Shown here: in pieces, positions 1-41,417 of the stretch
How the letters are laid out: each line of letters starts with the position of its first letter
Position numbering within the stretch: the first letter of the stretch is position 1
NCBI GenBank assembly: GCA_025351455.1
Contig: JANXVW010000005.1
Span: 1 to 41,417, forward strand
Reading direction: 5' to 3'
DNA from: Betaproteobacteria bacterium
GTDB taxonomy: Bacteria; Pseudomonadota; Gammaproteobacteria; Burkholderiales; JACQAP01
Length of the DNA: 41,417 bases
Notes under the pieces: generated by a model
Database searches by the model: none
What the model was told of the DNA's origin: nothing
What the model saw: only the letters and a program-made list of their open reading frames with translations
Translations under genes and position numbers: made by a program

Positions 1-1336
1 CGATCCAGGCGCGATAGGGTTTGGTGTTGGCGAGGGTGTCCTTGAGTTCCTTGTCGTCGATGATGCGGCCGGCCTCGAGGTCGATCAGGAACATCTTGCC
101 GGGCTGCAGCCGCCACTTCTTGATAATCTTCTCTTCCGGGATCGGCAGCACACCGGTCTCTGACGCCATGACGACCATGTCGTCGCTGGTCACCAGGTAA
201 CGGGCGGGGCGCAGGCCGTTGCGGTCCAGCGTCGCGCCGATCTGGCGACCGTCGGAAAACGCTACGGCAGCGGGGCCATCCCACGGCTCCATCATCGCCG
301 CGTGATATTCATAGAAGGCACGCCGGTGCGGGTCCATCAAGGTGTGCTTTTCCCAGGCTTCGGGGATCAGCATCATCATGGCGTGCGCCAACGAATAACC
401 GCTCATGGTCAGCAGTTCGAGCGCGTTGTCGAAGGACGCAGAGTCGGACTGGCCGTCATAAATCAGCGGCCAGACCTTGTCCAGATCCTTGCCCAGGATC
501 GGACTGAAGATGGCACCCTGGCGCGCGCGGATCCAGTTGACGTTTCCGCGCAGAGTATTGATTTCGCCGTTGTGCGCGATCATGCGGAACGGATGCGCCA
601 GGTCCCAGGTAGGGAAAGTATTGGTCGAGAAGCGCTGGTGTACCAGCGCCAGCGCCGACGTCACCCTGGGATCGGAAAGGTCCTTGTAGTAACTGCCGAC
701 CTGGCCGGCCAGCAACATGCCTTTGTAGACCAGGGTGCGCGCCGACATCGACGGCACATAAAATTCCTTGCTGTGCTCGAGCTTGAGGGCCTGGATGGCG
801 TGGCCCGCCACCTTGCGGATGATGTAGAGCTTGCGTTCCAGCGCGTCGGTGACGGTGACGCCGGCGCCCCGGCCGATGAAGACCTGGCGAATCACCGGTT
901 CGATCTTTTTCACCGATTCGCCGAGGCTGGTGCTGTCGCAGGGCACATCACGCCATCCGAGCAGGACCTGGCCTTCGTCCTTGATCGCGCGCTCGATTTC
1001 GTACTCGCAGGCCAATCGCGAAGCCGGCTCCTGCGGCAGGAAGATCATGCCCACGCCGTACTCGCCGAGCGGCGGCAGCTTGATGCCCCGGGCGGCCATT
1101 TCCTCGCGGAAGAACTGGTCTGGGATCTGGATCAGTATGCCGGCGCCATCGCCAGCCAGCGGATCGGCCCCGACCGCCCCGCGGTGAGTCAGGTTCTTGA
1201 GGATCAGCAGCCCCTGCGCGATGATGGCATGGCTGCGGGCACCCTTGATGTTCGCGACGAACCCCACGCCGCAGGCATCATGTTCGTTGGCCGGGTTATA
1301 AAGACCCTGCTTGGCGGGTAAATTCGGATGAGCCAT
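1..1336 (-). CDS. gltB: Glutamate synthase (NADPH) large subunit, N-terminal part (partial)
   Basis: Large subunit of GOGAT, which makes two glutamates from glutamine and 2-oxoglutarate. The window holds about 445 residues from the start; the gene runs off the left edge. The start is the ATG at 1334-1336, preceded by an AGAGG-like Shine-Dalgarno. The N terminus reads MAHPNLPAKQ and reaches NEHDACGVGF at residues 18-27. Cys22 is the expected class-II glutamine amidotransferase nucleophile, exposed after removal of a 21-residue propeptide. The conserved THRGA and FSTNTFPTW amidotransferase motifs follow. It lies downstream of aroK-aroB-dgt, the common betaproteobacterial order, where gltD usually follows outside this window. 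A 241-bp gap with strong inverted repeats separates it from dgt. Identity is secure; only the amidotransferase part is visible. Confidence 0.96.
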   Translation of the reverse strand, partial: MAHPNLPAKQGLYNPANEHDACGVGFVANIKGARSHAIIAQGLLILKNLTHRGAVGADPLAGDGAGILIQIPDQFFREEMAARGIKLPPLGEYGVGMIFLPQEPASRLACEYEIERAIKDEGQVLLGWRDVPCDSTSLGESVKKIEPVIRQVFIGRGAGVTVTDALERKLYIIRKVAGHAIQALKLEHSKEFYVPSMSARTLVYKGMLLAGQVGSYYKDLSDPRVTSALALVHQRFSTNTFPTWDLAHPFRMIAHNGEINTLRGNVNWIRARQGAIFSPILGKDLDKVWPLIYDGQSDSASFDNALELLTMSGYSLAHAMMMLIPEAWEKHTLMDPHRRAFYEYHAAMMEPWDGPAAVAFSDGRQIGATLDRNGLRPARYLVTSDDMVVMASETGVLPIPEEKIIKKWRLQPGKMFLIDLEAGRIIDDKELKDTLANTKPYRAWI

Positions 1337-1577
1337 GTCGTCTTGCCTCTGCGCCGTATCGGTAGTGGTGCCCGTCCCGCTGATCGCCGGGACGGTCGAA
1401 TACTCGGGGGGAGCTGTGATGTTACCGCGATTGCCCGCGCCCTTTCAATAAAGGGCGGTCGTCGGAAGGCGGGCCCACGCCACCAAGATGGGTCCGGTTT
1501 TCACGGGTGCAACGTCTGGTTCCGCATAGTCCCGGACCGGCTGTCCCTGGGGTCTCCGGGCAATCCGGTCCGCAGAT
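1337..1577 (-). other. Structured gltB leader / dgt-gltB intergenic region with three inverted repeats
   Basis: No gene is seen in these 241 bp. Three perfect 8-bp inverted repeats are visible: 1533-1540 with 1565-1572 (24-nt loop), 1438-1445 with 1450-1457 (4-nt loop CAAT on the plus strand), and 1372-1379 with 1388-1395 (8-nt loop). None is followed by a T run on the minus strand, so none is a classical intrinsic terminator. The first begins 5 bp after the dgt stop and could protect the dgt 3' end. The other two lie about 40-120 nt before the gltB start and could fold in its leader. No convincing promoter hexamers were found. Regulatory function is an inference. Confidence 0.45.
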
Positions 1578-2699
1578 TCAAGTCTCCTCCACGGTAAACA
1601 GCCGGCGGTGCTCGCGGATGGCATAGCGATCGGTCATCCCGGCGACGTAGTCGGCAATCGCCCTGGGCAGGTCGATTTCGGCCCGGACCTGGAATTCCGG
1701 GGGCAGCAGGCGCGCGTCACCATAAAAAGCCCGGAACAGGTCGGTGACGATGCGCTTCGCCTTGTTGCTCATCCGCGCCACCCGGTAATGCTGATACAAG
1801 TGCTTGTGCAGGAATTTCTTGAGTTCCTGTTGCTGCTCCTGGATGCCCGCACTAAACGCAATCAGCGGCGGGGCATTGCGCACGTCGTCGACGCCACCGG
1901 GATGATGCTGTGCAATCAACGCCCGGCTGCGCTCGGTCAGATCGGAAACCAGGGTGTTGATCATGCGCCTGACCGTTTCATGGATCAGGCGTCGGTCGAC
2001 GAGCGCCGGGTACTGTGCTTTCACGCTATCGAGATGCTGCGAAAATATGCGCACGGACGCTAGCTGTTCGATGGATATCAAACCCGAGCGCAAGCCGTCG
2101 TCGACATCGTGATTGTTGTAGGCAATTTCGTCTGCCAGGTTGGCGATCTGCGCTTCCAGCGACGGACGCATTTTACGCATGAAGCGCTCGCCTATTTCGC
2201 CCAGTTCTTGCGCATTCTTGAGGGAGCAATGCTTCAGGATTCCTTCGCGGGTTTCGAAGCACAGGTTTAAGCCCTCGAATGCCGCATAGCGTTGTTCCAG
2301 GACATCGACGACACGCAACGACTGGAGGTTGTGCTCAAAACCTCCGTAGTCCTTCATGCAGTCGTTCAGCGCGTCTTGGCCGGCGTGGCCGAACGGGGTA
2401 TGGCCGAGATCGTGAGCCAGCGACACGGCCTCGACCAGATCCTCATTGAGGCCGAGATTGCGCGCCACTGAACGCCCGATCTGCGCGACCTCGATGCTGT
2501 GGGTCAGCCGGGTACGGAACAGGTCGCCTTCGTGATTGACGAAAACCTGGGTCTTGTACTCAAGACGGCGAAAGGCGGCAGAGTGGATGATGCGGTCGCG
2601 ATCGCGCTGGAATTCGGTGCGGCCCACGGGGGGCGCTTCGACGATCTGCCTGCCGCGGGATGCTGCGGGATTGGCGGCATAGGCCGCCAGTTCATACAT
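1578..2699 (-). CDS. dgt: Deoxyguanosinetriphosphate triphosphohydrolase-like protein (HD domain)
   Basis: 373 residues, the size of the short dGTPase-like HD proteins rather than the ~505-residue E. coli Dgt. These enzymes cleave dNTPs to deoxynucleoside and triphosphate and are thought to balance dNTP pools. The N-terminal [21 protein letters not shown] block is typical of the family. The HD metal site is complete: His67 (RLTHS), His96-Asp97 ([11 protein letters not shown]) and Asp190 ([11 protein letters not shown]). The start ATG at 2697-2699 overlaps the aroB stop by 8 bp, so translation is probably coupled. Position between aroB and gltB is conserved in betaproteobacteria. Substrate preference cannot be read from the sequence. 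Confidence 0.93.
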
Positions 2700-3780
2700 G
2701 CGCCGCCGTTCCCGCGAGGACTTCGCGCAAATCCCGCAGATCGAAATCCGATGTCATGTAGGCCTTGCCCAGGGATTGCAGCAGGACCAGGCGCAACTTG
2801 CCGTTCTCGACTTTCTTGTCATGTCCCATGAGTTCGAGATAGCGGTCTTGGCCAAGCGAAGGAGCTTCGACCGGGAGGCCAGCGCGCACGAACAGGTCGG
2901 CCATGCGTCGAACCTCAGCGTGCGTCAACAATCCCATGCGCTCGGAGAGTCGTGCCGCCAGCATGGTTCCGGCCGCCACGGCCTCCCCATGCAGCCAGGT
3001 CCCAAAACCCAGTCCAGTTTCGATCGCGTGGCCGAAGGTGTGGCCAAGATTGAGCAGCGCGCGTTCGCCTGTCTCGCGTTCATCTGCGGCGACCACGGCT
3101 GCCTTGTTCTCGCACGAGCGCGTGACGGCATAAGCGAGCGCCGCGGGATCGCGTTCGTTCAATTTGCCGATATTCGCTTCCAGCCAGCCGAGAAAAGGCA
3201 GATCCATGATCAGGCCATACTTGATGACCTCGGCCAATCCGGCGGAGAGTTCGCGGGCAGGCAGTGTGTCGAGCATCGCGGTATCCGCCAGCACCATTCT
3301 GGGCTGGTAGAAGGCGCCGATCATGTTCTTGCCGAGCGGGTGATTGATGGCTGTCTTGCCGCCGACGGAAGAATCCACTTGAGCCAGCAATGTCGTCGGT
3401 ACCTGGATGAATGGCACCCCTCTCTGATAGCTGGCCGCCGCAAAACCGGCAAGATCGCCGACCACTCCGCCGCCGAGGGCGATGATCGCGGATTTGCGTT
3501 CGCAACGATTCGAAAGCAGCGCATCGAAGATCGCGTTCAGCGTCTGCCAGTTCTTGTGCTCCTCCCCGTCGGGTAATACCACCGGAACGATTTCCACCCC
3601 CGCACCGCGCAGCGCCGCACTGAACTTGTCGAGATAAAGGGCAGCGACCGTGGAATTGGTGATCACGGAAACTTTGCGTTGCGGCAGGTGGGGCAGAATC
3701 AGGTCCGCGCGCGCAAGCAGTCCTTCTCCGATGTGAATCGGGTAAGCCCGGGCGCCGAGCCCGACGGTTACGGTTCGCAT
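2692..3780 (-). CDS. aroB: 3-dehydroquinate synthase
   Basis: 362 residues. Converts DAHP to 3-dehydroquinate, the second step of the shikimate pathway, using NAD+ and a divalent metal. The open frame extends 12 codons upstream, but the ATG at 3778-3780 gives the usual N terminus MRTVTVGLG and a 13-bp overlap with aroK. The glycine-rich NAD-binding stretch GGGVVGD is at residues 103-109, followed by [16 protein letters not shown]. Metal ligands are in place: Glu184 (GLAEVIKYG), His247 (LGHTFGH) and His264 (HGEAV), the same numbers as in the E. coli enzyme. Overlaps with aroK and dgt on both sides indicate one transcript. No anomaly seen. Confidence 0.97.
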
Positions 3781-4364
3781 TGAGGTTGATCCATTGTAGT
3801 TGGTTGATCCCGGCATTCCAGTACGTGATGCAGCCGGTTCACCAGGGAGGTCAGGCTTTGGCTGCCAGTATCAATGGTGATGTGGGCGACTTCGCGATAC
3901 AGGGGATCGCGCGTTTCAAACAAGTCGTTCAGCCGCGCAAGCGGATCCGCGGTTTGCAAAAGCGGCCGGTTCTTGTCGTGCCGGGTTCGGTTTAGCAGAT
4001 CTTTGACGCTGGCGCGCAGATACACGACTGTGCCCCTCGCGCGCAGCCTTTCCCTGTTCTCTGATGCCAGCACTGCGCCGCCTCCGGTAGCGAGCACGAC
4101 ATTTTCCAATACGGTCAATTCGTCCAGAACGGCCGATTCGCGACTGCGGAAACCCGGCTCCCCTTCGATTTCGAAAATCACCGGTATTTTTACTCCGGTG
4201 CGCTCTTCGATTACGAGATCCGAGTCATGAAACACTTTGTTTAGACGCTTTGCGAGGACGCGTCCCACGGAAGTCTTGCCCGCCCCCATCATTCCGACCA
4301 GGAAAATGTTTCCCGGTACGGCTGAGCCATCGTGTCCAGCAAGCGGGGGGGTCGCATCACGCAT
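3768..4364 (-). CDS. aroK: Shikimate kinase
   Basis: 198 residues; about 17 residues longer at the N terminus than E. coli AroK. Phosphorylates shikimate at the 3-OH with ATP. The P-loop GMMGAGKT is at residues 24-31. Asp47 in the HDSD motif matches the shikimate-binding Asp34 of E. coli AroK, Arg73 is in GFRSRE, and the TGGG Walker-B-like motif is at 93-96. The lid contains RPLL. The start ATG at 4362-4364 is the first Met in frame; translation could start later, nearer GNIFLVG, but no good internal start codon is seen. It lies 91 bp after pilQ, beyond an intrinsic terminator, so aroK-aroB-dgt probably has its own promoter. Confidence 0.95.
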
Positions 4365-4370
4365 GGAGTC

Positions 4371-4376
4371 ATTCTA
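4371..4376 (-). promoter_or_regulatory. Candidate -10 element (TAGAAT) for aroK-aroB-dgt
   Basis: On the minus strand TAGAAT lies 6 nt before the aroK ATG. If it is a -10 box, transcription would start at or next to the A of the ATG, giving a leaderless message. A weak -35 (TGCTTG) is 17 nt upstream. The need for a promoter here comes from the strong terminator after pilQ. Weak evidence by itself. Confidence 0.25.
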
Positions 4377-4409
4377 GCGAAACCATGGGTGGGCAAGCAG
4401 CAGGCGGGC

Positions 4410-4439
4410 AAAAAAACGGCCGCAGAGCGCTGCGGCCGT
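4410..4439 (-). terminator. Intrinsic terminator of the pilMNOPQ operon
   Basis: Perfect 10-bp GC-rich stem, 4416-4425 paired with 4430-4439, with a 4-nt loop. On the minus strand it is followed at once by seven T residues (plus-strand A run 4410-4416). It lies about 16 bp after the pilQ stop and is oriented to end pilMNOPQ transcription before aroK. Confidence 0.9.
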
Positions 4440-4455
4440 CGGGGATTGCGCGCCC

Positions 4456-6579
4456 TTAGCGGACGCTAAGGGTATCTTTGATGACTCTCGGCGTAACGAA
4501 GATCAGCAGTTCGCGCTTGTCATTGCGCTTCAAATCCTGGCGGAAGAAAAATCCCAGCAGGGGAATGTCCCCGAGCAGCGGCACCTTGGTCAAAGTAGAA
4601 GATTCTTCCTGCGTGTAGATGCCGCCAAGGCCCACCGTGCCGCCGTTCTCCACCAGTACTTCCGTCGATACCTGCTTGGTGTCGATGGCAGGACCGGCGC
4701 TGGTGTTTGCACCGACGCTGTCCTTGTTCACGTTCAACTTCATCATGATGTTGTCGTCCGGCGTGATCTGCGGCTTGACCTTGAGGCTCAGGGTCGCCTT
4801 GCGGAACGATACGCTCGTCGCACCACTGCTCGTCGCCTGCTGGTAGGGGATTTCCGTACCTTGTTCGATGATGGCTTCAACGTTGTCCGCGGTGATCACG
4901 CGCGGACTCGATATGATCTTGCCCTTGCCGTCCGCCTGCAACGCAGTGATTTCCAGGTTCAGGAACTTTGTCATCGCATCGTTCATGAGGATCAGGGAGA
5001 GTTGCCCCGGAATCACGCCGCCGAGACCTGGAGCCGCCATGTTGACGAATGTTGAATCGGCAAGAAAATTTGGAGTATCGGTGGTTTGCCCGCTGTGAGC
5101 ACCCGTATCGATCAGCCCGCCGCCGATCAGCGCCCTGCGGTTGCCTCCGGGAATCTGGTCGCCGCGGCCCGACGTGTCGTGATAACCCAGCCTTGCGCCG
5201 ACGTTGCGGCTAAAGGTGTCAGTCGCTTCGACTATCCGCGCTTCGATCAATACCTGGCGTGTAGCGCGATCAGTCTTCTTGAGCAGTTCGCGGACTTCGT
5301 CGAGCTTGCTGGGCGTGTCCTGGACGAAAATCTGATTGGTTCTGGTATCGACGACAGCGCTGCCGCGTTTGGACAGAATTCTCTGGGTGGCGTCAGTAAT
5401 GACTTTCTGGAAATCCTCTGCCTTCTGATAGTTCATCTGGAAGCTTTCCGTGCGCAGCGGTTCCAGTTCGGAAATCTGCGCACGTGCTTCCAGGGCCAGT
5501 TTCTCCTTCGTGGCCAGTTCGTCACGCGGGGCAATCCAGACCACATTGCCGGTCTTGCGCATATCCAGGCCTTTGGCTTGCAGAATGATGTCTAACGCCT
5601 GGTCCCATGGAACGTCCTTCAGACGCAGCGTCAGGTTGCCGGTCACCGTGTCGCTGGTGATGATGTTCAGGCTCGTGAAATCCGCGATGACCTGCAATAC
5701 GGCGCGCACCTCGATATTCTGGAAGTTCAGGGACAGTTTCTCACCGGTATAGCCGCTCTGAGCCTTCGGTTTGCCCGATTCATCGACCACCGGCTTCACT
5801 TCAATGATGAATCGGCTGTCCGTCTGATAGGCCGATTGTTCCCAACGCCCTTTCGGCGTAATCGTGATTCGCGTATTCGCGCCGGAACGGGTCACTTCGA
5901 AATTGTCGACCTGGGTGCCGAAGTCGGTGACGTCGTAACGCCGCTCCAGGGCGGGCGGCAAGGCAGTCTGGATGAAATCCACCAGAACGCTCTTGCCCTG
6001 CTGGCGCAAATCGATGCCTGTCGTCGCGTCCGACAGGTCGACGATGATCTGTGCTTCGCCGTTCCGGCCGCGACGGAAATCAACGTCGCGTACCGCGTGG
6101 CCTTCCGCAGCGGCCTTGGGTTCTGCAAAAGCAGTGGACGTGTCGGGGGTCGTCGCTGCCGCCGCGCCCCCTTCCAAAGTGATGACTACTGCGTTTCCAT
6201 CGATCTTGGTGTCGTACTTCACCATCTTGGTGAGGTTGAGTACCACCCGGGTCCGGCCACCCGATTGGCCCAGCCTGATCGTGCGCAAATCACCCTGGTT
6301 TACGTCCTGCGAATTTTTTCCGAGACCATTCGTGGTGCTGGGAAAATCGAACGCAACTCGCGGCGGGTTGTTGACGGTAAATGCCGCCGGGGGGTTGGTC
6401 GGCGTATCCTTGAACCCGAGCTTGACCGTTACGGTACCCGCTTGCGTTGAAACGTCTATCGACTGAATGACGTTGCCGGCGGGAGGCGCGGCTTTATCCT
6501 GGCCCTGTGCAACCGTGCTCACCAGGAACACCATTCCCAGCGAGGCTGCGAGTTTAATCAAACGACCGATGCGTTTCAT
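4456..6579 (-). CDS. pilQ: Type IV pilus secretin PilQ
   Basis: 707 residues. Outer-membrane secretin through which the type IV pilus emerges. A signal peptide occupies about residues 1-27 (hydrophobic LAASLGMVFLVSTVAQG). Two AMIN-type peptidoglycan-binding domains cover about 35-250. An STN/N0 domain follows around 285-345 (LSLNFQNIEVRAVLQVIADF), then an N1/NolW repeat, then the C-terminal secretin barrel ending with VPLLGDIPLLGFFFR and ELLIFVTPRVI. It is the last gene of pilMNOPQ, 19 bp after pilP, and is followed by an intrinsic terminator. Length and domain order are normal for betaproteobacterial PilQ. Confidence 0.97.
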   Translation of the reverse strand: MKRIGRLIKLAASLGMVFLVSTVAQGQDKAAPPAGNVIQSIDVSTQAGTVTVKLGFKDTPTNPPAAFTVNNPPRVAFDFPSTTNGLGKNSQDVNQGDLRTIRLGQSGGRTRVVLNLTKMVKYDTKIDGNAVVITLEGGAAAATTPDTSTAFAEPKAAAEGHAVRDVDFRRGRNGEAQIIVDLSDATTGIDLRQQGKSVLVDFIQTALPPALERRYDVTDFGTQVDNFEVTRSGANTRITITPKGRWEQSAYQTDSRFIIEVKPVVDESGKPKAQSGYTGEKLSLNFQNIEVRAVLQVIADFTSLNIITSDTVTGNLTLRLKDVPWDQALDIILQAKGLDMRKTGNVVWIAPRDELATKEKLALEARAQISELEPLRTESFQMNYQKAEDFQKVITDATQRILSKRGSAVVDTRTNQIFVQDTPSKLDEVRELLKKTDRATRQVLIEARIVEATDTFSRNVGARLGYHDTSGRGDQIPGGNRRALIGGGLIDTGAHSGQTTDTPNFLADSTFVNMAAPGLGGVIPGQLSLILMNDAMTKFLNLEITALQADGKGKIISSPRVITADNVEAIIEQGTEIPYQQATSSGATSVSFRKATLSLKVKPQITPDDNIMMKLNVNKDSVGANTSAGPAIDTKQVSTEVLVENGGTVGLGGIYTQEESSTLTKVPLLGDIPLLGFFFRQDLKRNDKRELLIFVTPRVIKDTLSVR

Positions 6580-6598
6580 ATTCGCGTGCTCCTTGAGT

Positions 6599-7120
6599 TC
6601 ATTGCTCGAGCAGCTGCAAACTGCTTGTGCGCTCGGTCCAGGATCCCGATGAAGAATCCTGGATGACTTCCTTGAGTGTCACCGTCGATTCGCTGATTGA
6701 GGTCACGACACCGAAATTTTGGCCAAGATAGTTGCCGGACTTGACGCGATACAGGTTGTTGTCCGGCGTCTTGATCAGCGCGAAGCGAATCTGCTTCTGT
6801 TCCAGGGTGCCGACCATTTGGAGACTTTCGAGCGGAAAGGCTTCCAGCGCTTCCTTGCGCCGGTTCAGGTCGGGGCGCGGACCACCGCCCGTCCCACCAC
6901 GCGAGTCTGCAACGGTCTTGCGCGGCTTGAAGGGATCCGACAAATCAAAGGCGTTGTAAGCAAAAGGTTCGAACTGCCTGACCTCGGGGATCGGTTCCAC
7001 CCGACCGCGCAGTCCCTCACCCGACTCCTTGACGAACGTCTTCAGGTCGGAAAACTGTTCGCCCCCGCAACCGAAGAGGAACAGGACCGCGACCACCATG
7101 GCTGAAAGGGCGCGCATCAT
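6599..7120 (-). CDS. pilP: Type IV pilus assembly lipoprotein PilP
   Basis: 173 residues. Inner-membrane lipoprotein that binds the PilN/PilO pair and the periplasmic part of PilQ. The short signal peptide ends in the lipobox LFGC with acylated Cys18. After a disordered linker rich in Pro, Gly and Arg (about 60-90), a beta-domain covers about 95-165 (LESLQMVGTLEQKQIRFALI, then VKSGNYLGQNFG). The ATG overlaps the pilO stop by 4 bp (ATGA), showing coupling. A second Met directly follows the first, so the start could be one codon later. Confidence 0.95.
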   Translation of the reverse strand: MMRALSAMVVAVLFLFGCGGEQFSDLKTFVKESGEGLRGRVEPIPEVRQFEPFAYNAFDLSDPFKPRKTVADSRGGTGGGPRPDLNRRKEALEAFPLESLQMVGTLEQKQIRFALIKTPDNNLYRVKSGNYLGQNFGVVTSISESTVTLKEVIQDSSSGSWTERTSSLQLLEQ

Positions 7121-7749
7121 TTCTTCTTGGGAGCGGCGGCGTCACGGGCAGCCTTGCGCTGAGCCGCAACTTCGCTGTCATCCAGGTAACGAAATGTTTT
7201 GGCGACGGCATCCAGGGTCAGGCCGGTCTTGCTCGTGCTGAGCGCAATATCGTTCAGCGTGACGATGCGGGATAGCTGGGAAATGTCGCTCGCAAAGGCA
7301 CCAATGTCATGGTAATTACCGGCGAGCTTGATTGTTATCGGCAGTTCCGCATAGAACTCCGAGCGGGTTTCGGCTGGCGCCGGGCGGAACAGTTCGAACT
7401 GCAGGCCGCGTCCGAGACCTGCCTGGTTGATGTCCGTAAGCAAAGCTTCCATCTCCGACTTGTTTGGCAACTGCTTCAACATTTCACCGAAGGATTCCTC
7501 GATCTCCGCCAATTGCTTGCGATAGGCCTCGAGGTTTACGGCCTGCTTTTTCTTGTCCAGAAAGGAAGTCCGCAGCTCCTGTTCCTTGTCGCGGTCCCTC
7601 GCCAGTTCGTCAAGCTGGTTCTGCCAATCGAACCAATAGCCGGCGAACACCAGCACAAGAAGCAGGATAAACAGGGCACCGAGCTTCGGTAGGGCCGGCC
7701 AGCTGCCGATATCGCGTGGATTCAGTCTTCGGAGGTCTTCGAGCGTCAT
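7117..7749 (-). CDS. pilO: Type IV pilus inner-membrane protein PilO
   Basis: 210 residues. Bitopic inner-membrane protein that dimerises with PilN and links the cytoplasmic motor to PilP/PilQ. One membrane segment lies at about residues 24-44 (GALFILLLVLVFAGYWF). A periplasmic coiled coil follows (about 48-105, rich in Glu, Lys and Gln), then a ferredoxin-like domain ending near FRYLDD. The C terminus is Lys/Ala-rich. It starts 5 bp after pilN and overlaps pilP by 4 bp. No anomaly seen. Confidence 0.95.
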   Translation of the reverse strand: MTLEDLRRLNPRDIGSWPALPKLGALFILLLVLVFAGYWFDWQNQLDELARDRDKEQELRTSFLDKKKQAVNLEAYRKQLAEIEESFGEMLKQLPNKSEMEALLTDINQAGLGRGLQFELFRPAPAETRSEFYAELPITIKLAGNYHDIGAFASDISQLSRIVTLNDIALSTSKTGLTLDAVAKTFRYLDDSEVAAQRKAARDAAAPKKK

Positions 7750-7754
7750 GGGCG

Positions 7755-8360
7755 TCAGGTTTTCGGCGCGGGGGGCACGGCGGCGGGCGCGCCCGGTCTC
7801 GGATTGGCGCTTTCTTCCTTGGGCCGCGAAATACTGACGTTCAGATTGAATTCATTCAGCAGAGCATTCTCGACGGTGACCGCTTTGATTTCAATCAGCG
7901 TCGGTGACTCGAGCCAGGGAGAAGCCTCGAAATTGCGCATCAACGTCGATACCCGCGCATTGGAGGTCGCATAGCCGACCACGTTCACCTTTTGGCCGGT
8001 CTGCTTCACGGATTTCAGATACACGCCATCCGGCAGCTGCCGGACCAGCTGGTCGAGCAACCGGACCGTCTCGGTGCGGTTTGTTTGCAGGGATTCCACA
8101 ACGCGCTTGCGCGCGAGCAACGCTTGTGTTTGCTCTTTCAGTTTCCTGATTTCATCGATCTGCTTGTCCAGCTGCACGATCTCCGATTCCAGGTACTTGT
8201 TGCGTTCAACCTGGTTTTCGATGCGACCGGCGAAAAAGATATGTACCGCGACGACGATGGCACCCGCCAGGGCAAGTGTCAGGCCGGCAAGGACGAAGAA
8301 TTGCTGCTGCTGGGCCTTGCGCCGTGCGGCGCGATGCGGCAATAGGTTGATTGGAATCAT
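7755..8360 (-). CDS. pilN: Type IV pilus inner-membrane protein PilN
   Basis: 201 residues. The N terminus MIPINLLPHR is the conserved cytoplasmic peptide that docks in the groove of PilM. A membrane segment follows at about residues 22-46. A coiled coil covers about 50-100, then comes a periplasmic ferredoxin-like domain (LPDGVYLKSVKQTGQKVNV and WLESPTLIEIKAV). The tail is Pro/Ala-rich and low in complexity. The ATG overlaps the pilM stop by 4 bp. The N-terminal motif and gene order make the call secure. Confidence 0.96.
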   Translation of the reverse strand: MIPINLLPHRAARRKAQQQQFFVLAGLTLALAGAIVVAVHIFFAGRIENQVERNKYLESEIVQLDKQIDEIRKLKEQTQALLARKRVVESLQTNRTETVRLLDQLVRQLPDGVYLKSVKQTGQKVNVVGYATSNARVSTLMRNFEASPWLESPTLIEIKAVTVENALLNEFNLNVSISRPKEESANPRPGAPAAVPPAPKT

Positions 8361-9463
8361 TCGTCGAACCTCCGCAGCGCGAGGCCGCAGGCCACCAGCA
8401 ACGCCGGTGCGTCGACCGTCAATTGCGCTTGGCGAACTTTAGAGGAGATTTCCATTCCAACGAACGGATTCGCAATCACCGTATTAACCTGGGTACGCTC
8501 CGCGACCACTTCCGGAAGCCCGGGTATCGTCGCCGAACCGCCTGACAAGAATATATGGTGAACCTGGTTGAACTGCGTTGACGTGAAGAAGAATTGCAGC
8601 GCCCGGGCAATTTCGAGTGCCAGGGTATCCATGAACGGCGCCAGCACCTCGGAGTCATAGGTGTCGGGCAATCCGCCGTTGCGCTTGGCTGCTTCTGCCT
8701 CTTCCACCGAAAGGCTGTAGTGCCGCATGATTTCCTGCGTCAGTTGATTGCCGCCGAAAGGCTGCTCGCGCATGTATACGGATTGGCCATTGCGCAAAAC
8801 GTTGATGTTCATCATCGACGCCCCCACGTCGACGACGGCGATGGTCTGATCGCGACCGGCATCGGGTAGCTGGCCCTGCATCAACTCGAACGCATTCTGG
8901 GAGGCAAAAGCATCAATATCCATGACCGTCGCCTTGAGACCCACCGATTCCGCGACGGCAACCCGGTCTTCCACCTTTTCCTTGCGCGAGGCTGCAATCA
9001 GCACTTCGACATCTTCCGTGCTGTTGGGCGCAGGCCCCAGGGTCTGGAAGTCGAGGTTAACTTCTTCAAGTGCAAACGGGATGTATTGGTTGGCTTCGGT
9101 TTCCACCTGGGCCTCAAGCTGCTCGTCGGTCTGACCGGCGGGCACTACGATCTTCTTGGTGATGACCGCTGCGGAGGGCAAGGCCATGGCCAGATTCTTG
9201 GCCCGGGAGCCCATGCGCTTCCAGCCGCGGCGCAACGCATCACCCACCTCTTCAAGGTTCATGATGTTGCCGTCGACGACAGCATCCTTGGGCAACGGCT
9301 CGATCGTATAGCGCTCGAGACGATACCGCCCTCTGCCAGACCCGGTCAGTTCCACCATTTTCACCGACGACGAACTAATGTCGACGCCGATCAAAGGGGG
9401 TGACTTGGCCTTTAGCAGGCTGCCGATGAAATCGGCGTCAAATGCAAATTTTCCCTTGAACAT
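8357..9463 (-). CDS. pilM: Type IV pilus assembly actin-like ATPase PilM
   Basis: 368 residues. Cytoplasmic actin/FtsA-fold ATPase that binds PilN. Actin-fold nucleotide motifs are visible: phosphate-1 GVDISSSSVKMVEL (about residues 26-39), phosphate-2 VVDVGASMMNINVL (about 216-229), and the adenosine motif IFLSGGSATIPGL (about 314-326). It is the first gene of pilMNOPQ, divergent from mrcA, a common arrangement in beta- and gammaproteobacteria. A sigma70-like promoter is visible at 9484-9512. No anomaly seen. Confidence 0.96.
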   Translation of the reverse strand: MFKGKFAFDADFIGSLLKAKSPPLIGVDISSSSVKMVELTGSGRGRYRLERYTIEPLPKDAVVDGNIMNLEEVGDALRRGWKRMGSRAKNLAMALPSAAVITKKIVVPAGQTDEQLEAQVETEANQYIPFALEEVNLDFQTLGPAPNSTEDVEVLIAASRKEKVEDRVAVAESVGLKATVMDIDAFASQNAFELMQGQLPDAGRDQTIAVVDVGASMMNINVLRNGQSVYMREQPFGGNQLTQEIMRHYSLSVEEAEAAKRNGGLPDTYDSEVLAPFMDTLALEIARALQFFFTSTQFNQVHHIFLSGGSATIPGLPEVVAERTQVNTVIANPFVGMEISSKVRQAQLTVDAPALLVACGLALRRFDE

Positions 9464-9483
9464 TGGCCGTTTAGGCGCGATAC

Positions 9484-9512
9484 GTATAATCTACATTAAA
9501 TGCTAGCAACAA
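9484..9512 (-). promoter_or_regulatory. Candidate sigma70 promoter for pilMNOPQ
   Basis: On the minus strand: -35 TTGTTG (plus 9507-9512), 17-nt spacer, -10 TTATAC (plus 9484-9489). The -10 ends 20 bp before the pilM start. Good spacing and moderate hexamer matches in an AT-rich divergent intergenic region. Confidence 0.5.
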
Positions 9513-9549
9513 CTATTTTGCATGTAAAGCGTTTTTATGTGGAATTCTG

Positions 9550-9576
9550 TTGCCATCCGGCAACACCTTATATAAT
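9550..9576 (+). promoter_or_regulatory. Candidate sigma70 promoter for mrcA
   Basis: A perfect -10 TATAAT lies at 9571-9576. TTGCCA at 9550-9555 could serve as -35, with a short 15-nt spacer. The predicted start site is about 35 nt before the mrcA ATG. The pilM and mrcA promoters are back to back within about 100 bp. Confidence 0.5.
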
Positions 9577-9617
9577 GCGGCTCGTTTTCTTCTCCGCACC
9601 TTCCGCGGTTGTCTAAA

Positions 9618-11948
9618 ATGTTTTCCCGCTGGTGGATCTATCCCCTCATAGGGCTGGCAGCCCTTGCTGTGTCCCTCGCTTTGGTCGTGGGTTACGCCGC
9701 AGTGGTGGCCTATCCAAAGCTGCCTTCCCTGGATGCCCTGACGTCCTATCAGCCGAAAATACCCCTGCAGATTTTCAGCATGGAAGGCAGCCTCATCGGC
9801 GAATTCGGGGAAGAAAAACGTGCGTTCCTGAAGATCGACCAGACACCCGACCTGCTGCGTAAAGCCATCATCGCCGCTGAAGACGAGCGCTTTTACGAGC
9901 ACGGCGGCGTGGACTACATAGGCGTCATCCGCGCCGCGCTGTCGAACTTCGCCTCCGCAAGCACCCGCCAAGGTGCCAGCACGATCACCATGCAGGTGGC
10001 GCGCAATTTCTTCCTGAGTACTGAAAAGACCTTCAGTCGCAAATTCAGCGAGGCATTGCTCGCATTCAAGATCGAGCATAGCCTGACCAAGGACGAGATC
10101 CTGCAGCTGTACATCAACCAGATCTATCTCGGCCAGCGCGCTTACGGCTTTGGCGCCGCCTCCCAGGTCTATTTCGGCAAACAACTCGACCAATTGAGCG
10201 TGGCGGAAATCTCCATGCTCGCCGGCCTGCCCAAGGCGCCTTCCCGCTACAACCCGGTCGTCAACATGGGCCGGGCAAAAATTCGCCAGCGCTATGTGTT
10301 GCGGCGAATGGCGGAGCTGGGATACATCAACGACGAGCAGTTCAAGAAGGCCGAAGCCCAACCGATCATCATTTCGCGCCAGATCCAGGAATTCTCGACC
10401 CGCGCCGACCACTTTGCCGAGATGGTGCGCCAGGCCATCTACGACGCCTACAAGGAAGAAGCCTACACGCGAGGATTCCGCGTCTACACCACGCTTTCGA
10501 AAATTCACCAGGACGCCGCCTTCAAGGCATTGCGGGCCGGCGTCTTCGAGTACGACAAGCGCCAGGGTTATCGTGGCGCCGAAGGCTATTTCAACCTGCC
10601 GAAGGAAGAAGTCAGCGAAGAAGCCCTGGAAGACGCGTTGCAGGAGGAACTGGAAAGCGACGATGTCTATCCTGCTATCGCATTGGATATCGATGCCAAG
10701 GGGGTCAAGGCGTATCGCAAGGGCGGCGAGACCGTGACCATCACTGGGGACGGACTCAAGTTTGCTGGCCGCATGATCGGCAACAAGGCGCCGACGAAGG
10801 TCCGACTCAAGCGCGGCGCGTTGATCCGTATCCAGGCCGATTCCAAGGGTAACTGGCAGATCGTACAACTGCCGCAGGTCGAATCCGCCCTCGTCTCGGT
10901 AGACACCGACAACGGCGCAATTCGCGCGCTCGTCGGGGGCTTCGATTTCTATCGAAATAAATATAACCATGTTACCCAGGCACGCCGCCAGCCGGGTTCG
11001 AGTTTCAAGCCGTTCATCTATTCCGCGGCCCTCGAAAAGGGATTTACGCCCGCGACTATTATCAACGATGCCCCTCTGACCATTGACGCCAGCGAAACCG
11101 GGTCGGTCAACTGGCAGCCGCGAAATTTCGATGGCAGCTTCGACGGCCCCATCCGCATGCGCACGGCGCTGACAAAATCGAAAAACCTGGTGTCAATCCG
11201 TATCCTGCAGGCGATCACGCCCCAATATGCGCAGGACTATATCTCGCGCTTCGGTTTCGATCCCAAGCAGCATCCGCCCTATCTGACAATGGCGCTCGGC
11301 GCGGGATCGGCCACACCCCTGGAGATGGTGATGGGTTATACCGTCTTCGCCAACGGCGGCTATCGTATGACCCCTTACTTCATCGAGCGCATCGAAGATG
11401 CCCAGGGCACGGTACTCGGCAAGGCCAATCCAGTCGTCGTCGGCAAGGGTGCGGAGCGGGTTCTCGACGCGCGCAACGCCTTCATCATGACCAACATGAT
11501 GCAGGATGTAATCCGCGGCGGGACCGGTGCGCGGGCGATGGCGCTCGGCAGAATCGACCTCGCCGGCAAGACCGGCACGACCAACGAACAACTGGATGCA
11601 TGGTTTGCGGGTTTCCAGCGCCATCTGGCTTCGGTGGTATGGGTCGGCTACGATATTCCACGCACGCTCGGCGACCGCGAAACGGGTGCCGTTGTGGCGT
11701 TGCCGATATGGATGTCCTATATGGGCGCGGTTCTGAAGGGCCAGCCGGAGGAATTGCCCATCGCGCCGGAAGGTGTGGTCGCCGTGGCCATCAATCCGGA
11801 GACCGGCTTGCGCGACAAGCACGCGCCGACGCCGATGATCGAATATTTCTATCATGAGAACATCCCACCGGAGCAGGAAGGCGGGCCGGAAAACGAAGGC
11901 GGCGATTCACCCAAGCCGCCGGAGGAAGTAAAGGACCAGTTGTACTGA
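9618..11948 (+). CDS. mrcA: Penicillin-binding protein 1A (class A, bifunctional)
   Basis: 776 residues from the ATG at 9618; a TTG three codons earlier (9609) is also in frame, but the ATG gives the standard short cytoplasmic N terminus. Polymerises glycan strands and cross-links peptidoglycan at the inner membrane. A membrane anchor spans about residues 8-32. The glycosyltransferase domain contains EDERFYEHGG with catalytic Glu88 and RQGASTITMQ. A PBP1A-type insertion follows. The transpeptidase domain has Ser461-x-x-Lys464 (GSSFKP), SKN (KSKNLVSI) and Lys651-Thr-Gly (GKTGTT). The tail is rich in Glu, Pro and Gly. All catalytic motifs are intact. Divergent from pilM. Confidence 0.96.
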   Translation: MFSRWWIYPLIGLAALAVSLALVVGYAAVVAYPKLPSLDALTSYQPKIPLQIFSMEGSLIGEFGEEKRAFLKIDQTPDLLRKAIIAAEDERFYEHGGVDYIGVIRAALSNFASASTRQGASTITMQVARNFFLSTEKTFSRKFSEALLAFKIEHSLTKDEILQLYINQIYLGQRAYGFGAASQVYFGKQLDQLSVAEISMLAGLPKAPSRYNPVVNMGRAKIRQRYVLRRMAELGYINDEQFKKAEAQPIIISRQIQEFSTRADHFAEMVRQAIYDAYKEEAYTRGFRVYTTLSKIHQDAAFKALRAGVFEYDKRQGYRGAEGYFNLPKEEVSEEALEDALQEELESDDVYPAIALDIDAKGVKAYRKGGETVTITGDGLKFAGRMIGNKAPTKVRLKRGALIRIQADSKGNWQIVQLPQVESALVSVDTDNGAIRALVGGFDFYRNKYNHVTQARRQPGSSFKPFIYSAALEKGFTPATIINDAPLTIDASETGSVNWQPRNFDGSFDGPIRMRTALTKSKNLVSIRILQAITPQYAQDYISRFGFDPKQHPPYLTMALGAGSATPLEMVMGYTVFANGGYRMTPYFIERIEDAQGTVLGKANPVVVGKGAERVLDARNAFIMTNMMQDVIRGGTGARAMALGRIDLAGKTGTTNEQLDAWFAGFQRHLASVVWVGYDIPRTLGDRETGAVVALPIWMSYMGAVLKGQPEELPIAPEGVVAVAINPETGLRDKHAPTPMIEYFYHENIPPEQEGGPENEGGDSPKPPEEVKDQLY

Positions 11949-11953
11949 CCGCG

Positions 11954-12580
11954 ATGCCGAGAGACAACGGCAACAACAGACAGATGCGGGAACGCATCGC
12001 GCATTTGGCCGCGCGATTGATGGCCGTCGACGGCATCGACGATTACGCACTTGCCAAGCGCAAGGCCGCGCGCCAGGCCGGCGCACCAGACACCCGCAAC
12101 CTTCCCAACAACGACGAAGTCGAGCACGCGCTGCGCGCCTACCAGCAGCTGTATCAGGCTGATGAGCAACGCGAACGCTTGCTTCATTTGCGCCAGCGCG
12201 CCCGCGAGATGATGGAATTGCTGGCCGCCTTCGATCCCTATCTTTCGGGCGCGGTCCTCTCCGGCTGCGCGGGGAAATATTCGGACATCGACCTGCTGCT
12301 ATTCACGGACAGCATGAAGGACGTGGAAATGTTCCTGCTCAACCGGCAAATTGCCTATCGCAGCGCCGAACGCCGCCTCCAAATTGGCGACGAATCGCGC
12401 GGGGTGCCGAACTTCCGCGTTAGCACGGACGATGCGGATTTCGACATCACCGTATTCACCCCGCGCGACCTGCGTGCGCGTATACGCGCCACGCCCGAGG
12501 GCCGGCCGCTGGAACGCGTACGCATAGACTGGCTGGATGCCGAGCTTGCGCTTGCTGGAAACGACGTGGCCGGCTCCTGA
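11954..12580 (+). CDS. Uncharacterised protein with nucleotidyltransferase-like motifs
   Basis: 208 residues, starting 5 bp after the mrcA stop, so probably cotranscribed with it. I do not recognise a named family. The N-terminal half is helical and very rich in Arg, Ala, Glu and Gln (about residues 10-95). The second half carries a pattern like the nucleotidyltransferase fold: SGCAGKYSDIDLLLF at 103-117, where Asp111 and Asp113 fit the hG-x(n)-DxD metal motif (Cys in place of the usual second Ser), and DFDITVF around Asp164 as the possible third carboxylate. It has no signal peptide or membrane segment, so it is probably cytoplasmic. Function and substrate are unknown; modification of a nucleotide, tRNA or protein are all possible. 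The coding call is good and the fold call is an inference. Confidence 0.75.
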   Translation: MPRDNGNNRQMRERIAHLAARLMAVDGIDDYALAKRKAARQAGAPDTRNLPNNDEVEHALRAYQQLYQADEQRERLLHLRQRAREMMELLAAFDPYLSGAVLSGCAGKYSDIDLLLFTDSMKDVEMFLLNRQIAYRSAERRLQIGDESRGVPNFRVSTDDADFDITVFTPRDLRARIRATPEGRPLERVRIDWLDAELALAGNDVAGS

Positions 12581-12588
12581 GCGGGTCC

Positions 12589-13602
<1,014 letters not shown>

Positions 13603-13620
13603 CTATCCTCTCGTACTGAC

Positions 13621-13793
13621 GGTAATTTATTGAAATAATTTAAAAATTAAGCCATCGGAACTTTCGCCCGCGGCGGCACTCTGAGTCCTTAGACAGAGAT
13701 GTCTCCCGCTTCACCTCCCTGAGCGGGTGCCTTAATCCAATTGAGGCTTGCTTGGCCCCCCGGTTTTAGTCCCCTTTAACCGGGGGGTTTTTT
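13621..13793 (+). ncRNA. Candidate small RNA between hemB and engB
   Basis: The 200-bp gap between hemB and engB, both on the minus strand, has no gene, yet it ends in a strong terminator that works only on the plus strand. Before it are two more hairpins: 13691-13695 with 13700-13704 (5 bp, GAGA tetraloop) and 13705-13710 with 13722-13727 (6 bp), whose 11-nt loop TCACCTCCCTG is complementary to a Shine-Dalgarno. An AT-rich stretch (13621-13650, containing TTGAAA at 13630-13635) may hold the promoter, but no good -10 is seen. The likely transcript is about 100-150 nt, ending near 13793; its 5' end is uncertain. No known family was recognised. Loop composition suggests an antisense-type regulator of translation, by inference. 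Confidence 0.5.
13756..13793 (+). terminator. Intrinsic terminator on the plus strand, hemB-engB gap
   Basis: Perfect 10-bp stem, 13756-13765 paired with 13778-13787, with a 12-nt loop containing TCCCC, followed by six T residues (13788-13793). It has a T run only on the plus strand and follows no plus-strand protein gene. It ends four bases before the 3' end of engB on the opposite strand. Confidence 0.85.
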
Positions 13794-13796
13794 ATT

Positions 13797-14417
13797 TTAC
13801 CCGCCGGCCTCCGCCTGGGCCGGGGCGTACCAACGGTTCAACACCGCTTCTGCCTCGTCAAGGCCGATTCTGCTGTGTGCTGAGAACAAAGAGACCGAGA
13901 CATTCGGAAAATCTGCGGCCAGAATCTTGGTCGTATTCCGTAGCTGTTCCATCTGCGGTTGCCGGCCGAGTTTGTCGGCTTTGGCCAGCAGGACATGAGC
14001 CGGCTTTCCCGTTCCTTCGAACCACGCCAGCAGTTGGCGGTCGAGGTCCTTCATCGGATGGCGGATGTCCATGATCACGATCAGGCCGCGCAGCGCCGGG
14101 CGCAGTTGCAAATAGCCCGAGATCAGCTGCTCCCATTCGTTTCTCATGCCCCGCGGGACCTTGGCATAGCCGTAACCCGGCAAGTCCACCAGAAAACGCT
14201 CTGGTCCGAGGCTAAAAAAATTGATCTGCTGCGTGCGCCCCGGCGTTTTGCTGACGAATGCCATGCGATGGCGTTGCGCAAGCGCGTTGATGGCGCTTGA
14301 TTTGCCGGCGTTCGAGCGACCGGCAAAGGCGACCTCCACCTGCGACGGCGGCAGCCCGCTTTCGTCTGCGGCCGAGGTGAAGAACGCAATGTCGCGAAAC
14401 AACCCTGATTGGCTCAT
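13797..14417 (-). CDS. engB: Ribosome biogenesis GTP-binding protein EngB/YsxC/YihA
   Basis: 206 residues. Essential Era/TrmE-like GTPase needed for assembly of the large ribosomal subunit. G1 (P-loop) GRSNAGKS is at residues 33-40, the G2 region KTPGRTQ follows at about 57-63, G3 DLPGYGYAKVP starts at Asp78, G4 reads AKADKL (AKxD instead of the common TKxD), and G5 is FSAHSRIG. It is divergent from cytochrome c4, a frequent betaproteobacterial arrangement. Size is normal for the family. Confidence 0.96.
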   Translation of the reverse strand: MSQSGLFRDIAFFTSAADESGLPPSQVEVAFAGRSNAGKSSAINALAQRHRMAFVSKTPGRTQQINFFSLGPERFLVDLPGYGYAKVPRGMRNEWEQLISGYLQLRPALRGLIVIMDIRHPMKDLDRQLLAWFEGTGKPAHVLLAKADKLGRQPQMEQLRNTTKILAADFPNVSVSLFSAHSRIGLDEAEAVLNRWYAPAQAEAGG

Positions 14418-14489
14418 GAGTTACGTTAAAATATCGATGCGGTCGGGCCCGGCGTGGTGCCTGATTCCGCGGCAAATCAGGGAGCATTC

Positions 14490-15092
14490 ATGAATCGTTT
14501 CGTGGCGACGCTGATCGCACTCATGTCCATCACTTCTGCGCACGCTGCGGGCGACGCCGCCAAGGGGCAGGCGATCGTCGGCAAGGTATGCGCTGCCTGT
14601 CATGGATTCGACGGCAACAGTTTCCTGCCGGCCAATCCGAGCCTCGCCGGGCAACATGAGGACTATCTGTTCAAGCAATTGACGGAATTCAAATCGGGAG
14701 CGCGCAGCAATCCGGTCATGGCTGCCATGGTGGCGAACCTTTCGGCCGAAGACATGCGTGATCTGGCGGCATATTACTCTTCGCAAAAACCGAAACAGAT
14801 GGGCGCCAAGGACAAGGATCTGGTCGCGCAAGGTCGCAAGCTCTATCGTGGCGGCAATGCAGCGAACGGAGTTGCGGCGTGTGCCGGCTGCCATTCGCCC
14901 AACGGCGCCGGAATTCCGGCTCAATATCCTCGACTTGCCAGCCAGCATGCCGACTACGTTGCCTCGCAGCTGAAAGCCTTCCGTGCCGGAGAGCGCGCCA
15001 ACGATCCCAACCAGATGATGCGATCCACGGCCGTCAAGCTGACCGACAAGGAAATCGCCGCGCTCGCGGAATACATCTCGGGGTTGCATTAA
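14490..15092 (+). CDS. Cytochrome c4 (dihaem c-type cytochrome)
   Basis: 200 residues. The frame is open 12 codons further upstream, but the ATG at 14490 follows an AGGGAG ribosome-binding site and begins a clear signal peptide (MNRFVATLIALMSITSAHA, cut after about residue 19). Two c-type haem motifs are present: Cys34-x-x-Cys37-His38 (VCAACH) and Cys131-x-x-Cys134-His135 (ACAGCH). Each half has a Met-containing stretch for the distal ligand (NPVMAAM and NQMMRS). The two-domain repeat and length fit periplasmic cytochrome c4, an electron donor to terminal oxidases or nitrite reductases. Divergent from engB. Confidence 0.92.
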   Translation: MNRFVATLIALMSITSAHAAGDAAKGQAIVGKVCAACHGFDGNSFLPANPSLAGQHEDYLFKQLTEFKSGARSNPVMAAMVANLSAEDMRDLAAYYSSQKPKQMGAKDKDLVAQGRKLYRGGNAANGVAACAGCHSPNGAGIPAQYPRLASQHADYVASQLKAFRAGERANDPNQMMRSTAVKLTDKEIAALAEYISGLH

Positions 15093-15106
15093 GGCGCCGG
15101 CAATTT

Positions 15107-16408
15107 TCACGCAGCGGGGGCTTTTCCAAACGCGTTTTTTGCGGCCGCCACGGTCGCCTCGATTTGCGCATCGCCGTGCGCGGCGGATACAAATCCGGCT
15201 TCATAGGCGGATGGCGCGAAGTACACGCCTTCAGCCAGCAGAGCATGATAAAAGCGATTGAATGCCGCCTTGTCGCATTCCATGACCTGCGCGTAAGTCT
15301 CCGGCGGCGTCGCACGGAAATAAACCCCGAACATTCCTCCCACCGACTGCGCGGAAAATGCAATGCCCGAATCGCGTGCGACAGTCTGAAGTCCACCGAC
15401 AAGTTTCGTAGTATTCGCCGTCAGGCGTTCGAAAAATCCGGGAACCTGAACCAGTTTGAGTGTCGCGAGGCCCGCGGCAACCGCGACCGGATTCCCCGAC
15501 AGCGTGCCGGCCTGATAAACCGGGCCCAGCGGCGCGATTGACTGCATGATGTCGCGCCGGCCGCCGAATGCCCCGACCGGCATGCCGCCACCGATGACTT
15601 TGCCGAGCGTGGTGAGATCCGGCGTGATGCCGAACAAGCCCTGTGCGCCCTGCAGACCAACGCGAAACCCCGTCATCACCTCGTCGAAAATCAAGACCGC
15701 GCCGTAGCGCGTGCATAGCCCGCGCATCGCATTGAGGAATTCCTTGGCGGGCTTGACCAGGTTCATGTTGCCGGCCACCGGCTCGACGATAACTGCCGCA
15801 ATTTTGTCGCCTTGCGCCTTGAAAGCGCCTTCCAGCATGGCTGTATCATTATAGTCGAGCACGATGGTATGCGCGGTGATCTCCGCAGGTACGCCCGCAG
15901 AACTCGGTTGCCCCAGGGTCAACGCGCCCGAGCCCGCTTTCACCAGCAACGAATCGGCATGGCCGTGATAGCAACCTTCAAATTTGACGATCTTCGGCCG
16001 CCCGGTAAAACCGCGCGCGAGGCGGATCGCCGTCATCGTTGCTTCGGTGCCTGAACTGACCAGGCGCACCTGCTGCATCGAAGGCAGGCAATGGGTGATC
16101 CATTCGGCCATCTCCAGTTCGGATTCGGTCGGCGCGCCGAAGCTCAGACCCAGGGCGGCGGCATCCTGTACGGCCTTGACGACCTGCGGATGGGCATGGC
16201 CAAGCACGAGCGGCCCCCAGGAACCGACGTAATCGATATAACGCCGTCCATCGGCGTCCCACACATATGGGCCTTCGCCGCGTGCGAAAAAAACCGGCGT
16301 GCCCCCGACCGAACGGAATGCCCGCACCGGCGAATTGACGCCTCCGGGGATGACGTGCTGCGATTTTTCGAACAGGAGTTCGTTTCTGGATTTCACGCTG
16401 AGTCTCAC
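15107..16408 (-). CDS. hemL: Glutamate-1-semialdehyde 2,1-aminomutase
   Basis: 433 residues from the GTG at 16406-16408, which overlaps the thiE stop by 4 bp. A second GTG four codons later (16396) gives MKSRNELLF and is closer to the usual N terminus; the choice is open. Makes 5-aminolevulinate from glutamate-1-semialdehyde in the C5 pathway. PLP-binding features: SSGTEATM (about 118-125), Asp242 in FDEVMTGFR, and Schiff-base Lys270 in [17 protein letters not shown]. The [12 protein letters not shown] signature is at 20-31. With hemB nearby and hemF further on, three heme genes are in the window, though not in one operon. Confidence 0.96.
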
Positions 16409-17040
16409 GAATTGAGGGGGATGGAAAACAGGCGCGCAAACCGGCGCGCTTGCGCCTCGACGTCGGGCGCATCGAACAGGGTACTGACTACAGCAATGGC
16501 ATCCGCACCGGCGGCAATCAATGCGGCAGCATTGTCCTCGCTAATGCCGCCGATTGCGACGACCGGGAGCGAAATTTCCGACGCCGCGATGCGCAGGAGG
16601 TCCAGACCTGCCCGTTGCGCCATGGGCTTGGTGGCCGAGGGGAAAAAACTGCCGAAGGCCACGTAGTCTGCACCTTGTAATTGCGCTGCCCGTGCGCGGA
16701 CGATATCGTCATAGCAGGACACACCAATCAGCTTTCCATGTCCCAGCACAGCACGCGCCGCGACCACGTCGCCGTCGTCCTTGCCAAGGTGGACGCCATC
16801 GGCGCCGACCGCTCGGGCAAGCTCGACGCTGTCGTTAACGATGAAAAGGGCGTTGTGCGACCGGCACAAGCGTGCAATCTGCGCCGCCTGCGCGTGGCGC
16901 AGCGAGTCTTCGGCCGACTTGCTGCGGTATTGCACGACATGGGCGCCGCCGCGCAACGCCGCGTCGACCTTGCCGATCAGCGCAATTGAGTCGACCGATT
17001 CCGGCGTGACGGCGTACAAACCGTTAACGCGCTTGCTCAT
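16405..17040 (-). CDS. thiE: Thiamin-phosphate synthase
   Basis: 211 residues from the ATG at 17038-17040 ([14 protein letters not shown]); the longer open frame upstream lies inside thiD and reads as non-family sequence. Joins HMP-pyrophosphate and thiazole phosphate to thiamin phosphate. TIM-barrel motifs are visible: VVQYRSK (pyrophosphate binding), [21 protein letters not shown] and VVAIGGIS. It overlaps thiD upstream by 17 bp and hemL downstream by 4 bp, so thiD-thiE-hemL is one operon, a usual betaproteobacterial arrangement. Length is normal. Confidence 0.95.
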
Positions 17041-17860
17041 CCTCCCGCTCTTCCTCACGGGCCCAGAAGAGGCGATCCGGCACCAGTTGCCCCATGCCGG
17101 TCCGATAGGCGTACTTGAGCGTCTGCCACGTATATTCCTGCGCATCGCGCACCGCTTCCGGAATGGCAAGGCCGTTGGCGATGGTCGCCGCTACGGCAGA
17201 GGCCAGCGTGCATCCCGAGCCGTGATAGGTGCCCGCAAGCCGCTGCCAGGAATCCGTTCGCACCACACCCTGCTGCTCGTAAAGCGTATTGATGACCTGC
17301 GGCGTATTTTCGTGCGTGCCGGTGATCAGCACGTATTCGCAACCCAGGGCCAGAATCCTGCGCGCGCATTCCCCGAGGTCTGGATTGTCGTCTTCGTCGG
17401 CATCGTCATCCTGTGCAAGCCGGCGCACTTCCAGGCTGTTGGGCGTAATCAGGGTCGTCTGCGGGATCAGCAGTTCGCGCATGGCCGAAATGAGATCCTC
17501 GGAAACCAGTTGGTCGCCCCGCCCCGAGGCGAGGATCGGATCAAGCACCAGCGGAATATCGGGATAGTCGGATACCACCTCCGCGATCGCCGCGACGGCT
17601 TCGACGCTGCCGAGCAGGCCGATCTTGAACACCGCGACCGGCACGTCTTCGAGCACGCAACGCGCCTGGTCCGCCACCCACTCCGCGTCGATGGGCAGCA
17701 TATCCTCCACACCCATGGTGTCCTGGATCGTGATGGCTGTGACCACAGACAGCGCATGGCATCCCATGCTCGACAGCGTGAGAATGTCCGCCTGCATGCC
17801 GGCTCCTCCGCTCGGATCAGTGCCGGAAAATACGAGAACAATGGGAGGCGATGCAGGCAC
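17024..17860 (-). CDS. thiD: Hydroxymethylpyrimidine/phosphomethylpyrimidine kinase
   Basis: 278 residues if the GTG at 17858-17860 is used. The frame is open to a TTG at 17944, but that would cross the rubredoxin start on the other strand and adds non-family residues. Phosphorylates HMP and HMP-phosphate for thiamin synthesis. Ribokinase-fold motifs: FSGTDPSGGAGMQAD near the N terminus, VLDPILASGRG, LITPN, and GTYHGSGCTLASAVAA with the catalytic-loop Cys. An acidic insert (QDDDADEDDNPD) is a small peculiarity of this copy. The family is certain; the start is not, as no clear Shine-Dalgarno is visible. Confidence 0.93.
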   Translation of the reverse strand: MPASPPIVLVFSGTDPSGGAGMQADILTLSSMGCHALSVVTAITIQDTMGVEDMLPIDAEWVADQARCVLEDVPVAVFKIGLLGSVEAVAAIAEVVSDYPDIPLVLDPILASGRGDQLVSEDLISAMRELLIPQTTLITPNSLEVRRLAQDDDADEDDNPDLGECARRILALGCEYVLITGTHENTPQVINTLYEQQGVVRTDSWQRLAGTYHGSGCTLASAVAATIANGLAIPEAVRDAQEYTWQTLKYAYRTGMGQLVPDRLFWAREEEREDEQAR

Positions 17861-17889
17861 GGCGGTGTAGGTCGCGGCGGCGTTTCGAC

Positions 17890-17895
17890 TAAAAT
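17890..17895 (+). promoter_or_regulatory. Candidate -10 element (TAAAAT) for the rubredoxin gene
   Basis: TAAAAT lies 28 bp before the rubredoxin ATG in the divergent gap between thiD and rubredoxin. No convincing -35 is seen at the right distance, so support is weak. Confidence 0.3.
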
Positions 17896-17923
17896 GGAAG
17901 TTTAACCGAAAGCCCCGCTCACT

Positions 17924-18112
17924 ATGGCCGCGAACGACGACCAACCCTACAAGACCTACATGTGTTTAATCTGCGGATTCATTTATGATGAAGACGCAGG
18001 TCTGCCCGAGGAGGGCATTCCCGCCGGCACCCGCTGGGAGGACGTTCCCGTCAACTGGGTGTGTCCGGAATGCGGCGCGCGCAAGGAAGACTTCGAGCTG
18101 GTCGAAATCTAG
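17924..18112 (+). CDS. Rubredoxin
   Basis: 62 residues. Small cytoplasmic electron carrier with one iron bound by four cysteines: Cys14 and Cys17 (MCLICGF) and Cys47 and Cys50 (WVCPECG). The core has the typical [20 protein letters not shown] stretch between the two knuckles. Divergent from thiD-thiE-hemL, a common position in beta- and gammaproteobacteria. It is followed after 11 bp by gloA and may be cotranscribed with it. The redox partner cannot be told from here. Confidence 0.97.
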
Positions 18113-18123
18113 AAGAGACGGAC

Positions 18124-18510
18124 ATGCGAATACTCCACACGATGTTGCGCGTCGGCGACCTGAAGCGCTCAATCGATTTCTACACCAACGTGCTGGGCAT
18201 GCAGGTTCTGCGTCAAAAGGACTATCCCGACGGCCGATTCACGCTGGCCTTCGTCGGCTACGGCGCCGAAGACAAGGAGGCTGTGCTCGAACTGACCCAT
18301 AACTGGGACACGGGCAAATACGATCTTGGCACCGGCTACGGGCACGTCGCGCTGGAAGTCGACGATGCCTACAAGGCCTGCGACGAAGTCAAAAGGCGCG
18401 GCGGCAGGGTCACGCGCGAAGCCGGCCCGATGAAGCATGGGACCACTGTGATCGCTTTTGTCGAAGATCCGGACGGCTACAAGATCGAGTTCATCCAGCG
18501 CAAACACTGA
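18124..18510 (+). CDS. gloA: Lactoylglutathione lyase (glyoxalase I)
   Basis: 128 residues. Isomerises the methylglyoxal-glutathione hemithioacetal to S-lactoylglutathione. All four metal ligands match the E. coli enzyme by number: His5, Glu56, His74 and Glu122. The absence of the long N-terminal extension of eukaryotic forms points to the Ni/Co-activated bacterial class. The ATG at 18124 has a GAAGAGACGG upstream; the frame is open further upstream inside the rubredoxin gene, but that part reads as an out-of-frame shadow. It converges with rsmA after 9 bp. Confidence 0.96.
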
Positions 18511-18519
18511 CGCTGCAGT

Positions 18520-19293
18520 TCAGGCTGCGTCGTCAGCGATAAAATTTGCGATGCGCACGAAATCATCGACGCTCAGGGTCTCCCCCCGCGCCGCCGGATC
18601 GATCCCGAGTTGCTCGAAACCTGCCGTGGTCAGTTTTTCCCGCAGAGTATTGCGCAGCGTCTTGCGCCGCTGGCCGAACGCGCGCATCACCACGTCGGCG
18701 AACAAATCCTCGTTGCGTGCAACATGCGGCAACGCCTTGTACGGAATCATGCGCACGATCGACGACCAGACCTTGGGCGCCGGCCGAAATGCGGTGGGCG
18801 GAACATCGAACAGGGAATCGATGCTCCAGCGATACTGCAACATGACCGACAACCTTCCGTATTCGGCGCTGCCGGGTTGCGCGCTCATGCGCTCGACGAC
18901 TTCGCGCTGGAGCATGAAGTGTGCATCGCGGACTGCGCAGGCGGCGCCGGTCAAATGAAATAACAATGGCGTGGAAATGTTGTAGGGGAGGTTTCCGACC
19001 ACGCGCAAGTCGCCACCGAGGGCAGTGAAATCGAATTCGAGCGCGTCGCCTTCGTGTATGGTCAACCGGTCAACAGAATGGGCTGCGCGCAGGTCAGCCA
19101 CAATGTCGCGGTCGATTTCGATCACGTCAAGATGGCCGAGACGCTGTAACAGGGGCAGCGTCAATGCGCCAAGGCCTGGGCCGATCTCAACGATCCGTTC
19201 ATCGGGTTGCGGACGTATGGCCGCGATAATCTGTTCGACCACACTCCGATCCTCGAGGAAATTCTGGCCAAAACGTTTGCGTGGTATATGCAC
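18520..19293 (-). CDS. rsmA: 16S rRNA (adenine(1518)-N(6)/adenine(1519)-N(6))-dimethyltransferase
   Basis: 257 residues. Also called KsgA; dimethylates the two adjacent adenines in helix 45 of 16S rRNA late in 30S assembly. The N-terminal KRFGQNFLEDRSVVEQI motif, the SAM-binding VEIGPGLGALT (about 36-46) and the catalytic NLPY motif (VVGNLPYNISTPLL) are all present. It lies downstream of surA with a 98-bp gap; in many relatives pdxA sits between them but is absent here. A small hairpin without a T run (19309-19336) lies in that gap. Confidence 0.96.
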   Translation of the reverse strand: MHIPRKRFGQNFLEDRSVVEQIIAAIRPQPDERIVEIGPGLGALTLPLLQRLGHLDVIEIDRDIVADLRAAHSVDRLTIHEGDALEFDFTALGGDLRVVGNLPYNISTPLLFHLTGAACAVRDAHFMLQREVVERMSAQPGSAEYGRLSVMLQYRWSIDSLFDVPPTAFRPAPKVWSSIVRMIPYKALPHVARNEDLFADVVMRAFGQRRKTLRNTLREKLTTAGFEQLGIDPAARGETLSVDDFVRIANFIADDAA

Positions 19294-19391
19294 GGAATTC
19301 CGGCAACTGGCGCCTCAGTGAAAACTCACAAGCGCCGCATCTGACGTGGAATCACCGATGACGGCGCGGCAACTGCGAATGCCGCCGCGCT

Positions 19392-20702
19392 TCAGTGTTC
19401 GTCCAGGCGCAATTCCACGTACGCACGGTCGCGTTGCTGGCGTACCCATTCCTGGTAAGCCTCGTCGGCCTTGCGCGTGCGGATCGACTGGCGTGCAAGC
19501 ACGCGCTGGCGTTCCTTGGACATGTCTTCGTTGCGCCGCTCGACGACCTGGATAAGGTGCCAGCCGAAGGGAGATTGCACCGGGTCGCTGACCTGTCCCG
19601 GCTCAAGGCCATTCATTGCGCGTTCAAACTCCGGCACCGTGTCCCCGGGGGACAGCCAGCCCAGGTCGCCCCCGCGCGACGCGCTCGCATCCTCGGATTG
19701 CAGGCGCGCCAGCTCGATGAAGCTGGTGCCATTTTCAATGCGCTCCTTGAGGTTGGTCAACCGCTGCTTGGCTTCCGCCTCGGACACCACTTCGTTGAGA
19801 CGGATCAGGATATGCCGCGCGTGCGTCTGCTGGATGATCACCGGGGAGTCATTGCCGCGTTTGTCCGCCAGCTTGATGATATGGAATCCATTGGCGCTGC
19901 GCAGGACCGGGCTGACGTCCCCGACTTTCATGGTCTTGACGGAGTCTACGAAAATCTGCGGAAGACGCGCAGCCGGCCGCCACCCCAGCGGCCCGCCGTC
20001 AAGTGCATTCTGCGCGTCCGATACGCCAGCGGAAACCTGTCGGAAATCCGCGCCGCCCTTGATCTGCTCGAGCGCCTTTTCGGCGATGATGCGCTTGGTC
20101 TGGATCTGTTCCGGGCTGGCCTGTTCGGGCACCAGGACCAGTATATGGGAAAGGCTGTACTCCTCGTCCTTGCCGCCCTGACTTAGCTGGTTCTTCAGGT
20201 AATTGTCGATCTCGGCATCAGTGATCAGGATCTTGCTGTCGACTTCGCGTTCCTTGAGCCGCGCGATCAGGATTTCGTTGCGCAATTCTTCCCGAAAACG
20301 ATTGAAGTCGATGCCATCGCCCTCCAGCATTTTGCGAAATGCCTCGGGCGAAACCTTGTTTTCCTGCGCAATGCGTTCGATCGAGCGTTGCAACTGCGTG
20401 TCGTCCACGCGCAATCCAGTCTCCTTGGCGGTCTGTGCGAGCACTTTTGCAGTGATCAGCCGTTCGAGCAATTGGCGCTCGAGAACATCCGCAGCCGGCA
20501 AGGGCGTACCTTGGCGTTTGAGCTGCTGCGACGCGATTTTTACCTGTTCGTCGAGATCGAGCCTGGTGACGACTTCGCTGTTGACCACGGCGACGACCCG
20601 GTCCAGTACCAGGTTTTCGCTTTTCTTTCGTTCGTCCGGCGCTGCCGCTGCCGGCAACGCGATGCACAGTATCAATGCGTAGAAGTGAATTCGATTTTTC
20701 AT
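19392..20702 (-). CDS. surA: Periplasmic chaperone / peptidyl-prolyl isomerase SurA
   Basis: 436 residues from the ATG at 20700-20702 (MKNRIHFYALILCIALPAAAA, a signal peptide). A Met two codons earlier (20708) and a longer frame to 20756 are alternatives. Escorts outer-membrane proteins to the BAM complex. After the N-terminal helical chaperone domain (VVNSEVVTRLDLDEQ to about residue 170), two parvulin domains follow, one at about 180-280 (YSLSHILV, LGWRPAARLPQIF) and one at about 290-390 (HARHILIRLNE, GGDLGWLSPGDTVPEFE). The C-terminal helix completes the core. It is 72 bp downstream of lptD, its major client, a widely conserved order. Confidence 0.95.
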   Translation of the reverse strand: MKNRIHFYALILCIALPAAAAPDERKKSENLVLDRVVAVVNSEVVTRLDLDEQVKIASQQLKRQGTPLPAADVLERQLLERLITAKVLAQTAKETGLRVDDTQLQRSIERIAQENKVSPEAFRKMLEGDGIDFNRFREELRNEILIARLKEREVDSKILITDAEIDNYLKNQLSQGGKDEEYSLSHILVLVPEQASPEQIQTKRIIAEKALEQIKGGADFRQVSAGVSDAQNALDGGPLGWRPAARLPQIFVDSVKTMKVGDVSPVLRSANGFHIIKLADKRGNDSPVIIQQTHARHILIRLNEVVSEAEAKQRLTNLKERIENGTSFIELARLQSEDASASRGGDLGWLSPGDTVPEFERAMNGLEPGQVSDPVQSPFGWHLIQVVERRNEDMSKERQRVLARQSIRTRKADEAYQEWVRQQRDRAYVELRLDEH

Positions 20703-20774
20703 ATTCATTGCTGCAAATCGGATGGAATACGTTACTGCGGCTATAGACAAGGGCATCGGGCGGGCGTTCCCGCA

Positions 20775-22991
20775 TCAAAACGACGGGAACGGATTGAAAT
20801 GGATCGGCCGGTTGTCGTTCGTTTTTTCATAGCCGCTGATATTCTGGCGCAGCAGTTCCAGCGGGCTCGAACCGATGCGCGATACCCCCGTCAACTCCAG
20901 CTGAAAGAACATCGCGTTGACGTACTCCTGAGTCGCGCTGGCGAATCGGTGCAGGACAACTCGTGCTGCCCAGCAGCCCGCATTGTACTCGAGCCCAAAC
21001 AGTCCCTCCAGCAGGCGCTTGTCCTGCAAGGAGTAGTTGTACCGTACCAATCCCGTCCAGCGGCCGCCTATCGGCCATTCCGCGGATAAATCCGCCTGCT
21101 CGAGGGAATCCCGGGTAAAGCGGTAGCCAAGATTCAATACTTTGCCGATCTCCGGCTGATAACGCAGCACGGCATTGCCGCGTTCCACTCGGCTCTGTTC
21201 GATGCTGTATTGCACACCCAGATCCGTATACCAGTGATTGGCAATCTGTCCGGTCATCGCGGCCAGCACATCGGAACGAGTCGAATCGCGCACCTGCGGC
21301 GTAAGTGAGACCTGCTGTTCCTTGAAGTAGAAGCGCTCGCCGAGCGTGAAACGCAGTTGCTCATTGCCGGACTCCGCATCGATCAGGCGGCTCGTCACTG
21401 CGGCGGTTAGCTGGTTCGCGTCGTTGATGCGGTCGCCGCCACTGAATTGGTTCTCCGTGAAAATCTGCGCCAGGTTGAAATCGGCCAACGCAGTATCGAA
21501 ATTCGGCAGCTGGTCCTGTTGGCGGAAGGGAATGTAGACATAGTAAAGGCGCGGCTCGAGCGTCTGCAGGAACGCCCGTCCCCATAACGTGGCCTCGCGT
21601 TCGAAAGTCAGCGCGCTGTCCAGGCTGTAGATCGGCAGAGTCCTCGTCTCGTTGGTGCGATTCGAATCCTCGAACGAATAACTCGTCGTGTGGTAACCGA
21701 TCTTGGGCGTTATATAGAAAAAAGAATTCTGGAATGGCGCGCTGATCGATGGATAGAGCGTCTCCCGTCTGCCGTTGAGCAGGAACGGGTGGTCGAACTC
21801 GACGTACTCCCCCTGCATGCCAAAATCGAGGTACGCGTCGGTCTGGCGCAGCATGTTGAGCGTGATCTGCGGCACGCGTGCGTAAGGCGGCGTCACCGGG
21901 GCCAGCGGATCCTGCAAAGTCTGGAATCGCTGCACTCGGGTATTAACGGTCCACCAGTTTCCATCATAGAACAGGTCCCCCTCCCGGTTCAGGTTGGTCT
22001 GCGACGTGGCGGATATCTTGTCACTCAGGTCCGTGAAATAAGTGTCGTCGGACACGCCTTGCAGGTCCACTGCGCCGGAAAATCCGTTGCCGAAATTCTG
22101 CCGGTGTTGCCAAGAGTAGCCATAGCGGGTCTGATTCTTCTGCCGGTCGTCGGGCAGGTACTCGCTGCGCACCTCACCATTGAGACCTGGCTCGAGGTAG
22201 CGGAAATCGCCGCTCATGAGCACACCGCGCTTGGCCAGAATGCGCGGAGAGATGGTTGCGTCGTGATTCGGCGCGATGTTCCAATAGAACGGCTGGGTAT
22301 ACTCGAAGCCGCTCTGTCCCGTGCTGCCGATGGTGGGCGGAAGCAGCCCGGTCTTGCGGCGGCCGCTCAGCGAGAAGTCCAGGTAGGGTGAGTACAGGAT
22401 CGGCACGCCTTTGAACACGACTGTAGCGTTTTGCGCGACGCCGACGTCCCGGATCCGGTCCAATTCCAGGCGGTCGACGCGCATGTACCAGTCTTCGTCG
22501 CCTACCTCGCAATTGGTGTAGGTCGCCTTGCGGATCTTGTAAAGATCGCGATTCTCGGCAACCAGCCGGGTCGCGCCGCCGCGGGCTTTGTAGCGCCCAA
22601 GCCTGTACTCCGGCTTGTCGATATAGCCGCTGTCGTTCTGCAAATCGTAGAACAGCTGATCGCCGGTGATGACGTCGCCTTCTTTTTCAAACCGCACGTG
22701 GCCGGTCGCGGTGATTTGTTCGTCCGGAAAAGACAGATGCAACCGATCGGAAAACACCGCGGCACCGCGTTTGCGAAGTCGTACGCTGCCAGTGGCATCC
22801 AGTTCCTGGTCCTGGTTACCGTCGATGCTGTCAGCGTCGAGAAACAACGTGGGAGGATCATCGCGGCCCAGCGCATACGGAATCAGCTCCGGCTGCATGC
22901 GCAGTTTCAAGCCGGGTTCCTCGGCGTGCGCGTCGGACGCGACAGACAGGATCAACACCAGGACTGCAGATGTGACACGGGAACGATGCAT
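20775..22991 (-). CDS. lptD: LPS-assembly outer-membrane protein LptD
   Basis: 738 residues. Inserts lipopolysaccharide into the outer leaflet together with LptE. A signal peptide covers residues 1-23 (ending DAHAEE). An LptA-like N-terminal beta-jellyroll covers about 45-160, followed by the 26-strand barrel domain rich in aromatic, alternating residues. The mature protein appears to have only two Cys, Cys161 (TNCEVG) and Cys673 (NAGCWAARV), which correspond to one of the two disulfides of E. coli LptD. It is the first gene of lptD-surA-rsmA and divergent from amgK-murU, an arrangement also known in Pseudomonas. Barrel and length look complete. Confidence 0.95.
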   Translation of the reverse strand: MHRSRVTSAVLVLILSVASDAHAEEPGLKLRMQPELIPYALGRDDPPTLFLDADSIDGNQDQELDATGSVRLRKRGAAVFSDRLHLSFPDEQITATGHVRFEKEGDVITGDQLFYDLQNDSGYIDKPEYRLGRYKARGGATRLVAENRDLYKIRKATYTNCEVGDEDWYMRVDRLELDRIRDVGVAQNATVVFKGVPILYSPYLDFSLSGRRKTGLLPPTIGSTGQSGFEYTQPFYWNIAPNHDATISPRILAKRGVLMSGDFRYLEPGLNGEVRSEYLPDDRQKNQTRYGYSWQHRQNFGNGFSGAVDLQGVSDDTYFTDLSDKISATSQTNLNREGDLFYDGNWWTVNTRVQRFQTLQDPLAPVTPPYARVPQITLNMLRQTDAYLDFGMQGEYVEFDHPFLLNGRRETLYPSISAPFQNSFFYITPKIGYHTTSYSFEDSNRTNETRTLPIYSLDSALTFEREATLWGRAFLQTLEPRLYYVYIPFRQQDQLPNFDTALADFNLAQIFTENQFSGGDRINDANQLTAAVTSRLIDAESGNEQLRFTLGERFYFKEQQVSLTPQVRDSTRSDVLAAMTGQIANHWYTDLGVQYSIEQSRVERGNAVLRYQPEIGKVLNLGYRFTRDSLEQADLSAEWPIGGRWTGLVRYNYSLQDKRLLEGLFGLEYNAGCWAARVVLHRFASATQEYVNAMFFQLELTGVSRIGSSPLELLRQNISGYEKTNDNRPIHFNPFPSF

Positions 22992-23014
22992 GCGGGTTGT
23001 TGATCGAGGCGAGG

Positions 23015-23023
23015 TGCTAAAAT
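23015..23023 (+). promoter_or_regulatory. Candidate extended -10 promoter for amgK-murU
   Basis: TGCTAAAAT at 23015-23023 is an extended -10 (TGn plus TAAAAT). TTGTTG at 22997-23002 could be the -35 with a 15-nt spacer. The predicted start site is about 27 nt before the amgK start codon. Confidence 0.45.
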
Positions 23024-23056
23024 CTCACAAATCATCCCTCAAGGCAACGAAGCAGC

Positions 23057-24049
23057 TTGGATCGTTACGCGCTCCTGCAGGACTGGCTGACCCGCCAGCT
23101 TCCCGGAAGGACCTTCTCCCTTGCGCCGGCTTCGGCGGATGCCAGCTTCCGGCGCTATTTCCGCGTGACCCTGCCGGACACCTCTCTCATCGTCATGGAT
23201 GCACCGCCGGAGCAGGAGGATTGCCGACCGTTCGTGCACGTGGCGGGACTCATGGCCAACGCGGGACTCAATGTCCCCGCGGTGCTCGCGCAGGACCTGA
23301 CCTTGGGTTTCCTGTTGTTGTCGGACCTGGGTTCGACCACTTATCTTGCCGCGCTTAACGAAGATAATGCCGACGGCTTGTTCAGTGATGCCATCGATGC
23401 GCTGATCCGCTGGCAACTGGCGAGCCGCGAAGGCGTGCTGCCTCCCTACGACGAAGCCTTGCTGCGGCGCGAACTTCACCTGTTCCCCGAATGGTACGTT
23501 CATCGCCATCTCGGCATTGAACTCGATGCGCTGCAACGCGAATCGCTGGAAGCGGTGTTCCGCCTTGTCCTGTCGAATAATCTGGCGCAGCCCTGCACGT
23601 TTGTGCATCGCGATTACATGCCACGCAACCTGATGCTGACCGAGCCCAATCCCGGCGTGCTCGACTTCCAGGACGCGGTGTACGGGCCGGTCACCTATGA
23701 CGTGGCCTGCCTTTTCAAGGATGCTTTCGTGAGCTGGGAGGAGCGGCGCGTTCTCGACTGGACAATTCGCTACTGGGAACGCGCGCGGCGGGCGGGATTG
23801 CCCGTCAACAGTGACTTCGGCGAGTTCTATCGCGACTTCGAATGGATGGGATTGCAGCGTCACCTCAAAGTGCTCGGCATCTTTGCGCGCATCTGCCATC
23901 GCGACGGCAAGCCCGCTTATGTCAAGGACACACCGCGTTTCCTCGGTTACGCTCGCGCGGTGGCAGGTCGCTATGCGCCGCTGGCGCCGCTGTTGCGCCT
24001 GCTCGATCAACTCGCCGATCGCAAACCGGCGATCGGCTACACGTTCTGA
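23057..24049 (+). CDS. amgK: Anomeric N-acetylmuramate/N-acetylglucosamine kinase (AmgK-type)
   Basis: 330 residues. An aminoglycoside-phosphotransferase-fold kinase that phosphorylates MurNAc or GlcNAc at C1 in peptidoglycan recycling. The start is TTG at 23057: an in-frame stop lies at 23018-23020 and no ATG is between them. The encoded N terminus (DRYALLQDWL, then PASADASFRRYFRV) fits the family. Kinase motifs: His184-Arg-Asp186 with Asn191 (FVHRDYMPRNLML) and Asp203 (VLDFQDAVYG). The next gene is murU, which supports the substrate call, and the pair is divergent from lptD as in Pseudomonas. Annotators often call such proteins only phosphotransferase. Confidence 0.88.
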   Translation: MDRYALLQDWLTRQLPGRTFSLAPASADASFRRYFRVTLPDTSLIVMDAPPEQEDCRPFVHVAGLMANAGLNVPAVLAQDLTLGFLLLSDLGSTTYLAALNEDNADGLFSDAIDALIRWQLASREGVLPPYDEALLRRELHLFPEWYVHRHLGIELDALQRESLEAVFRLVLSNNLAQPCTFVHRDYMPRNLMLTEPNPGVLDFQDAVYGPVTYDVACLFKDAFVSWEERRVLDWTIRYWERARRAGLPVNSDFGEFYRDFEWMGLQRHLKVLGIFARICHRDGKPAYVKDTPRFLGYARAVAGRYAPLAPLLRLLDQLADRKPAIGYTF

Positions 24050-24054
24050 ATCGG

Positions 24055-24762
24055 GTGTCGCGGCGGTCCGTTCCCGTTGCAATGATTCTCGCCGCCGGCC
24101 GCGGCGAACGCATGCGGCCGCTGACCGATCGCACGCACAAATCGATGTTGCCGGTCGGCAGCAAGCCGCTGCTCTTCAGGCATCTGGAAAAACTGGCCGA
24201 CGCCGGTTTCGGCAGGGTGGTGATCAACCATGCCCATCTGGGCGAACAGATCGAATCCGCCGTTGGCGACGGTGGGCGCTGGAATCTCGCCGTCCGCTTC
24301 TCGCCGGAGGCCCAAGCGCTGGAAACCGCTGGCGGCATTCGCAATGCGCTGCCGCTGCTGCGCGAGCCGGTGTTTGCCGTCGTCAACGCCGACGTCTACA
24401 GCGACTACGACTATGCCCGTCTTGCTGACACGATCCTGCAGATGCAGGCGGTAACGCTCGCACACCTCGTGCTGGTCGACAATCCGCCGCATCATCCGCA
24501 AGGTGATTTTTCCCTGGAAGGCGGCCTGGTACGCGCCGGCTCTGCAGATCTGCTCACATTCAGCGGCATCGGCGTCTATCGCGCAGCGTTGTTCGCCCCG
24601 ATCGCACCAGGAAGCAAACAGGCACTGGCGCCTTTGCTGCGCGCGCAGGTGGTCCTTGGCAAGATCACCGGTGAGCATTTTCGCGGGGAATGGGACGACA
24701 TCGGCACACCGCAGCGCCTGGCCGATCTCGAGGCACGGCTTCGGCAACCGCCCCGCGTGTAA
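24055..24762 (+). CDS. murU: N-acetylmuramate alpha-1-phosphate uridylyltransferase (MurU-type)
   Basis: 235 residues from GTG at 24055; the ATG at 24082 (MILAAGRGERM) is an alternative that trims nine residues. Transfers UMP to MurNAc-1-phosphate, giving UDP-MurNAc for the recycling bypass that avoids MurA. Sugar-nucleotidyltransferase motifs: ILAAGRGERMRPLTD at the N terminus with the product-binding Lys in HKSMLPVG, VINHAHLGEQIE, ETAGGIRNALPLL, VVNADVYSDYDYARL with the metal-binding Asp, and WDDIGTPQRLADLE near the C terminus. The short length (no C-terminal left-handed helix) is typical of MurU. It starts 5 bp after amgK. Confidence 0.88.
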   Translation: MSRRSVPVAMILAAGRGERMRPLTDRTHKSMLPVGSKPLLFRHLEKLADAGFGRVVINHAHLGEQIESAVGDGGRWNLAVRFSPEAQALETAGGIRNALPLLREPVFAVVNADVYSDYDYARLADTILQMQAVTLAHLVLVDNPPHHPQGDFSLEGGLVRAGSADLLTFSGIGVYRAALFAPIAPGSKQALAPLLRAQVVLGKITGEHFRGEWDDIGTPQRLADLEARLRQPPRV

Positions 24763-24793
24763 CCCGCATTCCGGCTCGTAGCCGTACAGGCCG

Positions 24794-24799
24794 TATAAT
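24794..24799 (+). promoter_or_regulatory. Candidate -10 element (TATAAT) for pepP
   Basis: A consensus TATAAT lies 31 bp before the pepP ATG in the 68-bp gap after murU. No good -35 is visible (TTCCGG with a 19-nt spacer is poor). Confidence 0.35.
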
Positions 24800-24830
24800 T
24801 CATGGTCTATTTCCTTCGGAACGCCGCAGC

Positions 24831-26129
24831 ATGAACGATCCCTCCATGTACGCCCGTCGCCGCGCCCAACTGGCCACTTTGATGGAGGACGGGGTTGCAG
24901 TGTTACGTACCGCTCCGGAACGCGCGCGCAATCGCGATTCATCTTACCCATTCCGCTTCGACAGCTATTTCCACTATCTCACCGGTTTTCCCGAACCCGA
25001 GGCGGTCATGGTGCTTTGCGCTGGAAATACGCCGAAGAGCATCCTGTTCTGCCGCGAAAAGGATATCGAGCGCGAGATCTGGGACGGCTTTCGCTACGGC
25101 CCGGACAGGGCGCGGGACGTTTTCGGATTCGATGAAACGTTTCCGATTGCAAAGATCGATGAGTTATTGCCGCAACTGCTTGCCAATCAGCGGGCGGTGT
25201 TTTGCGATGTCGGCGCGGACCCGGGCTGGGACCAGCAGGTGATCGGCTGGATCAACAAGGTGCGCACACAGGTCCGGTCGGGGGTGAGCGCGCCGGGCGA
25301 GATTCGCGACATCCGCCGCATCCTCGACGACATGCGGCTCGTCAAGGACGAACACGAGATCGCCATCATGAAGCGCGCAGCCGCCATTTCTTCGCAAGCG
25401 CATCGGCGTGCCATGAGCGCTACGCGCCCCGGCATGCACGAGTACGAACTGGAGGCCGAACTGATCCACGAATTCCGGCGCCAGGGGGCGCAGTCTCCCG
25501 CCTATACATCGATCGTGGCAGGCGGGGCCAATGCCTGCGTTCTGCATTACGTGCAAAACGATGCTGTGCTCAATGCCGGCGACGTCGTGCTGATCGATGC
25601 GGGATGCGAACTCGACGGCTATGCTTCGGACATCACGCGTACTTTCCCGGTGAGCGGAAAATTCTCGGGGCCGCAGCGCGATATCTATCAGCTCGTGCTG
25701 TCGGCCCAGGCGGCAGCCGTCGCGCAAGTTAAACCCGGCAATGAATGGGAAGCGCCCCACGACGCGGCAGTGAAAGTGCTGGCGCAGGGCATGGTGGACC
25801 TCGGGTTGTGCAACGGCAGCGCGGATGGCGTGATCGAGTCGGGTGACTACCGGCGTTTTTACATGCACCGCACCGGCCACTGGCTGGGCATGGACGTGCA
25901 TGATGCCGGCGACTACAAGCGCGACGGCGCCTGGCTTGCGCTGAAGCCGGGCATGGTGCTGACGGTCGAGCCGGGCTGCTATGTCCGTCCGGGGGAAGGC
26001 GTGCCGGAGAAATTCTGGAATATCGGCGTGCGCATCGAAGATGATGCGCTGGTGACCGGGAGCGGTTGCGAAATCATCACCTCTGCGCCGAAGTTCATCG
26101 ACGAAATCGAAGCGCTGATGCGCCGCTGA
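24831..26129 (+). CDS. pepP: Xaa-Pro aminopeptidase (aminopeptidase P)
   Basis: 432 residues from the ATG at 24831 (MNDPSMYARRR); the frame is open further upstream, but that part overlaps murU and is not family-like. Cleaves N-terminal residues before proline. The N-terminal creatinase-like domain (about 1-170) is followed by the pita-bread metallopeptidase domain. The two-manganese ligands are complete: Asp256, Asp267, His350, Glu380 and Glu403, with spacing that matches E. coli PepP. It stands just before a UbiH-like monooxygenase, as in E. coli and other Proteobacteria. No anomaly seen. Confidence 0.96.
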   Translation: MNDPSMYARRRAQLATLMEDGVAVLRTAPERARNRDSSYPFRFDSYFHYLTGFPEPEAVMVLCAGNTPKSILFCREKDIEREIWDGFRYGPDRARDVFGFDETFPIAKIDELLPQLLANQRAVFCDVGADPGWDQQVIGWINKVRTQVRSGVSAPGEIRDIRRILDDMRLVKDEHEIAIMKRAAAISSQAHRRAMSATRPGMHEYELEAELIHEFRRQGAQSPAYTSIVAGGANACVLHYVQNDAVLNAGDVVLIDAGCELDGYASDITRTFPVSGKFSGPQRDIYQLVLSAQAAAVAQVKPGNEWEAPHDAAVKVLAQGMVDLGLCNGSADGVIESGDYRRFYMHRTGHWLGMDVHDAGDYKRDGAWLALKPGMVLTVEPGCYVRPGEGVPEKFWNIGVRIEDDALVTGSGCEIITSAPKFIDEIEALMRR

Positions 26130-26186
26130 CGTCGCACAACGATTCATGCCCCAGCTCTGGGTCGCCGCGATCCCCGGAACCTTGCC

Positions 26187-27347
26187 GTGAGCGGGCATGA
26201 CTTCGATATCGTGATCGTCGGCGGCGGACCGGTCGGTGCGGCCGTGGCGATCGCACTTGTGGGCAGCGGCCTCAGCGTTGCCGTAATCGAAGCCCGCACA
26301 GGCGCGGGCACCAGCAAGGATGCGCGCACGCTGGCCATGTCCTATGGCAGCCGACTGATCCTCGAACGACTCGGCATCTGGCCGCAACTCGAACCGGTCA
26401 CGCCGATCGAATCCATCCATGTGTCGCAACGCGGCGGTTTTGGCCGCACGCTGTTAAGCGCGCAGGAAGCGCACTTGCCCGCGCTCGGTTATGTCGTGCG
26501 CTATGCCGGATTGCAACAGGCTTTCGGAAAGGCCCTCGCGTCTGAGCACATAACGTTGCTGGCGGGTGCCGAAGTCACTGACACGCAATCCACCGCCGAT
26601 GGCGTAACGATCGAATATCGCCAGCAGACGAGCGTGCAGTCGATTACGGCGCGCCTGCTGATTGTCGCTGACGGCGGCGCCAGCGCTGGCTTGCGCGCCG
26701 GCGCGACGGTGAAGAGCCGGGAATATGGCCAGCATGCCGTGGTCGGCCTGGTCGAAACTTCACAGCCGCACGCGCGGAAAGCTTACGAGCGCTTCACACC
26801 GGACGGCCCGATCGCATTGTTGCCGTTCGAGCATCGCTGCGCATTGGTCTGGACCGCCGCACCCGATGCGGTCGATAGCTTGATGGCGCTTCCGCCAACC
26901 GGCTTCCTGGAGAAATTGCAGCGGCATTTCGGCGATCGCGCAGGACGTTTCATGTCCATTGAAGCGCGTGCCCGCTTTCCGCTGACTTTGCGTTATGTCG
27001 CGGATCCGGTCCTGCCGCGCACCGTCCTGCTCGGCAATGCCGCGCAAGCGCTGCATCCGATTGCCGGCCAGGGCTTCAACCTGGGATTACGCGACGCCTG
27101 GGAATTAGCAGAAACGCTGCTGAGCGACCCGACCCTGGATCCGGGAGGCGACGCTTGCCTGGCGAAATATCGGGCCGTGCGCCGGCCGGACCGGTTGCGC
27201 GGCATTGCGCTAACCCATTCGCTGGTCAAGATTTTCTCCAACGATTTTGCGCCGCTGCAGGTCACTCGCGGCGCCGCGTTATCGTTGCTCGAACTCGTTC
27301 CCCCGGTCAAACGCGCCTTCATGCAGCGCATGATCTTCGGCGCATAG
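26187..27347 (+). CDS. ubiH: UbiH/COQ6-family FAD-dependent monooxygenase (ubiquinone biosynthesis)
   Basis: 386 residues, GTG start at 26187. A class A flavoprotein hydroxylase that probably hydroxylates the aromatic ring of a ubiquinone precursor. The N-terminal dinucleotide fold VIVGGGPVGAAVAIAL is followed by an acidic Glu at the end of strand 2 (VIEAR). The second FAD motif reads LLGNAAQALHPIAGQGFNLGLRDA (about 277-300), with Asn where many members have Asp in the GD motif. The position after pepP matches the classic pepP-ubiH order. Which ring position is hydroxylated (UbiH, UbiI or UbiF role) cannot be decided from sequence alone. Confidence 0.88.
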   Translation: MSGHDFDIVIVGGGPVGAAVAIALVGSGLSVAVIEARTGAGTSKDARTLAMSYGSRLILERLGIWPQLEPVTPIESIHVSQRGGFGRTLLSAQEAHLPALGYVVRYAGLQQAFGKALASEHITLLAGAEVTDTQSTADGVTIEYRQQTSVQSITARLLIVADGGASAGLRAGATVKSREYGQHAVVGLVETSQPHARKAYERFTPDGPIALLPFEHRCALVWTAAPDAVDSLMALPPTGFLEKLQRHFGDRAGRFMSIEARARFPLTLRYVADPVLPRTVLLGNAAQALHPIAGQGFNLGLRDAWELAETLLSDPTLDPGGDACLAKYRAVRRPDRLRGIALTHSLVKIFSNDFAPLQVTRGAALSLLELVPPVKRAFMQRMIFGA

Positions 27348-27393
27348 CGATGACAAGCGCTGCCGCTCGTTCTCCAATGCGCATCCTTTGCGC

Positions 27394-27399
27394 TAGAAT
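27394..27399 (+). promoter_or_regulatory. Candidate -10 element (TAGAAT) for dusB-fis
   Basis: TAGAAT lies 30 bp before the dusB ATG in the 82-bp gap after ubiH. No strong -35 is visible. A promoter here would let dusB-fis be controlled apart from pepP-ubiH. Confidence 0.3.
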
Positions 27400-27429
27400 G
27401 GCGGTCCACTTTTTCCGTCCGGCACCGGA

Positions 27430-28437
27430 ATGCAGATCGGTCCGCATCTTCTCAGGAACAATCTGATCGTCGCGCCCATGGCCGGCGTGACCGATCGGCC
27501 ATTTCGCAAATTGTGCAAAGCGATGGGGGCGGGCATGGCCGTTTCGGAAATGATTTCGTCGAATGCACAGCTCTGGAATACGGCGAAATCGCGGCGCCGC
27601 GCGGATCATGAGGGAGAAGTCGACCCCATTTCGGTGCAGATTGCCGGAGCCGATCCGGTCGCGATGGCGCAAGCGGCCCGCTACAACGCGGATCGCGGCG
27701 CACAAATCATCGACATCAACATGGGCTGCCCGGCCAAGAAGGTCTGCAACGTCTCCGCAGGATCGGCCCTGCTGCAGAACGAGCCGCTGGTCGGCCGGAT
27801 TCTCGACGCCGTTGTAGCGGCCGTTGACATTCCGGTGACGCTAAAAATTCGCACTGGATGGAATCTGCAGAACCGCAATGCCGTGCGTGTGGCCGAAATC
27901 GCGCAATCCGCCGGCATCAAAGCGTTGTCGATTCACGGCCGTACCCGCGCCTGTGCCTTCGTCGGTGACGTTGAATACGACACCATCGCCGACGTGAAAT
28001 CGCGCGTCGGCATTCCGGTCATCGCCAATGGCGACATCGATTCGCCGGAAAAAGCCCGCGAAGTATTGCGCCGGACCGGCGCGGATGCGCTGATGATCGG
28101 CCGCGCAGCGCAGGGAAGGCCGTGGATTTTCCGCGAGATCCAGCACTACCTGTTGTTCGGTTGCCATCTCCCGGCGCCGAAAATAGCCGAGATCGGTGAC
28201 GTTCTGGTACAGCATTTGCATGAGCTCTACGCGCTCTACGGCGAACTTGGCGGCGTTCGCGTCGCGCGCAAGCATATCGGCTGGTATGTCAGGGGGCTTG
28301 AAGGCGCCACGGAATTCCGCCAGGCAATGAACAAACTGGAAACTACGCAACAGCAGCTCGCCGCCGTGGAAACCTATCTCGCCGGACTCGCATCCTGTGG
28401 GGATCGCCTGACCTATATCGAGGAACTCGCGGCATGA
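27430..28437 (+). CDS. dusB: tRNA-dihydrouridine synthase B
   Basis: 335 residues. An FMN-dependent enzyme that reduces specific uridines in tRNA to dihydrouridine. The N-terminal barrel starts with [15 protein letters not shown]. Catalytic Cys100 is in [11 protein letters not shown], the same number as in E. coli DusB. FMN-phosphate motifs VIANGDI and [13 protein letters not shown] follow, and a helical tRNA-binding C-terminal domain covers about 250-335. The stop overlaps the fis start by 4 bp (ATGA), the conserved dusB-fis operon of Proteobacteria. Confidence 0.97.
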
Positions 28438-28670
28438 TCAACGAAAACGAAATCGCCCGCTGCGTGCGCAAGGCCATGGACGGCTACTTCCGCGACCTGG
28501 AAGGCGAACGTCCGTGCGCGATTTACGACATGGTGATGAATTCGGTCGAGAAGCCGCTGCTGGAAATCGTGCTGCACCGGGTCTCCGGAAACCAGACGCA
28601 GGCCGCGCAATTGTTGGGCATGAACCGCAATACCCTGCGCAAGAAAATGAAGGACTACGACATCAAATAA
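28434..28670 (+). CDS. fis: Fis family DNA-binding nucleoid protein
   Basis: 78 residues, shorter at the N terminus than the 98-residue E. coli Fis, as usual in betaproteobacteria. The C-terminal helix-turn-helix is clear ([22 protein letters not shown], about 50-71). Helices A and B ([19 protein letters not shown]) form the dimer core. The N-terminal beta-hairpin arms that contact Hin/Gin invertases in E. coli are reduced. It is translationally coupled to dusB and followed by an intrinsic terminator. Confidence 0.95.
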
Positions 28671-28692
28671 GGCGTCGAGTCCCCGGATACCC

Positions 28693-28727
28693 ACCGCCCG
28701 CTCGTTACCGACGGGCGGTTTATTTTT
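28693..28727 (+). terminator. Intrinsic terminator of dusB-fis
   Basis: Stem 28694-28700 paired with 28712-28718 (7 bp, GC-rich), extended inside by 28702-28704 with 28709-28711 around a TTAC loop and one bulged C. It is followed by TTTATTTTT (28719-28727). It lies 24 bp after the fis stop and before purH. Confidence 0.85.
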
Positions 28728-28753
28728 GGACCAAGTACGATAAACCGATCCCG

Positions 28754-30313
28754 ATGAACAAGCGCAAAGCCCTGATCAGCCTGTCCGATAAAACCGGTGC
28801 GGTGGAACTTGCCCGCGACCTGCACGCATTCGGCATCGACATCCTGTCGACAGGCGGCACGGCCAGGCTGCTTCGCGAAGCAAATGTGCCGGTCGTCGAG
28901 ATCGGCGATTACACCGGTTTTCCGGAAATACTCGATGGCCGCGTGAAAACCCTGCATCCGAAAGTGCACGCCGGCATCCTCGCGCGCCGTGACCTGCCCG
29001 AGCACATGCAGGCCATAGCCCATGCCGACATTCCTGTCATCGAGCTTGTGGTCGTCAATCTCTATCCCTTCGCGCAAACGATTGCCAAGCCCGGATGCAC
29101 ACTGGAAGAGGCAATCGAGAATATCGACATCGGCGGCCCGACCATGGTGCGCGCGGCGGCAAAGAACTGGCAGCATGTGGCCATCGTCACGGATCCGGCC
29201 GACTATCCTGCATTGATTACCGAAATGAAATCGGCCAATGGCGCGATCAGCCTCGAGACGCGTTTCCGCCTGGCGAGGAAGGCCTTTTCGCACACGGCGG
29301 CTTACGACGGCGCGATCAGCAACTACCTGACCGCCACTGACATCAACGGTGCAACCAGCACATTTCCCGAACAAATCAACATGAGCTTCGCCAAACTCCA
29401 GGATTTGCGTTATGGCGAAAATCCGCACCAGCAAGCGGCGTTCTATCGCGACCTGCGCCCGGTGCCGGGCGCGCTCAGCAATTACCGGCAATTGCAGGGC
29501 AAGGAATTGTCCTACAACAACATCGCCGATGCGGACGCCGCCTGGGAATGCGTCAAGACCTTTGCGGGGCCGGCCTGCGTCATCATCAAGCACGCCAATC
29601 CCTGTGGCGTTGCCGTCGCGGCGGGCACCGCGGAAGCGTATCGCCGTGCATTCAAGACCGATCCGACTTCCGCGTTCGGCGGCATCATTGCGTTCAATCG
29701 CGACATCGATCTCGAAACCGCCGAAGCGCTGTCCCAGCAGTTCATGGAAGTCCTCATCGCGCCACGCATCGCCGCGGATGCGGCTGCCGCGCTGGCCAAA
29801 AAAACCAATGTGCGGGTCCTGGAAGTGCCGATCGAGGACGGCGCGAACCTGTACGACAGCAAACGCGTCGGTGGCGGCTTGCTGGTGCAGACACCCGATG
29901 CGATGAACGTGCAGATCTCCGACATGCGCATCGTGACGAAGAAGCAGCCCTCGCCCCGGCAGACTGCCGATCTGCTGTTTGCCTGGCGCGTGGCGAAGTT
30001 CGTCAAATCCAACGCGATCGTGTTCTGTGGCAACGGCATGACACTGGGCGTGGGAGCGGGGCAGATGAGCCGCGTGGACAGTGCGCGCATCGCGTCGATC
30101 AAGGCCGAGAATGCCGGACTGTCGCTCAAGGGCTCAGTCGTCGCGTCCGACGCCTTCTTTCCGTTTCGCGATGGCGTTGACGTCGTGGCGAAGGCAGGTG
30201 CGACGGCCATCATTCAGCCCGGCGGCAGCGTGCGCGACGAGGAAGTCATTGCCGCCGCCGACGAGCATGGCGTTGCGATGGTGCTGACCGGCGTGCGTCA
30301 TTTCCGTCACTAG
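28754..30313 (+). CDS. purH: Bifunctional AICAR formyltransferase / IMP cyclohydrolase
   Basis: 519 residues from the ATG at 28754 ([15 protein letters not shown]). Performs the last two steps of IMP synthesis. The N-terminal MGS-like cyclohydrolase domain (about 1-195) contains [21 protein letters not shown] and [15 protein letters not shown]. The C-terminal formyltransferase contains [14 protein letters not shown] and the catalytic Lys279-His280 pair (IIKHANPCG). It ends with [19 protein letters not shown]. The frame is open upstream of this ATG into fis, but that stretch is out of frame with fis and not family-like. purD follows 39 bp later. Confidence 0.97.
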
Positions 30314-30352
30314 AGCATTCTGAGCCGTCAATTTATCTCCGGGACCTGACCA

Positions 30353-31636
30353 ATGAATCTACTGGTAATTGGTAGCGGTGGTCGCGAGCACGCATTGGCG
30401 TGGCGGCTCGCACAGTCGCCGCGCATCGGCCGCGTCTATGTTGCGCCGGGCAACGCCGGCACGGCGCGTGAAGACGGACTGTTCAATCTGGCGCTCACGG
30501 CCATCCCCGACCTGGTCTCATTCGCCCGCAAGGAAGCGATCGCGCTGACCGTGGTCGGCCCGGAAGCGCCCCTGTCGGCCGGCATTGTCGATGCGTTTCG
30601 GGCGGCCGGCCTGAAGATTTTCGGCCCCACGCGCGCGGCCGCGCAACTCGAAGCGTCGAAAGATTTCGCCAAGGCGTTCATGGTCCGGCACGGCATTCCG
30701 ACCGCTGCGTATGCGACGTTCAACGACGCAAAGGCGGCACACGACTACGTCGCGCAGCAAGGCGCGCCGATCGTAATCAAGGCCGACGGCCTGGCCGCGG
30801 GCAAAGGCGTCGTGGTGGCGATGACGCTCGATGAAGCCCACTCGGCGATCGAGACGATGCTGGTGGACAACAAGATGGGCGCGGCGGGCGCGCGCGTCGT
30901 CATTGAGGAATTTCTCGAAGGCGAAGAGGCGAGCTTCATCGTCATGATCGACGGCAAGCACGTGCTGCCGCTTGCCTCCAGCCAGGATCACAAGCGCCTG
31001 CTGGATGGGGACAAGGGTCCGAATACCGGGGGCATGGGGGCTTACTCGCCGGCGCCCGTGCTCACGCCGTCCATTCATGCCCGCGTAATGCGTGAAGTAA
31101 TCCAGCCCGTGATCCAGGGGATGGAAAAAGAGGGCAATCCCTATACCGGATTCCTCTATGCCGGCCTGATGATCAAACCCGATGGCGGCACGAAAACGCT
31201 GGAATTCAACTGCCGCATGGGCGATCCGGAGACGCAGCCGATTATGATGCGCCTGAAAAGCGATTTGTTCACGCTGATCGAGCGCGCAGCCGACGGCGCA
31301 CTGCATACCATCGACGCGCAGTGGGATCGTCGTGTCGCGCTTGGCGCCGTCATGGCTGCCGCCGGTTATCCCGAGGATCCGCGCAAAGGCGACGAAATCA
31401 CCGGACTGCCGCGCGATGGCGATGACTTCCACGTCTTTCATGGCGGAACTTCGCTCGAAGACGGAAAATTACGCACTAGCGGCGGTCGCGTGTTGTGCGT
31501 GACGGCTCTCGGCGACACCGTGCGCGTTGCGCAACGGCGGGCTTACGAGGTTGCCGAAGGCATCCGTTTCGCGGGAAGCCAGATGCGCCGCGACATCGGC
31601 TTTCGCGCCATCGGGGCAAAGAAAAGCACGCTGTAG
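30353..31636 (+). CDS. purD: Phosphoribosylamine-glycine ligase (GAR synthetase)
   Basis: 427 residues. Joins phosphoribosylamine and glycine with ATP, the second step of purine synthesis. The N terminus MNLLVIGSGGREHALAWRL is the phosphoribosylamine-binding loop. The ATP-grasp core shows IVIKADGLAAGKGVVVA, VIEEFLEGEEASF, GPNTGGMGAYSPAPV and EFNCRMGDPETQPIM. The C-terminal domain ends near IRFAGSQMRRDIGFRA. Length matches the E. coli enzyme. Between purH and hemF, purH-purD-hemF appears to be one transcription unit. Confidence 0.97.
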   Translation: MNLLVIGSGGREHALAWRLAQSPRIGRVYVAPGNAGTAREDGLFNLALTAIPDLVSFARKEAIALTVVGPEAPLSAGIVDAFRAAGLKIFGPTRAAAQLEASKDFAKAFMVRHGIPTAAYATFNDAKAAHDYVAQQGAPIVIKADGLAAGKGVVVAMTLDEAHSAIETMLVDNKMGAAGARVVIEEFLEGEEASFIVMIDGKHVLPLASSQDHKRLLDGDKGPNTGGMGAYSPAPVLTPSIHARVMREVIQPVIQGMEKEGNPYTGFLYAGLMIKPDGGTKTLEFNCRMGDPETQPIMMRLKSDLFTLIERAADGALHTIDAQWDRRVALGAVMAAAGYPEDPRKGDEITGLPRDGDDFHVFHGGTSLEDGKLRTSGGRVLCVTALGDTVRVAQRRAYEVAEGIRFAGSQMRRDIGFRAIGAKKSTL

Positions 31637-32536
<900 letters not shown>

Positions 32537-32647
32537 GGCGCACTGGCGCAGCCGCAGCTTTTGCGGCACTATCCATTCCAATATTGCGTCCCTCCCGCGA
32601 GCGGCCGGCCATTGGCGTCGCCAGCCGAGTGATCACTGCGGGGCATA

Positions 32648-32944
32648 TTGATCGCGGCCTCACTCGGGTATTGCCTGCGCATCATCGTCACGGTTATCGG
32701 CAAGGACCGGGTGGGCATCATTGCCAGCGTGTCCGCGGTGCTGGCCGAAGCCGGCGCCAACATCCTCGACCTCTCGCAGTCCGTCATGGACGAGTTTTTC
32801 GTCATGATCATGATGGTCGATGTCGGGCATGCCGTCGTTCCTTTCGACGAACTGAAATCCAGGCTCAATTCCAAGGGCGAGGAAATGGGCTTAAGGATCG
32901 ACGCCCAGCACGAAGACGTGTTCAAGTTCATGCACCGTATCTGA
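32648..32944 (+). CDS. ACT-domain protein, UPF0237 type
   Basis: 98 residues, TTG start at 32648 with a GGGG upstream. The true start may be a few codons later, since the family homology begins at [16 protein letters not shown] single ACT domain covers nearly the whole protein ([29 protein letters not shown], then [10 protein letters not shown]). ACT domains bind small ligands, usually amino acids, and the closest well-known relative by style is GcvR. The partner UPF0210 gene starts 13 bp downstream, and this pairing is found in other bacteria and archaea. The ligand and role are unknown. Confidence 0.88.
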
Positions 32945-32957
32945 TGCGGCCCCGGGA

Positions 32958-34328
32958 ATGAGCGTCAGCCGTTACTCCCCGCAGGAAATCGTCGAAACCA
33001 TCCGCATGGTGCAAATGGAGAACCTCGACATTCGCACCATCACCATGGGCATCAGCCTGCGTGACTGCAGTCATCCCGATCTTGCGGTTGCGGCGACGAA
33101 GGCCTACGACAAGATCTGCCGGCTCGCCGAGAACCTGGTGCGCACCGGCGACGAAATTGCCTCCGAGTACGGCATTCCCGTGATCAACAAACGCATTTCC
33201 GTGACCCCGATCGCACTGGTCGCGGAGAGCTCGGCCGCGGACTCATATGTGCTGATGGCCGAACTCCTGGACCGAGCGGCGAAACAGGTCGGGGTCAATT
33301 TCCTCGGCGGCTTTTCCGCGCTGGTGCAAAAAGGCATGACGCGCGGCGATGCGACCTTGATTGCCTCGATTCCGCAGGCACTCGCCGTTACCGAGCGCGT
33401 CTGCGCGTCGGTCAACATCGGCACGACCAAGGCCGGCATCAACATGGACGCGGTGGCGTTGATGGGTCGCACCATCATCGAGACCGCGCGCCTGACGTCT
33501 GCGCAGGATGGCCTGGGCTGCGCCAAGCTCGTCGTGTTTTGCAATGCGGTGGAAGACAATCCTTTCATGGCAGGGGCCTTCCATGGCATCGGCGAACCGG
33601 AATGCGTGATCAACGTCGGTGTGTCAGGTCCCGGCGCGGTGTTGCGGGCCATCGAGAAAGACGGCCAGACTGATTTCGGCACGCTGGCCGCCACGATCAA
33701 GCGTACGGCATTCAAGATCACCCGCATGGGTGAACTGGTGGGCAGGGCGGCATCGGAGAAACTCAGCGTTCCCTTCGGGATTGTCGACCTGTCGCTGGCG
33801 CCGACGCCGGCGCTGGGCGATTCGGTGGCGCGGATCCTCGAAGCCATGGGAATCGAGCGCGTGGGCACGCATGGATCGACTGCTGCGCTGGCATTGTTGA
33901 ACGACGCAGTGAAGAAAGGCGGCGCGATGGCGTCGAGTTACGTCGGCGGACTGTCCGGTGCGTTCATTCCGGTTTCCGAAGACATCGGCATGATCGAAGC
34001 GGCAGGCATGGGCGCCCTGACTTTCGACAAACTCGAAGCCCTGACCTGTGTGTGTTCGGTCGGCCTGGATATGATCGCCATTCCCGGCGATACGCCGGCG
34101 GAGACGATTGCGGCGATCATTGCCGACGAAGCGGCCATCGGCATGATCAACCGCAAGACCACCGCCGTGCGCCTCATTCCCGTCCCCGGGAAAAAAGTCG
34201 GCGACATGGTGGAATTCGGCGGCTTGCTGGGGCGCGCCCCGGTCATGGCCGTGCATCGCGAATCAAGTGCGGGCTTCATCAACCGCGGCGGACGCATTCC
34301 CGCGCCGCTGCAGGCACTCAACAACTAA
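32958..34328 (+). CDS. UPF0210 / DUF711 (PFL-like) family protein
   Basis: 456 residues, the family's usual length (about 450). The start is the ATG at 32958. The pattern [17 protein letters not shown] near the N terminus, [17 protein letters not shown]-like [27 protein letters not shown], and [13 protein letters not shown] at the end are typical of UPF0210. No signal peptide or membrane segment is seen. Some members are labelled PFL-like in databases, but the glycyl-radical motif RVAGY of pyruvate formate lyase is not seen. It is paired with the ACT-domain gene 13 bp upstream. Function is not known. Confidence 0.9.
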
Positions 34329-34337
34329 AGCGCGGCT

Positions 34338-35686
34338 TCACCTGCGTAGCACACACTTGTCATACAGGTCGTGCATGCGGTTTTGCGGATCATAGCGGGA
34401 CTTCAGTTCCCGGTAGGCCGGCGCGCCGTACAACGCGTCGAATTCCTGTCTTGAATAATAGCTGTCAGAGTACAGCGATTTGATGCCGCCGAGTTCCGCG
34501 ACCTTGCGCTCGATCAGCCGGTTGAAATGGCCGGGCAACTGCGACTTCTTGGACTTGACGACATCCCAGAAACCGAAGTTCACGTAGGTCATCGACGGAT
34601 TCATCGGATAAAGCGGAAACATTCGCGCATCCGGACTACGGATCGGGCAGATCCATACCGGTAGGATGCCGATCTCGCGCTGGAAGAAGTCCAGGAATTC
34701 GGCGGCGCGGGTGATCGGAATATCGACGTCCTGGATGACCGACTCGCGTTGCACGCCGGACAATTTGTCGAAGCGTTGCGTGAATTTCCAGCGGCTGTTC
34801 CAGCGCATTATCGCGGTGTAAGTACGCGAGTTCAGTCGCGCTTTGCCGGCGAGCCTGCGGATCAGCGGATTCTGCACGCCGAAATTCTTCGAGCACCAGA
34901 ACCAGTCGGTATCCCAGCGCCACAGAAAATCGTGCGCGCTGAGATAGTCCGTCGCCTTCTCGCGGATGGATCGGTAGTAGATATGCTCGAAGGTGTAGTC
35001 GCTGACGAACGGGGCTTCATCGACGAATGTCCCGGCGGTCAGATAGTATTCGTCCGGGCCGAACACACGCCGTCGACGAAATCCGCGGCGGAATCGCAAA
35101 GAACCTGCAGGCCGCGAAAGCAGGCGGACGAATCCTGGAAGTGCGCGTGCTCGAGGCGCACGAATTTTTTCACCGGGATCGTCATGGTGCGCACTCGCAA
35201 CGCATAGCCGAGCGTGCCGTAGGAATTCGCGAAGCCGAAGAACAGGTCCTGGTGTTCGTTATGCGGCGTGCACAGATAGACCTTGCCGTCGCCGGCCAGG
35301 ATGTCCATTTCGAGCACCCCGTGGTGAACCAGCCCATGGCGGAAGGAAGTCGCCTCTAGGCCCACGCCCGCCACCGCGCCGCCGAGCGTGATGGTTTTCA
35401 GTTGCGGCACCACCGCCGGCATCGCACCGCAGGCCAGCGTGGCCAACACCAGGTTCGCGTAAGGCGTCATGCCCTCCGCATCCGCCCATCCGGCGCGCGG
35501 ATCGACCTCGAGAACATGATTAAAGTCGCGCACGTCGAGCCGCGGCTTGCTGGTGCGGTCGCGATCACGGAACAGATTGGAACTCTTTTTTTTCAGCGCC
35601 ACCGGTCCCGTGGCGGCGAGCAGTTGCTGCGCCAGTCTTTCGCGGCGCGCCGCATAAGTATTGGTCGGCGCAATCGAAGCCGTCAT
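34338..35686 (-). pseudogene. FAD-linked oxidoreductase, TmsA/DHCR24-like, broken by a frameshift
   Basis: One gene read in two frames: residues 1-207 (35686 to about 35066) and the C-terminal 240 or so (about 35067 to 34338). The N-terminal part has a PCMH-type FAD-binding domain with VVPQLKTITLGGAVAGVGLE (about 93-112) and FRHGLVHHGVLEMD. It runs to DFVDGV and then hits a stop 14 codons after the shift. The other frame continues with FGPDEYYLTAG up to YDPQNRMHDLYDKCVLRR. Total length is 1349 bp, one base short of a whole codon number, so restoring one base (for example GTGTGTTC to GTGGTGTTC near 35063-35068) gives about 449 residues. The ATG overlaps the stop of the methyltransferase gene (TGATG). 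It could be a true mutation, a sequencing error, or programmed slippage. Likely original role: reducing a methylene intermediate in a branched fatty acid. Confidence 0.8.
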
Positions 35687-36906
35687 CAGCGACGCTCGTA
35701 GAGAAAGCCGCGGCTCATCGGATAGTTGTCCCTGGTGATGTTGCCTTTGCTGAAAACGATCTGGAACAGGTGCGTCCTGCCGGCTGGGGACCGGAACATT
35801 TCGGCGCAGGAAATCAGGTAAGTGCGCCAGACACGGCGGAACTTCTCATTAAACCGCACGGGGTCGAGCGCACGGATGTTCTCCCAGTTGCGGTCGAAAC
35901 GCTCTGCCCAGGCATCCAGTGTCGGCGCGTAGTGGCGGCGCAGATTCTCGATGTCCACGACCTCCAGTCCGCAGCGTTCCATTTCCGTGATGGTCTGCGC
36001 AAGGCTCGGGATCCACCCGCCGGGAAACACGTGCTTGCGGATGTAGAATTCTGTATCGCGCACGCCGACGTGGCCGATGAAATGCAGCATGCCGAGGCCG
36101 CCCGGCTTGAGGAAATCGGCGTGCGCCTTGACGACCTGCGCGAGCTGGTCGCGCCCGGCATGCTCGAGCACGCCGATGGAGACCACCTTGTCGTATTGCC
36201 TGTCGACTTCGCGGAAATCCGCCAGCCTGACTTGCATCGCGTCCTGCAGGCCGCGTTTGCGGATTTCCTCCTCGACTGCGGTAACCTGTTCCGGCGTCGT
36301 GTTCAGGCCATGTGGAAGCGCGCCATAATGTTCGTGCGCGTGGAACATGAACCCGCCGAAGCCGCAGCCGATGTCGATGACGGTTTCGCCGCGGGCCAGC
36401 TTGATCTTACGGCAGACGTGGTCGACCTTGTTGATCTCGGCTTCATCGACACTCACCGTGCCTTCCTTCCAGTAACCGCAGGTGTACATCATCAGCGGCT
36501 TGTCGAGCCAGTAACGGTAGAATTCGGTGCCGATGGCGTAGTGAAAGCGGGCGTTGGCCCTGGCTTGCGCGATGCTGGCATTGGAGAAACGCCACTCATG
36601 CCAGCGGTTGCGGATGGCCACCAGCGCATTCGGATTGCGTTCGAATCCGCTTTCGAAGGCGGCCCGGAACGCTGCTGCAAGATCGCCATCGACATCGACT
36701 TCCCCGTCGAAGCAGGCCTCCATGAGCCCGATGTGCCCGAACAACAGGATGCGTGCATACGCGCGCGGATGCCGGATGACGATGGTGAATATCGGCGTGC
36801 CTTGCCGGTTCTGGTAGTGCGTTCCGTCTGCAAACTGCACGCGGAAACAAGTCTCGACGCCCTGACCGAGCGCCGACATCCTGTCTCGAACTATTCCGGT
36901 GAACAT
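35686..36906 (-). CDS. CFA-synthase-family SAM-dependent fatty-acid methyltransferase (TmsB/UfaA1-like)
   Basis: 406 residues from the ATG at 36904-36906 (MFTGIVRDRM); a start at 36954 is possible but would run into livF. Transfers a methyl from SAM to the double bond of a phospholipid acyl chain. SAM motif I is VIDIGCGFGG (176-185). All residues that hold the active-site bicarbonate in E. coli CFA synthase have counterparts: Cys143, Glu249, His275, Ile277 and Tyr326. It could make cyclopropane rings, but the directly coupled FAD oxidoreductase gene suggests the TmsB/BfaB role of making a methylene that is then reduced to a 10-methyl branch. It starts 44 bp after livF, same strand, possibly by read-through. 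Confidence 0.88.
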   Translation of the reverse strand: MFTGIVRDRMSALGQGVETCFRVQFADGTHYQNRQGTPIFTIVIRHPRAYARILLFGHIGLMEACFDGEVDVDGDLAAAFRAAFESGFERNPNALVAIRNRWHEWRFSNASIAQARANARFHYAIGTEFYRYWLDKPLMMYTCGYWKEGTVSVDEAEINKVDHVCRKIKLARGETVIDIGCGFGGFMFHAHEHYGALPHGLNTTPEQVTAVEEEIRKRGLQDAMQVRLADFREVDRQYDKVVSIGVLEHAGRDQLAQVVKAHADFLKPGGLGMLHFIGHVGVRDTEFYIRKHVFPGGWIPSLAQTITEMERCGLEVVDIENLRRHYAPTLDAWAERFDRNWENIRALDPVRFNEKFRRVWRTYLISCAEMFRSPAGRTHLFQIVFSKGNITRDNYPMSRGFLYERR

Positions 36907-36950
36907 TTCCGACCTCGCTGTCGCAAAACGAAAGCAGGTAATTGCGGCGT

Positions 36951-37661
36951 TCACTCGCCCAGGTAGGCTTTCCTGACGAGCGGATTTTCGAGCAGGCTGC
37001 GTGCGCCATCGGCGAGCGTGATCAGGCCGCTTTCCATCACGTAGCCACGATGGCTGGCCTCCAGCGCCAGCTTCGCATTCTGTTCGACCAGTAATACGGT
37101 GACGCCTTCTTCCGACACCATGCGCACCGTGTCGAAAATCTTCTCGACCATGAGCGGTGCCAGACCCATGCTCGGTTCGTCGAGCAGCAGCAGCCTGGGC
37201 CGGCTCATCAGGGCGCGGCCGATCGCGAGCATCTGCTGTTCGCCTCCGGACAGGGTACCACCAGTCTGGTTGCGCCTTTCAGCGAGCCGCGGAAACAATC
37301 CGTAAATACGGTCCAGGTCGATTCGGATCTCGGCCTTGTCGTTGCGCACGTAGGCGCCCATCTGCAGATTTTCCCGCACCGTCAGCCGGCCGAACACTCC
37401 GCGGCCTTCCGGGACCAGCGCCAGTCCGTGTTGGACCAGTTTGTAAGCGGGAAAACCGCTCACGTCCTCGCCGCGCAAGCGCACGGTGCCGCCATGATGC
37501 AATAACCCGCAGATCGCCTTCAAGGTAGTGGTCTTGCCGGCACCATTGGCGCCGATCAGCGCCACCATTTCGCCTTCGCCGACGGTGAAGTCAATTCCCT
37601 TGACGGCGTTGATCCCGCCATACGCGACTTTCAACGCCTTGACCTCGAGCAGCACGGTCAC
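36951..37661 (-). CDS. livF: Branched-chain amino acid ABC transporter, ATP-binding protein LivF
   Basis: 236 residues from the GTG at 37659-37661, which overlaps the livG stop by 4 bp; the longer open frame upstream lies inside livG. One of the two ATPases of the high-affinity Leu/Ile/Val importer. Walker A GANGAGKT is at 38-45, the signature LSGGEQQ follows around 140, then Walker B LLLLDEP and the H-loop region, here VEQNAKLALE, with the Gln-Asn typical of LivF. It is the last liv gene before the fatty-acid methyltransferase. Substrate range in this family also includes amides and urea, so exact cargo is open. Confidence 0.95.
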   Translation of the reverse strand: MTVLLEVKALKVAYGGINAVKGIDFTVGEGEMVALIGANGAGKTTTLKAICGLLHHGGTVRLRGEDVSGFPAYKLVQHGLALVPEGRGVFGRLTVRENLQMGAYVRNDKAEIRIDLDRIYGLFPRLAERRNQTGGTLSGGEQQMLAIGRALMSRPRLLLLDEPSMGLAPLMVEKIFDTVRMVSEEGVTVLLVEQNAKLALEASHRGYVMESGLITLADGARSLLENPLVRKAYLGE

Positions 37662-38431
37662 GGCAATGCTCCGCCAAGATAGGCGCGAATAACCTCCGGA
37701 TCCTTCTGCACCTGCGCGGGCTTGCCTTCCGCGATTTTCCTGCCATAGTCGAGCACCGCGACACGATCGCAAAGGCCCATGACCAGCTTCACGTCATGCT
37801 CGATCAGCAGGATGGTCACGCCGTCGCTACGAATTTTCTCCAGCAGCCGGCGCAACTCCGCCGTTTCCGTTGCGTTCATGCCGGCGGCGGGCTCATCGAG
37901 CGCCAGCAATTTCGGTTCCGTAGCCAGTGCGCGCGCGATCTCAAGCCGGCGCTGGTCGCCGTAGGACAAATTGCGGGATAGCGCGCCGGCATGCTGGCTG
38001 ATGCCGACGTAGGCTAGCAATTCCCGGGAACGGCTGCGGATGGCCGCTTCCTCGTCCCTGGTGCGGCGCGTGCGCAGGATTGCGCCGATCGCTCCGGCAC
38101 GCGTGCGCACATGCCGGCCGACCATCACGTTCTCCATGGCGGACATATTGCCGAACAGGCGGATGTTCTGAAAAGTCCGCGCGATCCCGGACTCGGCCAC
38201 GCGGTAAGGCTTGAGCCCGACCAGGTTCGCGCCATCGAATTCGAACTCGCCGCGATCGGGCACGTAGAGCCCGGTGAGCACGTTGAACAATGTGGTCTTG
38301 CCCGCGCCGTTCGGTCCGATCAGGCCGTAGATTTCTCCTTGCCTGATAGTCAACGACACATCGGCGAGTGCCGTCAGTCCACCGAAGCGCTTTTCGATAT
38401 TACGGATCTCGAGCAGTTGCGCCGTACGCAT
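37658..38431 (-). CDS. livG: Branched-chain amino acid ABC transporter, ATP-binding protein LivG
   Basis: 257 residues from the ATG at 38429-38431, which overlaps the livM stop by one base (TGATG). The open frame extends far upstream inside livM, but that is shadow. Walker A GPNGAGKT is at 39-46. The LivG-specific insert follows (GIARTFQNIRLFGNMSAMEN). The signature is LSYGDQRR, Walker B LLALDEP, and the H-loop LLIEHD. The C-terminal AYLGG extension is typical of LivG. Confidence 0.95.
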   Translation of the reverse strand: MRTAQLLEIRNIEKRFGGLTALADVSLTIRQGEIYGLIGPNGAGKTTLFNVLTGLYVPDRGEFEFDGANLVGLKPYRVAESGIARTFQNIRLFGNMSAMENVMVGRHVRTRAGAIGAILRTRRTRDEEAAIRSRSRELLAYVGISQHAGALSRNLSYGDQRRLEIARALATEPKLLALDEPAAGMNATETAELRRLLEKIRSDGVTILLIEHDVKLVMGLCDRVAVLDYGRKIAEGKPAQVQKDPEVIRAYLGGALP

Positions 38432-39522
38432 CAGCTCTGGTCCGTCTCCGAGAGCTCGCGCTTGCGCCGACTGGACGGCCACAGGCCCGCCGGGCGATAG
38501 AGCATCATGAGCACCAGCGCCAGTCCGAACAGGAGCATGCGGATGACTTCCGGTTCGATCAACAGGCGGCCGAACACCGCCTTCTGCGCCGGCTCCACGG
38601 TGTAGCGCAGGATCTCCGGCACGAAGGACAGCAGAATCGCACCGAGCACGACACCCCATACGTTGCCCATGCCGCCGAGCACGACCATGGACAGCACCAT
38701 GATCGACTCGACGAAGACGAAACTCTCCGGACTGATGAAGCCTTGCGTCGCCGCGAAAATTCCGCCGGCCACGCCACCGAAGCTGGCCCCCATCGCGAAT
38801 GCCAGAAGTTTCACGTTGCGCGTGTTGATCCCCATCGCCTGCGCGGCGACTTCGTCTTCGCGGATCGCAACCCAGGCGCGGCCCAGGCGCGAGTTCTGCT
38901 GGCGCAGATTGATGACGATGGCGACAACCAGCACGGCCAGCAGCAAGTAGTAGTATTTGATCGGCCCGCTGAAGGCGAGGCCGAACAGATCATCGGTGCG
39001 GCTGAAATCGATTTTCCCGATCCGGAACGGATCGATCAGCGTGACGCCCTGCGGGCCGTTGGTGATGTTGACTGGCTGGGAAAGGTTGTTCAGGAATACG
39101 CGCACGATCTCACCGAACCCGAGCGTGACGATCGCCAGGTAATCGCCGCGCAATTTGAGCGTCGGCGCGCCGAGCAGCACCCCGAACACGCAGGCAACCG
39201 CGGCGCCGATGGGCAAGATGATCCAGAACGGCAGATGCAGCCCGAAATGGGGCGACGCAAGCAGCGCGTAGCAATACGCCCCGACCGCATAGAACGCGAT
39301 ATAGCCCAGGTCGAGCAGGCCGGCGAAACCGACGACGATGTTCAATCCGAGCGAGAGCAGCGCGAACAGGATGGCCAGGTTGGTGATGCGCACCCACGCC
39401 GTACCCACGGATGCGAGCACGAATGGCAGGATGAAAAGGGTCAGGACGATGAGCGCAACGCCGAGCCACGGCGCTGCCTGGTGGGTTCGCAGTTGTTCCA
39501 GACGTGCAATCCAGCCGGTCAT
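38431..39522 (-). CDS. livM: Branched-chain amino acid ABC transporter, permease LivM
   Basis: 363 residues. Inner-membrane permease with about nine to ten hydrophobic segments; the first are at about 20-38, 44-62 and 70-90. The family signature GLNIVVGFAGLLDLGYIAFYAVGAY (about 59-83) and the cytoplasmic coupling loop around AIREDEVAAQAMGINTRNVKLLAF are clear. It starts 3 bp after livH and overlaps livG by one base. The charged C terminus RRKRELSETDQS faces the cytoplasm. Confidence 0.95.
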   Translation of the reverse strand: MTGWIARLEQLRTHQAAPWLGVALIVLTLFILPFVLASVGTAWVRITNLAILFALLSLGLNIVVGFAGLLDLGYIAFYAVGAYCYALLASPHFGLHLPFWIILPIGAAVACVFGVLLGAPTLKLRGDYLAIVTLGFGEIVRVFLNNLSQPVNITNGPQGVTLIDPFRIGKIDFSRTDDLFGLAFSGPIKYYYLLLAVLVVAIVINLRQQNSRLGRAWVAIREDEVAAQAMGINTRNVKLLAFAMGASFGGVAGGIFAATQGFISPESFVFVESIMVLSMVVLGGMGNVWGVVLGAILLSFVPEILRYTVEPAQKAVFGRLLIEPEVIRMLLFGLALVLMMLYRPAGLWPSSRRKRELSETDQS

Positions 39523-39525
39523 GCG

Positions 39526-40512
39526 TCAGGCGCGATCCGAAACGCGTTCGCCCAGCAAACCCGACGGCCGGAATACCAGCACGGCGATCAGGACCAGGAA
39601 GGCGATCACGTCCTGATAGTTGCTGCCGAACAATACGAAGTGACCGTCCTGCGCGCAACGCACGGCGAGCGCATCGGAAATTCCCGATATGTGGCACAAG
39701 TCCATGATCTCGCCGATGTAACCCGCACCGAGCGCCTCGACCACACCGAGCATAATCCCGCCCAGCATCGCGCCGGCAAGGTTGCCGATGCCGCCGAGCA
39801 CGGCGGCGGAAAACGCCTTCATGCCGAGCAGCGAGCCCATGGTGTAGTGCGCAATGCCGTAGTACGTCCCGACCATGACGCCGGCGACCGCGCCGAGGCC
39901 GGCGCCGATGACAAAAGTAGCCGAGATCACGCGGTTGACGTTGATGCCCATCAGGCCGGCGATCTGCGGATTCTCCGATGTTGCGCGCATGGCGATGCCC
40001 AGGCGGGTGCGAAACACCAGCAAGGTCAGGCCGGCCATCATCAGCAAGGATCCCAGGATGATGACAATCTGCACCGCACTGATGTGCGCGCCGGCAATCT
40101 CAAAAACCGGATTGTCGATGATCTGGGGAAAGCCCAGCGGATTGCGGCTCCAGACGATCATCGCGACCTGCTGCAGGATGATCGAGATGCCGATCGCGGT
40201 AATCAGGGGGGCGAGCCGCGGCGCGCCGCGCAACGGCCTGTAGGCGACGCGCTCCATGACGAAGCCCACCGCCATGCACACCGGCACGGCGCAGAGTATG
40301 CCGGCGAAGACGATGACCAGTGGCGGCAGCACCGAACCGGCAAGCGCGGAGATCACCGACAACGCAACCATGGCGCCCACCATGACGACTTCGCCGTGCG
40401 CGAAATTGATCAATTGCACGATCCCGTAAACCATCGTGTAGCCCAGCGCCACGATGGCATACACGCTGCCCAGGGTCAGGCCGTTGATGAGTTGCTGCAG
40501 GAAGATTTCCAA
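39526..40512 (-). CDS. livH: Branched-chain amino acid ABC transporter, permease LivH
   Basis: 328 residues, about 20-30 more than many LivH. The start is TTG at 40510-40512, giving (M)EIFLQQLINGLTLGSVYAIV, the family N terminus; no ATG is in frame nearby and no strong Shine-Dalgarno is seen. About eight membrane segments. The coupling loop reads GIAMRATSENPQIAGLMGINVNRVI. The segment GYIGEIMDLCHISGISDALAVRCAQDGHFVLFGSNYQ (in pieces, about 268-305) is a hydrophilic insert before the last helix that explains the extra length. Upstream is livK after a 129-bp gap with a hairpin. Confidence 0.93.
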   Translation of the reverse strand: MEIFLQQLINGLTLGSVYAIVALGYTMVYGIVQLINFAHGEVVMVGAMVALSVISALAGSVLPPLVIVFAGILCAVPVCMAVGFVMERVAYRPLRGAPRLAPLITAIGISIILQQVAMIVWSRNPLGFPQIIDNPVFEIAGAHISAVQIVIILGSLLMMAGLTLLVFRTRLGIAMRATSENPQIAGLMGINVNRVISATFVIGAGLGAVAGVMVGTYYGIAHYTMGSLLGMKAFSAAVLGGIGNLAGAMLGGIMLGVVEALGAGYIGEIMDLCHISGISDALAVRCAQDGHFVLFGSNYQDVIAFLVLIAVLVFRPSGLLGERVSDRA

Positions 40513-40592
40513 GGGGGTCAGCCGGTCATGCAGATGCTAGCAAGTTCCCTGCGGTCGGCCCGGCGTGGAGGCGTCGCGCGTCAACCACCAAA

Positions 40593-40620
40593 GAAAACAG
40601 CACCCGCAGGTGCCGTTTTC
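40593..40620 (-). terminator. Terminator or attenuating hairpin between livK and livH
   Basis: Inverted repeat 40593-40604 with 40609-40620: 12 positions pair with one mismatch or wobble (40599/40614) around a 4-nt loop. On the minus strand the stem ends in GTTTTC, so its T run is part of the stem. It sits 21 bp after the livK stop and before livH. In liv operons such a hairpin often lowers downstream expression relative to the binding protein; that role here is inferred. Confidence 0.6.
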
Positions 40621-40641
40621 AAGTTTCGGCTGCCGCACCGC

Positions 40642-41417
40642 TTACTTCGCAGTTCCGCCTTTGACGAAGTCCTCGAACTTGACCGACTTGCCGCCCTTGA
40701 TGATCGCGACCGGCGTGATGACGCCATTCTTCATGGTGAAAATGGTCATTTCCGCATCCTTGCGGTCGCCCTTCGCGTCGAACTCGATGTGGCCGCTCGC
40801 GCCTTCGAATTTGATCTTGGCGAGCTCCGGCAGGTATTTTGCCGGATCGGCGGAATTGGCTGCCTGCATCGCGGCGATCAACAAATTGGTGCCGTCGTAG
40901 GTGAAAGGCGCGTAGATCAGCGGATCGGAATTGAATTTCTTCTTGAATGCATCCAGGAACGCCTTACTCGCCGCTTGCACCGGAATGCCCGCCTGCGAGC
41001 AAACCAAGCCTTCGGATGCGGGGCCGGCCAGTTCTTTCATCTTCTCGGTGCAAGCGCCGTCGCCGAACGAGAACACGCCCTTCAGGCCGAGTTCGCGCCC
41101 CTGCTTGAGCAAGGGGCCGGCGCCGGAATCCATGCCGCCATAAAAAATCGCATCCGGACCCTTGCCCTTGAGCTTGGTCAGGATGGCTTTCCAGTCGCGC
41201 GTTTCCTGCGTGCCTTTTTCGCGAGGCAGCACAGTGATGCCAGCAGCCTTCAACGTCTTCTCGACCTCGTTGGCGAGCCCTTCGCCGTAAGCCGTGGCGT
41301 CGTCGATCACGGCGACGGACTTGGGCTTGTGTTCGGCAACAAGATAGCTGGCGATCGCCGGGCCCTGCTGGTCGTCGCGGCCTACCGTGCGGAACGCGAC
41401 CTTGAAGCCTTGCTCGG
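40642..41417 (-). CDS. livK: Branched-chain amino acid ABC transporter, periplasmic binding protein LivK (partial)
   Basis: C-terminal 258 residues or so; the gene continues past the right edge, so the signal peptide is not seen. Type I periplasmic binding protein of the Leu/Ile/Val family: SVAVIDDATAYGEGLANEVEK, DAIFYGGMDSGAGPLLKQGRELG, YAPFTYDGTNLLIAAMQ and a typical end, KGGKSVKFEDFVKG. An internal GTG at 41310 lies in the middle of the fold and is not a start. It heads livKHMGF. The exact ligand cannot be read here. Confidence 0.93.
   Translation of the reverse strand, partial: EQGFKVAFRTVGRDDQQGPAIASYLVAEHKPKSVAVIDDATAYGEGLANEVEKTLKAAGITVLPREKGTQETRDWKAILTKLKGKGPDAIFYGGMDSGAGPLLKQGRELGLKGVFSFGDGACTEKMKELAGPASEGLVCSQAGIPVQAASKAFLDAFKKKFNSDPLIYAPFTYDGTNLLIAAMQAANSADPAKYLPELAKIKFEGASGHIEFDAKGDRKDAEMTIFTMKNGVITPVAIIKGGKSVKFEDFVKGGTAK

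Follow-up and report, generated by a model that had tools for sequence, protein, structure and literature searches.

In soils, 10-methyl fatty acids serve as markers for actinobacteria and sulfate reducers. Two gene pairs, bfaAB (tmsAB) of actinobacteria and tmpBA, are the closest described systems, and the passages of PMC7791843 on their function report that BfaB makes a methylene intermediate that BfaA reduces, that TmpB makes 10-methylenepalmitate in Escherichia coli, and that TmpB is active in both E. coli and yeast, with TmpA inactive in both. The same text states that bfa and tmp differ in gene order, although its cloning passage reads as bfaB first. In E. coli K-12, cfa has unrelated genes on either side, whereas in the betaproteobacterial locus described here a methyltransferase of the same family is paired with a flavoprotein. 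This pair appears to be a third, hybrid design, a TmpB-side methyltransferase joined to a BfaA-type reductase, because the reductase is sister to BfaA-like proteins, the methyltransferase is sister to tmpBA-like proteins, and the genes follow the tmp order.

Layout of the locus

The following features, all on the minus strand, were located in the window (the whole 41,417-nucleotide stretch of DNA that was analysed):

36951..41417, minus strand: five liv-type branched-chain amino-acid ABC transporter genes, upstream of the pair (names from reading ORF translations)
35686..36906, minus strand: SAM methyltransferase of the Cfa family (406 aa, start ATG at 36906); PF02353 (CMAS), E = 1.4e-69
35684..35688, minus strand: TGATG stop/start overlap of methyltransferase and flavoprotein (direct reading)
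34338-35686, minus strand: FAD_binding_4 flavoprotein, whole gene, directly downstream of the methyltransferase; FAD_binding_4, E = 9.9e-11
35039..35686, minus strand: 5' part of the putative BfaA-type flavoprotein, a 215-aa ORF homologous to about residue 207, with FAD_binding_4; 82% identity with L010, the congener copy that is intact
35060..35072, minus strand: frameshift in the flavoprotein; the intact copy of the congener has one base more
34338..35099, minus strand: 3' part of the putative BfaA-type flavoprotein, 253 aa, out of frame with the 5' part; homology runs from about 35066 through to the stop; 83% identical to L010

A first-pass annotation of this DNA had proposed a CFA-synthase-family methyltransferase coupled by a TGATG overlap to an FAD-binding oxidoreductase. 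The domain match bears out the first element and the overlap, read at 35688-35684, the second; the partner is of the FAD_binding_4 family and lies directly downstream as described, but it is split between two frames, as ORFs that overlap each other (35039-35686 and 34338-35099). For the methyltransferase, an alternative GTG start at 36954 would overlap livF, and the ATG at 36906 is preferred because most of the 53 close relatives match only from residue 16 or later of the long form. The liv-type genes occur in the same order at two further loci of the genus (L110 and L091), and their co-transcription with the pair is possible. No promoter-like site was found within 34200-37100, a result of little weight given that shuffled sequences lead one to expect only 0.8.

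A Cfa-family partner next door, in genes tightly packed or overlapping, is shared with bfaAB. The order is not: the reductase comes first in five actinobacterial-type loci and the methyltransferase comes first here, as in tmpBA.

Affiliations of the two proteins

Full-length relatives stood in for the flavoprotein in the comparison with the BfaA family because the window copy is split. Identity to four actinobacterial BfaA-like proteins was 46-52% over 91-100% of the query, and in a tree of 51 rows, rooted on two divergent rows (L092 and L093), 45 betaproteobacterial rows (99/96) were sister to four actinobacterial-type rows (100/98). The actinobacterial comparison loci were drawn from plasmid and viral records only; against 72,556 plasmid records, the congener flavoprotein gave eight matches at 1e-5 (two Variovorax, four actinobacterial and two weak). 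In the Tsukamurella locus, an SRPBCC gene (a family that we take to cover the 'polyketide cyclase' of the published bfaAB layout) stands head to head with an FAD oxidoreductase gene, which is followed by the methyltransferase. The published layout, as given in the portion of PMC5660069 describing it, corresponds to this arrangement, and the flavoprotein also precedes the methyltransferase in Prescottella, Nocardia, Nonomuraea and a contig filed as viral (L157). With labels assigned by neighbourhood and family, the flavoprotein is taken as a member of the BfaA (TmsA) family. A recent transfer from actinobacteria is not supported, because the betaproteobacterial and actinobacterial reductases are reciprocally monophyletic in the tree as rooted on the two divergent rows.

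Two of the actinobacterial-type loci deserve separate mention. A small Prescottella plasmid (L073; NZ_CP130944.1, 980-6676) carries the actinobacterial pair twice, in inverted orientation; both flavoprotein copies lie in more than one frame, and the locus was left out of the flavoprotein tree because of these breaks. The IMG/VR contig filed as viral (L157, 3902-6384) ends in a bfaA-bfaB-like pair whose methyltransferase is 63% identical to that of Nonomuraea, and the stretch is possibly host flank.

The methyltransferase belongs to another branch of its family than BfaB. In a first tree (76 of 78 rows kept; hits shorter than 230 aa and the fragments L061 and L140-2 left out), 24 betaproteobacterial rows were united (100/100) to the exclusion of four BfaB-like rows and stood next to a row (L133) in which the gene is followed by a geranylgeranyl-reductase-like flavoprotein, the tmpBA layout. 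At 1e-30, 38 of 369 genomes of the class had a flavoprotein of that type, and in 26 the match was below 1e-80; the source genome gave no match at 1e-30. A Cfa-family gene lay directly upstream of the TmpA-like gene in 19 of 20 loci, with one of the 19 truncated at the edge of its contig. For a second tree, 26 of the 78 rows were dropped (redundant, fragmentary or long-branched) and 16 added, which gave 68 in total; the additions were one actinobacterial row and 15 tmpBA-like rows out of 19 full ones; here 14 betaproteobacterial rows and the 15 tmpBA-like rows, assigned to TmpB by neighbourhood and family, formed a clade (97/94) in which the former were sister to, not inside, the latter. The five BfaB-like rows fell elsewhere, and E. 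coli Cfa lay in a separate clade. The window methyltransferase is 29-34% identical to the tmpBA-like rows, 26-28% to the BfaB-like rows and 29% to E. coli Cfa.

Assignment of the methyltransferase to BfaB (TmsB) was rejected when that grouping was forced (AU test, p = 0.0037 in the 76-row tree and 0.0031 in the 68-row tree; the betaproteobacterial clade stands on a long stem (1.03), and long branches can distort such a test). The analogy to TmsA/TmsB put forward in the first-pass annotation therefore holds for the flavoprotein and fails for the methyltransferase, and the pair, rather than TmsAB as such, would be new as a hybrid of two known systems. From tmpBA it departs in its reductase, an FAD_binding_4 protein unrelated to the geranylgeranyl-reductase-like TmpA (TIGR02032). 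The methyltransferase did not group within classical Cfa, nor the oxidoreductase with sugar or lactate oxidases, the placements that the same annotation had set against its own proposal.

With E. coli Cfa, the methyltransferase shares the PF02353 domain and the residues of the bicarbonate site, which we take to be those known from work on the E. coli enzyme: Cys143, Glu248, His275, Ile277 and Tyr326, numbered from the ATG at 36906 (the glutamate had earlier been placed at 249; the other four positions stand). The site was considered and rejected as a marker of the product; because the 68-row alignment shows it in almost every row, that of E. coli Cfa included, it is no evidence for a branched product.

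Pairing and co-occurrence

One scan of genome contigs returned 58 methyltransferase relatives, 53 of them at least 53% identical to the window protein. In 52 of these 53 the flavoprotein follows downstream on the same strand (at a distance of 1.2 kb in L024), and the record of the single exception ends 11 bases past the methyltransferase; beside the five remote relatives (30-34% identical), no flavoprotein was seen. Named carriers of the pair among the relatives are Variovorax and Zeimonas arvi, and two of the 53 (L013 and L036) come from records named gammaproteobacterial. The pair also occurs on CAMDRJ010000152.1 (L044), a record titled as a Klebsiella pneumoniae MAG that groups with a betaproteobacterial MAG from Lake Baikal (100/100) and is probably a mislabelled bin.

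The order was sampled with 399 genomes, of which 24 gave a flavoprotein hit (E of 1e-60 or better) and 22 a methyltransferase hit (E of 1e-90 or better), all 22 falling within the 24. In 21 of these 24 the genes are neighbours, including one genome with a 1.3-kb gap (G169) and one with only a divergent flavoprotein (G067); in the two flavoprotein-only genomes (G003 and G082), no methyltransferase was present within the stretch taken around the flavoprotein. This pairing is far above chance, and the search for adjacent pairs in betaproteobacteria, which had been suggested along with the initial reading, recovered them in both surveys. In a sample of 398 genomes from the phylum, the flavoprotein was found in two, the source genome and another of the same order. 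The literature covered, which was partial, yielded nothing on bfaA-type genes in betaproteobacteria.

Apart from the pair and opposite-strand shadow ORFs, no gene cluster recurred in more than 10 of 74 stretches (some loci being taken twice), and the liv-type genes were the only neighbours named; the other recurrent ones may include a lipid gene. Because the neighbours vary, the two genes alone appear to constitute the unit. We lean towards regarding the pair as a third way of placing methyl branches mid-chain in membrane lipids, assembled independently of the other two and scattered through the betaproteobacteria, in which a TmpA-type reductase was exchanged for a BfaA-type one or the latter was separately acquired. 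A separate observation comes from a Variovorax boronicumulans plasmid (L184; NZ_CP138497.1, 5947-9792), where the methyltransferase has no flavoprotein match and is followed, in the annotation, by a copper P-type ATPase gene on the opposite strand.

Break in the flavoprotein and proposed chemistry

A DNA alignment with the copy of a congener (G001, L010), which is one open frame of 450 residues, shows the window flavoprotein to be one base short near 35066. The first-pass annotation made no mention of a frameshift, although its wording that the genome 'carries, or recently carried' the pathway leaves room for one. Relative to the congener, dN/dS is 0.121 for the methyltransferase and, for the flavoprotein, 0.123 before the break and 0.123 after it, and neither flavoprotein piece contains an internal stop. 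Because the congener has an unbroken copy and constraint is as strong before the break as after it, the frameshift appears to be either a recent event or an assembly error, and a one-base error is plausible because the source assembly is a draft of 353 contigs (98.78% complete, 3.41% contamination).

Elsewhere in the genus, both genes are intact in G001; both are open in G002, yet at the starts of two different contigs; and in G003 (L091) an intact flavoprotein stands beside a methyltransferase reduced to its two ends (about 5845-6141), which still share one frame around the missing core. Across 76 relative loci checked for integrity, both genes are unbroken in 62, six are cut by contig ends or contain undetermined bases (L012, L015, L037, L038, L050 and L057), in seven one of the genes is broken, lost or interrupted by a stop (L013, L026, L059, L060, L061, L091 and L092), and one lacks the methyltransferase (L099). 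The break in L092 may be an alignment effect, as another check gave it as stop-free. It is a real possibility, though one we rate at somewhat less than even, that a module functional in relatives is dead or half-dead in this genome. A genuine frameshift would then cost the second step and leave methylene chains, or yield nothing, as the split frame, the missing base, the decayed methyltransferase of G003 and the breaks or stops in L013, L026, L059, L060 and L061 would suggest; the even constraint across the break, equal to that on the methyltransferase, the stop-free pieces and the fragmented draft argue the other way.

For the intact pair, the best explanation, and in our judgement a likely one, is that it forms methyl-branched fatty acids. 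We infer both reactions, the substrate and the product: the methyltransferase would leave a methylene group (C=CH2), the FAD enzyme would then reduce it to a methyl branch by analogy with BfaA, and the predicted products are saturated, mid-chain methyl-branched phospholipid acyl chains derived from 16:1 or 18:1. Because a TmpB-side enzyme is joined to a reductase family that is active in E. coli, the pair predicts an enzyme set that completes the methyl branch in aerobic hosts, and a betaproteobacterial source, if true, would blur the use of 10-methyl acids as soil markers. Against this explanation stand the BfaA and TmpB labels, which derive from neighbourhood and family, the long branch (1.03) and low identity to the tmpBA-like rows, the unpartnered methyltransferase of the V. 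boronicumulans plasmid and the broken frame in the window.

Published lipid profiles bear on the product at some distance, as the literature covered held no lipid record of any pair carrier. In a Variovorax report on species not known to carry the pair, 16:0, 16:1 and 17:0 cyclo are given as major acids, and its main text contains no word beginning with 'methyl', which counts against the methyl-branched reading (PMC12396923). 'Summed feature 9', which cannot separate 10-methyl-16:0 from iso-17:1, is given as 1.4% in the account of Caenimonas soli (PMC9628874) and, of the five Duganella strains in PMC12401772, two have it as a trace; a Paraburkholderia match, in the portion of PMC8859910 concerned, referred to methylenetetrahydrofolate only.

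The 17:0 cyclo of Variovorax would also suit a different chemistry, in which cyclopropane rings are the product of the methyltransferase and the flavoprotein has some other target in the membrane. We consider this unlikely: curated models do name the enzyme a cyclopropane synthase, but below their cut-off (best 250.8 bits versus 400), and it clades with tmpBA-like enzymes rather than with E. coli Cfa, co-occurs with a BfaA-type enzyme and shares its genome with two further strong CMAS genes (L001 and L002) that could make rings. Other Cfa-family genes were seen in the source genome and at a related locus: contig 81 of the source genome (L156, 1488-5284) carries one in a cluster of amine oxidoreductase, DUF1365, CMAS and chalcone-isomerase-like genes, and in L042 (3210-5665) a second one lies directly upstream of the pair; it falls on the BfaB side in the tree and shares 36% identity with that of the window.

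The predicted model of a relative's flavoprotein (L014, pLDDT 85.7) has the fold of the DprE1/cytokinin dehydrogenase group (Z about 26-29; solved-structure and fold searches), and no sterol-reductase chain was named among the matches listed. That the flavoprotein instead oxidises, desaturating a methylated chain toward furan-type acids by a UfaM/UfaD-like logic (Halomonas UfaM makes 11-methyloctadec-12-enoate in E. coli, according to the relevant part of PMC12089945), is very unlikely in our view, for although the structural neighbours among the matches listed are oxidases or dehydrogenases (cytokinin dehydrogenase, DprE1 and galactonolactone dehydrogenase), the nearest relatives by sequence are BfaA-like proteins and a shared fold, as modelled, would give no reaction direction.

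Divergent flavoproteins (38-39% identical) occur at two loci, in one between the methyltransferase and the usual flavoprotein (L092, G148, 4511-7249) and in the other as its sole replacement (L093, G067, 4458-5765). Because the same methyltransferase clade also pairs with the divergent form in L093, the reductase slot looks exchangeable, and methyltransferase and reductase are suggested to be separable evolutionary parts.
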